A DNA stretch of 64,000 nt, taken from positions 3,274,730 through 3,338,729 of the forward strand of contig CP030887.1 of the NCBI GenBank assembly GCA_006969905.1, written 5' to 3'. Within the stretch, counting starts at the first letter, position 1; every line of letters starts with the position of its first letter. The notes under the pieces were generated by a model that had not been told where the DNA came from, made no database searches, and saw nothing but the letters and a program-made list of their open reading frames with translations. Shown here piece by piece: positions 1 to 64,000 of the stretch. The DNA comes from Balneolaceae bacterium. Its GTDB lineage: Bacteria > Bacteroidota > Rhodothermia > Balneolales > Balneolaceae. Position numbers and translations under genes: made by a program.

Positions 1-107
1 ATTACCTGGCCTGGCGTTTGGGCCGTTGTTACTTTGGAAAATCCTCCCGCTATAACTAACAATAACAGGTATGAAAATAATAATGATCGAAATACTGAAG
101 CTTTCAT
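1..107 (-). CDS. Exported protein, N-terminus only (runs off the left edge)
   Basis: The first 35 codons of a minus-strand gene are visible, starting MKASVFRSLLFSYLLLLVIAGG and followed by a plausible signal-peptide cleavage region ending TTAQ. Its ATG lies one base after the stop of the preceding RHS gene, the same spacing seen between the RHS gene and its upstream neighbour, so it is almost certainly the last visible member of that operon. Family and function cannot be told from 35 residues. It is inferred to be secreted or surface-exposed like its neighbours. Confidence 0.7.
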   Translation of the reverse strand, partial: MKASVFRSLLFSYLLLLVIAGGFSKVTTAQTPGQV

Positions 108-108
108 T

Positions 109-3100
109 CTAATATCCTCCGAAAAAAATTATATGCTCTTTCTCTTCTGTGGTGCCTAAACCGTCTGTTACCTCAAACTTCAGGAATTTTGTTTCTCCAA
201 GCGGCATACCAAAAAAAGAAATTGTCTTCCCGGTACCAATAGCAGGCAGGTTCCAGGTTTGGCCTGAATCACTGCTCTCATACCAGGTGTAAGTTGCAGG
301 CGTTACCTCTCCCGTTACAGTCGCTGTAACCGTAGCATCACATATAAAATTGAGAAGATTTCCATTTCCGGATGGGTCGTAGCAATTGGGTTGATCATTT
401 ATAGAAATTTCAATAGGAACACCGACTTTGATTTTTTTAATAAGCCTCCGGGTATTAGCCTTATTATCTTCTGTAGTAAGAACAAGCTCGTACTCTTTCC
501 TGGCTCCAAAAGTATGTACCGCTGTATTTACAGAAGTACTTTCATGACTTGCACCATCTCCGAAGCTCCACTTGTATTTAGCTATGTTTAAACCCGGATT
601 TAACGTATGGGCTATGAAAGTAACCTGTTGTAATGGATCCGGAACAGCCGGAGATACCTCTATATAAATTTCATTTCCGTACCCATAGTCATTCTTAGAA
701 ATAATATTACCTTCAAAATCACGGGTAAGGATTAAACGTCCTGCATCATCGTATTCATAGAAGGTGGTACGATGATCCGGCCCGGTCATAGCAGTTACTT
801 TCCAGGTTAATGGATCGTAGGCAAAGTAACTTATAGAGGCATATTCGGGGATGATAGTTATATCATCGAAATTAGCAATATCACTAGCTACAATTTCTTC
901 ATTTTTGCTAAGTGTAATTTGAGCAAACCTCCAATCATCAGGGCCTGATGTTGCAGGAAAAGTAATACCATTGATTGGAACTGTATTTTGATAGGCAGAG
1001 CTATACCAAATTCCAGCCTTATATTTTCCTCCAAATTTGGGAGTTACAGAGGGAGTAGTAGCTATAACTCCGTCCAAATTTACCCCGTAATTTTTACCGG
1101 TTCTTGCTCCTGCTTGTGTATAACCATTTTCAAAATCTATATATTCGACTTCACTCTTACGCGCATTTGATACTACTGCTCGAACAAGGCTATTATTTGA
1201 CTCATCATACAATACGGTTTGGTAGGTGCCGTCCTGGTTTACTGATTCGATGACATGACCAAAATGGTCATAAGTAACAATGTTTGAAGTCATCCTCCAG
1301 GGTGTAGCGGAAACAGGCGTCTTGTAACCGTCTTCATAATAAGTTAGATATGAAGTAGGGAATTGAGAATATACCTCATCAGGAATGAATTGATAAGTAT
1401 CATTTTTTCTCCATACATTCGGATAATCACCATTGTACCATTGATTTGACCATGTAGTCACCTCGCTTGAAATTACCTGGCTATTGTTACTCGAGAAGTT
1501 ATAGTTCTTCAGATCCGGATCATCAATGTCTGATATATTGGCAGCTGAAGCCCGATATACCGTATTCTCAAAACCCTGGGTAAGCATGTTTTTGTCTCCC
1601 ATCCCCGGGTATTTCCACCATGCCGGTGTAGCTTTACTCACAAGCAGCTCATTGTCTGAACTGCTTTGTGATACGGTAACCAAAGGCTGGCCGGTATACA
1701 TGTCAAAACCAATGGTTCGTGCTTTGGTTATTAATACTGAAGAGTGATTTGTGGAAATATCATCAGCATAATAATATTTAGTATTAGTTTGACTTACATC
1801 AAACACATTGAAATTAATTCGATCAATCTTATTTGTTTTCCAATTCCCATTTGTTACTTCATTAAATGAGATGTGTTTTTGCTGGGTAATTCCAAGAGGT
1901 TTATTTATCAAATTTGCTACTTCATCAAAACTGCCATTGTTGTTGTAATGCACATTAGCAGAATCAGGAAGTTCATCACTAAATGCATAATGGAATACAT
2001 CTTTACTGGCCTCCCGAAAATTAAAACCGCCCGCACCATTTTCTACCTGTTCAAAATAGGTGGTAGATTTAGGCTTACTATAAATACCTGAATAGTCTTT
2101 AATTGAAAGTTCATCTCCAGTCTTTGTGACCTGGTATTTATGATCTTTGGCTGTGTAGAATTCAAAATCCGTGTAGCCATTTATTGGGACTTGTAATTCA
2201 TCTACATTCATTACTCTGACCTTGGAGTATAAAACACCCGGTGATGGCCGGCCATAAGATAAATCATGATCCAGGTAAGCTTCTTGATAACCCTCCTCAG
2301 CCGTTGGGCCGGAGAACTTATTGCCACTGTATAGCTTTGCTAAAGATGCGGTAACCCCATTTGAAAAGTTGCCATCATTATACGTATAGGTTGATTTCAA
2401 CTTAATTGATCCATCAATGGTGGAAATGCTCTTGACCCTGGATCCCCCTCCAAATGTTTTAAAAGGTACAATTAGTGCCGTATAAACATACTCTTTTGAA
2501 GTATTATTAGTTGTATTCATAGGCTGATCAGCCTGGAACAACCCGTTTATTGAAGCATCTAAAGTGATTGAATTGTTTACGTAATCTATATCAAGTATTT
2601 CATAAGTGACTTCAAGATTTGAATAGGTAGTATCATCTCTGATAACCCAATTGGGATCATATTCATCCAATTCCAGGATCCTGTACATTTCTATTATCTT
2701 TAAATACTGCCCTACCTTTACATCCGTCGAATTAATTGATGAGTTTAACTTTATTATGTTCCCTGAGCTTGCAGCCTTATTAATGGTAATATCAAGTGTT
2801 TTCCAAAACTCTAAAGTATTATTTACAAAAGAGTAGTCATCACTTTCGTAGTCAATTTCTATCATGCTACCGGTAGGGGTTTGTATTCCGGTCAAACTCC
2901 ATGCGGCAGCCATATCGGCCCGCTCTTTCTCCTGGGGTGTATCGTTTTTTCTTTCTCCCCGGTCTGTAGCCACACCACTGTCATTATAGTCCGGATCTCT
3001 ATACGATCCCCAACGATCTAAATCATATGCATGATAAGCAGGGTTCAGGCCACTACCGGGATTGTCCCCATTAGCATATTCAAAACGGAAAGGCGGAGAA

Positions 3101-5457
3101 ACCAAATAACCATTTTGACCCTCAAAATGGACTGCTTTTAGAGTAAGACTTCCACCCAAAGCTCCATCACCTGCTTGAGCAATGGATCCATTTGAATTAG
3201 GACGCAACGAATAATCATAATCAAACTTGGCAGTTCTTATTGCTGTTGATAAATCTGATTTGTTGTATAGTTCTATTTGATCTAATTGCTTGGTAAGCTT
3301 ATCACCTTCATATAAATACCGCAGCAGGTCAAATGTTATAACCCATTTTTCTTCCACTATACATTCTGGTCCATAATTTAATTTGTAATTATTACCGTTT
3401 TGAAAGGAAACTGTTGTTGAATGTGATCCTTCATTATAGGAACCGATATTGATTTCATTGTAGAGAACCGGAAAATCTTTGGAGGTATAGAATCTTTCGT
3501 GGCCATCGTCACCCCATTCACTACTTATTGGCGGGTCATTATTATAAGGATCCTGATCAAAACAACGATAACCATCACCTTGGAATTCATTTAGCTCCAG
3601 CTTGTACTCAACAGTTGCTATTTGATCTTGTGCTGAAGCGTCATTAGCTACCCAACTATAGTCTCCGTCCAACTCCATTCCATTTACCAGTTCTGTTTTG
3701 GAATAGGATAATTCTTTAGGATTCAGATCTATGTTTGTCTCAAACGCAGGATTAGCTATATCCTTGCGAAAGAAGGTTGGTTTTTTAAAAACAACTTTAT
3801 GAGTTGAAGTTTCTATTGAACTCAAATATTTCGTTTCCCTGATACCTAAATTAAAGCTTTTAGAATTGGCATCATTGCCGGGTGCCCAGCCGGAAAACGG
3901 CGCCCTCCAAACCAGGGGTTTGCCCTGGCTTTCATAATCAAATTTTACCCAGTACCCCCAATCTTCATCTGACAACCCAGAAACCCCTCTATCTACATAA
4001 TCTGGTCCTTTCACAGCAGTAATAAACCAGGTTGTTGCATAAGACCCGTGAAGAGAATTATAATTTTTCAAAGTTGGACTTCCATTAACTATGTACTCAC
4101 TATACTGAACAACATTAGCAGAGCTTTTTTTAAACTCATATATCATTCCATCTACATCAGTTATAACAAACCCCATAATACTTCCATCAATCAAAACCGG
4201 TTCAATCGTTTTCCCTCCTTTTTTGTTTGTAACAAAGCTTTTATAGCCCTCTCCCCAGCTTTCCGTGTCTATACTTGTATTACTTAAAGCATTATACCCC
4301 TGGTCACCCTGGAACCTGAATTCAGCAATACCATTAGGAGTAAATGTCAAGTTTTCTCCCCCCTCATTATAACTGGTAAGTAAATATCCCTGCTTATTAT
4401 TTTCGTCATGATCTTTTAGCACATAAGCGTCATCATAGTTTACCATCATGGTACCGGTAATTCCCTGGGCAGAAACCAGGAAATGGTCTTTGGAAGGGTA
4501 TATATAATCCCCGGTTTTATAACGCTCATTATCAATCGCGTTTTGATAAAGCGCCCCATAGCTTTCTTCTTCATTAACATCAAACAGTACCCACTGGTAT
4601 TCTGAATAACCAACTGCAAGCCAATGCCCGGAAGGAAAAATGATCGGAATGCCAAAAGAAAAGCCTCTTACACGCCCTTTACCCGGACTTTCGGAAGATA
4701 TAAGCCCTATGCCTGCTGACTTAAAACTTGCTCCTTGCTTGGAAACAGAGATACTTGATCCCATAGAACCTAACCTCAAGCCACTTTGCTCAACTTTTGC
4801 CTGACCGGGACTAAAACCTACGGATGCAAAAGGTGTAAGACCTTGACTGCCTACCTGTATGCCTACACTAGCATTTGCCAGTGGGCTAGTTAAACCAACT
4901 GAAAGCGAGGCTCCGTTACTTCCCACAGAAGCTTGTGCAAATCCCACATCTGCAATCCCTGCAGTCAAGGACATATTTGCCCCGAACCCCATATTTGTAT
5001 CATAAGACATATTAATACCTACTGGTCCCCAACCTCCTGCTAATGAAACCCCATGGTGTTTTTTTCCCTTAGATTTATATACTGTTTTGATAACATCTCC
5101 ATCATAGTCATCCGGGTACCCATTTAATACACGATTTATAGCCCCCGGGTTTAACGTCCATCCTAATCCCACCCACGTTGCTGGTTGGTTAGGGCCTATA
5201 CCGGAGTGATAGCTTAGTACGATAGGGTAATCTCCTTCCGGGCCGGGTACACTCATCAGCGGAATGGTATATACAAAGTCTCCGGTAGCCAGGTTTACCA
5301 CATCGGTTACATCCACAGGTTCAAACTGCATGGCCTCAGGCTGCACCGGGCCTTGGGCCTGTACCCTGGCCAGGCTTAAGAGTACAAAGAATATTGCAAA
5401 TAGCTTCTTGCTTGCGGTAATATTTGTAGGTTGAGTTATAATTCTTGAGGTTTTCAT
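109..5457 (-). CDS. Giant secreted RHS/YD-repeat and PKD-domain protein
   Basis: An exported protein of about 1782 residues. I start it at the ATG giving MKTSRIITQ, one base after the upstream stop and followed by a signal peptide ending VQAQ, rather than 34 codons earlier inside the neighbour. After an RHS-family N-terminal region (around GPEGDYPIVLSYHSG) comes a glycine/serine-rich stretch near residues 130-270 with recurring SVG motifs, then a long beta-rich body. One clear YD repeat (YEYDDAGRL) lies near residue 1570 and a PKD domain (WSFGDGASHES) near 1600-1675, followed by an Ig-like tail. Known RHS toxins end in a core repeat array plus a toxin; neither is visible, so a surface or adhesive role is more likely. 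Confident about domains, not function. Confidence 0.8.
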   Translation of the reverse strand: MKTSRIITQPTNITASKKLFAIFFVLLSLARVQAQGPVQPEAMQFEPVDVTDVVNLATGDFVYTIPLMSVPGPEGDYPIVLSYHSGIGPNQPATWVGLGWTLNPGAINRVLNGYPDDYDGDVIKTVYKSKGKKHHGVSLAGGWGPVGINMSYDTNMGFGANMSLTAGIADVGFAQASVGSNGASLSVGLTSPLANASVGIQVGSQGLTPFASVGFSPGQAKVEQSGLRLGSMGSSISVSKQGASFKSAGIGLISSESPGKGRVRGFSFGIPIIFPSGHWLAVGYSEYQWVLFDVNEEESYGALYQNAIDNERYKTGDYIYPSKDHFLVSAQGITGTMMVNYDDAYVLKDHDENNKQGYLLTSYNEGGENLTFTPNGIAEFRFQGDQGYNALSNTSIDTESWGEGYKSFVTNKKGGKTIEPVLIDGSIMGFVITDVDGMIYEFKKSSANVVQYSEYIVNGSPTLKNYNSLHGSYATTWFITAVKGPDYVDRGVSGLSDEDWGYWVKFDYESQGKPLVWRAPFSGWAPGNDANSKSFNLGIRETKYLSSIETSTHKVVFKKPTFFRKDIANPAFETNIDLNPKELSYSKTELVNGMELDGDYSWVANDASAQDQIATVEYKLELNEFQGDGYRCFDQDPYNNDPPISSEWGDDGHERFYTSKDFPVLYNEINIGSYNEGSHSTTVSFQNGNNYKLNYGPECIVEEKWVITFDLLRYLYEGDKLTKQLDQIELYNKSDLSTAIRTAKFDYDYSLRPNSNGSIAQAGDGALGGSLTLKAVHFEGQNGYLVSPPFRFEYANGDNPGSGLNPAYHAYDLDRWGSYRDPDYNDSGVATDRGERKNDTPQEKERADMAAAWSLTGIQTPTGSMIEIDYESDDYSFVNNTLEFWKTLDITINKAASSGNIIKLNSSINSTDVKVGQYLKIIEMYRILELDEYDPNWVIRDDTTYSNLEVTYEILDIDYVNNSITLDASINGLFQADQPMNTTNNTSKEYVYTALIVPFKTFGGGSRVKSISTIDGSIKLKSTYTYNDGNFSNGVTASLAKLYSGNKFSGPTAEEGYQEAYLDHDLSYGRPSPGVLYSKVRVMNVDELQVPINGYTDFEFYTAKDHKYQVTKTGDELSIKDYSGIYSKPKSTTYFEQVENGAGGFNFREASKDVFHYAFSDELPDSANVHYNNNGSFDEVANLINKPLGITQQKHISFNEVTNGNWKTNKIDRINFNVFDVSQTNTKYYYADDISTNHSSVLITKARTIGFDMYTGQPLVTVSQSSSDNELLVSKATPAWWKYPGMGDKNMLTQGFENTVYRASAANISDIDDPDLKNYNFSSNNSQVISSEVTTWSNQWYNGDYPNVWRKNDTYQFIPDEVYSQFPTSYLTYYEDGYKTPVSATPWRMTSNIVTYDHFGHVIESVNQDGTYQTVLYDESNNSLVRAVVSNARKSEVEYIDFENGYTQAGARTGKNYGVNLDGVIATTPSVTPKFGGKYKAGIWYSSAYQNTVPINGITFPATSGPDDWRFAQITLSKNEEIVASDIANFDDITIIPEYASISYFAYDPLTWKVTAMTGPDHRTTFYEYDDAGRLILTRDFEGNIISKNDYGYGNEIYIEVSPAVPDPLQQVTFIAHTLNPGLNIAKYKWSFGDGASHESTSVNTAVHTFGARKEYELVLTTEDNKANTRRLIKKIKVGVPIEISINDQPNCYDPSGNGNLLNFICDATVTATVTGEVTPATYTWYESSDSGQTWNLPAIGTGKTISFFGMPLGETKFLKFEVTDGLGTTEEKEHIIFFGGY

Positions 5458-5458
5458 A

Positions 5459-6166
5459 TCAGCTTTGTGATGTGGTTGGGGTAGTTTCTTTGTATTCAAT
5501 GAGCGGAAGGGGTAGTTCGTAGCGGAACTGAACCTTGCCACTTCCCAGTCCGAATTCATTAATCCGGAGCCTTATATATTCGTTTTCTTGTACATCCCGA
5601 CCCTTCCATTCTCCCGGAAAAGCCAGCATAAATGTTCTTGAGATCGAGGTTCCGTAGTTGCGGTCCATCTGGTAGTGAACAAGGGGTATTGTTTCTGCAT
5701 CGGGCAGAACCAGCTCAATTTCTTCTTTTATGCCGAATAATAGCTTTTGCAGCCATTGGCTGTACGAACCAAAGCCCTGCCCCATTTTTGCATAAATCAG
5801 GTCTTCGCCTGTGGTAGGGGTAATTCGCAACCTGAAGTACAGGTTCCCTTGGTAACCTTGCCGGTATTTGTGAATGTACTCTTCCTGCTTTTTTATGGCA
5901 GATTCTGTGGCATTTCGTTCTTTCAACTCTTCCAGGTAGCGGTACTCGCTAAGCAACAGCAGTTCAGTGGGCAGGTATTCTACCGTAAACTCGAAATCTC
6001 CCTGTTGAATGGTTTTACGTAGTTCAGAGTTACTCGCTTTGGCAAGATTTTCAAGTTCTTCCAGTGATTTTATTTCATATTCATTGCCATCACTGCACCC
6101 GGCTATAGCCAGAACACAAACCAGGAAAAAGCATGGTAACACGATATGTGAGAAACCCTTTTTCAC
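5459..6166 (-). CDS. Putative lipoprotein of unknown function
   Basis: A 235-residue protein with a lipoprotein signal ending in the lipobox LAIAGC (cysteine near residue 24), so it should be anchored in a membrane, probably the outer one. The rest is charged and mixed alpha/beta, with a helical stretch (LEELENLAKASN) straight after the anchor. No domain is recognised. It sits two bases after the OmpH-like gene and one base before the RHS gene, so translation is probably coupled. An accessory role for the RHS protein is inference from position only. Confidence 0.7.
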   Translation of the reverse strand: MKKGFSHIVLPCFFLVCVLAIAGCSDGNEYEIKSLEELENLAKASNSELRKTIQQGDFEFTVEYLPTELLLLSEYRYLEELKERNATESAIKKQEEYIHKYRQGYQGNLYFRLRITPTTGEDLIYAKMGQGFGSYSQWLQKLLFGIKEEIELVLPDAETIPLVHYQMDRNYGTSISRTFMLAFPGEWKGRDVQENEYIRLRINEFGLGSGKVQFRYELPLPLIEYKETTPTTSQS

Positions 6167-6168
6167 AA

Positions 6169-6714
6169 CTATTCTTGCCCTTCCAGGTAGTTGATGAAGT
6201 CCCAGGTTACATTTACAGCATCTTCTCCATACAAGATGTTGCCACCTTGTACTGTACCAAATACAATCTTGTATCCTCTTTCTTTTCCAAAGGCTTTTAT
6301 CCGGTTGTTGATGCTGGTGTAGACTGGTTCCATCAGTTCGGTTTCAAGCTCTGTAGCTTTTTGGTTTACTGCCGAGCTGTAGCGGGCCAGTTCCTGTTGC
6401 TTTTGCTGCATCTTGGCAAGGTGTCCTTCTCTTTTTGAGGTGCTCCAGCCTTCTGCTTTTTCCACAAGCTCAGTGTTCAGCGTTTCCAGCTCCCCGTTTA
6501 AGGTGTTGATATTTGCCTGCCATTCCTGGATACGCTGATTTATTTCTTCCCGGGCTTCTTTTGATTCGCTGTACTCTGCCAGCAGCACATTACTTTCTAC
6601 AAAGGCGATCTTTTGAGGGATAAAAAATTGAAATAGACTCAAACTTAAGGCTGCTATAGCCAGTACAGCTGTTATATAGATGATGATGTTGTGTGTTGAA
6701 GATGGATTTGCCAT
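6169..6714 (-). CDS. OmpH/Skp-like coiled-coil protein with N-terminal membrane anchor
   Basis: 181 residues: one hydrophobic segment (about 8-30), then an OmpH/Skp pattern with the beta strand IAFVESNVLLAEY, a long coiled coil (about 50-125) and a C-terminal part with GYKIVFGTVQGGNILYG. Skp proteins are periplasmic chaperones that hold unfolded outer-membrane or secreted proteins. Here the segment lacks an obvious cleavage site, which suggests a tethered chaperone. It lies between the fibre-like genes and the lipoprotein/RHS genes, so escort of those products is a reasonable inference. A structural coiled-coil role is the alternative. Confidence 0.75.
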   Translation of the reverse strand: MANPSSTHNIIIYITAVLAIAALSLSLFQFFIPQKIAFVESNVLLAEYSESKEAREEINQRIQEWQANINTLNGELETLNTELVEKAEGWSTSKREGHLAKMQQKQQELARYSSAVNQKATELETELMEPVYTSINNRIKAFGKERGYKIVFGTVQGGNILYGEDAVNVTWDFINYLEGQE

Positions 6715-6729
6715 TACCTGATGTCCGTA

Positions 6730-7959
6730 TTAATTATTCATGTTTTTTTGTTCGAGCTGTTCAATGCGTTTAACAAGCACCTCGTTTTCTTTTTTCAGTT
6801 CTATCATATACAAAGTCATTTCTTCTATCTTTTTGAGCAGTTGTTGTTGGGTATCTCCCAGAAACTGCCCGTTTTTTTCTACTTCTTTAGCTGAAGGCAT
6901 ACCCGGCAAGTGTTTGTGGGTGTTGATGTAGGCTTCAATCTCAGCCAGGGTAGGCAGCTCATAATCATCTGCAAACACGTAATCAGGCCAACCTGTGGCT
7001 TCTACAATTACTTCTTTAGAACGGATCTTGCCGTTGACTTCGAGTTTGTTTCCTGGAGTTGAAGTCCCTATGCCTAAGTTGCCATTATGTGCAATACGCA
7101 TGCTCTCATAAAATGGCCCCGGTCCGTCAACTCCCTGGGTAAAAAAGGCAAGCCCAACATGATCAGAATCACTATGTTCCATTACAGCAGCAATAGATGC
7201 CCTTCTCCTTGAAGCAGATTGCCAAGTAATTCCACCAAAATAATTTCCTTCCCCCGGGTTTGGAGCACTTAACAAAAAATGATCCTGGCCAGTAAAGAAC
7301 TCCTGCGCGTCATAAACCCCATTGTGATATATATTGAATTTAGCCCTGGGAGTGGTAGTTCCAATGCCTACATGACCATTATTTTTTAACAACAGGCTTT
7401 CCTGCCAGGAAGTGATCTCCGAAGCTGCAGTTCCTGATAAAGCGTGTGAAAACTGGATATCTCCTCCCGAAGTAAACCGGATGATGGATACCTCGTCTTC
7501 TGCTATCCTGTAACTATTTCCTAAATCATAATCATAATTGTATCCGATGATTTTATGTCCGCTGCTGTGAAACGTCCAAAGTTCACCAACCTGGAGCATT
7601 TCTTTGGGGGAAGTTGTCCCGATTCCAACGTTGCCATCATGGGCAATCTGCATTCTGGCAATCCCATTCGTAAGGAACTGTAGATTAGAATTGATTGAAG
7701 TTCCTGAACTATACCCAATAGTTGCAGTGTGGCTGGTAACTCCCAAGTCAAAATAGTTTTGGAATTGAGGTTTTTCTATCCTGAAAAATAAATTCGAGCC
7801 TGAACTCAACGTCAGGTTTTTTGAAGGGGTACTGGTTCCTATACCTACACTGTCAAGTGTCGTAATTTTACTGCCATTATCCTGCCATTGACCACGGATA
7901 TTGTTTGAAAATACAAACATTAAAAAAACGATAAATATAGCTTTTAGTTTGTTGTTCAT
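6730..7959 (-). CDS. Secreted fibre-like protein with VGIGT repeats and C-terminal coiled coil (copy 1)
   Basis: 409 residues with a signal peptide (to about 24). Four short repeats of the form VGIGT-S/T-T/S-P followed by a small beta unit recur along the chain, as in phage tail-fibre-like and Bacteroidota surface fibre proteins. The C-terminus has a conserved block (NKLEVNGKIRSKEVIVEATG), then AEIEAYINTHKHLPGMPSA, and ends in a heptad-like coiled coil (KKIEEMTLYMIELKKENEV) that could trimerise. No S74 self-cleaving chaperone motif is seen. It lies six bases after its paralogue. Surface fibre or adhesin is an inference. Confidence 0.75.
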   Translation of the reverse strand: MNNKLKAIFIVFLMFVFSNNIRGQWQDNGSKITTLDSVGIGTSTPSKNLTLSSGSNLFFRIEKPQFQNYFDLGVTSHTATIGYSSGTSINSNLQFLTNGIARMQIAHDGNVGIGTTSPKEMLQVGELWTFHSSGHKIIGYNYDYDLGNSYRIAEDEVSIIRFTSGGDIQFSHALSGTAASEITSWQESLLLKNNGHVGIGTTTPRAKFNIYHNGVYDAQEFFTGQDHFLLSAPNPGEGNYFGGITWQSASRRRASIAAVMEHSDSDHVGLAFFTQGVDGPGPFYESMRIAHNGNLGIGTSTPGNKLEVNGKIRSKEVIVEATGWPDYVFADDYELPTLAEIEAYINTHKHLPGMPSAKEVEKNGQFLGDTQQQLLKKIEEMTLYMIELKKENEVLVKRIEQLEQKNMNN

Positions 7960-7965
7960 AATAGT

Positions 7966-9012
7966 TCAGTTTTTGGATTCCAATTGTTCAATCCGCTTTA
8001 TTAATTGATCAATACGTTCTTGCTGTGCGTTATTGACCTCCTTCTCTTTTTTAAGTAGTTCATTCTCTTTCTTAAGCTCAATCATATACAGGGTCATTTC
8101 TTCCATTTTTTTGAGCAACTGTTTCTGAATTTCCCCTATGTGTTGCCCTTGTTCTTCCACCTGTTCTGCGGAAGGTACATCCGGCAGGTGTTTGTTGGCT
8201 TTTATGAAAGCTTCAATCTCAGCCAGGGTGGGCAGGTCATAGTCTGCCTCAAACACATAATCGGGCCAGCCGGTGGCTTCCACGATTACCTCTTTGGAGC
8301 GGACCTTGCCGTTTACTTCGAGTTTGTTACCTGGAGTTGTAGTGCCAATACCCACATTTCCTGTTGTACTTATTGCAAATGGAGCAGATGAATCAATGCC
8401 GTAATTCACCGGGCTAATACCAAAGAAATCTCCTAATGAGTTGTCTACCCCCATGCTCCATGATGTTCCACCTGTTAAAACAAACCTCATGGCAGCATCA
8501 CCAGTACCATCCTTTTCAATGGTAAACTGTGGAATTGCTGATGTATTATTGAGATAAGAATACATGTCACCATCCACATGCAGCTTATAGGACGGGGTAC
8601 TTGTCCCAATGCCTATATTGCCATTGGTGTTTATGAACATCCGGACAACAGGTGTGACTATTTGGTCTTGAGTGGTGTTACCTTCTGAGGCATAAAAATA
8701 AAGCTTACCCCAACTACTCATTATTCCTGAATACCCATAATTATTGCTATGCGTATAGGGCGTATATAATGAATTAACATTTATACCCGAACTGAGTATT
8801 GCAAGATTAGAGCCAAAAAGTCCCCTTCCTCCTCCTGATCCGGATAGCAATGCCCCAAAAGTAGACCCTACTACTAAATCAGCTCTTGGGTTGGTTACTC
8901 CAATCCCCACATTGCCGGAGGTTGGAAAGGTGTTGGTTTGGGCAAAGAGTGGTTGGCTGGAAAGAAGAATGACTAACCAAAAAGTAATCCTAGAGGGCTG
9001 AAAAAAATCCAT
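7966..9012 (-). CDS. Secreted fibre-like protein with VGIGT repeats and C-terminal coiled coil (copy 2)
   Basis: 348 residues, a paralogue of the following gene. It has a signal peptide ending LFAQ, three VGIGT-type repeats, the same NKLEVNGKVRSKEVIVEATG block and the same C-terminal coiled coil, with a longer lysine/glutamate-rich tail. The middle regions of the two copies differ while their C-terminal thirds are close in both protein and DNA, as expected for a duplicated fibre with a constant stalk and variable head. First gene of the six-gene block; 274 bases separate it from the prepilin peptidase gene upstream. Confidence 0.75.
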   Translation of the reverse strand: MDFFQPSRITFWLVILLSSQPLFAQTNTFPTSGNVGIGVTNPRADLVVGSTFGALLSGSGGGRGLFGSNLAILSSGINVNSLYTPYTHSNNYGYSGIMSSWGKLYFYASEGNTTQDQIVTPVVRMFINTNGNIGIGTSTPSYKLHVDGDMYSYLNNTSAIPQFTIEKDGTGDAAMRFVLTGGTSWSMGVDNSLGDFFGISPVNYGIDSSAPFAISTTGNVGIGTTTPGNKLEVNGKVRSKEVIVEATGWPDYVFEADYDLPTLAEIEAFIKANKHLPDVPSAEQVEEQGQHIGEIQKQLLKKMEEMTLYMIELKKENELLKKEKEVNNAQQERIDQLIKRIEQLESKN

Positions 9013-9286
9013 AAGGTAGTAATTAGATTAAGGGCTTAAACTAGTACTAATCACTGCCTGTCATGTATACTGAAACCTCATATAAGTAAGAGACTTAGAG
9101 GTTTTTAATCAAGCGTTATTTTAGGTTTTCCAAATGTGGTTTTTTCTTCATAATTCCTTCACAATATGCCTCCTTTATTACCTGCATTCAGTTTTTAAAC
9201 CAGGGTAAAAAGTAGCCTCGGCTTCTTCTTTTTTTAGCCTTGCCAAAATTTTTCTATGGCTGTGCGCGATAGGCTATCCGGGTTCT
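9013..9286. other. Gap between pilus cluster and export operon
   Basis: No gene is supported. The gap probably holds the promoter for the fibre/RHS operon, but no TAnnTTTG-like box is found close to the fibre start and no strong terminator hairpin follows the prepilin peptidase gene. A short minus-strand reading frame overlapping the end of the peptidase gene (9234-9461) looks like a shadow. Confidence 0.4.
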
Positions 9287-9931
9287 TTAAAAACCCAAAA
9301 ATTCCCACTGCTTCACTATGTCTGATAACAGAACTCCGGCCAATAAAAACGGTGCAAAACTTATGCGGGATTGTCTCTCTAGTTTTCCAATAACCAACCC
9401 AAACAAGGCAAATATTCCGGCCGGTATAACAGCCAGGTAAAAGGCAGGAAAAACATCCCATCCCAGGAATAAAGCCAGAACCATACTTAGTTTAATGTCT
9501 CCCCAACCAAATCCATTTTTGCCCTTCCATCTTTGGACAACAAAGTTTAATAGATACCCAAAAATCAAAACCAATACGCACGTAAGTAACTGAGTATAAT
9601 TGCCAATCCAATAAAAAAGAGATAACCAAGCCAATAAGCCAAATATCAATAAAATATTGGGGATAACCTGGTACTTGAAATCAATTACTGAAATATAACT
9701 GAGCCATACAATAAGGTAGAAATGCGTCCACTCCTCAATGGATGATGGGTTTTTCCAAACTAAAAAAGAGATTAGCACCAATATTAAACCTGCGAATATC
9801 CACCATTCGGTTATGCCTTTTTTCCCGGCTTCTATATTTTTCGAGAAAAAATGTGGTTTCCAGGTGATAAAGAATCCTGTTAACAGAATCAGAAAAACAG
9901 TAACCAGGTATTCAATACTGCCTGTAATCAT
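9287..9931 (-). CDS. Type IV prepilin peptidase (A24 family), short form
   Basis: A 214-residue polytopic membrane protease that removes the leader of pilins or pseudopilins. Both catalytic aspartates are visible: D84 in SVIDFKYQVIPN and D145 in GFGWGDIKL, the A24 signature. Classical PilD/GspO enzymes also have an N-terminal methylase domain with cysteine pairs; this one lacks it and resembles TadV/CpaA-size enzymes, so N-methylation of the pilin may be absent or done elsewhere. It starts three bases after the pilin gene, which supplies its substrate. Confidence 0.88.
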   Translation of the reverse strand: MITGSIEYLVTVFLILLTGFFITWKPHFFSKNIEAGKKGITEWWIFAGLILVLISFLVWKNPSSIEEWTHFYLIVWLSYISVIDFKYQVIPNILLIFGLLAWLSLFYWIGNYTQLLTCVLVLIFGYLLNFVVQRWKGKNGFGWGDIKLSMVLALFLGWDVFPAFYLAVIPAGIFALFGLVIGKLERQSRISFAPFLLAGVLLSDIVKQWEFLGF

Positions 9932-9934
9932 ACA

Positions 9935-10354
9935 TTAATCAGGGACAATCTGTTCAACAATACCATCCTGGTCTACCTGCCATTTATTAAAAACCCCATC
10001 ACCATCAAAATCAATAATAGAAGTGGCTGTAGCTACATATTCATTAGTACCTGCCTTCTCAATTTCAATTACATACCTGGCTTTCCCGCCTTCTGTGATG
10101 AGTTTTTCCTGCTCAAAGCCTAAAATTTCAAAATCAGCTGAGTATGTATCTCTCTCTAATTGGTACACCCGTTGCAGGGTATGAAGAAAGTTGAGCTGTG
10201 TTTTTGCTTCTGTAGTTTTAGCCCGGGTAGTTACATTTTGGTAAAGAGGTACAGCAATCATGATCAATATTCCAATAATCGCAAGTACAATCAGTAATTC
10301 AGTTAATGAAAAACCTGACTCATCGTTAATAAATTTTCTTCCACTTGTTTTCAT
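9935..10354 (-). CDS. Type IV pilin or pseudopilin
   Basis: 139 residues with a class III prepilin leader: cleavage expected after G14, giving FSLTELLIVLAIIGILIMIA with Glu at mature position 5 as needed for assembly. The globular part is small and ends with a DxDGDG-type loop (DFDGDGVFNKW), which may bind calcium as in several pseudopilins. It is the only pilin in the cluster. It could form a pilus or a secretion pseudopilus; one pilin with no visible minor pilins does not decide this. Confidence 0.88.
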   Translation of the reverse strand: MKTSGRKFINDESGFSLTELLIVLAIIGILIMIAVPLYQNVTTRAKTTEAKTQLNFLHTLQRVYQLERDTYSADFEILGFEQEKLITEGGKARYVIEIEKAGTNEYVATATSIIDFDGDGVFNKWQVDQDGIVEQIVPD

Positions 10355-10363
10355 AGAACTGCT

Positions 10364-10828
10364 CTAATTATTAATTGTTAGTGTAATTTTATTTTTTTGA
10401 TGTTGCAACAATACAGAATCCTGCCATACTTCCAGTACCGAAATGCCATTGAAAGTTTCTCCTTTCGAAACCAAGTAGGTTTCACCGGTTGCTCCTGAAA
10501 TTACTGCCAACCCATCCATTATACCTGTTAAAGACAATACAGGGGCTCTGTAAACTTCCTCAGGGGCATTTCTTCTTGTTGGTTCTAGGCGCCTTTCACG
10601 AACAGGTGTATTTGAGAAAAACGGATCTCTTCCCGATGCCCTGTATGTATAAATTTTAGCACCGGGCAGCTCCAGGTCTTCCACGCTTATCTCTGTGATA
10701 CTGGTTTTGGCTACTTGCTCGTTCTGCCCTGCTATCTCTGAGAAGCTCACAAAATTTATACCCCATACGGTTACAACAACCAGCCCGAGGATAATCTTGC
10801 CTATCGTTGTTTCCAGAAGCTCTTTCAT
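10364..10828 (-). CDS. PilP/GspC-like inner-membrane assembly protein
   Basis: 154 residues with one N-terminal membrane segment (about 10-30) and a periplasmic part containing the PilP-like motif YRASGRDPFF, followed by a small beta domain (LSLTGIMDGLAVISG through VLEVWQDSVLLQ) of the GspC-HR/PilP type. Proteins of this family link the inner-membrane PilN/PilO complex to the secretin. It overlaps the pilO-like gene by four bases (ATGA), so the two are translationally coupled. Confidence 0.72.
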   Translation of the reverse strand: MKELLETTIGKIILGLVVVTVWGINFVSFSEIAGQNEQVAKTSITEISVEDLELPGAKIYTYRASGRDPFFSNTPVRERRLEPTRRNAPEEVYRAPVLSLTGIMDGLAVISGATGETYLVSKGETFNGISVLEVWQDSVLLQHQKNKITLTINN

Positions 10829-11367
10829 GGCGAATGCTCGATCATTGTTATCTCTAATACCAGTTTTCCATTTAAAAAACCAGCCTGGTCTTTTGCCTTG
10901 CTTATGTTAAATGATTCTACCAGGATAAGGTATTTTCCCTGCTCTAACGCATTTATGTACCTGGCAATACTATGATACCTGCCGGAAATCTCTAATTCAA
11001 AGTGTTTTTTTAAATACCCGTTTTCGTATTCATCATCTACGGGCAAAATCTTTGCCACCCTTATATTGTTACTGTTGGCTTTTTTGAATAATTCATCAAT
11101 AACCTTAGAGAGTTCATGTTGCAAGGGCATTCCTACATACAGAGTATTCAAGGCCTCTTTTATTTTCATTTCTTTGGCTTCCAAATCTGAAAACTCTTGC
11201 TTCCAATCTCCCTGGTAAGCTATGCTCTCTTTATGCCCTATCCATACCTGGTGCATTTCGTAATTGATAGCTATGTAGGGTAATGCCACTAAAATAAGTG
11301 CCAGTATAAATACTGCTAATGCAGCCGCGCTGGCTATCTTCCATATAGAAATATTTCTATTCATCAT
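10825..11367 (-). CDS. PilO/GspM-like inner-membrane protein
   Basis: 180 residues: one membrane segment (about 13-32), a coiled-coil stretch, then a ferredoxin-like fold typical of PilO (FELEISGRYHSIARYINALEQ, LVESFNI). PilO pairs with PilN in the inner-membrane alignment complex. It overlaps the upstream PilM-PilN gene by 11 bases and the downstream PilP-like gene by four. Identification rests on fold pattern and gene order rather than strong motif identity. Confidence 0.75.
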   Translation of the reverse strand: MMNRNISIWKIASAAALAVFILALILVALPYIAINYEMHQVWIGHKESIAYQGDWKQEFSDLEAKEMKIKEALNTLYVGMPLQHELSKVIDELFKKANSNNIRVAKILPVDDEYENGYLKKHFELEISGRYHSIARYINALEQGKYLILVESFNISKAKDQAGFLNGKLVLEITMIEHSP

Positions 11368-12793
11368 TGAGGTTCAAATGAATTCGTAACTGGAAATCCG
11401 TGCGAACTTCTGTGGTACTTCCGGGAACCGAGATATCCGTTTTCTCAGTGTTTAGTAACTCCGTTTTAACTACGCCTTTTCCTCTTTCTATGGAACTCAT
11501 ATAGTTAGAGAGTGCACGATCTGTAGTTGCATGTGCTTTTATCTCTACAATGAGCTTTGAATCCGCCAAAGACGAATAACTAAGTTCCTGTAAATGAATA
11601 CTGCTGGATAATGTTTTATTGATGAACTCAAATATTCGTGCTGAGTTTTGTCGCTTACTTACCAAATCTTTCACAAGCAGGAATTCTTCAAAATCCTGAG
11701 AAACCTTCTCTTTCTTATCGCTTACAAGCTCAAGTTTGTCACCAATCTGGTCCATGATTTGATTGGTTTCCTGTAGCTGATATTCAATATAGGATCTGTA
11801 GCCAAAGCTCAAAAGCAGTATAAAAACTAACGGAGAAAACAAAAGAACCGATGTCTTGGTGAACTCCTTTTTATCATACTGTTGCAGCGCCCCGTACTTC
11901 GTGTGATTTGTTATAAAATCAAAAGCATCTAACCCCGGAAAGAATGATTTGACTGTAACACCGGCTACCGTAGAGTACTGGCTGTCTAATCCTTTTTCTG
12001 GTTTTGTGCCCTTTAAAGGAGTGTGTACTTTTATAAAAGATTCCTGCTCAACAGTTTTGGTAACCCCAGTACCCGACACCAATAAATCAAGCTGGTTTGT
12101 GAGGTCTTCATATTGAACGGATTCGGACTGTAAAATGGAAGAGGCCTGATAAACTACATACTCAACATCGGTATTCGGAGGAACTTCAATAGCGTAAATA
12201 TTCCTTAAAAGCCCATTTTCGTAGATATTAAGATATGATTTGTCAGGCCTCACTGTTAAAACTGAAACAGGCTTTTCTAAGAAATTAGCATCAAAAATGG
12301 ATGAATACCCGGCTTCGGTTACACCTGTATAAACCCATGATGGTGATAAATCGCAAGAACTTAGAAGGCCTTCGAATTCTGATACTTTTACATTATCAAC
12401 AACCTGGACAATAAATCTTTTTATGTCGTCATCCATCTCTATAAGGTCATGTATAATGGTTACGCCTTCTCCATATTCTTGTTCAAGATCAGCTATAATA
12501 CCTGATATCCAATTTTCTAACTCTCCTTCTTCTTCAAAATACGGGATATCTATACTTTTAACTTCTTTCAGGATCTCAAAAGTTGAAAAGCATACTTTGA
12601 AAACATCTGCCTTAACAGATTCTTTTAGTTCAACTAAACCCGATTGAATAGATTCTATGGAGCCGTTATGATCAAATCTGCCATAGTTGGTCAAAAATAT
12701 TTTCCCAAAAGCTTTTTTGATTTCTACCCAGTGGATATATTTTTCGCTAAGCTCAATACTAACTGTTGTATGCTCAATAAATGGAAAGTTCAT
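11357..12793 (-). CDS. PilM-PilN fusion (GspL-like)
   Basis: 478 residues. The first ~300 resemble the actin-like PilM/GspL cytoplasmic domain (opening EHTTVSIELSEKYIHWVEI), though the nucleotide-binding motifs are degenerate. A single membrane segment (about 322-342) leads into a coiled coil and a PilN-like ferredoxin-fold domain (LQELSYSSLADSKLIVEIKA). In type IVa pili these are two proteins; fusion in one chain is the arrangement of GspL of type II secretion. It sits six bases after the secretin gene. Confidence 0.75.
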   Translation of the reverse strand: MNFPFIEHTTVSIELSEKYIHWVEIKKAFGKIFLTNYGRFDHNGSIESIQSGLVELKESVKADVFKVCFSTFEILKEVKSIDIPYFEEEGELENWISGIIADLEQEYGEGVTIIHDLIEMDDDIKRFIVQVVDNVKVSEFEGLLSSCDLSPSWVYTGVTEAGYSSIFDANFLEKPVSVLTVRPDKSYLNIYENGLLRNIYAIEVPPNTDVEYVVYQASSILQSESVQYEDLTNQLDLLVSGTGVTKTVEQESFIKVHTPLKGTKPEKGLDSQYSTVAGVTVKSFFPGLDAFDFITNHTKYGALQQYDKKEFTKTSVLLFSPLVFILLLSFGYRSYIEYQLQETNQIMDQIGDKLELVSDKKEKVSQDFEEFLLVKDLVSKRQNSARIFEFINKTLSSSIHLQELSYSSLADSKLIVEIKAHATTDRALSNYMSSIERGKGVVKTELLNTEKTDISVPGSTTEVRTDFQLRIHLNLNDE

Positions 12794-12799
12794 GAGCTC

Positions 12800-14800
12800 C
12801 TAGTTATCAATACTTAAATCTAAATCTTTTCTAAGATTTTGCCACCTTAGATTATCGTTTCCATCCCCGTAAAATATATGAGGAGTAATAAAAATTACCA
12901 GTTCAGACTTACTGACATCTGTGCTTTTATTCCTGAATAACCTTCCAAGAAGAGGGATATCACCTAAAATCGGAACCTTGTTGAGGTTTTCAGATTCAGC
13001 TTCCTGGATAAGTCCGCCAAGAATTATTGTCTCGCCGTCTTTTAACCGTACAGTCGAGTCTAATACGCGACTGTTTATGGTTGGGGGAACATCGGCATTA
13101 AGTCCGCCAATGGGTGTGTTGAATTCCGGGCGAATCTCTGCTGTTACTTCTCCTGATGCACTTACCCAGGGGGTTATTTCAAGTTTCACATTTGCTTCAA
13201 TGGTTTCAAAGCGTTCTGATTCTTGAGTAACAATTTGATTGGGCGATTGCAGCGGTGTAGTCGATTTTAATAAATAGTATTGGGTAGTACCTATTTCAAT
13301 GCTTGCTGTATAACCATTTAGGGTTGAAATCTGGGGCCTTGACCGGATGTTCACGATTCCTTCCTGGCTTAAAGCCTGAATTCTGAAGAAAAAATCATTT
13401 GGCAGCTGACCTAAATTCGCTACTCCAAAAAGATTTCCTCCCGAAGAAAATGCATTGTTGGCATCACGTCCATCACCTTGTATTGTTAACCCCCCGGTTT
13501 GATTTGCTCCCTGCCCAAACAGGATAGTAAAAGGATTGAAGTAGCTACTGTCAGGAGCTGTACCCTGGGCCAGTGAAACCCCAAGCTGGTACATATCTGA
13601 GGTTTGAACATCTACTACCAAAGCCTCGATCATAATTTGCGGGGTGGGATAATCAATTTCAGCTATAAAGTTTTCCAATTCCAGAATAATATCATTGGTC
13701 CCGATAACCATAAGGCCATTTTGCTCTTTAACAACCTGGATGGTTGCATTGTTTGTAATGGTTTGAGGCAATAACTCCATTACCACATCTGATCTTAAAT
13801 GCTCCAGGCGGATAAGCTTATTGGTGGCAATTCCACTGGTTGCTTTATCTCCTATTATGTAAATATCCCCTTCTTTTCTGTATGTGAAGGAAGTGCCTCT
13901 GAATAAGTAGGTAAGAGCCTGTTCTATGCTAAGCCCGGTGGTTTTGGCTGTTATTCTGCTATCAGGCAAATCATAAGTAATCATGCTTACCTCTGTTTGG
14001 TAACCGATCTCCCTGATTATATCTTTGATGTTAGCGTCAACAACATCCATATCAATACGCCCTTCATCTACACTTATCCAGAATGAAGTAGTTTCCTGAG
14101 ATTCTCCTCCGGCACGAAAACCTAACCGGTCAATAATATAGACTCCATCCTTTTCCCTTAAGGAAAAGCCATTATTAGCAAGAATAGTATTTAGGGCATT
14201 TTCAAAACTGATGTTCTGCAAATAACCTGAAACAGTACCTCTTACCCCATTCCTGATAATTATATTTCTTCCAGTCTCCTGGGTTAGCCTTCGGGTAAAA
14301 TCAACCAGGCTTATATCCCTCAAGTCGAGCTCAAGCAACCCTTCGTTGTTTAAACGAATCACCTGCTCCTGAATAGCAGGCTCAGGTTCAGACTCTACAT
14401 ATTCATTTACCCTGAAAATCCTCCCGGATTGTACCAGGCTCAAGTCATTATCTTGACAAATAATAACAAGAGCCTCAATGATGGGAACATCAGAAATACT
14501 TAACGTAATGTTTCTGTTAAGCCTGTTATCTACAATTATGTTCAATCCGTACTGCCTGCCAAAGGCACGTAAAAAGTCTCTGGCATCAATGTTTCTTACA
14601 TTGATATTTTCGGTTTTTTCGAAAGCTACTTCCGGTAGAAAGTCTAAATTTAATTGTACTTTGTTTGTGTCAATAAGAGTCTTCAGATAGGTAATCTCTC
14701 TTTTCGACTGGTCCTGTTCTAGTGAATCTACTATTTGTGAAAAAGCAGGGGTTGAAACAAGTACTACAAATAGTAAAAAAATGCCTTTTCTTTTTTTCAT
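12800..14800 (-). CDS. Secretin, PilQ/GspD family
   Basis: 666 residues with a signal peptide (MKKRKGIFLLFVVLVSTPAF). An STN-like domain (NARDFLRAFGRQYGLNIIVD) is followed by further short N-type domains and the secretin barrel. Hallmarks are MIEALVVDV, the gate region with IGGLNADVPP, and the C-terminal VPILGDIPLLGRLFR with ELVIFITPHI. It forms the outer-membrane channel for the pilin fibre or secreted substrate. No pilotin is recognised nearby. It follows the ATPase gene after 66 bases. Confidence 0.92.
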   Translation of the reverse strand: MKKRKGIFLLFVVLVSTPAFSQIVDSLEQDQSKREITYLKTLIDTNKVQLNLDFLPEVAFEKTENINVRNIDARDFLRAFGRQYGLNIIVDNRLNRNITLSISDVPIIEALVIICQDNDLSLVQSGRIFRVNEYVESEPEPAIQEQVIRLNNEGLLELDLRDISLVDFTRRLTQETGRNIIIRNGVRGTVSGYLQNISFENALNTILANNGFSLREKDGVYIIDRLGFRAGGESQETTSFWISVDEGRIDMDVVDANIKDIIREIGYQTEVSMITYDLPDSRITAKTTGLSIEQALTYLFRGTSFTYRKEGDIYIIGDKATSGIATNKLIRLEHLRSDVVMELLPQTITNNATIQVVKEQNGLMVIGTNDIILELENFIAEIDYPTPQIMIEALVVDVQTSDMYQLGVSLAQGTAPDSSYFNPFTILFGQGANQTGGLTIQGDGRDANNAFSSGGNLFGVANLGQLPNDFFFRIQALSQEGIVNIRSRPQISTLNGYTASIEIGTTQYYLLKSTTPLQSPNQIVTQESERFETIEANVKLEITPWVSASGEVTAEIRPEFNTPIGGLNADVPPTINSRVLDSTVRLKDGETIILGGLIQEAESENLNKVPILGDIPLLGRLFRNKSTDVSKSELVIFITPHIFYGDGNDNLRWQNLRKDLDLSIDN

Positions 14801-14866
14801 CAGCCTTTGTGTTGGTTTACGAATCAGGATAGATAATTTTCATTGAACTTACACCCATGAGTTTTC

Positions 14867-16036
14867 TTACAAAACGGTTTCTCTGTAAATCTCTTCTACA
14901 GTAGTAATTCCTTCTTTAATCTTTCTTATTCCTGTTTCTCTTAATGTTTGCATTCCATTCTTGATAGCCAGAGACTTCAATTCTCCGGCATTAGCTTGCT
15001 CCATTACCTTCTCAGTTATTTCATCATCAAAAACTAATAACTCAATCAATGCCGTCCTTCCCTTAAATCCGGTATCATTGCATTTTTCACAACCTTTCCC
15101 TTTATAAAACCTTGTTGCTTCTCCATCAATCCCTAAATCTCTAACCATAATTGGATCAGGATTGTATTCAGTAATGCACTCCTTACAAATTTTTCTTACC
15201 AATCTTTGAGCCATCACCAACCTAATTGATGATGCCACCAAAAATGGCTCAACTCCCATATCAACCAGCCTGGATATAGCAGAAGAGGCATCATTTGTAT
15301 GCAAGGTTGAAAAAACTAAGTGTCCGGTAAGAGCTGATCGTATTGCTATTTCAGCCGTTTCTTTGTCCCGAATCTCCCCCACCATAATAATGTTTGGATC
15401 CTGCCTTAAAATAGATCTCAAAACATGGGCAAAATTTAATCCAATATCCTCATGTACCTGAGTTTGGTTTATACCCTCAAGGTTATATTCAATAGGATTC
15501 TCTATGGTTGTTATATTTACTTCGCTGGTATTCAGTTCATTAAGGGCGGCATAAAGAGTAGTTGTTTTTCCGCTTCCTGTAGGTCCTGTCACAAGAATCA
15601 TTCCATATGGGTTTCGGATGCCTTTTTTAAAATCAGAAAGAACCCGGTCCTCAAAACCCAGTGCTTCTAAACTCAAATCTAAATGGCTTTTATCTAATAT
15701 CCGCATCACTACCTTCTCACCATAATGAGTGGGTAGTATGGAAACTCGTATATCAATTTCCTGGCCTTTCTTTGATCTTATTTTGATCCTGCCATCCTGA
15801 GGTCTCCTCTTCTCTGCAATATCCAGTTCAGCCATAATCTTTATTCGGGAAACGAAAGCCTCCTTCTGTGAAACCTGGAGTGAAGCTACCTCCTGTAAAA
15901 TCCCATCTATTCGGTATCTGAGTCTTAATTTCTTTTCATAAGGCTCTACATGGATATCACTCACACCCAATTCAATAGCATTTTGAATGATTTGATCAAC
16001 CTGTGTAATTACAGAACCCAGAAAGTTTTTTACCAT
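14867..16036 (-). CDS. Type IV pilus/type II secretion assembly ATPase (PilB/GspE), short form
   Basis: 389 residues of AAA-like hexameric ATPase that powers pilin extension. Visible motifs are Walker A GPTGSGKT at 151-158, an Asp-box-like IENPIEY, Walker B IIMVGEIRD, the His box STLHTND, and a zinc tetracysteine (CKEC and CEKC). PilB/GspE proteins are usually about 550-570 residues with an N-terminal MshEN/GspE_N domain; here the chain begins almost directly at the N2-like domain, and no coding remnant of the missing part is seen upstream. All catalytic elements are kept, so it is probably functional. A retraction PilT is unlikely because of the zinc motif. Confidence 0.9.
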   Translation of the reverse strand: MVKNFLGSVITQVDQIIQNAIELGVSDIHVEPYEKKLRLRYRIDGILQEVASLQVSQKEAFVSRIKIMAELDIAEKRRPQDGRIKIRSKKGQEIDIRVSILPTHYGEKVVMRILDKSHLDLSLEALGFEDRVLSDFKKGIRNPYGMILVTGPTGSGKTTTLYAALNELNTSEVNITTIENPIEYNLEGINQTQVHEDIGLNFAHVLRSILRQDPNIIMVGEIRDKETAEIAIRSALTGHLVFSTLHTNDASSAISRLVDMGVEPFLVASSIRLVMAQRLVRKICKECITEYNPDPIMVRDLGIDGEATRFYKGKGCEKCNDTGFKGRTALIELLVFDDEITEKVMEQANAGELKSLAIKNGMQTLRETGIRKIKEGITTVEEIYRETVL

Positions 16037-16432
16037 TACTTCTATTAGTTTTTATTAGATAAGAATCATTAACTAAATCTTAGTTACGAATTATACTTAC
16101 TCATTTTATGAGTATAAAACATAATCTTATCTTTTTAACCAGATATAAAACAGTTATTGAATTTTAAGTAAGAATCGGTTCTTAAAGTGAATTTTGTATG
16201 AAGTAACATTTCTATACTGAAGCTTATAAAGCCAGAAAAAGAGTTCATAACCAATCTCATAAAATTTAATCGGTTGTTCAGTTGACCTTAGCTGAGTGAA
16301 TCTATATATCTAATAACCCTGATACAAAGAGAAGCAGAGAAATTAGAATAGATTGTGTCTGCATTCATTATCTAATTTCGGAATGGGATGAAATAAAAAA
16401 TGCGAACTCCGAAAACTCAAAGTTCGCACTTG
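16037..16432. other. AT-rich upstream region of the pilus cluster
   Basis: No gene is supported here. Near the ATPase start there is an inverted repeat, TTATACT and AGTATAA separated by 13 bases (16091-16117), which could be an operator or promoter element for the pilus cluster. The far end holds the terminator and tRNA remnant described separately. Confidence 0.45.
16389..16428 (-). terminator. Rho-independent terminator behind the tRNA-Asn remnant
   Basis: On the minus strand an 8-bp stem (TGCGAACT/AGTTCGCA, 12-base loop) is followed at once by TTTTTTATTT. It lies just downstream of the degenerate tRNA copy, as the other terminator does for the intact tRNA. It would also end transcripts of the GIY-YIG gene. 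Confidence 0.75.
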
Positions 16433-16495
16433 GCTCCCCGGGTTGGATTCGACCCCGCCCCGACAGCTGTCGGGGTGACAGCTGATTGCTCTGCT
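16433..16495 (-). pseudogene. Degenerate tRNA-Asn copy
   Basis: Twenty bases (GCTCCCCGGGTTGGATTCGA on the plus strand) are identical to the T-arm and 3' acceptor part of the intact tRNA-Asn. Sixteen further bases match its D-arm region at 14 positions. The anticodon arm between them is replaced by sequence containing an 18-base perfect palindrome, and the 5' acceptor half is missing, so no tRNA can form. The stop codon of the GIY-YIG gene falls at its edge. It may be the relic of a tandem tRNA pair or of an insertion event. Confidence 0.75.
16458..16475. repeat. Perfect 18-bp palindrome in the tRNA remnant
   Basis: CCCCGACAGCTGTCGGGG is its own reverse complement. It sits where the anticodon arm should be. 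It could be a nuclease target, a replication or repair scar, or a dispersed repeat unit; the window holds no second identical copy that I noticed. Confidence 0.8.
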
Positions 16496-16767
16496 CAATC
16501 TAAATAGTTCCTGATATCGACTTTACCTTCCACTAGGAACCGAATCATCTTCTTGCTCTTCCAACTCTTTACTTTTCGTTCAGCAATCAAGGCTTTTTCT
16601 TTGGTTTCAAAGCGGTACGCAAAAACTAATTTCCTGGGTCTGTACCTTTGGGTATATCCTTTGCTCTCAGAATTATGATATCTCAATCTTCGTTCTGGAT
16701 CATCCGAAACTCCTGTATAGTTGGTTTCTTTGCTTGCAGACTTTAGTATGTACAAATAGTAATTCAT
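16495..16767 (-). CDS. Small GIY-YIG nuclease domain protein
   Basis: 90 residues forming one GIY-YIG domain of the stand-alone UPF0213/YhbQ type. The two signature strands are YYLYILK (3-9) and NYTGVS (16-21); R27 in PERRLRYHN and E63 in AERKVKSWK match the usual catalytic Arg and Glu. No UvrC helix-hairpin-helix or UvrB-binding part is present. It lies between an intact tRNA-Asn and a tRNA-Asn remnant, each with its own terminator. Such small nucleases are common and of uncertain role; a link to mobility at tRNA sites is inference. Confidence 0.85.
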   Translation of the reverse strand: MNYYLYILKSASKETNYTGVSDDPERRLRYHNSESKGYTQRYRPRKLVFAYRFETKEKALIAERKVKSWKSKKMIRFLVEGKVDIRNYLD

Positions 16768-16773
16768 AGCTAT

Positions 16774-16809
16774 AAAAAAAGGACAATCAAGCTATGCCTA
16801 ATTGTCCTT
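16774..16809 (-). terminator. Rho-independent terminator of tRNA-Asn
   Basis: Nine-base-pair stem AAGGACAAT/ATTGTCCTT with a T-run on the minus strand, starting about ten bases after the tRNA 3' end. It separates tRNA transcription from the GIY-YIG gene, whose start codon lies immediately beyond the hairpin. Confidence 0.85.
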
Positions 16810-16819
16810 CAGTTTTTTG

Positions 16820-16891
16820 CTCCCCGGGTTGGATTCGAACCAACGACCGATCGGTTAACAGCCGATTGCTCTGCCACTGAGCTACCGAGGA
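16820..16891 (-). tRNA. tRNA-Asn (GTT anticodon)
   Basis: A 72-base cloverleaf folds cleanly: acceptor TCCTCGG/CCGGGGA, D-stem GCTC/GAGC, anticodon stem ATCGG/CCGAT around loop CTGTTAA, and T-stem GTTGG/CCAAC with loop TTCGAAT. The anticodon is GTT and the discriminator base G, as expected for asparagine. CCA is not encoded. A terminator follows. Confidence 0.95.
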
Positions 16892-16955
16892 AGATATCCC
16901 TTCAAGAGGGGCGACAAATATAATGAGAATGTCGGTCGACAGTCAATAGGATATC

Positions 16956-17693
16956 TTACTTTTTTTGATAAAAAACGGATTCAAGCACTAATCCTTTAGC
17001 CGGTGCTGTAAAGTTCTTTATGTTTGATTCGGGTTCATCCAAAAGTAACTTAAATTCTTCAACCGTCAGCTTCCCTTCTGCTACCCAAACCATAGTGCCT
17101 ATTAGGCGACGTACCATATTTCGTAGAAAACGGTTTGCTCTGATATGATATACAAACTGATTTCCTGAATCTTCAAAGTGGGATTCAAAAACCTCACAAA
17201 GAGTAGTATAATTTTCTTCATTGTATTTCGAAAAGCCCGAAAAATCATGTTCTCCCAATATCAACTCTGAGAGAGATGGTAGTATACTTGTATCTGCTTT
17301 TGGAGAAATAACCCAGGCATACCGTTGATTAAGGGGGGATGGTTTTTTTAATAACAGGTAAGTATAAGATCTCCACTCGGCATCAAACCGGGCATGAAAA
17401 TCATTTGTTACTTTTTCTATGGATTTAATACTGATTTCTTTTCCAACTATCCCATTTACACCAAAAATCAGTTTTTCCGGGTCATCAAGAGAAGTAATAT
17501 CAAAATGAGCAACCTGCCCTTTGGCATGTACCCCCGCATCAGTCCTTCCCTGCCCTATTACATCTACCAGTTCCCGGCATATTTGCTGAAAAGCTTTTTC
17601 CAGTTCTTCTTCTATAGTTCGGGCATTAGGCTGAATTTGCCAACCGGAAAAGTTGGTACCATCGTACTCAATCGTAATCTTATAGCGCGGCAT
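16956..17693 (-). CDS. truA: tRNA pseudouridine(38-40) synthase TruA
   Basis: 245 residues, normal family length. TruA converts uridines 38-40 of the tRNA anticodon arm to pseudouridine. The catalytic aspartate is D52 in GRTDAGVHA; YDGTNFSGWQ near the N-terminus and RANRFLRNMVRRLIGT near the C-terminus are typical. It begins two bases after the DUF5683-like gene and appears to be the last gene of the ccm operon. Confidence 0.96.
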   Translation of the reverse strand: MPRYKITIEYDGTNFSGWQIQPNARTIEEELEKAFQQICRELVDVIGQGRTDAGVHAKGQVAHFDITSLDDPEKLIFGVNGIVGKEISIKSIEKVTNDFHARFDAEWRSYTYLLLKKPSPLNQRYAWVISPKADTSILPSLSELILGEHDFSGFSKYNEENYTTLCEVFESHFEDSGNQFVYHIRANRFLRNMVRRLIGTMVWVAEGKLTVEEFKLLLDEPESNIKNFTAPAKGLVLESVFYQKK

Positions 17694-17695
17694 TC

Positions 17696-18403
17696 TTAGA
17701 AATCGAAACGCAGCCTGGCCGTTAAGCCCGGCTCACCCATTTCGTTGAGATAAGAAAAGCTGGCTTCCGGGGTTACTCTCATATTCCGCGCCTTGGTAAA
17801 AGCATTAATCCCACTAAAAATCCGATTAGCAAACATCACAACTAAAACAGTGGGTAATTGATTTTCAGCCTGGGCAAGGCGATCACGTGTATCTGAAAAA
17901 TCCAGTCTATCCTCCGTACTATTCCAATTCCATTGATTATCGGGCGTATCTGGTATCAGGTTGTTCCAATTACGGGACCGAAGTTGAAAATCGTTGTACT
18001 CCTGAAGGCTATTGAAGCCCGAAACTGCCAACTCATATGCCCTGTTTTTCCCTGATAAAGAAGTCCCTGCTTTTGATCTGGCTAAAGTATTCAGGTTTCC
18101 TTCAAGCTGGTCCGCCCTGACATGCAATCCCAGGTAGCCCAGCACAAGTACAACATCTGCAGCCAAATGTATCTTACCCCGATCCCAGTTTGTCTTATCT
18201 ACATAGTGGTGACCCAGACCGGGTACTACTGCAGATATCAAAAATGCTATTTGTGGTGAAGGAAGCTCATCCGTTGAAACTTTCTCTTCGACGGGCGGAA
18301 AAATATCTTGTGCTGATCCTGCAAATGGCAGCATCAGAAGTATTATACAAATTGCAATGCCTTTAGCTCCTGATTCCAAATTCTGAAGACTTTTTATACT
18401 CAA
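17696..18403 (-). CDS. DUF5683-like membrane protein
   Basis: 235 residues with an N-terminal hydrophobic signal (about 14-31, ending GSAQ) and a segment SPQIAFLISAVVPGLGHHYVD characteristic of DUF5683-type proteins of Bacteroidota, followed by another hydrophobic stretch. The C-terminus ends LTARLRFDF, a beta-barrel-like terminal strand with a final Phe. Function unknown. It sits 24 bases after ccmF and two bases before truA. Confidence 0.6.
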   Translation of the reverse strand: MSIKSLQNLESGAKGIAICIILLMLPFAGSAQDIFPPVEEKVSTDELPSPQIAFLISAVVPGLGHHYVDKTNWDRGKIHLAADVVLVLGYLGLHVRADQLEGNLNTLARSKAGTSLSGKNRAYELAVSGFNSLQEYNDFQLRSRNWNNLIPDTPDNQWNWNSTEDRLDFSDTRDRLAQAENQLPTVLVVMFANRIFSGINAFTKARNMRVTPEASFSYLNEMGEPGLTARLRFDF

Positions 18404-18427
18404 TTCCGAATCTCCGGTTTGTATTTT

Positions 18428-20920
18428 CTACTTCTTCTTTCTTTCCCGATCCCAATGTCGCAAAATAGAAACGCTAAATCCAATCATAAGAAGAAATGTT
18501 CCTGTCCAAACAACGGAAATAAATGGTTTTTGTTCTGCAACAATAAGCACCCATTCATCCTGGTACTCCTCGTCTAATCCGTCTATGGTTAAATCAATTT
18601 CTCCTGATTCAGGGTACACTTTGGTAAAACGAAAGGTAAGATCATAGTTTGCAAGCTGAATGGGAGGAGAGAATACATAGGTTTTGCCATCTTCATCATT
18701 ATATAAGGCAAACAATGGTTCTAATAAGAACTGCTGTCCACTGGCAATATGGGTTAATCTAACCTGGGCACGAACACCAATATTGGTGTTTGGAGGAAGT
18801 TGAGTGGTATCTTCCATCGCGTAATCAATAAAATCCATATTGAATCCACCAACTGTTACCGTCTCCCCTTTGCTGAATTTAATAGTCTGTGTTTCTGGTA
18901 CATCTTCAGGGTTTATAGCTTGTGTGCCTGCTTTCCTTTCAATCTGGCTATTACGGGCGGATACATAAGAGCTACCGGCAACGTAGAGGTAAATGTCAGA
19001 CATTAATCCCGTTCGTACATCAGGATCAACCGACCATTGTACGTTATCTTCTGTAGATGTAGCCAGCATAGGATATACTTCAGGCTTCAAATAAAACGGT
19101 TTGCCGCCATCAACAGGCTCAAATAGCACTCTGTAAGTTTGCTGACCGGGACGGTTTTGCTCACCCAGGTCATACCCTTCATAAGTAACAATATATTTAT
19201 CATTAATTAGCTTAGGCTCATTTAAATCAAGGTTTAGCATATTCACTTCCTGGGAGACTTTGAAGCCTTGCTCGTCTGTAACTTCTCCGGCACGAACTCG
19301 CGCGTTGTAATCTTTGGTTTGCTGATCCAGCATTGGTGTGTTATATGCTGATGAAGCCAGTATCCCTATAAGAAGCACTCCAAAACCAACATGGGTCATA
19401 GCGCCTCCAATCAGTTTTGGTTTGCGTTTTGCTAATCGGATCATCACAAATCCATTTCCAATAACAGCAAACCACCCGGCAAACAGGTAAATCATATAAT
19501 AGAAATTACGGACATCACCGAGTACAATAGATGCGACGGTGAAAACCGAGGCAACCAGGAGTGGGTTCATCAACTCTTTAAACAGGCTCTCCCACGAATA
19601 TTTCTTCCAGAACAGATATTGACCAATAACTGTCAACAATGCCATAATAATAGCAATAGGCATACTCCAGTCGTTATAAAAACTAATTTCAGGGGGAGTA
19701 GGATTCTCGTTGAATAGCAATCCGATAATGGGTGAACTGGTTCCCAGGATAATTACAAGCCCCAGTATCAAGAGGAGAATGGCTCCGGTAAAAGTCATGA
19801 ACTCCCGGCTCAAAATTTTGGCCTCACTTTCAGGGCTTGGTAATTCTTTATAGCGCCAGAAAAACATCCCCAACCCTACTACAGTAATAACCAACATAAA
19901 GGCTAATAACTGGTTATAAAGCCCCAAATCTACAAAGCTATGTACGGAAGAATCGGCCAGTATGCCTGATCGCGTTAAAAAGGTCTCGTATACAATAGCT
20001 ACATAAGCAAGAATGGCAAACAGTATGGATGATTTTTGCGCCACTGAACTTTTGCGCTGAATGATCATGGTGTGAATACCGGCCGTCCCAATAAGCCAGG
20101 GAACTAACGAAGCATTTTCAACCGGATCCCATGCCCAGAAACCACCAAATGATAGTGTGATATATGCCCAGTATCCTCCTAAAAAGATGGCTGTAAGCAA
20201 AGCAACATTTGCACTAAGCGTCCATGGAAGAGCAGGGCCAACCCATTCATTATATTTTCTCTTCCACAATGCAGCCATTGCAAAACAGTATGGAATCGTC
20301 ATCATGGCAAAACCCACAAAAAGCAACGGTGGATGGATCATCATCCATGGGCTTTTGAGCAGGTCGTTTAACCCGGTACCATCAACAGGTACAAAATCTG
20401 GATTGGCCTGGATAAATGGCGCATTTGGCATTTCCTCAGCAATAGTCCGGAAAGGAGACGCACCTATAGTTAAATCTCCGATTTGCCAGCCAACCAGCAT
20501 AAAAATGAGGAAAACCTGGGTCATCGCCATAAAAAAAAGTACCGGTGCTTTGTAAGGTGAACGCGTCCATCGTATCAAACTTAATCCAAAGAGCCATGAA
20601 AAAAGAATCCAGAGCATAAAGCTTCCTTCCTGACCTCCGTAAAAAGCAGACCATATATACATGGGATGCAAGTCCAGGCTGGTGTAATTAAATACATAGT
20701 AAAACTGGAACTGGTTAGTAAAAAGGAGATAAACCAGTAAGACCGAAGCAGCTATCATGAATAGGCCTTTAGCAACAAATAACCAATTACCTATTCGGAG
20801 CTGTTTTTCTTTTTCCTCTTTTGCACTCAGGAAGTAAAATATAAGCGACCCTAACCCTGATAGAAATGAAAGTGTAATCAGCAGCTTACCAATTACACCT
20901 ATCGCAAAAGTACTTAACAT
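18428..20920 (-). CDS. ccmF: Cytochrome c maturation heme lyase subunit CcmF
   Basis: 830 residues with many membrane segments. CcmF takes heme from holo-CcmE and ligates it to apocytochrome c in the periplasm. The WWD heme-handling motif (GGFWAWDPVENASLVPW) is intact, and a conserved MIHPPLLFVGF histidine segment precedes it. The periplasmic domain toward the C-terminus is longer than in many proteobacterial CcmF (roughly 650 residues), as common in this phylum. It follows ccmE after three bases. Confidence 0.95.
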   Translation of the reverse strand: MLSTFAIGVIGKLLITLSFLSGLGSLIFYFLSAKEEKEKQLRIGNWLFVAKGLFMIAASVLLVYLLFTNQFQFYYVFNYTSLDLHPMYIWSAFYGGQEGSFMLWILFSWLFGLSLIRWTRSPYKAPVLFFMAMTQVFLIFMLVGWQIGDLTIGASPFRTIAEEMPNAPFIQANPDFVPVDGTGLNDLLKSPWMMIHPPLLFVGFAMMTIPYCFAMAALWKRKYNEWVGPALPWTLSANVALLTAIFLGGYWAYITLSFGGFWAWDPVENASLVPWLIGTAGIHTMIIQRKSSVAQKSSILFAILAYVAIVYETFLTRSGILADSSVHSFVDLGLYNQLLAFMLVITVVGLGMFFWRYKELPSPESEAKILSREFMTFTGAILLLILGLVIILGTSSPIIGLLFNENPTPPEISFYNDWSMPIAIIMALLTVIGQYLFWKKYSWESLFKELMNPLLVASVFTVASIVLGDVRNFYYMIYLFAGWFAVIGNGFVMIRLAKRKPKLIGGAMTHVGFGVLLIGILASSAYNTPMLDQQTKDYNARVRAGEVTDEQGFKVSQEVNMLNLDLNEPKLINDKYIVTYEGYDLGEQNRPGQQTYRVLFEPVDGGKPFYLKPEVYPMLATSTEDNVQWSVDPDVRTGLMSDIYLYVAGSSYVSARNSQIERKAGTQAINPEDVPETQTIKFSKGETVTVGGFNMDFIDYAMEDTTQLPPNTNIGVRAQVRLTHIASGQQFLLEPLFALYNDEDGKTYVFSPPIQLANYDLTFRFTKVYPESGEIDLTIDGLDEEYQDEWVLIVAEQKPFISVVWTGTFLLMIGFSVSILRHWDRERKKK

Positions 20921-20923
20921 AAG

Positions 20924-21319
20924 TTAGCTCTCAGAAGCATTTACAAATTGTGACGGATCTGCGTCATTATATTTTGAAGGGCACTTCATAAGCATATCAT
21001 TAGCGTAAAAGGTTTCCCCGCGCATTTCTCCAATAACTACCAGGCGGTCTGCCTGCTCAAAGTTGTTTGGCTTTGGTTTTGGGTATACTACCCTTCTGGA
21101 ATCACCATTTTCGTCTTTCATGTAAAACGTAAAGGTTTTGGATTCCATTGAAAAACCATAGTTCTGCGAGTCGTCCCAGGTGCCGGCAACATGAGCGTTG
21201 CTCATGTCTGAGGCTGCTTCAAAAGTAGTATACGTACTGATGCTCTCACCAAAATTATACATCAATAGTGAGGTAAAGCCGATAATGGCTACAATTCCTA
21301 TAATAAGTTTAGGCTTCAT
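20924..21319 (-). CDS. ccmE: Heme chaperone CcmE with cysteine in the heme-binding motif
   Basis: 131 residues: one N-terminal anchor (about 4-20) and an OB-fold periplasmic domain (VAGTWDD through DRLVVIGEM). In standard CcmE the heme is bound covalently by His in HxxxY; here the position reads MKCPSKY, with C113 and Y117, the CxxxY form. This form is known from archaeal and some Desulfovibrio-type pathways and suggests different heme-attachment chemistry. It overlaps the ccmD-like gene by 11 bases. Confidence 0.9.
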   Translation of the reverse strand: MKPKLIIGIVAIIGFTSLLMYNFGESISTYTTFEAASDMSNAHVAGTWDDSQNYGFSMESKTFTFYMKDENGDSRRVVYPKPKPNNFEQADRLVVIGEMRGETFYANDMLMKCPSKYNDADPSQFVNASES

Positions 21320-21554
21320 GATCTCCGGATGAATTTAATTGATCTTCGAGTGCTCCCACTTTCTTGTCTACTCTGAAAATGAAGAATAAGAGTACCAGCC
21401 AGATAATTAGGGTAACTCCCAGTACTACAAAAATCAGGTCGTTTGAATACATAAATTGAATAAAAGCGTTGGTTTGTTCCATCTCAGCCCCGCTCCATTT
21501 ATCGGCATAAGACTGGGAAAGTGTATCAACGGTTATGGATGTTTGATTTTGCAT
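21309..21554 (-). CDS. CcmD-like small membrane protein
   Basis: 81 residues with one membrane segment (about 37-60) followed by FRVDKKVGALEDQL, the short basic/coiled tail typical of CcmD proteins that stabilise the CcmC/CcmE complex. Identification rests on size, topology and position between ccmC and ccmE, since CcmD proteins are poorly conserved. The longer N-terminal part rich in polar residues is unusual. Confidence 0.75.
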   Translation of the reverse strand: MQNQTSITVDTLSQSYADKWSGAEMEQTNAFIQFMYSNDLIFVVLGVTLIIWLVLLFFIFRVDKKVGALEDQLNSSGDHEA

Positions 21555-21569
21555 TAATCAGCTTTAAAT

Positions 21570-22226
21570 CTACGAATTTTCAAGATGATGTTGTACCGTT
21601 TTGTACCGATGTACAATATCATATATCCAAAAAGACAGAGCTATAAAACCGATAAATGCAGGATACAATATAAAACGTAATTCAGGTGCTGTAATCTCGC
21701 TGAATGCTGGGTTACCATCAGCGCCTGGATGCAGGCTTTCCAATTGGCGCGGAACTACATACAGCAAAAATGGTATGGTTGTAACTGCGAAAATGTTATA
21801 CACAGCGGAAAGCTTTGCCCGTTTTTCCTCATCATCAAATGCAGACCTCAACACGAAATAAGCGAAATAAATCATAAGTGCTAAAGCTGCCAGGTTCATT
21901 TTGGGTTCAGCAAATGTCCACCACGTTCCCCATGTAAAGCGCGCCCAAAGTGACCCGGTCAATAATCCACAAATACCAAAAACAATACCAACTTTTGCGG
22001 CTGACTCAGCTTTAATATCGAAATAGATGTTAGGAGTGTTCAGGTACCGGATGCTATAAATAAAGCTGATCAGGAACATCACATACATAGCCATCCACAT
22101 GGGGACGTGGAAAAAAAGATTCCTGGCGGTTTGTTCGAGTATCGGAATCTGGGGAACCTGAACAAGAAATCCTCCTGCAATGATCAAGGTCATAGCTACC
22201 GCAACGATATATTTCCAGGCTTTCAA
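21570..22226 (-). CDS. ccmC: Heme exporter/loading protein CcmC
   Basis: 218 residues with about six membrane segments. CcmC attaches heme to CcmE. FFHVPMW gives the conserved heme-ligand histidine (H40), the tryptophan-rich motif is GSLWARFTWGTWWTF (91-105), and a second histidine lies in ESLHPGADG. The motif departs from the WWxWD form after the second W pair, as in many Bacteroidota homologues. It is first in the operon ccmC, ccmD-like, ccmE, ccmF, DUF5683-like, truA; ccmA, ccmB and ccmH are not in the window. Confidence 0.92.
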   Translation of the reverse strand: MKAWKYIVAVAMTLIIAGGFLVQVPQIPILEQTARNLFFHVPMWMAMYVMFLISFIYSIRYLNTPNIYFDIKAESAAKVGIVFGICGLLTGSLWARFTWGTWWTFAEPKMNLAALALMIYFAYFVLRSAFDDEEKRAKLSAVYNIFAVTTIPFLLYVVPRQLESLHPGADGNPAFSEITAPELRFILYPAFIGFIALSFWIYDIVHRYKTVQHHLENS

Positions 22227-22902
22227 ATCAGTTTAGCTAAGAGATATTAATGATCATTTTTTATTCAGCTTTTAAGATAGGAAATAAGCCGATATGTTGG
22301 ACTGTAAAATGGTAAAGAAGTGTAAGATAAATGAGCTTGTTTGATGTAACTCAAAAAACACACCTGAATAATTTTAAATTTTAGACTACTCAATATAAAG
22401 AGTAGATGAGTAAATAGTTCTTGCAGCTTCTCCTTTGGCTCTTTTAATGTTGAGGAAAAAACCATACTCCCCTTTAATTTCACCTGGTTCCACACGCTCT
22501 GCGTTGGAACCAAAAAACCCGCCGTAAAATCTGCCCCGACATAAAGTCATCGGAGCAAGAAAGTCACTCCGAGGCATCAAGGAGTCTGCACAGTTAAAGA
22601 ACTAGCCAGAACAGAGTTGTGCAGATTCATCACTTAGTTCTGAACGACTTAAAATATCATTCTGAGGATACTTTCGAAGAATCTTACCGGTGAACCATTC
22701 ACGAGCGGAGCGAAGTGATCTCAATATACCAACCACAGAACTTAAGACTGCTTCACCCCATTCGCAGAAGTTGATTCAAGAAGCCCATCAAAAGAAGTTA
22801 TCTCAGCATCCTATCTAAAAAATCTGAACCTGATTTGTTCTACTGGTATTAAGGAATTTAATTGATTCAGCTTTGTGTTATTTTCCCTAAAAGAATTACA
22901 AA
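22227..22902. other. Gene-free region between ccmC and the PH-domain gene
   Basis: It must contain the divergent promoters for ccmC and the PH-domain gene, though no clear box was found. From about 22490 to 22830 the sequence consists of degraded repeat-like phrases (for example CATTCTGAGGATA and GAGCGAAGTGATCTC), one of which recurs in inverted form near 28.7 kb. Short minus-strand reading frames here show no conserved features. Confidence 0.5.
22694..22722. repeat. Dispersed intergenic repeat, copy A
   Basis: 29 bases match the reverse complement of 28713-28741 at 27 positions by direct comparison. The core is GAGCGAAGTGATCTC. It lies in a gene-free region and resembles REP-like debris. 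Confidence 0.7.
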
Positions 22903-23427
22903 ATGCCTGATTCATCCAAAAGCATAACCCTTACTCCTGATTGGTCCCACTATTTTTGGCATTACCTTTTTGGAGTACTTTTACTTCCTGTAGGCTTAGG
23001 ATTCATTTTGTTATGGGTAGCATTACGAAGGCAAAAAAGCCTCAACTATGTCATCAAGGATCGCTCTATAAGCTTTCATGAAGGAAATTACTCCCAAAGC
23101 CTGGAGCTTTTTACTATTCAACATACTTCCGTTCAGCAATCGGGCCTTCAAAAAAGACTAAATATTGGAGATATAGTACTTAAAGCTAATGCTTCTTCCA
23201 TTACTCTTGAAGGGCTCAAAAACCCAAAGGCACTACTTGAAAAAATAGACCTTGCTATTGAAGCTGAACAAAAGCGAGTTGCTGCTGAGCAGGCCATTAA
23301 GCCTAGGGAAGTAAAATCTGATCCGGGAGCGATTGATCGAGTCGACTACCTTATAGGCCTTTGGCAGCAAGGTTTGATCAGTGATGAAGACTACAATGAG
23401 GAACGAAAAAAGTTTGGAAAAGAATAA
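22903..23427 (+). CDS. Membrane protein with PH-like domain and SHOCT-like tail
   Basis: 174 residues. A hydrophobic segment (about 17-42) is followed by LNYVIKDRSISFHEGN and a small beta region resembling bacterial PH domains of the YdbS/DUF304 kind, then a charged linker. The C-terminus DRVDYLIGLWQQGLISDEDYNEERKKF matches SHOCT-like oligomerisation motifs. Role unknown; proteins like this often scaffold at the membrane. It stands alone on the plus strand. Confidence 0.65.
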   Translation: MPDSSKSITLTPDWSHYFWHYLFGVLLLPVGLGFILLWVALRRQKSLNYVIKDRSISFHEGNYSQSLELFTIQHTSVQQSGLQKRLNIGDIVLKANASSITLEGLKNPKALLEKIDLAIEAEQKRVAAEQAIKPREVKSDPGAIDRVDYLIGLWQQGLISDEDYNEERKKFGKE

Positions 23428-23463
23428 CACCTCTTTCCTTTTCAGCTTCTTGATATTTAAGAA

Positions 23464-23484
23464 CTCCTGTTCACTAAACAGGAG
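23464..23484 (+). other. Hairpin between PH-domain and TonB-receptor genes
   Basis: CTCCTGTT and AACAGGAG form an 8-bp stem with a five-base loop. No T-run follows directly, so it is at best a weak terminator of the PH-domain gene or a structure in the leader of the next one. Confidence 0.45.
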
Positions 23485-23587
23485 CCCTATTTGTCTGAAC
23501 CAGAACTATTCGCCTGCCTTTCTTGTATTGTAAGCAGTTTCTGAGAAGCCTAAACCAAGTAGATAAAATCTATTCATCATCCAGCTA

Positions 23588-25954
23588 ATGAAAATTAAGC
23601 TAACCTTTATTCTTTTAGCCTTTGTATTCCTTTTTGAGAGTATAAATGCCCAATCGAGAGGTAACCTGTCAGGTAAAGTAACTGACGCTAAAACAGGAGA
23701 ACCTTTAATTGGTGCCACAATTATTTTTGAAGGAACTACCATCGGGGCCAGTTCAAATGCGAACGGGAGCTATTTAATTGAAAACATTCCAACCGGAACC
23801 TATAACCTCAAAGCTTCTTACATCGGGTACCAGACGCTGATAAAGTATAATATCGTAATTCGCTCTGAGGGTAACGTAGATATTAATTTTCAGCTTGAGG
23901 AGGATTTAAGTGAATTGGGTGAAGTAGTGGTTACTCCAAATCCATTCCAAAAACTCAACACCACCCCCCTGTCTATACAAAGGCTTAGCCAGGAAGAAAT
24001 CGCCTCTTATCCGGGGGGTAATAATGATATTGCTCGAGTAGTTCAAACCCTTCCCGGAGTTGGTGGCTCAATCGGAGGGTTCCGCAATGATGTAATTATC
24101 CGAGGCGGTGCTCCAAATGAAAATGTTTATTACCTGGATGGAATTGAGATCCCCAATATCAATCACTTTGCTACACAGGGAAGCGCCGGAGGTCCGGTCA
24201 GCCTGCTTAATGTCTCTTTTTTTGAAGGAGTTACCCTGTCTGCAAGTGCATTTGGTGCCGAATATGATAATGTACTTTCAGGAGTTTTACAGTTTGATCA
24301 GCGAACAGGAAACAATCGCTCACTTGCCAATAACATTCGCATAAGCTCCAGTGAAGCGGCTTATACCGTAGAAGGCCCCTTATTTAAAGGCTCCTCCGAA
24401 GAGTCAAATACTACCTTTATTGCGTCTGTAAGAAGATCGTATTTGCAGTTACTATTTGATGCTATTGGGCTCCCTATTTTGCCTGATTACTGGGATTATC
24501 AATATAAATTCAATCACTCGGTTGATCAGTATAATGATATTTATATCACCGGAATTGGTTCTATTGATGATTTTCAGGTTAACGAGTTGGATGAGTTTGA
24601 TGCAGAACAAAAAGCTATCCAGGATCAGGTTCCCATAATAGAACAGCGTACCAATACGATTGGCTTAGGCTGGACACGCCGCTTTAAAGATAAATCCGGT
24701 GTATTGAGGACCACACTAAGTACAAATGTATTGAATAACCGGTTTCAACAATTTGAAGATAATGTAAATCAAACCGGATTGCTTTTTGAAAATGATTCAA
24801 GAGAGCTGGAAACCCGGTTTCGAACAAAACTAAATAGGTTTATCGGAGACTGGACAACCAGCTACGGGTTAGTGCTCATAAATGCAGATTATTCAAACGA
24901 AACCAGCGACATTATCAATAACCGGAACTTTAATTCGGGTTTAAACTTCTTCCGGTATGGTGTGTTTGCCCAGGCTTCTTCCAAAATTGCTAACAACCGG
25001 TTGGGCGTGTCTTTCGGAATCCGTGCAGATGGAAATTCTTTTACCAATTCGGGAAATGAAATGTACCGAACCATCAGTCCTCGTGCCGCTGTTTCCTATT
25101 CCCTGAACCAAAAAGAAACCTGGACCTTGAATGCATCCATCGGTCGATATTACAAGATATTACCCTATACGACCTTAGGCTTCCAGGATTTGAATGGGGC
25201 ATTTATCAACCGGGACGGAGAATATATTCGAAGTGATCATTTAGTAACGGGTATTGAATATTTGATTAATGAAAAGTCCAGGGTTTCGCTGGAAGGCTTT
25301 TTCAAGTATTACTCAAACTACCCGGTATCCGTTGATGATCAGGTTTCCGTTGCAAATAAAGGGGGCGGTTTTGAGGTACTTGGAAGCGAACCCATAGTTA
25401 GTAACGGTGAAGGCCGAACATACGTAGCAGAACTACTCTTTCAGCAAAAGTTTAATGGGAAATTTTATGCTATTGCGGCTTTAACGCTTTACCATAGTGA
25501 ATTTACCAATGCAAACGAGCGGTTTATTCCTGCGGTTTGGGATAACGGTGTATTGGTTTCTCTTCTGGGAGGATATAAATTCGGGAAGAACTGGGAACTT
25601 AGTGGCCGATGGCGCTACCTGGGAAGCACGCCTTTTGCCCCTGTAAACGAACAAGCCACGCTGGATAATTATCCTGCAGTTATTCGCGATTTTTCAAGAT
25701 TGGGAGAAGTTCGGCTCGATCCGTTTAGCCAGGTAGACATTCGAATTGACAAAAAGTGGAGTTTTTCATCATTCAGTTTTGATTTATTTCTTGATATTCA
25801 AAATGTACTTGCACAAACCCAACCGGAAGAACCACAATTTGGTTTACAGCGTGATGAAGCAGGTAATATAATCGAGCCTCGATCTTTAGTGCGGGTTAAT
25901 ACCAATCCGGAAGGAAGTGTGCTCCCATCCATTGGAGTAGTATTTAACTTTTAA
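23588..25954 (+). CDS. TonB-dependent outer-membrane receptor with carboxypeptidase-like N-domain
   Basis: 788 residues with a signal peptide ending INAQ. A CarboxypepD_reg-like domain (about 25-110, starting GNLSGKVTDAKTGEPLIGATI) is followed by a plug (DIARVVQTLPGVGG, VIIRGGAPNENVYYLDGIEIP) and a 22-strand-type barrel ending VLPSIGVVFNF with C-terminal Phe. It imports a substrate using TonB energy. No SusD partner or metal-specific neighbour is present, so the substrate is unknown. The next gene, a peptidase, might hint at peptides, but the 180-base gap makes that weak. Confidence 0.9.
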   Translation: MKIKLTFILLAFVFLFESINAQSRGNLSGKVTDAKTGEPLIGATIIFEGTTIGASSNANGSYLIENIPTGTYNLKASYIGYQTLIKYNIVIRSEGNVDINFQLEEDLSELGEVVVTPNPFQKLNTTPLSIQRLSQEEIASYPGGNNDIARVVQTLPGVGGSIGGFRNDVIIRGGAPNENVYYLDGIEIPNINHFATQGSAGGPVSLLNVSFFEGVTLSASAFGAEYDNVLSGVLQFDQRTGNNRSLANNIRISSSEAAYTVEGPLFKGSSEESNTTFIASVRRSYLQLLFDAIGLPILPDYWDYQYKFNHSVDQYNDIYITGIGSIDDFQVNELDEFDAEQKAIQDQVPIIEQRTNTIGLGWTRRFKDKSGVLRTTLSTNVLNNRFQQFEDNVNQTGLLFENDSRELETRFRTKLNRFIGDWTTSYGLVLINADYSNETSDIINNRNFNSGLNFFRYGVFAQASSKIANNRLGVSFGIRADGNSFTNSGNEMYRTISPRAAVSYSLNQKETWTLNASIGRYYKILPYTTLGFQDLNGAFINRDGEYIRSDHLVTGIEYLINEKSRVSLEGFFKYYSNYPVSVDDQVSVANKGGGFEVLGSEPIVSNGEGRTYVAELLFQQKFNGKFYAIAALTLYHSEFTNANERFIPAVWDNGVLVSLLGGYKFGKNWELSGRWRYLGSTPFAPVNEQATLDNYPAVIRDFSRLGEVRLDPFSQVDIRIDKKWSFSSFSFDLFLDIQNVLAQTQPEEPQFGLQRDEAGNIIEPRSLVRVNTNPEGSVLPSIGVVFNF

Positions 25955-26134
25955 ATCTTTCCGGATTAATGAACCCGAATTGTGTTATGCATTCCTGATC
26001 CAGAACTTTATCAATAATGATGAATATTATTGTTCAGGAGTAGGCAACATATTAAAGAAAAACATTTCCTCCCTTTTCAGCCTTTTACAAATTAAAGCAG
26101 TTTCTTTAGTCCGATCAATCTAACACATACTTAT

Positions 26135-28492
26135 ATGAAAAAAGCTACTAAAACTATAGTCCCGGTCTTCTTGCTCTGGATCGGATTCTTCCCTCTTAAT
26201 ATAAATGCCCAAAAGGCCAACTTTGAACTTGCCGAACGTTTTACCACGCAGATGATGCAAAAAATGGTCGGTTCAACTACGGTTAACCCCCGCTGGATCG
26301 AAGACACCGATACCTTCTGGTACACCTATGAAAGCAGCGAAGGTAAAAACTGGTATTTTGTAGATGCCCCGAAAGGAACCCAACGATTGCTCTTTGACCA
26401 GGAAGAAATGGCTTCCCAGCTTTCGGAGACCTTCAGCCGTTCTTTTAATGCCAAAGACCTGGACCTCAAGGATTTTGAATACGACACGGACAAAAACCTG
26501 TTCACTTTCCATGTAGATAGCATCAACTTTACCTACAACCTGAATGGAAACCGATTGGTAAAAGGTGATTCGCTTTCGGAAGAAAAAGAAGAAAACTGGG
26601 CCACCTATTCTCCTGACAGTACCTGGATTGCTTTTGCCAAAAATCACAACCTGTATGTAATGAAAGCGGATGACCCGGATAGTGTGGAACATCAACTGAC
26701 AGAAAACGGAGAAAAGTGGTTTAGTTACCAGGCTAATGATTCCGACACCACTTCTGATAAAAGATTACGATCAAGAGCCAACTGGTTCGAAGATTCACAG
26801 AAGTTTTGGGTTAAGCGACAGGATAAAAGAAAAGTGCCTGAGTTGTGGGTAATCAACTCCCTCAAAAAACGCCCTGAACTGGAAACTTATAAATACCCAA
26901 TGCCCGGAGAAGAAGAAATGTATGTGGATGAGATCCGGGTTTTCAATCCCCAAACCAAAGACAATGTCCTTTTGGATACAGATAAATGGGAAGACCAGGC
27001 TTTAGGTGGGGCTTACTTTAACAGGGGTGGTATTTTTGAGACCTACCGTTCCGATTACCTGTATATACTCAGAAGAGACCGGATGTGGCAAAAAATTGAT
27101 GTACTTAAAGCCAATACTTCTACGGGAGAAACTGAAGTACTTTTCTCAGAAGAAAGTAAACCCTATTTCAATACACGCTTTGCAAGGTTAGCTATTATTG
27201 ATGAAGGTAAAGAATATATCTGGTGGAGTGAGCGTACAGGGTGGGGACAGCTATATCGTTATGATGCTGAAGGAAACCTTAAAAACAGGGTTACTACAGG
27301 GGCATTTGTAGTCGGTGATATTGAGCGAATTGATACTACTGCCCAAACTATTTATTTCACCGGGTATGGCCGGGAAAAGGGACAAAACCCTTACTACGAG
27401 AATTTATATAGTGTGAAATTTAACGGCAAAAGCTTTAAGCATTTAACCCCGGAAGATGCCAATCATGCAATTAATGCTTCACAGGAAGGAAATTACTTTG
27501 TAGATAACTACTCACGGGTTGATCTCCCCACTATTTCGGTATTGCGGGATGGTACCGGGAAAATCATCACCCGGCTACAAGAAGCGAATATTTCGAAGAT
27601 GAAAGAACAAGGCTGGCAAGCACCGGAAAGCTTTAAGGTAAAAGCAGCTGACGGCGCAACTGATATTTACGGTGTGATGTGGAAACCTTTCGATTTTGAC
27701 TCAACAAAAAAATATCCCATCATATCGTATGTGTACCCCGGCCCCCAGGTCGAGCCATTCCCTGCCAATTTCACCGTAAGTGGATCCAGAGCGCGCCCTA
27801 CTACTCTTGCGCAGGTTGGTTTTGTGGTTATTGCAATGGGCCAACGAGGAGGTAGTCCTCTAAGAAATAAATATTATCATAATTATGGATATGGTGATAT
27901 GCGTGATTATCCCCTTGCCGACAATAAATATGGAATAGAACAGCTTGCTGCGCGCCATTCTTTCATTGATGCAAGCAGAGTTGGAATTTACGGGCATTCG
28001 GGAGGTGGTTTTATGAGTACGGCTGCCCTTCTTACCTACCCGGAATTTTATGATGTCGCGGTGTCATCAGCAGGAAATCATGATAACAATGTATATAATG
28101 TTTGGTGGAGCGAAGTTCATAACGGCGTAAAAGAAAAGCGAAAAACTGTCACCAAAATGAATGAAGATAGCGTAGAGGTTAAAGAAGAAGTCATCACTTT
28201 TGACGCTCCGATTGAGACCAATGCAGCCCTTGCAAAAAACCTGCAGGGCAAGCTTTTACTGGTACACGGAGACATGGATAACAATGTTCATCCGGCTAAT
28301 ACTATACGATTGGCAGATGCGTTGATTAAGGCAGGTAAACGCTTTGATATGATGATCTTACCGGGAAGAAGACATGGCTTTGGACCCTACCAACCTTACT
28401 TCAACAGAATGACCTGGTACTACTTTGCTGAACACCTTTTAGGGGATTACAGATTGAATGTTGACTTTAACATTCCAAAGTCCGAAGATTAG
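26135..28492 (+). CDS. Dipeptidyl peptidase IV family serine protease (S9B)
   Basis: 785 residues with a signal peptide ending INAQ. An eight-blade-like beta-propeller (about 35-510) precedes an alpha/beta hydrolase domain. The catalytic triad is visible: Ser in YGHSGGGF (near 621), Asp in HGDMDNNVH (near 713) and His in RRHGF (near 747). S9B enzymes remove dipeptides, typically after proline, from peptides in the periplasm. Some family members act on other N-termini, so the exact specificity is not certain. A strong terminator follows. Confidence 0.93.
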   Translation: MKKATKTIVPVFLLWIGFFPLNINAQKANFELAERFTTQMMQKMVGSTTVNPRWIEDTDTFWYTYESSEGKNWYFVDAPKGTQRLLFDQEEMASQLSETFSRSFNAKDLDLKDFEYDTDKNLFTFHVDSINFTYNLNGNRLVKGDSLSEEKEENWATYSPDSTWIAFAKNHNLYVMKADDPDSVEHQLTENGEKWFSYQANDSDTTSDKRLRSRANWFEDSQKFWVKRQDKRKVPELWVINSLKKRPELETYKYPMPGEEEMYVDEIRVFNPQTKDNVLLDTDKWEDQALGGAYFNRGGIFETYRSDYLYILRRDRMWQKIDVLKANTSTGETEVLFSEESKPYFNTRFARLAIIDEGKEYIWWSERTGWGQLYRYDAEGNLKNRVTTGAFVVGDIERIDTTAQTIYFTGYGREKGQNPYYENLYSVKFNGKSFKHLTPEDANHAINASQEGNYFVDNYSRVDLPTISVLRDGTGKIITRLQEANISKMKEQGWQAPESFKVKAADGATDIYGVMWKPFDFDSTKKYPIISYVYPGPQVEPFPANFTVSGSRARPTTLAQVGFVVIAMGQRGGSPLRNKYYHNYGYGDMRDYPLADNKYGIEQLAARHSFIDASRVGIYGHSGGGFMSTAALLTYPEFYDVAVSSAGNHDNNVYNVWWSEVHNGVKEKRKTVTKMNEDSVEVKEEVITFDAPIETNAALAKNLQGKLLLVHGDMDNNVHPANTIRLADALIKAGKRFDMMILPGRRHGFGPYQPYFNRMTWYYFAEHLLGDYRLNVDFNIPKSED

Positions 28493-28513
28493 GGCGAAAT
28501 TTTTCTCTCTCTT

Positions 28514-28550
28514 AAAGCGTGAATCCTTGACAGGGCTCACGCTTTTTTTT
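28514..28550 (+). terminator. Rho-independent terminator after the S9B peptidase gene
   Basis: Nine-base-pair stem AAAGCGTGA/TCACGCTTT with a 14-base loop, running into a T-run of eight. Confidence 0.85.
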
Positions 28551-28804
28551 GCCTGTTATATCGGTGTCTATTTGAGGAGTCAAGAGGCTTCAAGACATAG
28601 AAAACTGGAAATCATTTCCACTTCGGGATGACTGGAACGAATCTTTGCGAGGAGGCAATGAAGCGACCAGAGTTGGTAGTTATATCGACGACGCAATCCC
28701 GATGTGAAACCAGAGATCACTTCGCTCTGGTCGTGAATGGTTGCCCGTAATAATGAAAGATGGTAATTAAATAAGCAATTCGTAATTGAAAATTGAAGCA
28801 CTGC
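28551..28804. other. Gap with degraded repeats between peptidase and dut
   Basis: No gene is supported. Most of the stretch from about 28575 looks like decayed dispersed-repeat sequence, including copy B described below. Minus-strand reading frames here have no family features. Confidence 0.5.
28709..28741. repeat. Dispersed intergenic repeat, copy B, with hairpin
   Basis: Bases 28713-28741 are the inverted match (27 of 29) of copy A at 22694. The left edge also forms a 7-bp hairpin (ACCAGAG/CTCTGGT, nine-base loop), a feature of REP-type elements. Confidence 0.7.
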
Positions 28805-29251
28805 TCATTGAATTCCCGTACTTCCAAACCCACCCTCTCCGCGCTCGGTTTCCTCAAGTGTTTCTACTTCCTTTGTAGGAAATTGAGTAACAGGAGCTAT
28901 TACCATTTGTGCAATCCGGTCACCGTGCTGGATTTCAAAATCCTCCTGCCCATGATTTATGGCGATCACCTTTACCTCTCCCCTGTAATCTGCATCAATT
29001 GTACCGGGACTGTTAAGCATTGTTATCCCTTTTTTGATTGCAAGCCCGCTCCTGGGCCTTATCTGTGCTTCATATCCAACAGGAATTGCCATCTGTAACC
29101 CGGTAGGTATAAGCTTTCTTTCACCTGGTTTAAGTGTGACCGGCTCTATAACCGCTGCTCTTATATCCATCCCTGCTGAAAAAGGTGTTTCATAAGCAGG
29201 AAGGGGGAAATCTTCTGCATGAGGCAACTTCTTAAATTGTATCTCACTCAT
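28805..29251 (-). CDS. dut: dUTP diphosphatase
   Basis: 148 residues, the usual trimeric dUTPase length. It hydrolyses dUTP to dUMP and pyrophosphate, keeping uracil out of DNA and feeding dTMP synthesis. All five motifs are visible: [41 protein letters not shown] and the C-terminal arm [10 protein letters not shown]. It overlaps the DUF3108 gene by four bases (ATGA), so translation is coupled. Confidence 0.96.
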
Positions 29252-30042
29252 AAATCTTCCCGTTTATATTCGATCAATCGAACTATGGCATTTCCTAAGA
29301 AAACTTTTACACGAGCTTCCAAAGGTACCCGTAAATCATCAGCCAAAAACCAGGCCCTGAAATCCCCTGAAAATCCAAAAGGCCCGTCAATATTCTCTGT
29401 CCTTCCGGTACTCAGGTATGTTTTTACCTTTCCATCAAAAGGAGCATACTTCCTCATCTCAATGTCTTTTGGATTATCCATAAAGATCTTACCCGCACGC
29501 TTGGTAACATACACAGGCATAATACTTGAACTGTCACTACCCGCAAACAACCTTGAGAAATAGAATATGATATGGCCTGCTGTAGCCGGCTCTTCTAAAG
29601 CTAAAGTATCCCGCGTATCGTCTTCTTCTTTATAAGTGACTATACCGTTTACACGATCAAAATTATACCGGATTTCATCGTATTCATTTTCGTCTATATT
29701 ATCTTTCCAATAGGTTTCTGTAACCGGAAGTCCGTTTTCATTCACAAAGAATAAAGAATTGAATTGATCTATCTCCCTGCCCACCAATGGTATCCTGGGA
29801 TTCGACCTAATTTCCGTAAAAAGATGCTTCATCTCCCTCCCATTGTGGACTGAATCGGAAAGCAGCATAACTTCTACATGCCCTAATTTTAGGAAACCGT
29901 ACTTAACCTCATATTTAAAAGTTTCTTTCACAGAAAATAACTCTGCCATAGTAGGTGAGTACTCTTTTTGGTCGGGCAACCCATGTTGCGCAACTGCTGG
30001 AATAGCCAAAAAAGAAATAATAAAAAAGAGAATGTATCTCAT
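29248..30042 (-). CDS. DUF3108 family exported protein
   Basis: 264 residues with a signal peptide ending AVAQ. The pattern [17 protein letters not shown], then [11 protein letters not shown], then [13 protein letters not shown] fits DUF3108, a periplasmic beta-rich family of unknown function. Middle gene of the three-gene operon ending in dut. Nothing in the sequence suggests an enzymatic site. Confidence 0.8.
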
Positions 30043-30073
30043 AACGAATAGTGAAATGAATTAACGAAGTGGC

Positions 30074-30430
30074 TTAATCTTCATTATCCTCTTTTATAAA
30101 ACCGGTAAAAGCATCTTCATCATAACCAACTAAAACCGCTTCATCTTTTATAAGCACAGGCCTCTTTATCATAGACTGGTTCTGTTCCAAAAGCTCAAGC
30201 ATCTCTTCTGTACTTATCTCTTTATCCTTAAGCCCTAAATTACGATAGGTCATCCCTTTCTTATTTACCAATACATCCAGGCCTACTTTAAACTCCAGCT
30301 CCTTGATCTCTTCTAAACTAAGTGGCTCTTTTTTTACATCTACAAATTCATACTCCACCCCTTTTTCATCCAGCCAGTTTTTAGTATCTCTTATTTTATT
30401 GCAGTTTTTTATTCCAATAACATGCAGCAT
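30074..30430 (-). CDS. ArsC/Spx-family thioredoxin-fold protein (YffB-like)
   Basis: 118 residues of ArsC/Spx fold. One cysteine (C10 in GIKNCNKIRDTKNWL) lies in the loop where ArsC has its catalytic cysteine, and the conserved Arg is in MIKRPVLI. The xxNCxxI pattern matches YffB-type proteins rather than Spx (CxxC) or arsenate reductases with extra cysteines, so arsenate reduction is not assured. First gene of the operon with DUF3108 and dut; 31 bases separate it from DUF3108. Confidence 0.82.
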   Translation of the reverse strand: MLHVIGIKNCNKIRDTKNWLDEKGVEYEFVDVKKEPLSLEEIKELEFKVGLDVLVNKKGMTYRNLGLKDKEISTEEMLELLEQNQSMIKRPVLIKDEAVLVGYDEDAFTGFIKEDNED

Positions 30431-30453
30431 GGTATTCTAACAATTATGTTTTG

Positions 30454-30461
30454 TATTTTTG
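30454..30461 (+). promoter_or_regulatory. Possible -7 promoter box (TATTTTTG) for the lipoprotein gene
   Basis: TATTTTTG fits the Bacteroidota primary-sigma -7 consensus TAnnTTTG and would give a leader of about 58 bases. No matching TTG at the -33 spacing is seen. Confidence 0.35.
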
Positions 30462-30525
30462 GTTTGTAAAGATACGGTTTGAGTTCGACTAATAACCGCA
30501 GAACTTTTTTATTTGTGCATTTTTT

Positions 30526-31020
30526 ATGAAAAGATTTTTTTTAACTCTGCTTTTGCTATCCCTGCTCCTGTCTTGTACCAGAAATGATGCTCAGGATGAA
30601 TTTGAACGTGAAGCTTACCAGGCACCCAGCGGATACACTCAAACAAATGCACAAGGTCAGGTGCTGGAAGTGGATGAAAATGATTGGAGAATAAGCCCCC
30701 TTTACCAGGGTTTGGTTAACTTAAATGCCCCTTTTCCTAATCCCGCCAGCGTTGGGTCACCGATTAACTTTGAAATTACTATCCTGGGTATACAGTCGGT
30801 TCCGGGCTTAGATGTTCAGGTAAGATACCCTGATAACCGTTGGAATAGTCTGTACCGCAGTTTTGACAATCCTTTGCCTACAGGCGTTACCCCTTTCCCC
30901 ATTGATCCTATTCAACTCGGTGAATTCGGAACGGTAGAGTCGGCGAGAGGTTTACACCGGATTTACCTTTTTGATTTCAACCAGAGATTAATTTCTTACG
31001 GAGATATTCTGGTTGAATAG
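30526..31020 (+). CDS. Putative lipoprotein of unknown function
   Basis: 164 residues with a lipoprotein signal and lipobox LLSC (cysteine 17). The mature part contains a beta-sandwich-like region (NLNAPFPNPASVGSPINFEITILG through IYLFDFNQRLISYGDIL). The NAPFPNPASVGSPI phrase resembles the opening of T9SS-type C-terminal domains, but it lies mid-protein and the rest of that signature is missing. Family not recognised. Gene order gives no functional hint. Confidence 0.65.
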   Translation: MKRFFLTLLLLSLLLSCTRNDAQDEFEREAYQAPSGYTQTNAQGQVLEVDENDWRISPLYQGLVNLNAPFPNPASVGSPINFEITILGIQSVPGLDVQVRYPDNRWNSLYRSFDNPLPTGVTPFPIDPIQLGEFGTVESARGLHRIYLFDFNQRLISYGDILVE

Positions 31021-31056
31021 CTTGTTATAAAAACGGAGTGGTTCTATCTTCCTGCA

Positions 31057-31320
31057 ATGAGAAAATTAACTGCATCGGAGCGTAAAATTATTGAGCGCCT
31101 CATTTTTCCTGAATCATTTGAGGTTATAATGGAAGAAACTGAGTCACACTACGGAGCTTTACGTGATGACCTCATCAACCTGGTTAATTACCGGTTTGTT
31201 GAGGTAGTGAATGCAGATGAACAACAAAGTGGCACCTCTTTTTATGACAGCGATAATATTAGGGAGTGCAGTTTCAGGGCTACAAAAACTGGCTTAAAAA
31301 CAATTCGGCAATACACATGA
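31057..31320 (+). CDS. Small protein, possibly winged-helix-like
   Basis: 87 residues, soluble, mostly helical N-terminal half (SERKIIERLIFPESFEVIMEE) and a C-terminal strand-turn segment ending RATKTGLKTIRQYT, which recalls winged-helix regulators. No known family is recognised. Its TGA overlaps the ATG of the biotinyl-domain gene (ATGA), so it is translated with that gene and murA. Confidence 0.6.
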   Translation: MRKLTASERKIIERLIFPESFEVIMEETESHYGALRDDLINLVNYRFVEVVNADEQQSGTSFYDSDNIRECSFRATKTGLKTIRQYT

Positions 31321-31823
31321 AATTTGAAGCATCAATTAAAGAAACCAAACTAGACATTGAACTATCTCCAAAAGACAATTCCTTCAAGAGCGGATCTCTA
31401 AACGGTAATTATGAATTTATTACCCAGAATGGACGTTTTTTACTCCGCCTGGGAACAAAACTCTATCAAATTGATAATGTAAGTTATGACGGTTCAACTA
31501 TTGATTTCTCAGTTAACGGAAACTGGCATACAGTATCTGTAAAAGATGAACAAGAGTTATTGCTGGATAAATTGGGTTTCAAAACAGGATCTACTGCAGC
31601 AGAGGGAACTTTGAAATCCCCGATGCCGGGCAAAATTCTTGACGTTATGGTTCAGGTTGGTGACGAAGTAACCAAAGATCAGCCACTGGCAATATTAGAA
31701 GCCATGAAAATGGAGAACGAATTAAAATCTCCGGTAAATGGAACCATTAGTACTATAGAAGTTGAAGTTGGGCAATCGTTAGAAAAAAACGAAACTATTT
31801 TGGAGATAGAAGCCATTGGATAA
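31317..31823 (+). CDS. Biotin carboxyl carrier protein-like (biotinyl/lipoyl domain)
   Basis: 168 residues from the ATG that overlaps the upstream stop; a longer reading frame starts 17 codons earlier inside the neighbour but is less likely. The C-terminal ~70 residues form a biotinyl domain with the biotin-acceptor lysine in EAMKMEN, preceded by LKSPMPGKILDV. The N-terminal half is a beta-rich part typical of carboxylase-attached biotin carriers. The partner carboxylase is not in the window. It overlaps murA by eight bases. Confidence 0.88.
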   Translation: MKFEASIKETKLDIELSPKDNSFKSGSLNGNYEFITQNGRFLLRLGTKLYQIDNVSYDGSTIDFSVNGNWHTVSVKDEQELLLDKLGFKTGSTAAEGTLKSPMPGKILDVMVQVGDEVTKDQPLAILEAMKMENELKSPVNGTISTIEVEVGQSLEKNETILEIEAIG

Positions 31824-33084
31824 ATTTGTTATTGAAGGTGGTACCCCGTTAACAGGTACCATCGCAATAAGCGGCTCAAAAAATGCCGCACTGCCCATTA
31901 TTGCTGCCGCTTTGATGGGCGATTCCCCAACTACGATTACTAACATTCCCCGATTACAAGACATTTATACCTTCAACAATGTGCTGAGAGTTGTTGGAGC
32001 AAAGGTTGATTTTAACGACTCAGAAAATCAACTCGTTATTGACCCCACACTGGTCTCTTACCTTGAAGCCCCTTACGATTTGGTAAGGAAAATGAGGGCA
32101 TCATTTTACATGCTGGGTGCTTTGGTTGGCAAGCATGGCTATGCAAAAGTTTCGCTACCCGGAGGCTGTGCCTGGGGTCCCCGCCCTGTTGACCTGCATC
32201 TGAAAGGATTAGAGGCTATGGGAATACATATTGACCTGGATAAAGGATATGTAATTGCCAAAGCTGAAAAGCGACTCAAACCTGCCAGTTTCGAGCTTAA
32301 ACCCAGTAGTGTAGGCGCAACGGCAAACCTGGTTTTAGCTGCTGTGCTACGCTCCGAAGAATTCACTATCCATAATGCCGCTAAAGAACCGGATGTGGTT
32401 CAGCTTTGTAATTTTCTGAACAAAATGGGCGCTGATATTGAGGGCATAGGAACCGGTACACTCACTATTAAAGCAGTAGATAACCTCCAGGGAATTGAAT
32501 TTAGCAATGACCCGGACAGAATAGAACTGGGAACCTTTATGATTGCAGGAGCAATGCATCCCGAATCAGAGCTTACACTTACCGGATGCAATCCTCAGCA
32601 TTTGGGTTCGTTTACCAACCGGTTAAAAGAAACCGGTGCTCATATAGATATTGATGGAACCACAATACACGTTAAAGGTCCTGAAAAGCTAAATGCAGTA
32701 TCAATAACTACAAAAATATACCCCGGTTTTCCAACTGATATGCAAGCTCAGTGGGCTACAATGATGACACAGGCCGAGGGGGACTCAAAAGTCACTGATA
32801 CTGTTTATTTTGACCGGTTCAGTTATGTGCCCGAACTGACCCGGTTGGGGGCGAAAATGCGCTTAGATAAGAATACCGTTCACATTTCCGGAAAAACACC
32901 CCTTGAAGGTGCTTCTGTTATGAGTACGGACTTAAGGGCCAGCGTAAGCCTTGTACTCGCTGCTATGGTTGCAGAAAATACAACCGAAGTACTCAGGGTT
33001 TATCACCTTGACCGGGGATATGAAAACCTGGAAAATAAACTGAATGCTGTGGGTGCTAAAATTCAGCGCATCAATGGTAACTAG
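31816..33084 (+). CDS. murA: UDP-N-acetylglucosamine 1-carboxyvinyltransferase MurA
   Basis: 422 residues. MurA transfers enolpyruvate to UDP-GlcNAc, the first committed step of peptidoglycan synthesis. Visible are SGSKNAALP (20-28, with the substrate-binding K22 and N23) and the active-site cysteine C118 in LPGGCAWGPRPVDLH; cysteine here is the fosfomycin-sensitive form. The start is a TTG inside the end of the biotinyl gene, giving MDKFVIEGG, which aligns with the normal N-terminus. Overlap implies translational coupling. Confidence 0.96.
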   Translation: MDKFVIEGGTPLTGTIAISGSKNAALPIIAAALMGDSPTTITNIPRLQDIYTFNNVLRVVGAKVDFNDSENQLVIDPTLVSYLEAPYDLVRKMRASFYMLGALVGKHGYAKVSLPGGCAWGPRPVDLHLKGLEAMGIHIDLDKGYVIAKAEKRLKPASFELKPSSVGATANLVLAAVLRSEEFTIHNAAKEPDVVQLCNFLNKMGADIEGIGTGTLTIKAVDNLQGIEFSNDPDRIELGTFMIAGAMHPESELTLTGCNPQHLGSFTNRLKETGAHIDIDGTTIHVKGPEKLNAVSITTKIYPGFPTDMQAQWATMMTQAEGDSKVTDTVYFDRFSYVPELTRLGAKMRLDKNTVHISGKTPLEGASVMSTDLRASVSLVLAAMVAENTTEVLRVYHLDRGYENLENKLNAVGAKIQRINGN

Positions 33085-33498
33085 GTTTACAAGATTAAAC
33101 GTTTTATTGTAGCAGTATCTGGCGTATATTGGTTTGATAAAAAATCGATCAAACCAAAGAAATTTTACCATTTTATTTTTTGCTTTACGCACAGAATACA
33201 TATCAGACAATAGATTTACAGAAAGCTTTCAAAAGCTTTACTAGTAATAAAAGTATCGATTTTCTCTGTTTTTGCAGCATTATTATTTCACTTATAAAGC
33301 AGGAATGGAGACGGGGATCAAAAGAAAACACCCCTTTCACTAAAACAAATTTAAAAGCAAGCAAGGTCAGTATCGCCTCAAGCCCACCTATGGCTGAGCA
33401 TTTTATAGAACTTCTGGATCAGCCCGATTCAACGTTTAAAATGAGAAGATGGATAACTTGTATGACAAGCCCTGGCCGAGCTAAAAAGAAATTCAGAA
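33085..33498. other. Long leader or gap upstream of the RNase G/E gene
   Basis: Contains a perfect inverted repeat, TTGGTTTGAT and ATCAAACCAA (33129-33138 and 33148-33157, nine-base loop), and a pair of AAAGCTTT palindromes near 33220-33240. The hairpin could end murA transcripts, although no T-run follows directly, or belong to the 5' leader of the RNase gene. An open frame crossing into the RNase gene in another phase has no family features. Confidence 0.5.
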
Positions 33499-35277
33499 AT
33501 GAAGAATCAAATTATTGTACACTCCTCCGGGAATCAAGCCCGGATAGCGTTGCTCGAAAATGGAGAGCTCGCACAACTTTTCATCGAATCAGAAGAAAAC
33601 CAGCGTACTGTTGGTAATATATATGTAGCACAGGTTCACAAAGTAATGAGTGGCATACGTGCCGCCTTTATTGATATGGGGACTCCAAAAGATGCCTTTC
33701 TCCACTTTTCGGATGCAGGTGACCATCTTGATGAATATATATCCATGTTAAACGGGCCTAATGCAATTCCTGCCCATGCAAAAGGTGATATTAAAAATAA
33801 AGAGAACCTCTCGAATGTAGAGAAGCAAATCCTGGCTGGTAAAGTCCTTAAAAGCGGGCAAAAATTATTGGTTCAAATCGTTAAAGAACCAATTGGTTCA
33901 AAAGGCCCAAGGGTATCTACAGACATTACCATTGCAGGAAGGTTTCTCGTTCTTATCCCTATGGGCGATTATATTGCTGTTTCCAAAAAAATCAGTAATT
34001 ACAGGGAGCGAAGACGCCTCAAAAATATCCTCTCAGAAATGGTTCCTGATGGATTTGGTGTAATTGTACGAACTGTAGCTGAAGGACAGAATGACCAGGA
34101 GATAGAAGACGATTTAAGAAACGTACTTAAAAAGTGGGAAAAAATTGTAGATAAACTGGAAACTGCAAAACCCCCTTCCCTGCTGCATCGCGACTTGGAT
34201 ATGACAGAGAGTTTAATTCGCGATTTATTCGCTAAAAACTATGATCGTGTATTGATTGACGATCCAAAAATGTATCGCCAGATCAAGGGTTATGTAGGGC
34301 AAATAGCCCCAAAAATGTTGCCTAATGTTGAAAACTATAAAGGCAGGGAACACATCTTCGACTACATGAAAATATCAGAAGATGTTAATTCTATCTTTAG
34401 CCCGCGTGTTCGAATGAAATCCGGTGGATACCTTATTTTTGAACAAACTGAAGCTATGTATGTAGTGGATGTTAATTCCGGGCCTTATGCTGCAAAAGCC
34501 AGTCAGGAAGATAACTCACTTAAAACTAACCTGGATGCGGCACGAGAAATCGCAAAACAACTACGTTTAAGGGATATTGGCGGAATTATAGTTGTTGATT
34601 TTATCGATTTAAAAGACGAAAAAAACCGCAAGAAAATTTATGATGAACTCAAAAAGGAATTCCGCAAAGACCAGGCAAAAACTAACTTAATCGGAATGAG
34701 TGACTTTGGTCTGGTTCAAATCACACGCCAAAGAATACGTCCCAGCGTGGTAAACTCAGTTTCCAAAGTTTGCCCCATGTGTGGTGGGTCTGGTAATGTG
34801 GTAAGCCAGGATACTATACTTACCGATATTGAAAGCTGGCTAAGTAAGTTTAAGCATAATACTGCCTACCGGGCTATTGACTTGTATGTAAATCCTTACC
34901 TCAGGTCTATGATCACGAAAGGTTTATTTAGCCGTCGCTGGAAATGGATGACCAAGTACCACCTCAAAATCTCTGTAATAGGTGATGAATCTGTTTCATT
35001 AAATGAATTCAAAGTAACTTTGGCAGGTTCAGATATAGATATAACCGATGTAGTTATGCAAGGTGCATCTATTGAAGATATTTTAGAAAGAGAAGGTGAA
35101 TTAGAGCCTCTTGCCGGCCGGAATCATGACCCTTCCGGTTTAGAATTCACTAAAAGGGACAAACCGAATAAGCGCCCAAATAATACTAAATCCAATAACG
35201 GAAGAAGTAACAAAGCGTCAGGCCATTCTGACAATTCGAACGGTAAACAGAATTCCCGTTACTACAAATCCCGCTAA
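33499..35277 (+). CDS. rng: Ribonuclease G/E family endoribonuclease
   Basis: 592 residues. An S1 RNA-binding domain (about 35-125, opening GNIYVAQVHKVMSGIRAAFIDMG) is followed by the RNase H-like/DNase I-like catalytic core with YVVDVNSGPYA and IVVDFIDLKDEKN, whose acidic residues bind the metal, and the zinc-link CPMCGGSG. It cuts single-stranded RNA in rRNA maturation and mRNA decay. Length fits RNase G or a short RNase E without a long degradosome scaffold; the C-terminal tail is basic and Asn/Lys-rich (about 550-592). Confidence 0.93.
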   Translation: MKNQIIVHSSGNQARIALLENGELAQLFIESEENQRTVGNIYVAQVHKVMSGIRAAFIDMGTPKDAFLHFSDAGDHLDEYISMLNGPNAIPAHAKGDIKNKENLSNVEKQILAGKVLKSGQKLLVQIVKEPIGSKGPRVSTDITIAGRFLVLIPMGDYIAVSKKISNYRERRRLKNILSEMVPDGFGVIVRTVAEGQNDQEIEDDLRNVLKKWEKIVDKLETAKPPSLLHRDLDMTESLIRDLFAKNYDRVLIDDPKMYRQIKGYVGQIAPKMLPNVENYKGREHIFDYMKISEDVNSIFSPRVRMKSGGYLIFEQTEAMYVVDVNSGPYAAKASQEDNSLKTNLDAAREIAKQLRLRDIGGIIVVDFIDLKDEKNRKKIYDELKKEFRKDQAKTNLIGMSDFGLVQITRQRIRPSVVNSVSKVCPMCGGSGNVVSQDTILTDIESWLSKFKHNTAYRAIDLYVNPYLRSMITKGLFSRRWKWMTKYHLKISVIGDESVSLNEFKVTLAGSDIDITDVVMQGASIEDILEREGELEPLAGRNHDPSGLEFTKRDKPNKRPNNTKSNNGRSNKASGHSDNSNGKQNSRYYKSR

Positions 35278-35335
35278 TACTAAGCTGGCTCGGTTTTTGT
35301 TTTAACTAAGCTAGTACACTTAACTAAATTTTAAT

Positions 35336-35884
35336 ATGAGTGCATTCAATTTACATGCCACTACTGTTGTAGGGGTAATACATAATGGTAAAGCTGCGAT
35401 TGGTAGTGACGGGCAGGCCACTTTGGATAAAACAGTAATGAAATCTACGGTCAAGAAGGTCAGAAAACTATATGATGGAAAAGTTCTGGCAGGTTTTGCA
35501 GGCTCAACAGCAGATGCGTTTACCTTATTTGAACGTTATGAAGAAAAACTGAATGAATATAATGGGAATATGCAGCGGGCTGCCGTTGAACTGGCTAAGG
35601 ATTGGCGAAAAGATAAATATCTCCAAAAACTGGAAGCCCTGCTTATTGTAATGAATAATGAGCATATACTTGTAATCTCGGGCCAGGGAGACGTGATTGA
35701 ACCGGATGATAAGATTGCTACCATAGGAAGTGGTGGTTTTTATGCCCTTTCTGCAGCCCGGGCTATGAGCAAACATGCTCCTTCCCTTACCTCCAAAGAA
35801 ATAGTAAAAGATGCATTAGCAATCGCAGCTGATATTGATATCTATACTAATCACAATTTGACGATTTTAGAAATTGAGGACTAA
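35336..35884 (+). CDS. hslV: ATP-dependent protease peptidase subunit HslV
   Basis: 182 residues of proteasome-like threonine protease. The mature catalytic Thr usually follows Met1; here the ATTVVGV segment is preceded by MSAFNLH, so T9 or T10 would be exposed only after propeptide removal, or an N-terminal Ser acts instead as reported for the Bacillus homologue CodW. The typical core [25 protein letters not shown] and IGSGGFYA is intact. It lies three bases upstream of hslU. Confidence 0.95.
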
Positions 35885-35887
35885 TTA

Positions 35888-37285
35888 ATGATAGAAGAAA
35901 AGAATTTAACCCCACAGCAGATTGTTCGCGAGTTGGATAAATACATTGTGGGACAGAAAGAAGCAAAAAGGTCTGTTTCTATTGCATTACGTAATCGCTG
36001 GAGAAGGCTGAATGCTGATGAAGAGATAAGAGAAGAGATTGTTCCGAATAACATATTAATGATAGGGCCTACGGGAGTTGGTAAAACAGAAATTGCCCGG
36101 CGTTTAGCAAAACTGGCAATGGCTCCCTTTTTAAAAATTGAGGCTTCTAAGTTTACCGAAGTAGGCTATGTAGGCCGGGATGTGGAATCCATGATCCGTG
36201 ACTTAACGGATATTGGGGTTAACATGGTTAAGATGGAAATGCAGGAACGCGTAAAGGAAAAAGCTGCTGAAGGCGTTGAAAATCGTATTTTAGACATCCT
36301 TATTCCCCCCGTAAAAAAAGCCGGGGTTGGTTTCAACAGCGGTACGGGCTCTCCAGATTTTGATCCCGCAAAGGCAAGCGATTCTGAATTGAATGAAAGA
36401 ACCAGGGAGCGGTTCAGGGAAAAACTCCGAAACGGAGAACTGGAAGACCGCGAAATCGAAATCGAGGTCAAAACCAAAAAAAGCCCCATGATGCAGGTTT
36501 TCGGGCCGGGCGGAATGGAAGAAATGGGAGTAAACCTCCAGGACATGCTAGGAGGTATCGGCAAAGGCAATAAATCAAAACGTAAGCTACCTATTAAAGA
36601 AGCCCGTGAGATTTTATTGGAAGAAGAAGCTGAAAAACTCATTGATCATGAATCTGCTGTACAGGAAGCTTTGGAAAGGGTTCAGAAACAGGGCATCGTT
36701 TTCATAGATGAGATTGATAAAATTGCGGAACCTTCAACCGGGGCAGGAAAAAGCGGGCCCGATGTTAGCCGGCAAGGCGTACAGCGCGACCTCCTCCCTA
36801 TTGTGGAAGGTTCTACAGTTAACACCAAACATGGCATCGTAAAAACAGACCATATACTCTTTATTGGCTCGGGTGCTTTTCATGTATCCAAACCTTCAGA
36901 TTTAATTCCTGAGCTTCAGGGGCGATTCCCTATAAGGGTAGAACTTGATTCCCTTACTGAAGAGGATTTCTATCGCATCTTAAGTGAACCAAAAAATGCT
37001 CTTACTAAACAGTATCAGGCCATGTTAGATACTGAAGGCGTATCCATCACTTTTGAAGATGAGGCCATTAAAGACCTGGCACGAATTGCTGCCGAAGTAA
37101 ATGCCCAAGTCGAAAATATAGGAGCACGAAGGCTTCATACGGTAATGTCATCCCTGTTTGATGAACTTTTGTTTGCTGTACCTGATGATATTAACTCCGG
37201 TGAAATAAATATAGACTCTGCTTACGTTAGTAAACAGTTGGAAAGCCTGGTGAAGGATAAAGACCTGAGCCATTACATCCTTTAA
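35888..37285 (+). CDS. hslU: ATP-dependent protease ATPase subunit HslU
   Basis: 465 residues. AAA+ unfoldase that feeds proteins into HslV. Walker A is GPTGVGKT (60-67), the pore loop is in EVGYVGRDVES, Walker B is IVFIDEID, and the chain ends LSHYIL, the C-terminal tail that docks into HslV. The I-domain between the Walker motifs contains a glycine/methionine-rich stretch (FGPGGMEEMGVNLQDML) usual for the family. Confidence 0.97.
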   Translation: MIEEKNLTPQQIVRELDKYIVGQKEAKRSVSIALRNRWRRLNADEEIREEIVPNNILMIGPTGVGKTEIARRLAKLAMAPFLKIEASKFTEVGYVGRDVESMIRDLTDIGVNMVKMEMQERVKEKAAEGVENRILDILIPPVKKAGVGFNSGTGSPDFDPAKASDSELNERTRERFREKLRNGELEDREIEIEVKTKKSPMMQVFGPGGMEEMGVNLQDMLGGIGKGNKSKRKLPIKEAREILLEEEAEKLIDHESAVQEALERVQKQGIVFIDEIDKIAEPSTGAGKSGPDVSRQGVQRDLLPIVEGSTVNTKHGIVKTDHILFIGSGAFHVSKPSDLIPELQGRFPIRVELDSLTEEDFYRILSEPKNALTKQYQAMLDTEGVSITFEDEAIKDLARIAAEVNAQVENIGARRLHTVMSSLFDELLFAVPDDINSGEINIDSAYVSKQLESLVKDKDLSHYIL

Positions 37286-37383
37286 CATCGCTTCGAACAC
37301 CTTAACAATTTTGAATCGTTAGTAAAGAAACTATTCATTATAATATGTGTTAATACCTGAGAACAAGCATTTATTGAATCTAC

Positions 37384-39288
37384 ATGTCGATGAAAAAATT
37401 TATAGCACCCCACATTCTGATTGCTCTTACATTAATAAGTGTGAGCATAATGGGCCTCGATAGTATCATTAAAACTGATAATGACGATACTACAAATATC
37501 ACCAAGTATGCTCAGGCTACAAGAAGTATTTTAGCTAACTATTACGGCGATGCTGATCTCGAAGAGATGTACAAACAAAGCATTCATTATATGGTGAAAG
37601 CTATTAAGGATTCGACTCTTAAGATAAATGAGACTCCAATTGACACCACCTTTAAGGGACTGAAAATTGCCACTATAAGAGATTCATATACCCGCTTTGA
37701 ACAGGCATATTTTTATGTGAAAAACAACAGCCCTGATGAGGATATGAAAGTGCTAACCGAGCATGCAATCCGGGGACTTTTTTCAACCTTAGATCCCCAT
37801 TCAGTTTATATAGAACCTGATGATAGCGAGCGTGTTCAGGAAGAGTTTGCCGGAAAATTCCAGGGTATTGGGGTTCAATTCAACATAATACAGGATACTA
37901 TTACAGTAATTACTGCCATTGCAGGTGGACCAAGCGACCAGCTTGGGATTCAATCCGGAGACAGAATTATAGCTATTGATGATAGTAATGCCGTAGGCTT
38001 TACAAACGATCAGGTACTTCGAAATTTACGAGGAGAAAAAGGCTCAAAAGTAGATGTGACCATTATAAGGCCGGGGGTTTCTGCTCCCTTAGACTTTACT
38101 ATTATCAGGGATGACATTCCTTTATACACCGTAGATGCTTCCTACATGCTGGATGATCAAACCGGGTACATTAAGATAAATCGTTTTGCTGCCACCACTC
38201 ATGATGAATTTATGGAGGCTACAAAAAAGCTCAAATCCCAGGGCATGGATCGCCTGGTTCTTGATTTGCGTGGCAACCCCGGTGGATACCTGGGACAAGC
38301 TGTTGCTATTGCTGAGGAATTCTTCCCTCGTGGTACTGAGCTTGTTTCTACAAAAAGCAGGCATTCACGATTTGATGGTGAATATTTCTCCCGCAAAAAC
38401 GGAGAGTTTGTGGACAAACCTGTTATAGTTTTAGTGGATGAAGGTGCCGCATCTGCCAGTGAAATTGTATCGGGTGCATTACAGGATCATGACCGTGCGT
38501 TGATTGTAGGCCGCAGGACATTCGGCAAGGGATTGGTTCAACAACAGTATGAGCTTATTGATAAAAGTAACATCAGGGTAACCATCTCCAGGTATTACAC
38601 CCCATCAGGACGGCTTATCCAAAAGCCTTTTGTTGAAGGCGGCGGTGAAGAATATGCCTACGAAATTTATCGCAGAAACGGAGATGCTATGGGTGATGCC
38701 GTTGAGTTTGTAGACCATATACCCGATTCACTTAAGTTCACTACTGATGCAGGACGTATCGTTTATGGTGGCGGTGGCATTGTTCCCGATTATATTGTCC
38801 AGCAAGATACCTCCCGTTCGGGTTATGTAATCAATTTTGCAATTCGTAAAAGAGCTTCTTTTGATTTTGTAAGAGAATACCTTGACCAAAACGGCGATGC
38901 ATTCAGAGCTGAATGGGAAAAAGACTTCGAAAAATTCAGAACGGATTTTACTTGGTCTGATGCCGATATCCAGAAATTTAAAGCTTCGCTTATCGAAAAA
39001 GGTCTGGTAATTACGGATGAAGTAAACCAGCCTGATTTCAAAAATGATTCACTCTTTGTACCTGCAGAGCATTTTGAAGAAGTTTCATGGATGGTTGAAG
39101 GACGAATGAAGGCCGAAATTGCGCGCCAGGTTTGGGGGATGCCTTACTTTTACCCGGTAATCAATGATGTATTTGATACAACTCTTGAAGAAGCCATGAC
39201 GTTATGGGATGCCGTTGCCCGGTTAAATGACCTGGCAAAAGGAAAGACGGCAGCTACTATTGGTAACTTCAAAGAAGGCGGGAAATAG
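37384..39288 (+). CDS. C-terminal processing peptidase (S41A, CtpA/Prc-like)
   Basis: 634 residues with an N-terminal membrane anchor or signal (about 8-25), a PDZ domain (about 155-235; GIGVQFNIIQD through VTIIRPG) and an S41 protease core. The catalytic Ser is in EGAASASEIVSG and the Lys in RRTFGKGLVQ. It trims or degrades proteins from the C-terminus in the periplasm. The ~200-residue C-terminal extension is helical. The start could be the first ATG or the second, two codons later. Confidence 0.92.
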   Translation: MSMKKFIAPHILIALTLISVSIMGLDSIIKTDNDDTTNITKYAQATRSILANYYGDADLEEMYKQSIHYMVKAIKDSTLKINETPIDTTFKGLKIATIRDSYTRFEQAYFYVKNNSPDEDMKVLTEHAIRGLFSTLDPHSVYIEPDDSERVQEEFAGKFQGIGVQFNIIQDTITVITAIAGGPSDQLGIQSGDRIIAIDDSNAVGFTNDQVLRNLRGEKGSKVDVTIIRPGVSAPLDFTIIRDDIPLYTVDASYMLDDQTGYIKINRFAATTHDEFMEATKKLKSQGMDRLVLDLRGNPGGYLGQAVAIAEEFFPRGTELVSTKSRHSRFDGEYFSRKNGEFVDKPVIVLVDEGAASASEIVSGALQDHDRALIVGRRTFGKGLVQQQYELIDKSNIRVTISRYYTPSGRLIQKPFVEGGGEEYAYEIYRRNGDAMGDAVEFVDHIPDSLKFTTDAGRIVYGGGGIVPDYIVQQDTSRSGYVINFAIRKRASFDFVREYLDQNGDAFRAEWEKDFEKFRTDFTWSDADIQKFKASLIEKGLVITDEVNQPDFKNDSLFVPAEHFEEVSWMVEGRMKAEIARQVWGMPYFYPVINDVFDTTLEEAMTLWDAVARLNDLAKGKTAATIGNFKEGGK

Positions 39289-39347
39289 AATAGGACCAAA
39301 GTTTAATAAAGAAGGCTTTACAAAACTCTTAGTCCCACTGCTAGCCT

Positions 39348-39358
39348 GCGAAGCAATC
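39348..39358. repeat. Short dispersed repeat fragment, copy C
   Basis: GCGAAGCAATC is shared exactly with the hairpin repeat at 58461. The surrounding 39300-39410 segment is gene-free and contains a partial reverse echo (AGATTGCGAGATTACTTC). Evidence is modest. Confidence 0.45.
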
Positions 39359-39418
39359 CCAACTTAAAAACTTAGATTGCGAGATTACTTCAAAAGCCTT
39401 TTTATCGTGAATACAAAG

Positions 39419-39453
39419 AAAAAGCGATGTAAATAAAAATCACATCGCTTTTT
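39419..39453. terminator. Bidirectional terminator between the S41A peptidase and DoxX genes
   Basis: A 12-bp stem (AAAAAGCGATGT/ACATCGCTTTTT, 11-base loop) has an A-run before and a T-run after it, so it can stop the convergent genes on both strands. Confidence 0.85.
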
Positions 39454-39463
39454 TAGATTTGAG

Positions 39464-39880
39464 CTATTCAACAGTTTTGGATTTACTCAGTATTGAATCC
39501 AAAGAATACTTCCCGGCACCGATCATGGAAAGAGCAAGGCTGGTCAGGAGTAGCATTAAATCTAACCGCATAGCTCTGAACGGATTATCTGCACCTAATT
39601 TTGTAGTAAGGATAGCCACCAGCATAGTAATGGCAAGCAGTAATGCAGGGATTCGGATTTTAAAACCAACCAGAATCATAACACCCCCTAAGAATTCAAC
39701 AATGGCTACCACCCAGGCCATGATTCCCGGCATCGGGATGTTAATATTCCCAAAGAAATTTTGGGTTCCTTCTATTCCGTTTAGCTTTCCCCATCCTGCA
39801 ACAATAAATATAACCCCTACACCTAAGCGAAGAAGTAAAAGGGCCAGATCATTATTCTTTAGTATTCTTGAGTTACTCAT
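39464..39880 (-). CDS. DoxX family membrane protein
   Basis: 138 residues with four membrane segments. LLLRLGVGVIFIVAGWGKL is the DoxX signature, followed by EFLGGVMILVGF. The family covers small quinone-linked or redox-homeostasis membrane proteins, but the function of most members, including this one, is not known. Single gene, convergent with the S41A peptidase gene. Confidence 0.87.
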   Translation of the reverse strand: MSNSRILKNNDLALLLLRLGVGVIFIVAGWGKLNGIEGTQNFFGNINIPMPGIMAWVVAIVEFLGGVMILVGFKIRIPALLLAITMLVAILTTKLGADNPFRAMRLDLMLLLTSLALSMIGAGKYSLDSILSKSKTVE

Positions 39881-39958
39881 AAGACACCTTCTTATTAGTT
39901 ATTATGATTGATATAGTTATTAAAACTTCGTTCTGAAACGTAAGAACAGAAAAGCCTT

Positions 39959-42900
39959 CTATTTAAGTTCCTTCAGCAATTCCTCGATCGCCCGTTCAAG
40001 CTGTTGATCTCTACCCTTATCAATCACTCCGGGCATATTCTTAACTTTTACATCCGGTTCTGTTTGCAGGTTTTCCATCCAACGGCCTGCTTTGTCTTTC
40101 GCGCTTACCGGTACAACTCCCCAGCGTGAGCCATCAGGCAACCCTTCCCAGCCTGCAAAGCTACAAGTCCCGGGAACAGGCATACCAAGAGTAATCCCGA
40201 TCTTAAGATCGGTATAGCCTTGTGCGTAGCAATGCCCGTCAGAATAATTGCTTTCATTGAACATGGTAAGTGTGGGCTTTGTCCAGCGAGAGGTAGGCTC
40301 TCCCCCAACTACTTTGGCAGCTGTGGCATAGGTAATGAAACGTTCTCCGGTAAAAAACATAGCTAAGTCAGCTACCAGGTCGCCACCTCCGTTAAAACGG
40401 GTATCTACAATCATGGCTTCCGCTTCCAGGTATTTACCCAGCATATCTTCATATATGTTGCGATAGGGCCCGTCACTCATTCCCGGGATATGGACATAAC
40501 CCAGCTTGCCATTACTTTTTTCCTCTACTTCTTTTGCATTTATGCGCACAAACCGGTCATAAAGCAAACGCCTTTCTGCTCCAAGGCTGATAGGCTTCAT
40601 AATAATTTCCTGCTCGTTCTTTCCTTTTGCATCAGTTATTTCAAGCAGTACAAACCTGTCTGCCTTCCTGTTCAGATATGCTGCCACATCACGATCTTTG
40701 GAAACCACTTCTCCATCAATTTTTTGAATAATCATTCCTGCCTCTACATTGAAAGAAGCTTTATCCAGTGGACCTCCTTTAATAACCTCCGCTATTTTAA
40801 TGCCGTCATCTTTATGCTCATAATCCATAAATATACCCAGGGAGGCCGTCGCATCAGCGTTATCAATACTGGTTCCGTACCTGGCGCCTGCATGTGACAC
40901 ATTTAACTCGCCCAGCATTTCGGACAGCACCTCGGCAAATTCGTACGAATTACCTACATGCGGGATGTATTTACTATACTCTTCATACAACATATCCCAA
41001 TCTTTACCATGAAAGGTAGGCTCATAAAAGATGTTCTTTGTCCGTATGTACACATGATTGAACATTTCCACACGCTCTTTTTCAGCATCAAACTCCATTT
41101 CTCCTGATATCTGGATGCCTTTTGTATTCCCGCCTGACAAATTTACTTTTGAAATTCTCCCCTCGCTAAGCAGGTAGAGGTTTTCCATATCCTTATCCCA
41201 TTGCAGGCTGCCACCCCCGGCGTTCAGCTTAATCAACATCTTGGTATCACGGGTACGGAGCTCTGTTTCCCATAAATTATATCTCCCTTCAAAACGGGAT
41301 AAGTAATATAACTTCTCCCCATCCTTGGACAGAGTAGCATCTGATATGTAACTGGAGTGGATAGTTAGCCTTGCTTTCCGTTCCTCTAAACCATCCCAAT
41401 CAAATTTCAATAATTTATCCTCTTCTTTCTTCTCATCCTTCTTGTCATCTTCCTTCTTCTCCGTATCTGATTCTTTCTTATTTGCCTTTTCAATCTCTTT
41501 CATCAAATCGTAGTCTTCTTTGCTCATCCTGAATTTATCCCAGGCATCTTGCTCAAAGAACATAGCGTATACATCCCCCTGGAAACGGCCACTGGTTGCA
41601 TAGCTCTTTAACCCATCCCTGTTACTGAACCAAATCATTTGCTTACCATCATTCATCCATTTTGGAGTATAATCGTAATAACCGCTTTCCGTAAGGTTAA
41701 TACGTTCTTTTCCATCCGCACTCATCAACAGGATTTCGCTGTTGTTCAGCAGTTTATTCCAATCCACAAGCAGCCATTTACTATCGGGGCTCCACCTGAA
41801 GTATTTGTCTCCATCCCGCATGTGGTATAGGTCTTCCGGGGTTAGTAAATCAGTGGTTTTTCCGGATTCTACATCCTGTACCCGAAGCGTTCTCCTTCCT
41901 GATATATAAGCCAATTTTTTCCCATCAGGAGAGTAGCTTGGTAAGTAGTTGTCTTCTTTATTTTCTACCACAGGTGATTCCTTCAATAAGGTAGATGCGA
42001 AAAAGAAAGGCTCCCCATTACGTGCTTTTTCTGTTTTGTAAATACTCCAGCGCCCATCCCGCTCGCTGGAATACACTACACTTTTACCATCCGGACCAAA
42101 AGTCACAAAGCGTTCGGTTTGAGGGGTATTTGTAATTCTTTTTGTGAGTGAACCATCCACAGAAGTTACAAACACTTCACCACGGGCTATAAAAGCAATT
42201 TCTTTTCCATTTGGTGCTATGGCCATTTCCCGTACCCCACCATTAATGGTAATAAACCGGTCCGGGTTTTCTTTCTCCTGCGTTCTGATGGTGACATTAA
42301 CTTTCTTAGGTTCCTCACCCTCTTTCATTGTATACAGCTCGCCATCGTATCCAAAAGCAAGGGTTCCGTTTCCTATACTCAAAAAACGAACCGGATGCAG
42401 TTCAAAGTTAGTAACCTGTTCCTTTTGAGAAGGATCCGAAAGAGATAGTTTATGCACATTAAAGGTTCCTCCTTCCTCACTCAGGTAGTACATACTTTTT
42501 TCGTCTGTGCTGTAAACCGGATTCCTGTCTTCTCCCTCAAAACTTGTTATCATGGTATGCTTACCGGACTTTGTATCATAAGACCAAATATCCCTGGTTA
42601 TGGAAGAACGGTGATGTTTTCTCCATTCATTCTCGCCTCCCTTTTTGTCGTGATAGAGAAATTTCGATCCATCTTTTTTCACATTTACATATTCAGCCGG
42701 AACGGTAAAAACCTGGTCTACTCTTCCTCCTTCCACAGGAACACTATACAATTCAGGTTGTGAGCCTGTAGGATATTGCCGGTGCTCAGCCAGGTCCTGC
42801 CTCAATGCACCAAAAATTACATGTTTACCATCACTGGTAAAACTGTAAGGGCGCTCGTCATTAGAATGAAAGGTAAGCCGTGTTGCCGCACCACCTTTTG

Positions 42901-43183
42901 CCTCCATCATATAGATATCAAAGTTTCCATATCGCTCAGAGGCAAATGCAATGGTTTTGCTGTCTTTGCTCCAAACGGGCATGTAATCATGCCCTTCATG
43001 AAACGTTATTTGCCTGGCTTCTCCCCCTATTGTGGGTACTGTGTATAAATCCCCTTTGTAAGTAAATACTATGGTTGCACCGTCGGGAGATATTGACTGG
43101 TAACGAATCCATTGCGGGTTGGTTTGGGCTGTACTTGCTACACTGATACCTATAAATAAACTAAGGAGTAGTAATTTTTTCAT
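39959..43183 (-). CDS. Tricorn-like S41 protease, copy 1
   Basis: About 1074 residues with a signal peptide ending STAQ; I start at the ATG giving MKKLLLLS, not the GTG two codons upstream. Two beta-propeller regions built of TolB/PD40-like units (SPDGATIVFTYKGDLYTV and similar) precede an acidic/lysine-rich linker (near 570-595), a PDZ domain and the S41 core. Likely catalytic positions are His in ELNVSHAG (near 764), Ser in NESNYSDGH (near 975), GG in DTRFNGGG and Glu in WMENLQTEPD (near 1037). It degrades oligopeptides, here in the periplasm. Single gene. Confidence 0.9.
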   Translation of the reverse strand: MKKLLLLSLFIGISVASTAQTNPQWIRYQSISPDGATIVFTYKGDLYTVPTIGGEARQITFHEGHDYMPVWSKDSKTIAFASERYGNFDIYMMEAKGGAATRLTFHSNDERPYSFTSDGKHVIFGALRQDLAEHRQYPTGSQPELYSVPVEGGRVDQVFTVPAEYVNVKKDGSKFLYHDKKGGENEWRKHHRSSITRDIWSYDTKSGKHTMITSFEGEDRNPVYSTDEKSMYYLSEEGGTFNVHKLSLSDPSQKEQVTNFELHPVRFLSIGNGTLAFGYDGELYTMKEGEEPKKVNVTIRTQEKENPDRFITINGGVREMAIAPNGKEIAFIARGEVFVTSVDGSLTKRITNTPQTERFVTFGPDGKSVVYSSERDGRWSIYKTEKARNGEPFFFASTLLKESPVVENKEDNYLPSYSPDGKKLAYISGRRTLRVQDVESGKTTDLLTPEDLYHMRDGDKYFRWSPDSKWLLVDWNKLLNNSEILLMSADGKERINLTESGYYDYTPKWMNDGKQMIWFSNRDGLKSYATSGRFQGDVYAMFFEQDAWDKFRMSKEDYDLMKEIEKANKKESDTEKKEDDKKDEKKEEDKLLKFDWDGLEERKARLTIHSSYISDATLSKDGEKLYYLSRFEGRYNLWETELRTRDTKMLIKLNAGGGSLQWDKDMENLYLLSEGRISKVNLSGGNTKGIQISGEMEFDAEKERVEMFNHVYIRTKNIFYEPTFHGKDWDMLYEEYSKYIPHVGNSYEFAEVLSEMLGELNVSHAGARYGTSIDNADATASLGIFMDYEHKDDGIKIAEVIKGGPLDKASFNVEAGMIIQKIDGEVVSKDRDVAAYLNRKADRFVLLEITDAKGKNEQEIIMKPISLGAERRLLYDRFVRINAKEVEEKSNGKLGYVHIPGMSDGPYRNIYEDMLGKYLEAEAMIVDTRFNGGGDLVADLAMFFTGERFITYATAAKVVGGEPTSRWTKPTLTMFNESNYSDGHCYAQGYTDLKIGITLGMPVPGTCSFAGWEGLPDGSRWGVVPVSAKDKAGRWMENLQTEPDVKVKNMPGVIDKGRDQQLERAIEELLKELK

Positions 43184-43395
43184 GAACACAAATTTTGGTT
43201 TAAAAGACGGATTAATGTACTAAAAACATCACCCACCTCTTTTTGGAATTTGTAAATATTTATCCAGAAAGCATCCTAAAATATATGACTACCCTACACC
43301 AATTTTCGGCTATTATAATACTTATATAATCGAAAATAATACTGCAACTATTCACCATCTAATACGACAAAGTAAGCTTTAACTTAATCTGGACC

Positions 43396-44106
43396 ATGTC
43401 TCAAGAAAGTATATCTAAAACCCGCAGAGTATTGCTCTTTTCCAGCACCATACTCTTTGGTTTTATTCTGTTTATTTTGCCTAACCTTTTTTTTGGTATA
43501 ACTAAAATTAATGGGGGATTAAGTGGAATAAACCTCTTCTTCATTGCACTCTTTCAAATTAGTACGGTTTCAGTACTTATTGGTTTTTCGTTAAAGAAAA
43601 GAGGATGGAAGTGGCGTAATATTGGATGGAAAAAGCCTGAAATTAAGCACGTACTTTTAGGCTGCTTTGCTGGGGCGATCTGGTTGGCTATTCAATTTTT
43701 TTGGCTTATACCAAGCACCGGAGGGGCTTCTCGTCCAGATATTATCCAAATGGTAAGTATAATGGATACTTCTATTATCACCATGTTTTCATATTTGAGT
43801 TTAGGAATCATTGGAGGAGGAATAACAGAAGAAATATTTAACAGAGGTTATTTCATTCGTGGTATGGAAGATCTTTTCAAGAATAAAAAAACTGGGATTG
43901 TTTTGGCAACAATAGCATCTATTTTATTCTTTGTTCTGGGACACCTACCATATGATTTAGTTTCGACAATTGATATTCTGATTCCAACAATTATTTATAC
44001 AGCCCTCTTTATCGCAACTGGTTCTTTGACTCCTTCAATAGTGGCACATAGCCTTTACAATGGATTGGCAATCATACTTGTATATGTGAATTACTTTCAA
44101 GGTTAG
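43396..44106 (+). CDS. CPBP family intramembrane metalloprotease
   Basis: 236 residues with about six to eight membrane segments. The three conserved motifs of CPBP/Rce1-like proteases are present: EEIFNR (E145, E146, R150), FVLGHLPYD and SIVAHSLYNGL. Family members process prenylated proteins in eukaryotes and act in bacteriocin self-immunity or unknown processes in bacteria. No bacteriocin-like gene is adjacent. Divergent from the tricorn-like gene. Confidence 0.88.
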   Translation: MSQESISKTRRVLLFSSTILFGFILFILPNLFFGITKINGGLSGINLFFIALFQISTVSVLIGFSLKKRGWKWRNIGWKKPEIKHVLLGCFAGAIWLAIQFFWLIPSTGGASRPDIIQMVSIMDTSIITMFSYLSLGIIGGGITEEIFNRGYFIRGMEDLFKNKKTGIVLATIASILFFVLGHLPYDLVSTIDILIPTIIYTALFIATGSLTPSIVAHSLYNGLAIILVYVNYFQG

Positions 44107-44215
44107 TTGCACATTAATTAACCTAAAAACCTTACCCTGTTCCTGATGTTTTCAGAATACTGTAAAGCAGTTTTAAATAAATCATATCTTAGTCCGCTTA
44201 AAAAGATTTACTCTT

Positions 44216-44578
44216 ATGAATAAAAATCCTGAAGTTGATACCTACCTTGAAAAGAAAGCCCATCCACTTACTGAAGAAATCCAACGCGTTCGGGAAATTA
44301 TTCTTTCCGTGGATGACAGAGTTGAAGAAACGATAAAATGGCAAAGTCCCACCTTCATGTATAAAGGTAACATTGCCTCTTACTTCATGAATGCCAAAAA
44401 ACACGTAAGCCTGATGTTTCATAAAGGGGCTTCCATAAAAGATGATTCAGGTTTGCTTGAAGGTGATGCAAAAGAAGGAAGAACGGCTAAGTTTTATGGT
44501 TTGGAAGATATCGAAGAAAAGAAAGCAGCCCTGGAATCAGTGATTTGGGAATGGATTAGAATGCAGGATGAATCCTGA
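44216..44578 (+). CDS. DUF1801 (YdhG-like) protein
   Basis: 120 residues. Helical N-terminus, then VEETIKWQSPTFMYKGNIASYF and HVSLMFHKGAS, which are hallmarks of DUF1801. The fold is shared with iron-chaperone-like and YdeI-type proteins, but function is unknown. Single gene with its own gap on both sides. Confidence 0.85.
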   Translation: MNKNPEVDTYLEKKAHPLTEEIQRVREIILSVDDRVEETIKWQSPTFMYKGNIASYFMNAKKHVSLMFHKGASIKDDSGLLEGDAKEGRTAKFYGLEDIEEKKAALESVIWEWIRMQDES

Positions 44579-44721
44579 AGTTAATGAGATAATTCTGTAA
44601 CAATTCTGAAACCTATTCAGCATAAGGTACAGGGTAAATCACTTTTTATACCCTATTCCAGGTATTTCTTGATCCATATAATGCATATTTTCTTTGGTTG
44701 AAATACAAAGAGAATTTTGGA

Positions 44722-45966
44722 ATGACTAATCAACAAAATAAAGTTGAAATTATGGCCCCTGTGGGGTCTTTTGAAGCGCTTACCGCTGCAATAAATGCCG
44801 GTTGTGACTCTGTATATTTTGGATTGGAACAGTTGAATATGCGGGCAAGGTCATCTGTAAATTTTACTACCGATGATCTTTTAAACATTTGCGGCCAATC
44901 TCAAAAGCATAATGTTAAAACTTACCTGACTATCAACACCGTGCTCTATGATCATGATATCAGGTTAATGAAAGCTATTGTAGACAAAGCCCTTGAAAGC
45001 GGGGTCTCAGCAGTTATAGCCTCTGATCATGCCGTAATGGGGTATTGCAGACAAATTGGGATGCCTGTTCACATCTCCACACAGGCAAACATTACAAATG
45101 TTGAAACTATCGAGTTCTATGCCGCCTTTGCAGATGTGATGGTATTGTCAAGAGAACTCAGTCTCAAACAGGTAGCAAACATCACCAATGAGATACACCA
45201 CAAAAAAATTAACGGGCCATCAGGAGAATTAGTTAAGATCGAAGTGTTTGCTCATGGGGCACTATGTATGGCTGTGTCAGGAAAATGCTACCTAAGCCTT
45301 CATTCCCACAATGCTTCAGCTAACAGGGGTGCCTGTATTCAGAATTGCAGGCATAAGTACATAGTTACTGACAAAGAAGATGGTACAGAACTGGAAATTG
45401 ATAATGAATACATTATGAGTGCAAAAGATCTTTGCACTATAGGCTTTCTAGATAAAGTAATCGATGCCGGAGTTCAAATCCTGAAAATTGAAGGTCGTGG
45501 ACGTTCAGCAGATTATGTAGACACAACAGTACGTTGCTACCGAGAAGCCATTGATGCTGTACAAAACGGTACCTATAACCAGGATAAAGTCGCCGCCTGG
45601 ACAAAAGAGCTTTCTAAAGTATTTAACCGGGGCTTCTGGGATGGATATTATTTAGGGAGAACCATGGGCGAATGGAATGATTCTTATGGCTCAAAAGCTA
45701 CTGAAAAGAAAATTTTTATTGGAAGCGGGATCAAATATTTCAAAAAAGCTGAGGTTGGAGAGTTCAGGATGGATGCAGGTTCTCTGGAAGTAGGAGACCA
45801 GATAATAGTTACCGGACCAACTACAGGAGTCATTAAAACCCATGTAAAAGAGTTACGGGTTAATGAAAAAAAGGTAGAAAAAGTAGAAAAAGGAGACGTT
45901 TTTTCGGCAGCTATTTCTCATCAAATCCGATCCTCTGATAAATTGTACAAGCTTGTTGAAGCATAG
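44722..45966 (+). CDS. U32 family protein, probable RNA hydroxylase (RlhA/TrhP type)
   Basis: 414 residues from the ATG giving MTNQQNKVEIMAPVGS; an upstream TTG eight codons earlier is possible. PVGSFEALTAAINAGCDSVYFG is the U32 opening. Conserved cysteines cluster in LCMAVSGKCYLS and GACIQNCRH, as needed for an iron-sulfur cluster. Well-studied members hydroxylate 23S rRNA (RlhA) or tRNA wobble uridine (TrhP) using prephenate; older names call them peptidases or collagenases. The neighbouring ferredoxin supports a redox role. Which RNA is the target cannot be told. Confidence 0.85.
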   Translation: MTNQQNKVEIMAPVGSFEALTAAINAGCDSVYFGLEQLNMRARSSVNFTTDDLLNICGQSQKHNVKTYLTINTVLYDHDIRLMKAIVDKALESGVSAVIASDHAVMGYCRQIGMPVHISTQANITNVETIEFYAAFADVMVLSRELSLKQVANITNEIHHKKINGPSGELVKIEVFAHGALCMAVSGKCYLSLHSHNASANRGACIQNCRHKYIVTDKEDGTELEIDNEYIMSAKDLCTIGFLDKVIDAGVQILKIEGRGRSADYVDTTVRCYREAIDAVQNGTYNQDKVAAWTKELSKVFNRGFWDGYYLGRTMGEWNDSYGSKATEKKIFIGSGIKYFKKAEVGEFRMDAGSLEVGDQIIVTGPTTGVIKTHVKELRVNEKKVEKVEKGDVFSAAISHQIRSSDKLYKLVEA

Positions 45967-46193
45967 TGTACCGGGTTTTCTTTCATAGAGCTAAGTGTAT
46001 CGGGTGTAATGCCTGTGTAGAGGCTGCTCCGGACAGGTGGAGAGTTTCAACTAAAGACGGACGCTGCAATTTGATCGGAGGAAAAGAAAAAAAAGGCATC
46101 TACCGGGTTGAAATTGACCCTGATGAGGTAGAAAGAAATCATAATGCTGCTTTGAATTGTCCCGTCAAAATAATCAGGATAGAAACATTCTGA
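45966..46193 (+). CDS. Single-cluster [4Fe-4S] ferredoxin
   Basis: 75 residues starting at a GTG whose first base is the last base of the U32 stop (TAGTG), giving MYRVFFHRAKCIGCNACVEAAP. C11, C14 and C17 plus C65 in LNCPVKI form one [4Fe-4S] site; the second cluster of 2[4Fe-4S] ferredoxins is absent. Tight coupling with the U32 gene suggests it delivers electrons to, or helps assemble the cluster of, that enzyme. Confidence 0.88.
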   Translation: MYRVFFHRAKCIGCNACVEAAPDRWRVSTKDGRCNLIGGKEKKGIYRVEIDPDEVERNHNAALNCPVKIIRIETF

Positions 46194-46247
46194 TACTCTC
46201 GGTTCATTAATAAAGAAAGAAACAATCAATAAAGGTTGCAGATAGTA

Positions 46248-48011
46248 CTATCTCGGGTACCTGATATTCTCCACCATTTCCTGGACTTCTTCGGGGGGTT
46301 CAGGATAGATCATTCCTATCGCCAGCGAGACCATTAAGTTTACCAGCATCCCAAATGTTCCTATTCCTTCGGGAGAAATACCGAACCACCAGTGCTCAGG
46401 AGTATTATATTCAGGAAAAAGAATTTTAAAGAAGACAATATAGCCCAACGTAAATAACAAGCCGCAAACCATACCGGCTACCGCCCCTTCCCTGTTCATC
46501 TTCTTATAAAAAATACCCAGCACTATAGCCGGAAAGAATGAAGCCGCAGCAAGCCCGAAAGCAATTGCCACTACCTCTGCCACAAAACCGGGCGGATTAA
46601 TGCCAAAATACCCGGCTACAATTACAGCAATGCCGGCTGCAATGCGGGCATATCTCAATTCGGCTTTATCGGAAATATCTTTTTTGATCTGCTTTTTTAT
46701 CAAATCGTGTGAAACGGATGTTGAGATTACCAGCAACAAACCCGCTGCTGTAGAAAGGGCTGCGGCTAATCCACCTGCTGCAACAAGAGCTGCCACCCAG
46801 TTTGGAAGCCGGGCTATTTCAGGATTTGCCAATACCATAATATCTCTGTCCACGTAAAGCTCATTGGTGTTCAATGTGGCAGTATTATTCAATAAGGCCT
46901 GGCCATTTGAGCCCCTGGCTATTTCCCCATCTGTTCTTTGGATATCAGGAGTACCCAAGATGGCTGCACCGGGTGCATAGGTAATAATGCCATCCCCGTT
47001 TTTATCAACCCAGTTAAGCAGCGCAGTTTCTTCCCAGGTTTTAAACCATTCGGGCATTTCTTCATAAGGCTGCTCGCTTACCGTTTCAATAAGATTTGTT
47101 CGTGCAAACACAGCAATAGCTGGTGCTGTAGTATATAGAATTGCGATAAAAATAAGAGCATAACCTACCGAAACACGGGCATCTTTTACTTTTGGGACAG
47201 TAAAGAACCGGACAATAACATGTGGAAGCCCAGCTGTGCCTACCATCAAAGCAACAGTGATAAAAAATACATCCTGCATACTTTTTGTACCGCTGGTGTA
47301 TTCAGCAAAACCTAACTCTGTATGCAGTTGATCCAGCTTATCCAGCAGGAACATACCTGAGCCATCTGTTGCTGTAGAACCAAAACCTATTTGGGGAATG
47401 ATGTTGCCCGTTAACTGGATAGAAATGAAAAACGCAGGTACCATAAAAGCAAAAATCAGGATACAGTATTGAGCAACCTGTGTGTAGGTAATCCCCTTCA
47501 TCCCTCCCATTACTGCATACATAAATACGATAGCCATACCGATAACCACACCCCAAAAAATATCAACCTCCAGAAACTTTGAGAATACCAATCCCACTCC
47601 TCTCATTTGCCCGGCTACATAGGTAAAAGAAACAAACAGCGCACAAATAACGGCTACGGTTCTGGCAATCTGGGAATAGTACCTGTCTCCAATAAAATCA
47701 GGAACGGTAAACTTTCCGAATTTGCGAAGGTAAGGTGCAAGCAAAAGTGCCAGTAAAACATAACCTCCCGTCCACCCCATCAGGTATACGGCCCCATCGT
47801 ATCCCATAAAAGAGATCAGCCCTGCCATTGACAAAAATGAAGCAGCAGACATCCAATCCGCAGCCGTAGCCATTCCATTCGTTAGCGGATTAACAGCCCC
47901 TTCGGCTACATAGAATTCACTGGTGGAACCGGCCCTTGACCAAATGGCAATCCCGATATACACAGCAAATGTGATGCCCACCAATATGTACGTCCACACC
48001 TGAACATCCAT
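46248..48011 (-). CDS. Sodium:solute symporter, VC_2705/ActP-like
   Basis: 587 residues with about 13 membrane segments. Opening ADWMSAASFLSMAGLI and GWTGGYVLLALLLAPYLRKFGKFTVPDF are typical of acetate/short-chain carboxylate symporters of the SSS family, VC_2705 subfamily. A long extracytoplasmic loop near 325-385 includes DKNGDGIITY, an EF-hand-like calcium loop. The substrate (acetate, propionate or related) is inferred from family only. Its start overlaps the stop of the DUF4212 gene by one base. Confidence 0.9.
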   Translation of the reverse strand: MDVQVWTYILVGITFAVYIGIAIWSRAGSTSEFYVAEGAVNPLTNGMATAADWMSAASFLSMAGLISFMGYDGAVYLMGWTGGYVLLALLLAPYLRKFGKFTVPDFIGDRYYSQIARTVAVICALFVSFTYVAGQMRGVGLVFSKFLEVDIFWGVVIGMAIVFMYAVMGGMKGITYTQVAQYCILIFAFMVPAFFISIQLTGNIIPQIGFGSTATDGSGMFLLDKLDQLHTELGFAEYTSGTKSMQDVFFITVALMVGTAGLPHVIVRFFTVPKVKDARVSVGYALIFIAILYTTAPAIAVFARTNLIETVSEQPYEEMPEWFKTWEETALLNWVDKNGDGIITYAPGAAILGTPDIQRTDGEIARGSNGQALLNNTATLNTNELYVDRDIMVLANPEIARLPNWVAALVAAGGLAAALSTAAGLLLVISTSVSHDLIKKQIKKDISDKAELRYARIAAGIAVIVAGYFGINPPGFVAEVVAIAFGLAAASFFPAIVLGIFYKKMNREGAVAGMVCGLLFTLGYIVFFKILFPEYNTPEHWWFGISPEGIGTFGMLVNLMVSLAIGMIYPEPPEEVQEMVENIRYPR

Positions 48012-48271
48012 TACCCTTCCTCCTCGCTTACCCCGAATTGTTTATCCAATCGGTTCATCAGGAACACGTACACAAAAATGAGAATCACAAATACATAGAT
48101 GGAACCCTGCTGGGCAAACCAAAACCCAAGTTTAAAGCCTCCCATCTTAAAATTATTGAGCCAGGGTGCCAGTAATATTCCAAAACCGTAGGAAACAGTG
48201 AACCAAATACTAAGCAGTACCCCAAGGTATTGCAGGTTCTTCTTCCAATAACCCCTTAAATCCTTTTCCAA
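48011..48271 (-). CDS. DUF4212 small symporter subunit
   Basis: 86 residues with two membrane segments (about 15-36 and 56-74). YWKKNLQYLGVLLSIWFTVSYGFGILLAPWLN is the DUF4212 signature. In many bacteria this protein is encoded directly before the VC_2705 symporter and is taken as its small subunit, as here where the stop and start share a base (TAATG). Confidence 0.9.
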   Translation of the reverse strand: MEKDLRGYWKKNLQYLGVLLSIWFTVSYGFGILLAPWLNNFKMGGFKLGFWFAQQGSIYVFVILIFVYVFLMNRLDKQFGVSEEEG

Positions 48272-48333
48272 GCTTATCCTCCGTTTTTTGCCTTGTGAGT
48301 ATGCAGGTTTTAAGTGATTTATACAAGTAACGG

Positions 48334-49500
48334 CTATTTTTTCGTTGAGGAAAAGATTTTCTCTTTCAACATAGTGGCAGCACGTGTATAGCCACCCTCA
48401 GCTCCATCTACAAAATGGATATGTTTATCCTTCCTATCCTGCACGTAACAAGACATTATGCTTTCTGAAGAAACAGAATATCCATAAAAAAGCTTATTGG
48501 CCTGCTCCATACTACCCAGTACCTCCACTATTCTTTTGCACTGATCCGGGGTACCGGATATTACTGTATTTATACTCCCGTCAATTACCAAAGTATCACA
48601 GAGTTCTACAAGATTATCAAGGTAGTTTTTGCCACTTTCAGTGAGTTTCAGGTAAAAATTGCTTACCGGGTATGAAAGTATTCTCTTTGCAAGATTACCT
48701 GAGCTCGAATAGCCGAATTTTACTTTTTGTTCGTTACCAAAGCGTTTATAATCTGCCAAAAGCTTTAGGCCTTTTATCGATACAGGCCTTCTTTTACTGT
48801 ATGGCCCGAAAATATTCTCAATCGCTTCCAAAACCTCTTTCAAAACCTTATGCTGGTTATCCGGATCAGCTACCCTCGCCAAAAGACATATTACTTCATT
48901 ATCAGCTTCTGAAGGTTTTATAAGGTCCCAGCGGCATTCCATTCCTTCAAGATTAGGTTGTACCAGGTTCTCTTCGGGCTTTGCATTTTTAGCTTCTTTT
49001 GCTTTGATCAATGCATCAGCAAAAAGCAGCCCTTCCCCTATTACTACAGGAGTGATGTGCTTCTCTGTTAATCGTAACCTTGCAATACCAAGGTTCTTTT
49101 TTTCACTGAATATCTTTTTAACCGGAACCTTATCAACCCTTAGATCCAGATCAAAGTTGCGCTTTACATTATCCCGGTATAGTAAAAGCATGCCCATTAT
49201 TTTATCCAGCATGAAACCGGGCACAATTAATGTAGCCCCATCGCCCCCGAAAAAGAAAGGAATCTCGATACCAGCTTCGCGGGCAATATTCAACCCTACA
49301 ATAATACTCCCCGTGGCAATAAGGTTTATATCCTGGTGGAGGCCTTTTTGAACTGCAAGGGTAGAATTTTTTATATCAGTGATAATTATGAACCAGCTTC
49401 CGGGTACGCGCACAAAATTTGCCGTATCTGAAAATAAATCTGTGAAACCTTGTTCAAAAACAGGCAGCTTTGAATAGAAATCGCCTTCTTTATTAAGCAT
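48334..49500 (-). CDS. DUF3095 family protein
   Basis: 388 residues from the ATG giving MLNKEGDFYSKLPVF; a further 70 codons upstream are open but have no family features and reach across the divergent GNAT gene start. GSWFIIITDIKNST followed by IPFFFGGDGATLIVP recalls the metal-binding fold of class III nucleotide cyclases, to which DUF3095 is distantly related. Activity is unproven. It lies behind the symporter operon in the same direction (62-base gap). Confidence 0.82.
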   Translation of the reverse strand: MLNKEGDFYSKLPVFEQGFTDLFSDTANFVRVPGSWFIIITDIKNSTLAVQKGLHQDINLIATGSIIVGLNIAREAGIEIPFFFGGDGATLIVPGFMLDKIMGMLLLYRDNVKRNFDLDLRVDKVPVKKIFSEKKNLGIARLRLTEKHITPVVIGEGLLFADALIKAKEAKNAKPEENLVQPNLEGMECRWDLIKPSEADNEVICLLARVADPDNQHKVLKEVLEAIENIFGPYSKRRPVSIKGLKLLADYKRFGNEQKVKFGYSSSGNLAKRILSYPVSNFYLKLTESGKNYLDNLVELCDTLVIDGSINTVISGTPDQCKRIVEVLGSMEQANKLFYGYSVSSESIMSCYVQDRKDKHIHFVDGAEGGYTRAATMLKEKIFSSTKK

Positions 49501-49612
49501 GACTAAATTATAAAACAATACAACCGGATATACTATTCGTTTTTGGTTGAAGCCTGTAATCAGTTCAAAGTGTTTTATATTCGCCGGATAACTATTAGCA
49601 ATCCTTATTAAG

Positions 49613-50098
49613 ATGCTTATTCGCCTAATGAAAAAATCTGACTGGCCTGCTGTTGCTGAAGTATACAAGCAGGGAATTGAGACACGTATGGCCACTTTCG
49701 AAACGAACATATCTGATTGGGATACATGGAACCGTGAACACTTGCAGGTTTGCCGCCTGGTAGCTGAACTTGATCATAACATTGTGGGTTGGATTGCACT
49801 GAGTTCGGTTTCAAAAAGGGAAGTATACAAAGGCGTAGCCGAATTAACGGTGTATGTCCGCAATGGTTTTAAAGGAATGAAGATTGGGGCATTGCTTATG
49901 GGACATCTTATAAAACAGTCAGAACAAGAAGGGTTTTGGACGTTACAGTCTGTTGTTTTTCCTGAAAACGAAGCCAGTATTCGATTACATGAAAAGTTTG
50001 GATTCCGTAAGGTTGGTTACCGTAAAAAAATTGCCAAACTGGATGGTGAATGGAGAAACACTATCCTGCTGGAACGCAGACGATCAGAAGGTGCATAA
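49613..50098 (+). CDS. GNAT acetyltransferase, phosphinothricin acetyltransferase-like
   Basis: 161 residues of GNAT fold. The acetyl-CoA-binding loop is RNGFKGMKIGALLM, with the Pat-like opening IRLMKKSDWPAVAEVYKQGIETRMATFE and the acceptor-side NEASIRLHEKFGFRKVGY. This family N-acetylates amino-acid analogues such as phosphinothricin or methionine sulfoximine; the natural substrate is unknown. Divergent from DUF3095 with about 110 bases between. Confidence 0.9.
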   Translation: MLIRLMKKSDWPAVAEVYKQGIETRMATFETNISDWDTWNREHLQVCRLVAELDHNIVGWIALSSVSKREVYKGVAELTVYVRNGFKGMKIGALLMGHLIKQSEQEGFWTLQSVVFPENEASIRLHEKFGFRKVGYRKKIAKLDGEWRNTILLERRRSEGA

Positions 50099-50122
50099 TT
50101 TTCTATCCATTCCCTTTCCTTT

Positions 50123-50130
50123 TATATTTG
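50123..50130 (+). promoter_or_regulatory. Possible -7 promoter box (TATATTTG)
   Basis: Exact match to TAnnTTTG, 22 bases before the ATG of the deacetylase-like gene. No TTG at the ideal -33 spacing; leader would be about 15 bases. Confidence 0.42.
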
Positions 50131-50152
50131 AGTAGAATCTATTCCAACTAAT

Positions 50153-51295
50153 ATGTTCAAAAGAGTACTCGCCCTTATAGCCCTGGCTTGCAGCCTTGTA
50201 GAACTGGCCTATGCACAAACGGAAAATTTGAAATTTGTAATCCGCGTAGATGACATTCTCTCCCGGAATACTACCATACTTCCAAGGTCTATTATCCCTT
50301 TGCAGGACTCGATTACTTCAAGAGGCGGCAAAATAACATGGGGAGTAATTCCTCACCGATTAATAGAACCAGCAAATGTTGATGGAGTACTAGCTACAGA
50401 ACTAAAAGCATCTTTATCAAATGGTCATGAGATATCTTTACACGGTTTCGTACATATTTGTGATAAATGCAAAAATGCTCAAGGAGCGTCTCCCTGGGGA
50501 CATGAAATGTATTGTACTTGGTTTGATCTCCCTTTTACTTATAATGAGCAAAATTTACTGATTGAAGAAGGCTTGAAAATACTATCTGAGGAGATTGGTA
50601 TTACTCCTACTTCATTTATTCCTCCGGGTCACATATCGGATGAAACCACTTATGAGGTTTTAGGCGATAAAAACTTGTTGGTTTTTTCTGATAATACTGA
50701 GGCAAAATATTTGAATAGCAATGTATTTAATCTCCCAATCAATGATGAATATACCTGGGCTTTAACGGATGAAGCCTATGAGCAAAACCTAACTGATGCT
50801 TTGGCGGACATAAAGTCCACCGCAAAAGAAACCGGGGTGTACGGCCTGATGCTCCACGATCCTTTTATCAGAGAAGGTTACCAGGATGCTATTGTTCTCC
50901 GCTGGATGGGTGAGCTTCTGGACTCATTAAATACTTATTACGGAGATAATATTGAATACCTGACCTTAACTAATGCCGCGAATGCGATAAAAGGCGAACC
51001 TGTTTCTATTGATGAAGACCCTGAATTACCTGCTGATTTTACTTTAAGCCAAAACTTTCCAAATCCATTTAACCCTGCTACCCAGATTAACTTTGCTCTC
51101 GAAAAACCTTCGCGTATAAAGCTGCTTGTTTATGATATCCAGGGCAGAATGATAAGCGCCTTGGTAAATGCGCAATATACTGCGGGCAATCATAGTATCA
51201 CTTTCAATGCCGGAAATTTATCTTCAGGAGTGTATATATACACTTTAACCGCTAACGGAGGAACCCAAACAAAGTTTATGACTTTGGTTAAATAG
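50153..51295 (+). CDS. DUF2334/polysaccharide-deacetylase-like protein with T9SS sorting domain
   Basis: 380 residues: signal peptide ending AYAQ, then a deacetylase-like domain (about 25-285) with FVIRVDDILS, a metal-site-like HEISLHGFVH and a late YGLMLHDPF. The last ~80 residues (LSQNFPNPFNPATQINFAL, YDIQGRMIS, LSSGVYIYTL) form a type A C-terminal domain used for export by type IX secretion and cell-surface anchoring. No T9SS core gene is in the window. The sugar substrate is unknown. Confidence 0.82.
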   Translation: MFKRVLALIALACSLVELAYAQTENLKFVIRVDDILSRNTTILPRSIIPLQDSITSRGGKITWGVIPHRLIEPANVDGVLATELKASLSNGHEISLHGFVHICDKCKNAQGASPWGHEMYCTWFDLPFTYNEQNLLIEEGLKILSEEIGITPTSFIPPGHISDETTYEVLGDKNLLVFSDNTEAKYLNSNVFNLPINDEYTWALTDEAYEQNLTDALADIKSTAKETGVYGLMLHDPFIREGYQDAIVLRWMGELLDSLNTYYGDNIEYLTLTNAANAIKGEPVSIDEDPELPADFTLSQNFPNPFNPATQINFALEKPSRIKLLVYDIQGRMISALVNAQYTAGNHSITFNAGNLSSGVYIYTLTANGGTQTKFMTLVK

Positions 51296-51389
51296 CAGCT
51301 TTGATAAGAGGAACTTTACTTAAAACGGTGAGTTGATAATCTTTATGTGAATTACTGTTCACTGATAAACACTTACCAAACTCTGTATT

Positions 51390-52100
51390 ATGAAATCCCT
51401 CTCTCTACTTCTTCTTACAGTTCCCTTTTTAATTAACTGTGCCTCTACCATGCCGTATTATCCAACGGATTATTCGGATATACCAACATTAGAAACCTCT
51501 CTTTTTCCGTCCGATCAGCTTGTTCTATCTCAGGCAGCAATAGATACCATTCTTTCAAGCAGAATTGTGATTCCTGATAATTCAAAGCTTGCCATTATTA
51601 AGTTTCCCGGGGCATTAGAGCAAAACTCTTCCAAATATGGTTATGGATACTGGCGTTCTGAGCAATACCTGAGCCTCCAGCAATCATATGTAGATACACT
51701 GATTTCGATTATTGACAGTTCTCAAAAAATTAATTCCATATCACTTTTACCTTCTTTACTTACCCCACAAAGCCCTACCATCCCTATTTTACGAGAAGCT
51801 GCAGTAAGGCTCCAGGCTCCCCTACTGGTGGTATACAGGATCAACAGCGACATATACCAGGAATACAGAATGTTCAGGTCCACCAAGGCTAAAGCTTATG
51901 CAACCGTAGAGATCGTACTTTTAGATATCAGAACGGGCATTATTCCATTTACTGCTATTTCCACGAAGGAAGCGCAATCTGCAAAAAGAAAATCTGACGC
52001 TAATGATCAGGATTTGTTCAGGCGTACGGAACAGGATGCTGTGAATAAAGCATTAAATACTATCGCAAATGACCTGGTAGCTTTTCTAAACTCTAATTAA
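51390..52100 (+). CDS. Putative lipoprotein, CsgG/GNA1162-like
   Basis: 236 residues with lipobox LINC (cysteine 17). The mature part has an alternating beta/alpha pattern (KLAIIKFPG, LREAAVRLQAPLLVVYRI, AYATVEIVLLDIRTGIIPF, AVNKALNTIANDLVAFL) that resembles lipoproteins of the CsgG/LpoB/GNA1162 group, which bind envelope assembly machines. The resemblance is by pattern only. Single gene, convergent with the second tricorn gene. Confidence 0.6.
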   Translation: MKSLSLLLLTVPFLINCASTMPYYPTDYSDIPTLETSLFPSDQLVLSQAAIDTILSSRIVIPDNSKLAIIKFPGALEQNSSKYGYGYWRSEQYLSLQQSYVDTLISIIDSSQKINSISLLPSLLTPQSPTIPILREAAVRLQAPLLVVYRINSDIYQEYRMFRSTKAKAYATVEIVLLDIRTGIIPFTAISTKEAQSAKRKSDANDQDLFRRTEQDAVNKALNTIANDLVAFLNSN

Positions 52101-52110
52101 TTACAGAAAA

Positions 52111-52140
52111 AACCTGGCCTATTTTTAGCAGACCAGGCTT
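52111..52140. terminator. Weak convergent hairpin after the lipoprotein gene
   Basis: CCTGG and CCAGG form a short stem around a 15-base loop, with an A-run before and CTTTATTT after. It could stop both convergent genes but the stem is only five pairs. Confidence 0.35.
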
Positions 52141-52144
52141 TATT

Positions 52145-55100
52145 TCAATTATCTTTTTTCATGCCCTTAGCACTTCGGTCTTCTAACGGTGGTGCTGGAG
52201 TCATTCGGTTAGAGTTTTCATTTACCATTTTCATGACTTCCTCTACCACTTTTTCCATTTGGGGGTCTCTTCCCTTTATCAACAAGTTTGGATCATCCCA
52301 AACCGGAAAATCAGGCCGTACACCTTCTCCTTCCCAGAACCAATGGCCATCGTTGTCATAAAGTCTTGCACCGGGAACTGTTATTCCTCCGCCATCTATC
52401 AGGCTATGCCCTGTTGCCGGACCTACCAGTATTCCCAGGGTTCTTTCGCCAACAATCGGGCCTGCTTCCAGTTCCTGGAAAGCCCAGGGAAGCCCGTCTC
52501 CACCTGATCCTGCCCAACCATTGATTAACATTCCCATAGGGCCTGTATTTGTTTTAACCGGTTGAGTGTGATCGCGCCCGTGCCGCCAGTGTAAATTATA
52601 GACAACCGGGCGCATCATTAATTCAAGGAAACGGTCTGCAAGCTGTCCCCCGCCATTAAAACGCTCATCGATGATAAAGCCTTTCTTATCTAACTGCCCG
52701 TAAAACATACGAACTAATTCGAGCTGCCCCCTGCCCCCGGTATTTGACATATAAATATATCCAAGCTGACCATTAGAAAGTTCCTCCACCATTTTCCGGT
52801 TATTCTCAATCCACTCGAGGTAGCGTACCTGTCGTTCTTGGCCAGGGGTAAGGGTTTCCACAATTACCTGCTTTGCATCTTTTGCGCTTCCGGTAGAACT
52901 AATCATCAACGAAACTACCTCTCCCGACAGGTTTTCAAAAGCTGAATAAGGGTCTTTATCGGGATCTAAGTCTATACCGTTCACTGAATGAATGTAGTTT
53001 CCTGCGGAAACTTCAACACCCGGACGATCAAAAGGAGAACGTACTTCTGTATCCCAAACAGCCGGTTTTACAATCCGCTTGATTCGATACTTGCCGTTGT
53101 CTTGTTCTAAATCGACCCCAAGGAAACCGGTTTGTTGCGGGCTGACACTTTCATTATCGCCACCAAATGTGTAGGTATGCCCCGCACTCAACTCAGCTGC
53201 AAGGTTTGATTGAAGAAAACTTACATCCCATCGGGTTCTGGCATCTTTAAGTAGTTCACCATATTGCTTCTTCAGGCCTTCCCAATCCACGCCATGCATA
53301 TTTGGGTCGTAGAAAAAGTCGCGATGTCTTCTCCATGTATCATTGAAAATTTGATTCCATTCTTCTTTAGGAACCAGGTCCATTACCAATCCATCGGTTG
53401 GAATTGGATCGGAAATCTTTTGTCCCTTTGCAGGCTTTATGATCCCATATTGTCCCCTACTGCTTACCAAAATGGATTTGCCATCAGCAGTAACGGTTGC
53501 ACCATTAATATTTGATATAACTTCATCGCTCTCTCTTTCTTCGATGTCATACACCATTAAAGAAGCTCCCCGCTCATTTGACCCGGTATTCGGAAACTTC
53601 AGGAATACGAGTTTTCCATCAAAAGGCATTAAAGCCCCAATGTTTCCGGCATCAGGAGGAAGAATTACCAACCTGGACTCAATATCATCCAAGTCAATCT
53701 CTAAGCTACTTTCGTCATCCCCTTTTTCCTCGTTTTCTTCTTTTCCTTCCTCTTCATCCTTTGGGAGATCAAGGGCATCGTTTTTTGGTTTTAGGAGCGA
53801 AGGAGCATCTTTTGTTAAACTAACGGATGCAATCTGTGTTGAGTTGGGATAAATCCAGGTATTATCCATATCGGAATAATTTGCCGAGAAATCCCTGTTT
53901 GTTAAATAGAACAAGTATTTGCCGTCCGTGCTAAAAACAGGGTATGAATCCTGGTAGAAACCGCTGCTAACCTGATGCTTCTTCCCGGTATCCAGGTTGT
54001 AAACAAAAACAGAAGAATTAGAGTTTTCAAGACCTTCACTGAATGCAATCCATTTTGAATCGTGAGACCATGAAACCGGGTAATTGAACCGCCCATTATG
54101 TCCTACATTCCAAAGTGTGTTTCCGGCAATGATAGTTTTACCGCTTTCCACATCGATGATGGAAATATCATTTTTCTCATCAATAAAGGCTATTTTTTTG
54201 CTATCGGGAGACCAATACAACTCGTAACCAAATCCTTTCTTCCGGTTCGTCAGCTTTCGTTCTTTACTTGTCCCATCAGTAGGCATTAAATAAATCTCAT
54301 TCTCTCCGGATTTATCGCTCCAGTAAGCAATATGCTTTCCATCCGGCGACCAGGAAGGCTGTCGGTCAAAAGCACCGCTGCTCTTAGTAAGATTCATAGA
54401 ATAACCTTCTTTTACCGGAACATTGAAAAGCTCACCCCGTGCCTCGAAAACTATTCTCTTTGCCCCAGGTGCAGCTGTCATACTGCTTATCCTTCTGCTC
54501 ACATCCTCCTTCCTCGGCATCTCCACCGAAAGATCACTGATGATATTCACATCTACTTTTTTATACTGATTGGTTGCTACATTCATCAAATACATATTTC
54601 CGCCGTTTTCAAAAACGATCTCCGAATCTCCTGCACCCATGAATGAAATATCGAAATCAGTAAAATTGGTTACCCTTGAACTTTCCTTTGTATTAATATC
54701 ATACTGCCAAATGTTAAGTCGCATTTCGTCTCCCTGGTCAGATAAGAAGTATACTTTGTTACCTAACCAGGCAGGTTTACCGTCATTCGCTTCGTTGTTT
54801 GTAACATTAACTGCTGAGTTATTTTTTAGATCGTAAAGAATAATATCTGAAGAAAGTCCACCCCTGTATCTCTTAAAAGGATAATTCTCTGTGATCTTGG
54901 TGATATAGGCCAAATGATTTCCATCCGGAGAAAAACTTGCTAATTCGCCATACGGGATTTTCAATTTCTCCGGGAATCCCCCTTTTTTGCTAACCATAAA
55001 GAATTGGTTCCCTGAGCGCTGACCCAGTTCTCTTCTGCTTGCAAAAAGTAATCGCTCTCCATCAGGGTGCCACTCTACCATCCTGTCCGGGAAAGAGTTA

Positions 55101-55408
55101 TAAGTTACCCTCGTTGGTACACCACCCGTCACCGGCATCACGTAGATATCCGAATTTCCATTATAGTTAGCAGTAAATGCGATTTCTTTACCATCAGGAG
55201 AAAAGCGAGGCCATGACTCTTCGCCCTGGGAGTTTGTAACCGGGATAGCTGTGCCTCCTGCTTTTGGCATTATCCAGATATCTCCGCCATACACGAAGGT
55301 GATCTGTGATTCTGATACATCCAAAAACCGCATCAATTTGGCATTAATCTGAGCATTCAAAATGCTCGTCGAGCATAGAGCTATAATCAGCACGCTTAGT
55401 GTTTTCAT
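52145..55408 (-). CDS. Tricorn-like S41 protease, copy 2
   Basis: 1087 residues with a signal peptide ending LNAQ. Same layout as copy 1: PD40/TolB-like propellers (FSPDGKEIAFTANYNGNSDI), an acidic linker near 555-580, PDZ and S41 core. Likely catalytic positions are His in LSAGHTY (near 741), Ser in GWAGSGGD (near 966), GG in DERFNGGG and Glu in FWEGEGVRPD (near 1024), close to the spacing of the archaeal tricorn protease. The active-serine context differs from copy 1 (NYSDG), so specificity probably differs. Confidence 0.9.
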   Translation of the reverse strand: MKTLSVLIIALCSTSILNAQINAKLMRFLDVSESQITFVYGGDIWIMPKAGGTAIPVTNSQGEESWPRFSPDGKEIAFTANYNGNSDIYVMPVTGGVPTRVTYNSFPDRMVEWHPDGERLLFASRRELGQRSGNQFFMVSKKGGFPEKLKIPYGELASFSPDGNHLAYITKITENYPFKRYRGGLSSDIILYDLKNNSAVNVTNNEANDGKPAWLGNKVYFLSDQGDEMRLNIWQYDINTKESSRVTNFTDFDISFMGAGDSEIVFENGGNMYLMNVATNQYKKVDVNIISDLSVEMPRKEDVSRRISSMTAAPGAKRIVFEARGELFNVPVKEGYSMNLTKSSGAFDRQPSWSPDGKHIAYWSDKSGENEIYLMPTDGTSKERKLTNRKKGFGYELYWSPDSKKIAFIDEKNDISIIDVESGKTIIAGNTLWNVGHNGRFNYPVSWSHDSKWIAFSEGLENSNSSVFVYNLDTGKKHQVSSGFYQDSYPVFSTDGKYLFYLTNRDFSANYSDMDNTWIYPNSTQIASVSLTKDAPSLLKPKNDALDLPKDEEEGKEENEEKGDDESSLEIDLDDIESRLVILPPDAGNIGALMPFDGKLVFLKFPNTGSNERGASLMVYDIEERESDEVISNINGATVTADGKSILVSSRGQYGIIKPAKGQKISDPIPTDGLVMDLVPKEEWNQIFNDTWRRHRDFFYDPNMHGVDWEGLKKQYGELLKDARTRWDVSFLQSNLAAELSAGHTYTFGGDNESVSPQQTGFLGVDLEQDNGKYRIKRIVKPAVWDTEVRSPFDRPGVEVSAGNYIHSVNGIDLDPDKDPYSAFENLSGEVVSLMISSTGSAKDAKQVIVETLTPGQERQVRYLEWIENNRKMVEELSNGQLGYIYMSNTGGRGQLELVRMFYGQLDKKGFIIDERFNGGGQLADRFLELMMRPVVYNLHWRHGRDHTQPVKTNTGPMGMLINGWAGSGGDGLPWAFQELEAGPIVGERTLGILVGPATGHSLIDGGGITVPGARLYDNDGHWFWEGEGVRPDFPVWDDPNLLIKGRDPQMEKVVEEVMKMVNENSNRMTPAPPLEDRSAKGMKKDN

Positions 55409-55476
55409 AAATCCTCAACCGTTTGTTCTTATTTCCAGTATCCCGGATCTATTTACCACGAAAAATTTTTAAAAGC

Positions 55477-55484
55477 CAAATCTA
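55477..55484 (-). promoter_or_regulatory. Possible -7 promoter box (TAGATTTG) for tricorn copy 2
   Basis: On the minus strand TAGATTTG fits TAnnTTTG, 69 bases before the ATG. No -33 TTG at the usual spacing. Confidence 0.38.
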
Positions 55485-55577
55485 ATACTATCACAGATGT
55501 AAAAAAGATTCAGCGATTTAAATAGTTTTAAGTCATATTAGGCTGAAATATTAATCCCTATTCATAGATTCCTTGTC

Positions 55578-56003
55578 ATGAAATTAGTAACTCTATCTAT
55601 TCTGCTCAGCTTGCTGTTAATATCCTGCTCTCAAACACAATCGAATGCTCCCATACATTCTGATGACGCAGAGCAATTAATGAATGATTTCTTTACGGCT
55701 CTTTCCACCGCTGACTCCACACTTATGACAAGTATTACTACTAAAGATTTCCTTATGTATGAACATGATGAGATCTGGAATACAGACAGCCTATTAAGCC
55801 TTATGCCACTAACCGAAGGAAGAATCTGGGAAATTCGTGACTTTAGTTTAACAGCAGATGGTAAGATTGCACACTTCAATTATTTCAATCAGGGAGTGGT
55901 TCCTGCTGATCGCTCCTGGTTCGAAAGCGGATTGATTATTCAAACTGAGCATGAATTGAAACTAAAATTTATGCACTCCACCAAGTTGTATTTGAATCAA
56001 TAG
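55578..56003 (+). CDS. Lipoprotein with NTF2/SnoaL-like domain
   Basis: 141 residues with lipobox LISC (cysteine 17). The rest follows the NTF2-like pattern: helix AEQLMNDFFTALSTADSTLM, then strands through FLMYEHDEIWN, WEIRDFSLTADGKIAHFNYFNQG and a final LKLKFMHSTKLYL. DUF4440/SnoaL-type members are often binding or unknown proteins, and no catalytic residue can be named. Single gene. Confidence 0.7.
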   Translation: MKLVTLSILLSLLLISCSQTQSNAPIHSDDAEQLMNDFFTALSTADSTLMTSITTKDFLMYEHDEIWNTDSLLSLMPLTEGRIWEIRDFSLTADGKIAHFNYFNQGVVPADRSWFESGLIIQTEHELKLKFMHSTKLYLNQ

Positions 56004-56126
56004 AGAATAAACATCTATTTTAATCCTTAAAACCCTGTTCGAAGTATCTGAATATTAGACATTTAATTATAATTTGATTGTATTATTATTTTTTTAGATA
56101 ATGGATTTTTAACTAATCCATCTATC

Positions 56127-56423
56127 ATGTCTCTTTCATTAAATCAAAGCAGAGGGGTCGTTTATCAATATTTCCTGTCTGAAGGGTGGTTGCCCGTCGG
56201 AACCACAACACAAAACTGGGATCAGGTGAAACTAGGAGATATGGGAATTGATGATCCCGCTCTTCCCAGTGATCCACATATGCAGAAACAGCGTATAGCA
56301 CTTGACCTGCAACGTTTCTTTGTTGTACTTGGTAGCTCGGTAGCTTCAGCAAAGAACTTTCTAAAAGGAAAAACCAAAACCCTCAAAGAGCTGGCTGAGT
56401 GGTTACATCAAAATCAGGCTTAA
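56127..56423 (+). CDS. Small cytoplasmic protein of unknown function
   Basis: 98 residues without signal or membrane segment. SRGVVYQYFLSEGWLPVG and IALDLQRFFVVLGSS suggest a compact helical domain; the tail KTLKELAEWLHQNQA is amphipathic. Family not recognised. It lies four bases before the next gene, so the two are probably co-transcribed. Confidence 0.6.
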   Translation: MSLSLNQSRGVVYQYFLSEGWLPVGTTTQNWDQVKLGDMGIDDPALPSDPHMQKQRIALDLQRFFVVLGSSVASAKNFLKGKTKTLKELAEWLHQNQA

Positions 56424-56426
56424 GTC

Positions 56427-57410
56427 ATGAAATACATATTTTTTACACTCATAATCTCTTTTTCTCTTAGTTCACTTGTTAAGTCTCAGTCTTTCAGCGG
56501 TACCAACGACAGTACACTCACTTACGCTTTCGATATCCGGCAATCAGATAATAGCACCAATACACTGGGATTGGATTTTAACATCAGGTACGATATTGCT
56601 CAGTTGAGCGGGCCAAAAGCCAATTCGCCCGAAGGAAATAAATTAGATCTCAGCTTTGCACTGGCAGGCTATCAGGATTTTGTTAAAGAAGCTACGGAGT
56701 TTGACTTCATGACGCTGGAACTGAACGTACTTGGCAGGAAGTATAATTCTAAGCCTGTTAGCTTAAACCCGGTTGAACTGATCTATTATAAGGATCTTTT
56801 GGAGAAGTCGGGGGTTGACCCAGGCAGTTTAACACCCACTGAGCAGAAAAACCTTGCTGCTTTTACTAAGAAACTATTTAATGGCCGGCAGTTTCTGAGC
56901 TATAAACTGGGTTATAAAATGGAGTCCAATCAGTCTCTTTCATTTAATCAGCATATGTTACAGGCCGGTATTTCTTTAGAAGTGCCCAAACTTCATGAAG
57001 TATTTGAAGTGTTCTTTTCCGAAACCCGGTCTTCGGACATGAACTATAAAGCTCAACCAATCCGGCTCTATGCAGGTTTGGATTATATTCTGGGTGCAAA
57101 CGGTGCTAAAGAGCAATTGGTTGACAGTACCAATGTAGTTCCCCGGGCAAGAGCAGAAATGGCCTGGAGAACACTCCTATTTGATAACTTTGAACTCAGA
57201 GCTACTTTTGAAAGCAACTATTTCTTTGATGAAGGCAATCTTACAACCACGCCAACCAATGAGCTGATAAATTTCTTTCAGGCCTGGCTGGTTCTTCCGG
57301 TATCCACAGATAAAACCAAAGTAATGCTGAGTTATGCAAAAGGTAAGCTACCCCCATTATATACCGAAACTGCTGCTGGAAGTATAGGAGTTAGCTTTGC
57401 TATAGAGTAA
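56427..57410 (+). CDS. Outer-membrane beta-barrel-like protein
   Basis: 327 residues with a signal peptide ending VKSQ. The rest alternates short amphipathic strands (LGLDFNIRYDIAQL, LSYKLGYKMES, RLYAGLDYILGA, FELRATFESNYF, VMLSYAKGKL) and ends GSIGVSFAIE, as in outer-membrane barrels. Family not recognised. Its partner gene directly upstream is a small cytoplasmic protein. Confidence 0.6.
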   Translation: MKYIFFTLIISFSLSSLVKSQSFSGTNDSTLTYAFDIRQSDNSTNTLGLDFNIRYDIAQLSGPKANSPEGNKLDLSFALAGYQDFVKEATEFDFMTLELNVLGRKYNSKPVSLNPVELIYYKDLLEKSGVDPGSLTPTEQKNLAAFTKKLFNGRQFLSYKLGYKMESNQSLSFNQHMLQAGISLEVPKLHEVFEVFFSETRSSDMNYKAQPIRLYAGLDYILGANGAKEQLVDSTNVVPRARAEMAWRTLLFDNFELRATFESNYFFDEGNLTTTPTNELINFFQAWLVLPVSTDKTKVMLSYAKGKLPPLYTETAAGSIGVSFAIE

Positions 57411-57416
57411 GCTTTT

Positions 57417-58277
57417 TTACTCTAGCGAAGCTCTTATTACAGGCTCTTGTTTAACAACGTGGCTGCCTCCGGCTATTGCAAAAACTCTGTTACCCTGGTT
57501 CATCAGATCCACAATAACTTTTGCGGCGTGCAGATCTCTGACTTCGTTAGCGAAGTTTGCCATTCGGGATAATCTGGTCGGGTTTGCAGAAGGATGAATA
57601 GCCGAGCCTTTAATAATGCGCCAGTCACCTAAATCAGAATAGTGTTTCTGCCACAGCGCATCCATTTCATCAAGAGAGTTTAAGCTTCCCTCCAAACCGG
57701 CTCTGGATCCCCGCTTTTTAAGTAAATGGGTTGCCAAGTCTTCGATTTCACTTGTGCTCATGCCTGATTTTCTCTCGCTTAAAAAAACTCTCATGGTATA
57801 AAACAAAGTAACCTCAGGAGTTGGAAATTTTGCCTTCATTTCTGCTGCTTCACTCTCCCACGAAGGTTCTAAGGTATATACCGGGATTTTATCCCTCCCA
57901 GCCATTATGTAAGCCATTGCAAATTCACCATAACTCTTAATGTCCGACTCTTCTGATCCAATAATAAACCCAAGTCTGTTTTCGGTTACCCCCACTGTGG
58001 GCTTAAACTCCTTCCAGATTTTTTCGATCTCAGCTATTTGTGGATTATCAGGATTATTTGTGTGCCAGGATCCGTAATAGATCAGTGAACTATTTGAACC
58101 TCCCACTTTAAGTATATATGGCCATTCTTTATCAGCCATTAAACTATCATGTTCAGCCATGGTTCGAAATGTAGATTTTAAATCTACATCTACCGGTTGG
58201 TAGTAATCAAGTTTCGAAAATCTGAAATGACAACCGACAGCTGAAAATGCAATGAGTAGTACTACTATCTTCTTCAT
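57417..58277 (-). CDS. TraB/GumN-like (DUF5694-type) lipoprotein
   Basis: 286 residues with lipobox AVGC (cysteine 16). The motif pairs YYGSWHTNN, GVTENR and FAIAGGSHVVKQE resemble the GxxH and Glu-Asn signatures of the TIKI/TraB/EreA-like metalloprotease superfamily. Similar lipoproteins in Bacteroidota are uncharacterised. Single gene, convergent with the beta-barrel gene (six-base gap). Confidence 0.65.
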   Translation of the reverse strand: MKKIVVLLIAFSAVGCHFRFSKLDYYQPVDVDLKSTFRTMAEHDSLMADKEWPYILKVGGSNSSLIYYGSWHTNNPDNPQIAEIEKIWKEFKPTVGVTENRLGFIIGSEESDIKSYGEFAMAYIMAGRDKIPVYTLEPSWESEAAEMKAKFPTPEVTLFYTMRVFLSERKSGMSTSEIEDLATHLLKKRGSRAGLEGSLNSLDEMDALWQKHYSDLGDWRIIKGSAIHPSANPTRLSRMANFANEVRDLHAAKVIVDLMNQGNRVFAIAGGSHVVKQEPVIRASLE

Positions 58278-58380
58278 GAATTTTTAATTCATTGATAATT
58301 GACCGATCCCGATACTTAGTAGTCTCTATTTTGTTACAAAGGAGGAACTTTTAATTTAGCAGAGACTCTTTATAACAACA

Positions 58381-58415
58381 AAAAACCCCGACTGGTATTC
58401 CACCGGTCGGGGTTT
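58381..58415 (-). terminator. Rho-independent terminator of nrdJ
   Basis: On the minus strand a stem AAACCCCGAC/GTCGGGGTTT, extended inward by further pairs, leads into TTTTTTG. It lies about 115 bases after the nrdJ stop, beyond a repeat hairpin. Confidence 0.82.
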
Positions 58416-58460
58416 ATCCTGTTCTCCATGAAAGAAAAGTCTTAAACTTTGCGAGCACAG

Positions 58461-58497
58461 CGAAGCAATCTCAAACGTAGTAAATGAGATTGCTTCG
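58461..58497. repeat. Dispersed repeat hairpin, copy D
   Basis: A 13-bp perfect inverted repeat (CGAAGCAATCTCA/TGAGATTGCTTCG, 11-base loop) between the nrdJ stop and its terminator. Its core shares GCGAAGCAATC with copy C and the GAGCGAAG phrase style with copies A and B. Confidence 0.75.
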
Positions 58498-58530
58498 GGT
58501 TGTAGTAAACCAGCAACCCTCGCAAATTTT

Positions 58531-61500
58531 TTAGCTGCAGCCTGAGGTTGAGCCGCAGGTAATACATTTCAAACAGGTACCGTTTCGTACCATGGTCATG
58601 CTTCCACACTCAGGGCAGGCATCACCTGTATACCCTAACTGTTTGGCTTTTTCGTAATCACTTTCGTAACTGGATACCGCTTTCTGCTCTACCTTAGCAG
58701 CTTTTGCCGTTGCTTCTTCAACTGTTGCAGGAGCTGGAGTAGGTGTAATTACAGTTTTAGCTACAGTTTCTATAACCTCACCAGTTGGCGTAGGGCGCAA
58801 GTCACGGGTGGTGATTTCCTCAGCAGGTACATGAGCCAAATCTTCACGTCCCAGATAGGCAACAGCCAGTTCACGGAAGATGTAATCAATAACCGAAGTG
58901 GTCATTTTCACATGAGGATTACCTGCAACCATACCGCTTGGTTCAAACTTGGTAAATACAAATGCATCCACAAACTCTTCTAAGGGTACACCATGCTGAA
59001 GACCCAAAGAAATGGAGATGGCAAAGCAATTCAATAAACTTCTGAAAGCTGCCCCTTCCCGGTGCATATCAATAAAGATCTCACCTAACTGTCCGTTCTC
59101 ATATTCACCGGTTCGCAGGTATACACTCTGGCCACCGATCTTCACTTTTTGGGTATAACCCTCACGACGGAAAGGTAACCGCTGGCGACGAGCTACATAC
59201 TTATGGATAATGCGTTCTGCAATTTCCACTACTTTATCCTGGGCAGCAGCGGTTGGTGCATCAGCAGGGGCTGATTCTTCTTCGTCTAACTCTTCCAATA
59301 CATCTGCCAAACTGTTTAGTGGCTGGCTGAGTTTAGAACCATCACGATAGAGCGCATTCGCTTTCAACATCATTTCCCATGAAAGCATGTAAGCGTCTTT
59401 CATGTCTTCAATGGTTGCCTCGTTGGGCAGGTTTATAGTCTTGGAAATTGCCCCTGAAAGGAATGGCTGTGCTGCTGCCATCATACGGATATGGCCACGG
59501 GCTGAAATGAAGCGTGTCCCTATGCGTCCGCACTTATTGGCGCAATCAAATACAGGCAGATGTTCATCTTTCAGGAACGGAGCCCCTTCTACGGTCATGG
59601 TTCCGCAAACATAGTCGTTCGCTTCCTGGATCTGCTCTCTGCTAAAGCCTAAGAAACGAAGCATATCAAACATAGGATCGCCAAGCTGCACCTCACTTAT
59701 GTCCAGAACATCTTTGCAGAAGTCTTCGCCTAATGTCCACTGGTTAAAGGCAAACTTGATATCGAAGCTACTTGGAAGTGCCTGCTCAATGGCTTCAAGC
59801 TTATCATCGGTAAACCCCTTCTCTTTTAAAGTTTCGGGATTGACATGCGGGCAACCTTCGAGAGTGGCAGCACCTTTGGCATAATCAATGATCGCTTTAG
59901 ATTCTTTAGCACTGTAGCCAAGAGTTTTAAGAGCTTTTGGTACACTTTGGTTAATGATCTTGAAGTAACCGCCCCCGGCAAGCTTCTTGAATTTAACAAG
60001 GGCAAAATCCGGCTCAACACCTGTAGTATCACAGTCCATCACCAGGCCAATAGTTCCGGTTGGAGCAAGTACGGTAACCTGTGCGTTACGGTATCCGTTC
60101 TTCTCTCCCAGCTCAACCGCGCGGTCTGCATTTTCTTTGGCAGCTTTTAAAAGATAATCAGGACAAATAGCCGCATTAATGCCCATAGGCTTAACAGTTA
60201 ATCCTTCATACTCATTTGGGTCTGCGTTATAGGCTGCTCGGCGATGATTCCTCATCACACGAAGCATATGCTCTTTATTTTTCTCATATCCTTCAAATGC
60301 ACCTAGCTCTCCGGCCATTTCAGCACTGGTTTCATACGATTGCATGTGCATAATTGCAGTCACAGCTCCCGCTGTTGCAACTCCTTCATCGCTATCATAA
60401 GGAATGCCCTGTACCATTAATGCAGCACCGATATTTGCATAGCCCAAACCAAGAGTTCTGAAGACATAAGAAAGCTCGGCAATCTCTTTTGAAGGGAATT
60501 GCGCCATCAATACAGAAATTTCAAGAACGGTAGTCCAGATCCGGGATGCATAACGCAGCGATTCAATATCAAAAGTGGTGCACTCCTCATCTGTGAAGTA
60601 CTTCATCAGGTTCAGCGAAGCTAGGTTACATGCTGTATTATCCAGGAACATGTATTCTGAACAAGGGTTGCTTGCTTTGATCTGTCCATCTTCCGGGCAG
60701 GTATGCCATTCATTAATCGTGTCATGATACTGTGTTCCGGGATCGGCAGAAGCCCAAGCTGCATAAGCAATCTGATCCCAAAGCTCTGTAGCATCCATAG
60801 TCTGGCATGGAACAGGTTCTCGACCTTCTTTTTCAGCCTTTTTCTTTTCCGTTCTCCAGTATAGGTTCCATTCCCCTCCATCTTTAACAGCTTGCATAAA
60901 TGCGTTGGGTACCCGAACTGAGTTATTTGAGTTCTGCCCGGCTACTGTAGCGTAGGCTTCGGAATTCCAGTCCGTATCGTAAGTTTCAAACTCAACGTCT
61001 TTTACGCCTTGCCCTGCCAGTTGAATCACCCTTTCGATATAATTAAGAGGAACCCTGTCGCGCTTCGCCTGGCGAATCACTTTACCCAACTCTTTGTTCT
61101 TTAGTGGGTCCCTGCTCATCGCACCATTAAATGTACGGCCTTCAATCTCTACCGGGGTATGGCAAAGGCGGATAATATCTTTAAGGTGTTTTTCTGTGAT
61201 CTTAGAGCCTGCTACCAGCGCAGCCACTTTCTGCTCTTCTTTAACTTTCCAGTTTATATACTGCTCGATATCGGGATGGTCAAGGTCAAGTGTAACCATC
61301 TTTGCAGCACGCCTTGTTGTTCCCCCGGACTTGATAGCACCTGCAGCACGGTCTCCGATTTTTAAGAAACTCATAAGACCTGAAGACTTTCCACCTCCGC
61401 TCAATGGCTCATTTTCGCCACGCAGGTTTGAGAAGTTTGAACCTGTTCCTGAACCATATTTGAACAAACGGGCCTCGCGAACCCAGAGATCCATAATTCC

Positions 61501-62139
61501 GCCTTCATTTACCAAATCATCATCAATGCTCTGAATAAAGCAAGCATGTGGCTGCGGATGTGTATACGAATCTTTTGACTTGGTCAGTTTCCCTGTGTTT
61601 GCATCTACATAATAATGACCCTGCGCCGGACCATTAATTCCGTATGCCCAATTCAACCCGGTGTTAAACCATTGCGGACTGTTTGGTGCCGCCATTTGAT
61701 TGGCTAGCATGTAACATAACTCGTCATAAAAAACTTTCGCGTCTTCTTCGGTATCGAAATAATCATGTTTCCACCCCCAATAAGTCCAGCAACCAGCAAG
61801 ACGGCCAAAAACCTGCCGGCTATCCACTTCATGAGAAAATCGCTCATTTTCAGAAAGCTCTTTCAAAGCCTTTTCATCAGCTTCTGCTTTTTGCAGCCAT
61901 TTAGGTACACCCTTCTCAGTTATTTTCTTAAGCTTTGCAGGTACTCCCGCTTTTCTGAAATACTTCTGCGCTATTATATCCGTAGCCACTTGTGACCAAC
62001 TGTCCGGAACCATCACATTCTCCATATGGAAAACCTGTGATCCGTCCGGGTTTTTGATCTCCGATGTCCGGGATACAAAATTCATATCGTCATATGGGGT
62101 CTTCCAATCTGACTTAGTATAAAAGCGCGAAAATTTCAT
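58531..62139 (-). CDS. nrdJ: Vitamin B12-dependent ribonucleotide reductase (class II)
   Basis: 1202 residues. NrdJ reduces ribonucleotides to deoxyribonucleotides using adenosylcobalamin and needs no oxygen. [21 protein letters not shown] carries the N-C-E active-site pattern, and [10 protein letters not shown] holds a first active-site cysteine. [15 protein letters not shown] and [10 protein letters not shown] are typical of this long class II form. The C-terminus ([20 protein letters not shown]) holds the redox-active and zinc-ribbon cysteines. It is the only ribonucleotide reductase in the window. The AT-rich region upstream carries a promoter-like box and DnaA boxes. Confidence 0.96.
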
Positions 62140-62229
62140 AGGTGTACTCCTTGCGTACCGTTAATATTCATTCTTCGTGGATAGGTAGATGACCAAAATC
62201 CGGAGCCGTTTCTCCTGTAGAAGTGCGAT

Positions 62230-62260
62230 CAAATATATATGAGGAATACGCTTACAGCAA
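62230..62260 (-). promoter_or_regulatory. Bacteroidota-type promoter of nrdJ
   Basis: On the minus strand TTG (62260-62258) and TATATTTG (62237-62230) are 20 bases apart, matching the TTTG/TTG - about 19-20 - TAnnTTTG promoter of Bacteroidota. Transcription would start near 62222, giving a leader of about 83 bases. This is the best promoter match in the window. Confidence 0.6.
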
Positions 62261-62276
62261 GAAAAAAATCAATTAC

Positions 62277-62305
62277 TTTTCCACATATTTACACATTTAT
62301 CCACA
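62277..62305 (+). promoter_or_regulatory. DnaA-box cluster upstream of nrdJ
   Basis: TTTTCCACA (62277-62285) and the perfect box TTATCCACA (62297-62305) flank a near-match (ATTTACACA, 62287-62295). All read in the same direction at 10-base steps, about one helical turn, and lie just upstream of the nrdJ promoter. Confidence 0.65.
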
Positions 62306-62310
62306 GTGTC

Positions 62311-62798
62311 AAATGTTGACTTTCCGGAACGCGATGATTGTAATACATCTTATATTAAATATTATACATTATATTGAAGGATATTTTCAAAAAAATGGTT
62401 TTAATGAATATTAAAGCAATATTTTTTACTCCTGAGTTATTCACAATATTCAAAAATTATCTGAATCCATAAATTTACAAATTCTATAGAAACAATTTTA
62501 TTTATCAATATTATATACAATAAATATTCATTTTAATTACAATATTAAATCATAATTTTTTGCACTATAAAAAATATTTTAAAATAAGTTCCTTGCAATA
62601 ACTGTCAAAAACGGGCATTGATGTTGTCAGTCCTTCCTCACTTTCATTTCTAATCTTACTTAGTTTCAATTTACCAGCTACTCAAAAACCCTTTTACTAT
62701 TAATGATACCTAAGTCAAAAAAACAATTACAGACCAAAGGTGACTCATTCTAATAACGAATGGTGTTGATAACGTAAACGGCACAACTGTGTGGATAA
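62311..62798. other. AT-rich, gene-free region with further DnaA boxes (oriC candidate)
   Basis: Bases 62341-62460 contain 20 G/C of 120 and 62461-62580 only 16 of 120, by direct count; that is strong enough to serve as a DNA-unwinding element. A perfect DnaA box TTATTCACA lies at 62437-62445 and an inverted perfect box (TGTGGATAA) at 62790-62798, with a near match at 62764-62772. No dnaA or dnaN gene is in the window. Small reading frames here look spurious. Confidence 0.6.
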
Positions 62799-62877
62799 GC
62801 TTTTCTCCCTTTCTAATTTTGAACCTCTTCTTTTTTTAGTACACTACAATATATCAATTCAAAGCAGTCATTTTCTT

Positions 62878-63510
62878 TTGAAGCCTTTACCTCTCATACT
62901 CATTCTTCTTGCATTTCAGCTAACCGTTGGTTGCGGATCCACGAAGCAAATTCATGAAAAGAATCTTTTTTCTTTTATCCTGAATGGTGAGAACTATGAA
63001 ATAATAAGTATGAATACTGAGTCAGGAGAAGGTGGGAACCTTTTGATCCTAAGAAAGGAAAACCGAATAGATTTCAGTGCCCAGGATTTAAACCAGGATG
63101 GGCTTATCGATACCATACTTAAGGGAGATGTTGAGCTTGAAGAAGCTAATGCTATTTATTGGGAGGGAATTCGAATTGCCCGCAACAAAGGTCTTTATAA
63201 GGAAAAGGAAGGTTTGCGCACTTTCGAATGGAAATCACCTGCTATGAGTTTTGTATTACAAAGCTATATCCCAAAAAATAATTCTGACGAGATATTCTTT
63301 AACCGCTTTAGTCTGTACCTGTTGAATGAAGATGTGATCAGTATAGACAGGAATGCAGATGGCATACTTGATGAAGTTGAAAAAGGCTCTGTAAAACTGG
63401 ATAGCTTGCAAACATTTTATACGGAGGCACTCGAAATAGGAATCCGAGCTCAAAGGGTTATTCAATCTGATGGGCGCTTTATAGTTTTGATTAATAATCC
63501 CCGTCTTTAA
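62878..63510 (+). CDS. Putative lipoprotein with EF-hand-like repeats
   Basis: 210 residues when started at the TTG giving MKPLPLILILLAFQLTVGC, which yields a proper lipobox (LTVGC); an upstream GTG 29 codons earlier overlaps a DnaA box and places the signal too far in. Two calcium-loop-like segments recur, DLNQDGLIDT and DRNADGILDE, each followed by a GDVELEEA/GSVKLDSL phrase, so the protein appears to be an internal duplication. Function unknown. Confidence 0.6.
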   Translation: MKPLPLILILLAFQLTVGCGSTKQIHEKNLFSFILNGENYEIISMNTESGEGGNLLILRKENRIDFSAQDLNQDGLIDTILKGDVELEEANAIYWEGIRIARNKGLYKEKEGLRTFEWKSPAMSFVLQSYIPKNNSDEIFFNRFSLYLLNEDVISIDRNADGILDEVEKGSVKLDSLQTFYTEALEIGIRAQRVIQSDGRFIVLINNPRL

Positions 63511-63616
63511 ACCTGATACCGGTTTCTATCCATTCTTTTACACATTTGTGATACTATCTGAATAATCGTTTTCTACATTGTGCTTATTACCAGAACCTGA
63601 TTGAACTTCTGTATGG

Positions 63617-63624
63617 TATTTTTG
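63617..63624 (+). promoter_or_regulatory. Possible -7 promoter box (TATTTTTG) for the DUF3047 gene
   Basis: Exact TAnnTTTG match, 32 bases before the ATG. No well-placed -33 TTG. Confidence 0.38.
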
Positions 63625-63655
63625 TTTAAAGAAACTCCTGAAAATTGAATATCTC

Positions 63656-64000
63656 ATGAAAACAACCTTGTTAGTTTTATTACTTACCGTTGCTTCAGGT
63701 TTTTCAGTTGTGGCTCAGGATTATTTAGTGATTCCTATCTCGCAGCTTAATCCCGAAAAATACTCTGTTGATTCAGATGACGAACAATGGGATATGCAAA
63801 CAATACCAAGAGTTGATGCTACGGTGTATGAGCGGGTTTTGAATGACAGCATCCCTCATATAAAGGCCATTAGTAACAATTCTGCGTCAGGTTGGAGATA
63901 CAATATTGATGTTGACCCTAAGGAATATCCTATTGTAGAATGGCAATGGAAAGTTGACGGAGTTGTAAAAGACGGTGATATGACAAAGAAAAGTGGCGAT
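63656..64000 (+). CDS. DUF3047 exported protein, N-terminal part (runs off the right edge)
   Basis: 115 codons are visible. A signal peptide (MKTTLLVLLLTVASGFSVVAQ) is followed by a region ending YPIVEWQWKVDGVVKDGD and TKKSGDD-like sequence, which matches the start of DUF3047, a family of secreted beta-sandwich proteins of unknown role. The rest lies beyond the window. Confidence 0.75.
   Translation, partial: MKTTLLVLLLTVASGFSVVAQDYLVIPISQLNPEKYSVDSDDEQWDMQTIPRVDATVYERVLNDSIPHIKAISNNSASGWRYNIDVDPKEYPIVEWQWKVDGVVKDGDMTKKSGD

Follow-up and report, generated by a model that had tools for sequence, protein, structure and literature searches.

A GIY-YIG gene between a tRNA-Asn gene and a palindrome-bearing tRNA-Asn remnant: a likely member of a family of homing-type elements associated with particular host genes

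In a 64-kb stretch of a Balneolaceae chromosome (hereafter, the window), a small GIY-YIG gene separates an intact tRNA-Asn gene from a remnant of the same tRNA gene. Our analyses indicate that this unit likely belongs to a family of homing-type elements that are small and free-standing and encode a single-domain GIY-YIG nuclease, with one nuclease subfamily for each conserved host gene. We established the anatomy of the units, the isotype-specific association of the nuclease genes with tRNA genes and their placement on the same strand, the accompanying remnants, and the patchy presence of units alongside empty sites, together with tandem copies, decayed ORFs, and covarying palindromes. Cleavage by the nuclease, homing or conversion, repair, movement or transfer between genomes, and the job of the palindrome are inferred, without assay data.

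In order of transcription on the minus strand, the unit comprises a promoter-like site, tRNA-Asn(gtt), terminator 1, the GIY-YIG ORF, the tRNA-Asn remnant, and terminator 2. The intact tRNA-Asn(gtt) (16819-16891, minus strand) was the sole tRNA detected by ARAGORN in the window, and Rfam RF00005 matched the same locus at 69.3 bits. A DNA search of the complete 3.49-Mb genome to which the window belongs (G000) detected no second tRNA-Asn copy, and the site of the unit therefore looks like a single-copy essential gene. We consider this placement likely, with single-copy status resting on the whole-genome search. The promoter-like site 5' of the tRNA (16917-16946, minus strand) was recognized by consensus only (10 of 12 matches) and is weak, since shuffled sequences averaged 1.8 sites of equal quality. 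Terminator 1, in the gap between tRNA and ORF (16778-16810, minus strand), is of the GGAC...GTCC-T7 type common to other Asn-type units. We observed similar terminators directly 5' of the ORF in other genera, with 29 of 55 pairs exceeding all of 100 shuffles. The ORF itself (16495-16767, minus strand; 273 nt) encodes a 90-aa single-domain nuclease of the Asn-type subfamily.

The remnant (16433-16494, minus strand) starts immediately 3' of the TGA stop codon of the ORF and corresponds to about nucleotides 18-73 of the tRNA. Two blocks of direct repeat connect it to the intact gene, 16430-16455 with 16816-16841 (92%) and 16473-16494 with 16853-16874 (86%), and its SW score against tRNA-Asn was 57, whereas neither 30 shuffles nor any other isotype exceeded 23. 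Between the repeat blocks lies a perfect 18-nt palindrome, CCCCGACAGCTGTCGGGG (16458-16475, minus strand), and the pattern CCCGA-N0-8-TCGGG occurs only this once in the window (shuffle mean, 0.19). Terminator 2, 3' of the remnant (16398-16431, minus strand), is common to Asn-type units of two other genera beyond chance, with scores of 70 for the G055 locus (100 shuffles, at most 27) and 37 for the G054 locus (at most 24). The G055 locus shares this terminator yet shows neither truA nor gspE. As RNA, the remnant with terminator 2 gave a folding z of -3.88. The original prediction, made from the sequence alone, had described a GIY-YIG gene flanked by an intact and a degenerate tRNA-Asn, each with its own terminator, with 20 identical bases at the T-arm and acceptor of the remnant and a nuclease gene ending exactly at the remnant edge. 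All of these claims held, with the 20 identical bases forming the 3' end of the remnant, TCGAATCCAACCCGGGGAGC. It had also claimed that a palindrome replaced the anticodon arm. The palindrome held, and we narrow the replaced part to the anticodon stem's 3' strand plus the first part of the variable loop.

We detected 14 GIY-YIG matches in the genome that contains the window, including 12 small genes, one match that we take to be UvrC, and one further match to a 305-aa protein. Four of the 12 small genes formed a subgroup, group A, and all four lie at stable-RNA genes: tRNA-Asn (the window), tRNA-Gly (L014), tRNA-Pro (L010), and the RNase P RNA gene, rnpB (L004). The order at tRNA-Pro is reversed, with a second leader and 5' tRNA half (91% over 64 nt) preceding the ORF and then the intact tRNA; in this half, the hairpin sequence TCACGCAAGACTGCGTGA substitutes for the 5' strand of the anticodon stem. 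REP-like palindromic repeats surround most of the other eight small genes (group B). As a separate observation, five group B loci (L003, L006, L008, L011, and L016) carry REP-like palindromic repeats at their flanks, in direct or inverted orientation (TCATGCTGAACTTGTTTCAGCATCT; GCGAGGAG..GACGAAGCAATCTC). The flanking repeats included 137-nt direct repeats (93%) around L011, 43 nt (95%) around L016, and 31-nt inverted repeats on the flanks of L003.

The window ORF matched Pfam GIY-YIG (PF01541) at 52.5 bits, well above the curated cut-off of 22.6. The catalytic residues of GIY-YIG nucleases are two Tyr, one Arg, and one Glu, with roles known from I-TevI. The expected catalytic residues, Y6, Y17, R27, and E63, were invariant in two alignments, A1 (five group A proteins) and A3, with H31 also invariant in A3. 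Across A1, the invariant positions included Y6, Y17, G19, R27, N32, E63, and K67. The nearest solved structures were the UPF0213 proteins BH0048 (1zg2, E 3.9e-10) and EF2693 (1ywl), and the nuclease profile also reached SLX1, a structure-specific nuclease. UPF0213 or YhbQ-type single-domain proteins share the domain and are of about equal length; they are listed as hypothetical, and the genomic linkage to tRNA genes is a new feature of the units described here. The window protein had no match in NCBIfam, and neither it nor the tRNA-Gly-type protein had a match in PHROGs, where the rnpB-type protein matched homing endonucleases weakly (best, 5.1e-5). Phage and plasmid collections gave weak matches only, and thus we saw no vector.

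Comparison of eight genomes of the genus revealed both empty and occupied sites for three targets. At the truA-tRNA-Asn site, five of the eight congeners (G001, G002, G003, G004, and G006) possessed a single tRNA-Asn with other sequence and no ORF. The site was occupied in G000, G007, and G005, all in the order tRNA-terminator-ORF, and the tRNA-Asn genes of these three were identical over 73 nt. In G007, a second species of the genus, we found an orthologous ORF (63% identity) and a remnant; in G005, the tRNA-Asn, terminator, and ORF start are followed by the end of the contig just inside the ORF. The tRNA-Gly site was empty in five of eight genomes (G001, G002, G004, G005, and G007), with a leader resembling that of G000, and G003 and G006 contained an ORF at a tRNA-Gly having a different leader. 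For rnpB, each genome had a single match; the ORF occupied helix P3 of this only detected copy in G000, G001, and G003, and P3 was short and empty in the other five (G002, G004, G005, G006, and G007). Because TruA is 93-97% identical among G001, G002, G003, G004, and G006, occupied and empty rnpB alleles exist among close relatives. A TruA comparison does not resolve the deep branching of the genus, and therefore it remains possible that the patchy presence at tRNA-Asn reflects an old gain plus loss rather than transfer.

The RNase P insertions place a GIY-YIG ORF within the P3 loop of the RNA gene (L004:1498-1755, L032, L033, and L036) on an added stem of 14-24 bp. In L004, a 24-bp perfect inverted repeat that extends helix P3 brackets the ORF. 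The Rfam match at this locus starts inside the ORF because the true 5' strand precedes the ORF.

We then surveyed 58 genomes of the same family with A1 as the query, of which 45 matched. Loci were found by protein similarity and not by genomic place. From the best-scoring matches came 86 further group A loci (an initial 30 and 56 further rows judged to be group A) and 40 control loci drawn from the lower-scoring matches; these 40 and the 56 further group A rows made up 96 regions. A few borderline rows were left out (for example, G054:C38, G043:C169, and G056:C14), as were duplicates (L030, equal to L004, and L064, equal to L042) and ORF pieces below 45 bits. In group A, an ARAGORN tRNA was no more than 500 nt away for 72 of 98 ORFs (88 loci) and no more than 250 nt away for 67, versus 1 and 0, respectively, of 50 control group B ORFs (48 loci; Fisher p 9e-19). 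All 72 tRNA-linked ORFs were on the same strand as the tRNA at a median distance of 62 nt, and their isotypes were Gly (21), Ser (16), Met (11), Asn (9), Pro (6), Val (4), Asp (3), and Leu (2). ARAGORN also calls scarred copies as tRNA (for example, L169), and its tRNA-Stop at L184 and overlapping tRNA-Lys at L185 are probably spurious. By eye, we classified the remaining 26 group A ORFs from their flanks: four were in rnpB, ten were at Asn, Asp, or Met remnants, four were members of tandem arrays, one was at a terminator hairpin, one was unclear, and six were in protein genes, which we take to be those of a tyrosine recombinase (three), rmlB (two), and a transposase (one).

A nuclease tree of 103 rows indicated that the nuclease clade follows its target, whether Asn, Gly, Pro, Asp, Val, Met, Ser, Leu, rnpB, or protein genes, with Met and Ser each split. 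The target label changed 34 times on the tree, compared to a mean of 77.3 after shuffling, and none of 200 shuffles was as low. All 21 Gly rows formed one group, the four rnpB rows grouped together (97), as did 11 Asn rows (93), and Asp, Pro, Val, and Leu formed groups or near-groups. The tree was built on 90 columns, omitted fragments shorter than 60 aa, and contains many weak forks. Beyond the family, we collected 41 named loci with an Asn-type alignment, 23 of which were within 250 nt of an ARAGORN tRNA, in every case on the same (+) strand as the ORF. Asn-type ORFs adjoin tRNA-Asn in Balneolaceae and Ignavibacteria. Remoter relatives adjoin tRNA-Val(tac) or tRNA-Met in Mucilaginibacter terrigena and Pedobacter rhizosphaerae, among others, and in Flavobacteriales, Saprospiraceae, and Chitinophagaceae bins; sister subgroups adjoin tRNA-Asn, -Val, and -Met in Ignavibacteria and Bacteroidia. 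The low-scoring named matches L200 and L203 were not at tRNA genes.

Remnants of the neighboring tRNA recurred on the far side of the ORF. For 51 of 71 tRNA-linked ORFs, the far-side match to the same tRNA exceeded all 30 shuffles, and for 55 of 71 it exceeded that to every other isotype. The remaining 20 of 71 had no remnant above shuffles (for example, L014, L043, L044, L058, and L065); L043 has a scarred tRNA copy on the near side instead. We identified 18 palindromes in 16 loci that were exactly bracketed by sequence of the neighboring tRNA, most of which substitute for 8-10 nt consisting of one helix strand and part of a loop. Their positions within the tRNA were 37-46 for Asn, 38-47 for Met, 26-33 or 50-57 for Gly, and 26-35 or 11-19 for Pro. 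GC-rich hairpins were concentrated in the 80-nt far flank (5.63 per kb; background, 0.26 per kb). Across 14 Asn-type remnant rows, including those of Ignavibacteria, the palindrome was paired in 96.8% of cells, with nine two-sided (compensatory) changes compared to 2.7 in shuffles and at most two in slid structures. These data suggest that the hairpin of the Asn remnant is likely either maintained or remade at the same spot. We also observed extra tRNA-Asn copies without an ORF at L043, L169, and L174, some of full length, with the same swap of a helix strand for a palindrome, and scarring is therefore not confined to the ORF-associated copy.

Similar palindromes also occur outside the units: TCCCGA-N0-8-TCGGGA is present at 11 places in the genome containing the window (L155-L165; a reversed control pattern gave 3 per strand), often in the tip of REP-like hairpins. 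Two of these palindromes lie in long open frames (L156 and L162). An origin of the palindrome as a random copy of a dispersed repeat could therefore be only partly rejected.

Units in tandem were present at L042, L062, L063, L071, L075, L092, L098, and L109, and broken ORF copies were present at L050 and L058 and as the second ORFs of L037, L046, and L061. These arrangements are compatible with a course of gain, amplification, and decay.

In the explanation that we favor, the nuclease would cut a tRNA-Asn gene that lacks the unit, either as such or in a hairpin form. An occupied copy would then serve as the repair template through homology in the tRNA and leader, and this repair would install the tRNA, terminator, ORF, remnant, and second terminator. 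One intact tRNA would remain in the cell after insertion, so that an essential single-copy gene could accommodate the unit. The other tRNA copy would persist as a disarmed remnant, predicted not to fold as a tRNA because the palindrome substitutes for one helix strand; the palindrome would probably also block homology for recombination that deletes the ORF, or remove the nuclease site. Since both terminators recur in units of other genera, the whole assembly from tRNA to second terminator may travel together. The kept parts of the remnant are nearly identical to the intact tRNA, and thus the sequence cannot separate the resident copy from one brought in. A strict model in which the remnant is the leftover of the resident gene, as for fungal mobile ORFs, was unsupported, as terminator 2 is common to units of two other genera; this sharing is compatible with the remnant belonging to the unit.

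Several known element types were considered and rejected. The ORF lies outside any intron or intein, and Rfam gathering scans of 12 loci from the same genome and 20 further loci returned only tRNA and RNase P and no group I or II intron family. A tRNA-integrating island was rejected given that the insert consists of the 273-nt ORF only, without an integrase, and a REP/RAYT system with its tyrosine (HUH) transposase was rejected given that GIY-YIG was the sole Pfam match of the ORF.

Tandem tRNA duplications and pseudo-tRNAs are common, and an ordinary decayed tandem tRNA pair into which the GIY-YIG gene fell by accident must be weighed against the homing-type reading. This commonness and the full-length scarred copies without an ORF at L043, L169, and L174 speak for such a pair. 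Against it, the setting is common to 72 of 98 subgroup ORFs versus 1 of 50 controls, the nuclease clade predicts the isotype, and the palindrome position recurs within isotypes and covaries, and we regard this explanation as very unlikely. The related genomes offered no decayed tandem pair with the GIY-YIG gene elsewhere, only an empty single tRNA-Asn or the same arrangement. The original prediction had proposed a tRNA-targeted mobile or homing-type unit or, alternatively, the trace of a tandem pair broken by nuclease-driven repair. The former is supported by the correspondence of clade and isotype and the presence of the same subgroup at tRNA-Pro, tRNA-Gly, and rnpB. The latter is less likely because the palindrome of Asn-type remnants occupies the same tRNA position from Balneolaceae to Ignavibacteria with compensatory changes. 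Chance alone is contradicted by recurrence of the layout in G007 with an orthologous nuclease and at dozens of loci with related nucleases.

Two functional alternatives also appear unlikely. As a host or defense system, the nuclease would attack DNA or RNA bearing the tRNA in question, such as phage-encoded tRNA genes or integrating elements that target tRNA 3' ends, with the tRNA and remnant conferring immunity or acting as a decoy. Isotype specificity and linkage to one tRNA would fit this idea too, and the remnant could be a decoy. However, two of three proteins went unmatched in PADLOC and the third reached only E about 0.004, insertions in RNase P RNA P3 and in presumed recombinase, rmlB, and transposase genes do not fit, and patchy, decaying, tandem copies fit a selfish element better. 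A general palindrome- or hairpin-directed family would instead target REP-like repeats (group B) and tRNA or rnpB stem-loops (group A). In its favor are the REP-like palindromic repeats flanking group B ORFs in the same genome, the rnpB ORF within a 24-bp perfect inverted repeat, the TCCCGA..TCGGGA palindromes inside REP-like repeats, and the reach of the profile to the structure-specific SLX1. However, the isotype-specific clades favor sequence recognition over shape alone, and the evidence from group B loci comes without an empty-site comparison. A bolder reading joins three claims: that the units form an undescribed class of bacterial chromosomal element whose GIY-YIG lineages radiated by essential target; that the palindrome-armed pseudo-tRNA is a functional right end selected for its hairpin; and that a wider hairpin-directed system exists in which group B nucleases spread REP-like palindromes. 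Taken jointly, these claims remain tentative, and we lean slightly against them.

The closest known systems to the homing-type units, by analogy, are phage T4 SegB and the mobile ORFs of fungal mitochondria. Homing endonucleases have been described in phages, introns, inteins, and organelles. The gene for SegB, a GIY-YIG homing endonuclease, stands free between tRNA-Arg and tRNA-Ile in the phage tRNA cluster (PMC2988022); the enzyme causes tRNA and segB to amplify in tandem, and there is microhomology between a tRNA 5' end and the segB 3' end (PMC13096335). Both SegB and the units are free-standing GIY-YIG genes at tRNA genes, but SegB resides in a phage genome rather than a bacterial chromosome, one enzyme serves a tRNA cluster instead of a subfamily for each isotype, and no palindrome-scarred remnant is described in the relevant sections of these papers (PMC2988022, PMC13096335). 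Fungal mobile ORFs (mORFs) occur in atp6, atp9, cox2, and nad3, with a GIY-YIG type in atp9, and supply a 3' end for the target that displaces the native one, which leaves the order gene, supplied 3' part, ORF, and native remnant (PMC3630166). The units resemble this order of target gene, ORF, and displaced piece of the same target (above shuffles in 51 of 71). They differ in that mORFs target protein genes in mitochondria and have two 3' parts of different sequence, which here are almost identical; the relevant sections of PMC3630166 describe no tRNA targets and no palindromes. In integrase-type islands, to which partial tRNA copies are often attributed, the insert lies between one full and one partial tRNA copy, as in the units, but the islands are about 9-23 kb in the cases given (PMC9897764), compared to one 273-nt ORF without an integrase. 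Rickettsia palindromic elements are short palindromes inside coding and RNA genes; here, short palindromes replace 8-10 nt of a tRNA helix strand beside a nuclease gene. Our search of the open-access literature, limited to titles and abstract openings, found no account of bacterial tRNA genes that are accompanied by GIY-YIG genes and tRNA remnants or of isotype-specific chromosomal units, which is not proof of absence.

That the layout recurs in many related bacteria, with a separate enzyme subfamily at each kind of tRNA, suggests mobile genes of a little-noticed type that live off tRNA genes. If the homing-type reading is true, these units would constitute a large, free-standing chromosomal family with a lineage for each tRNA isotype and one inside the essential RNase P ribozyme. 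They would provide about ten natural matched nuclease-target pairs, with most nucleases around 70 to 100 residues long, from which one could learn how GIY-YIG enzymes select their targets. The family would also account for tRNA fragments and pseudo-tRNAs of Bacteroidota and their relatives and offer a testable case of an essential single-copy gene tolerating a nuclease that may cut that gene.

The insertions in protein genes, whose hosts were identified by eye, showed features of their own. At L078, L079, and L083, group A ORFs break the presumed tyrosine-recombinase gene just 5' of the catalytic motif, and inverted repeats, CCCCGTTAGAAAT / ATTTCTAACGGGG or variants, lie at the ends of these insertions. 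At L082 and L085, a second copy of about the first 36 nt of a presumed rmlB-like dehydratase gene precedes the ORF, and the intact gene follows it.
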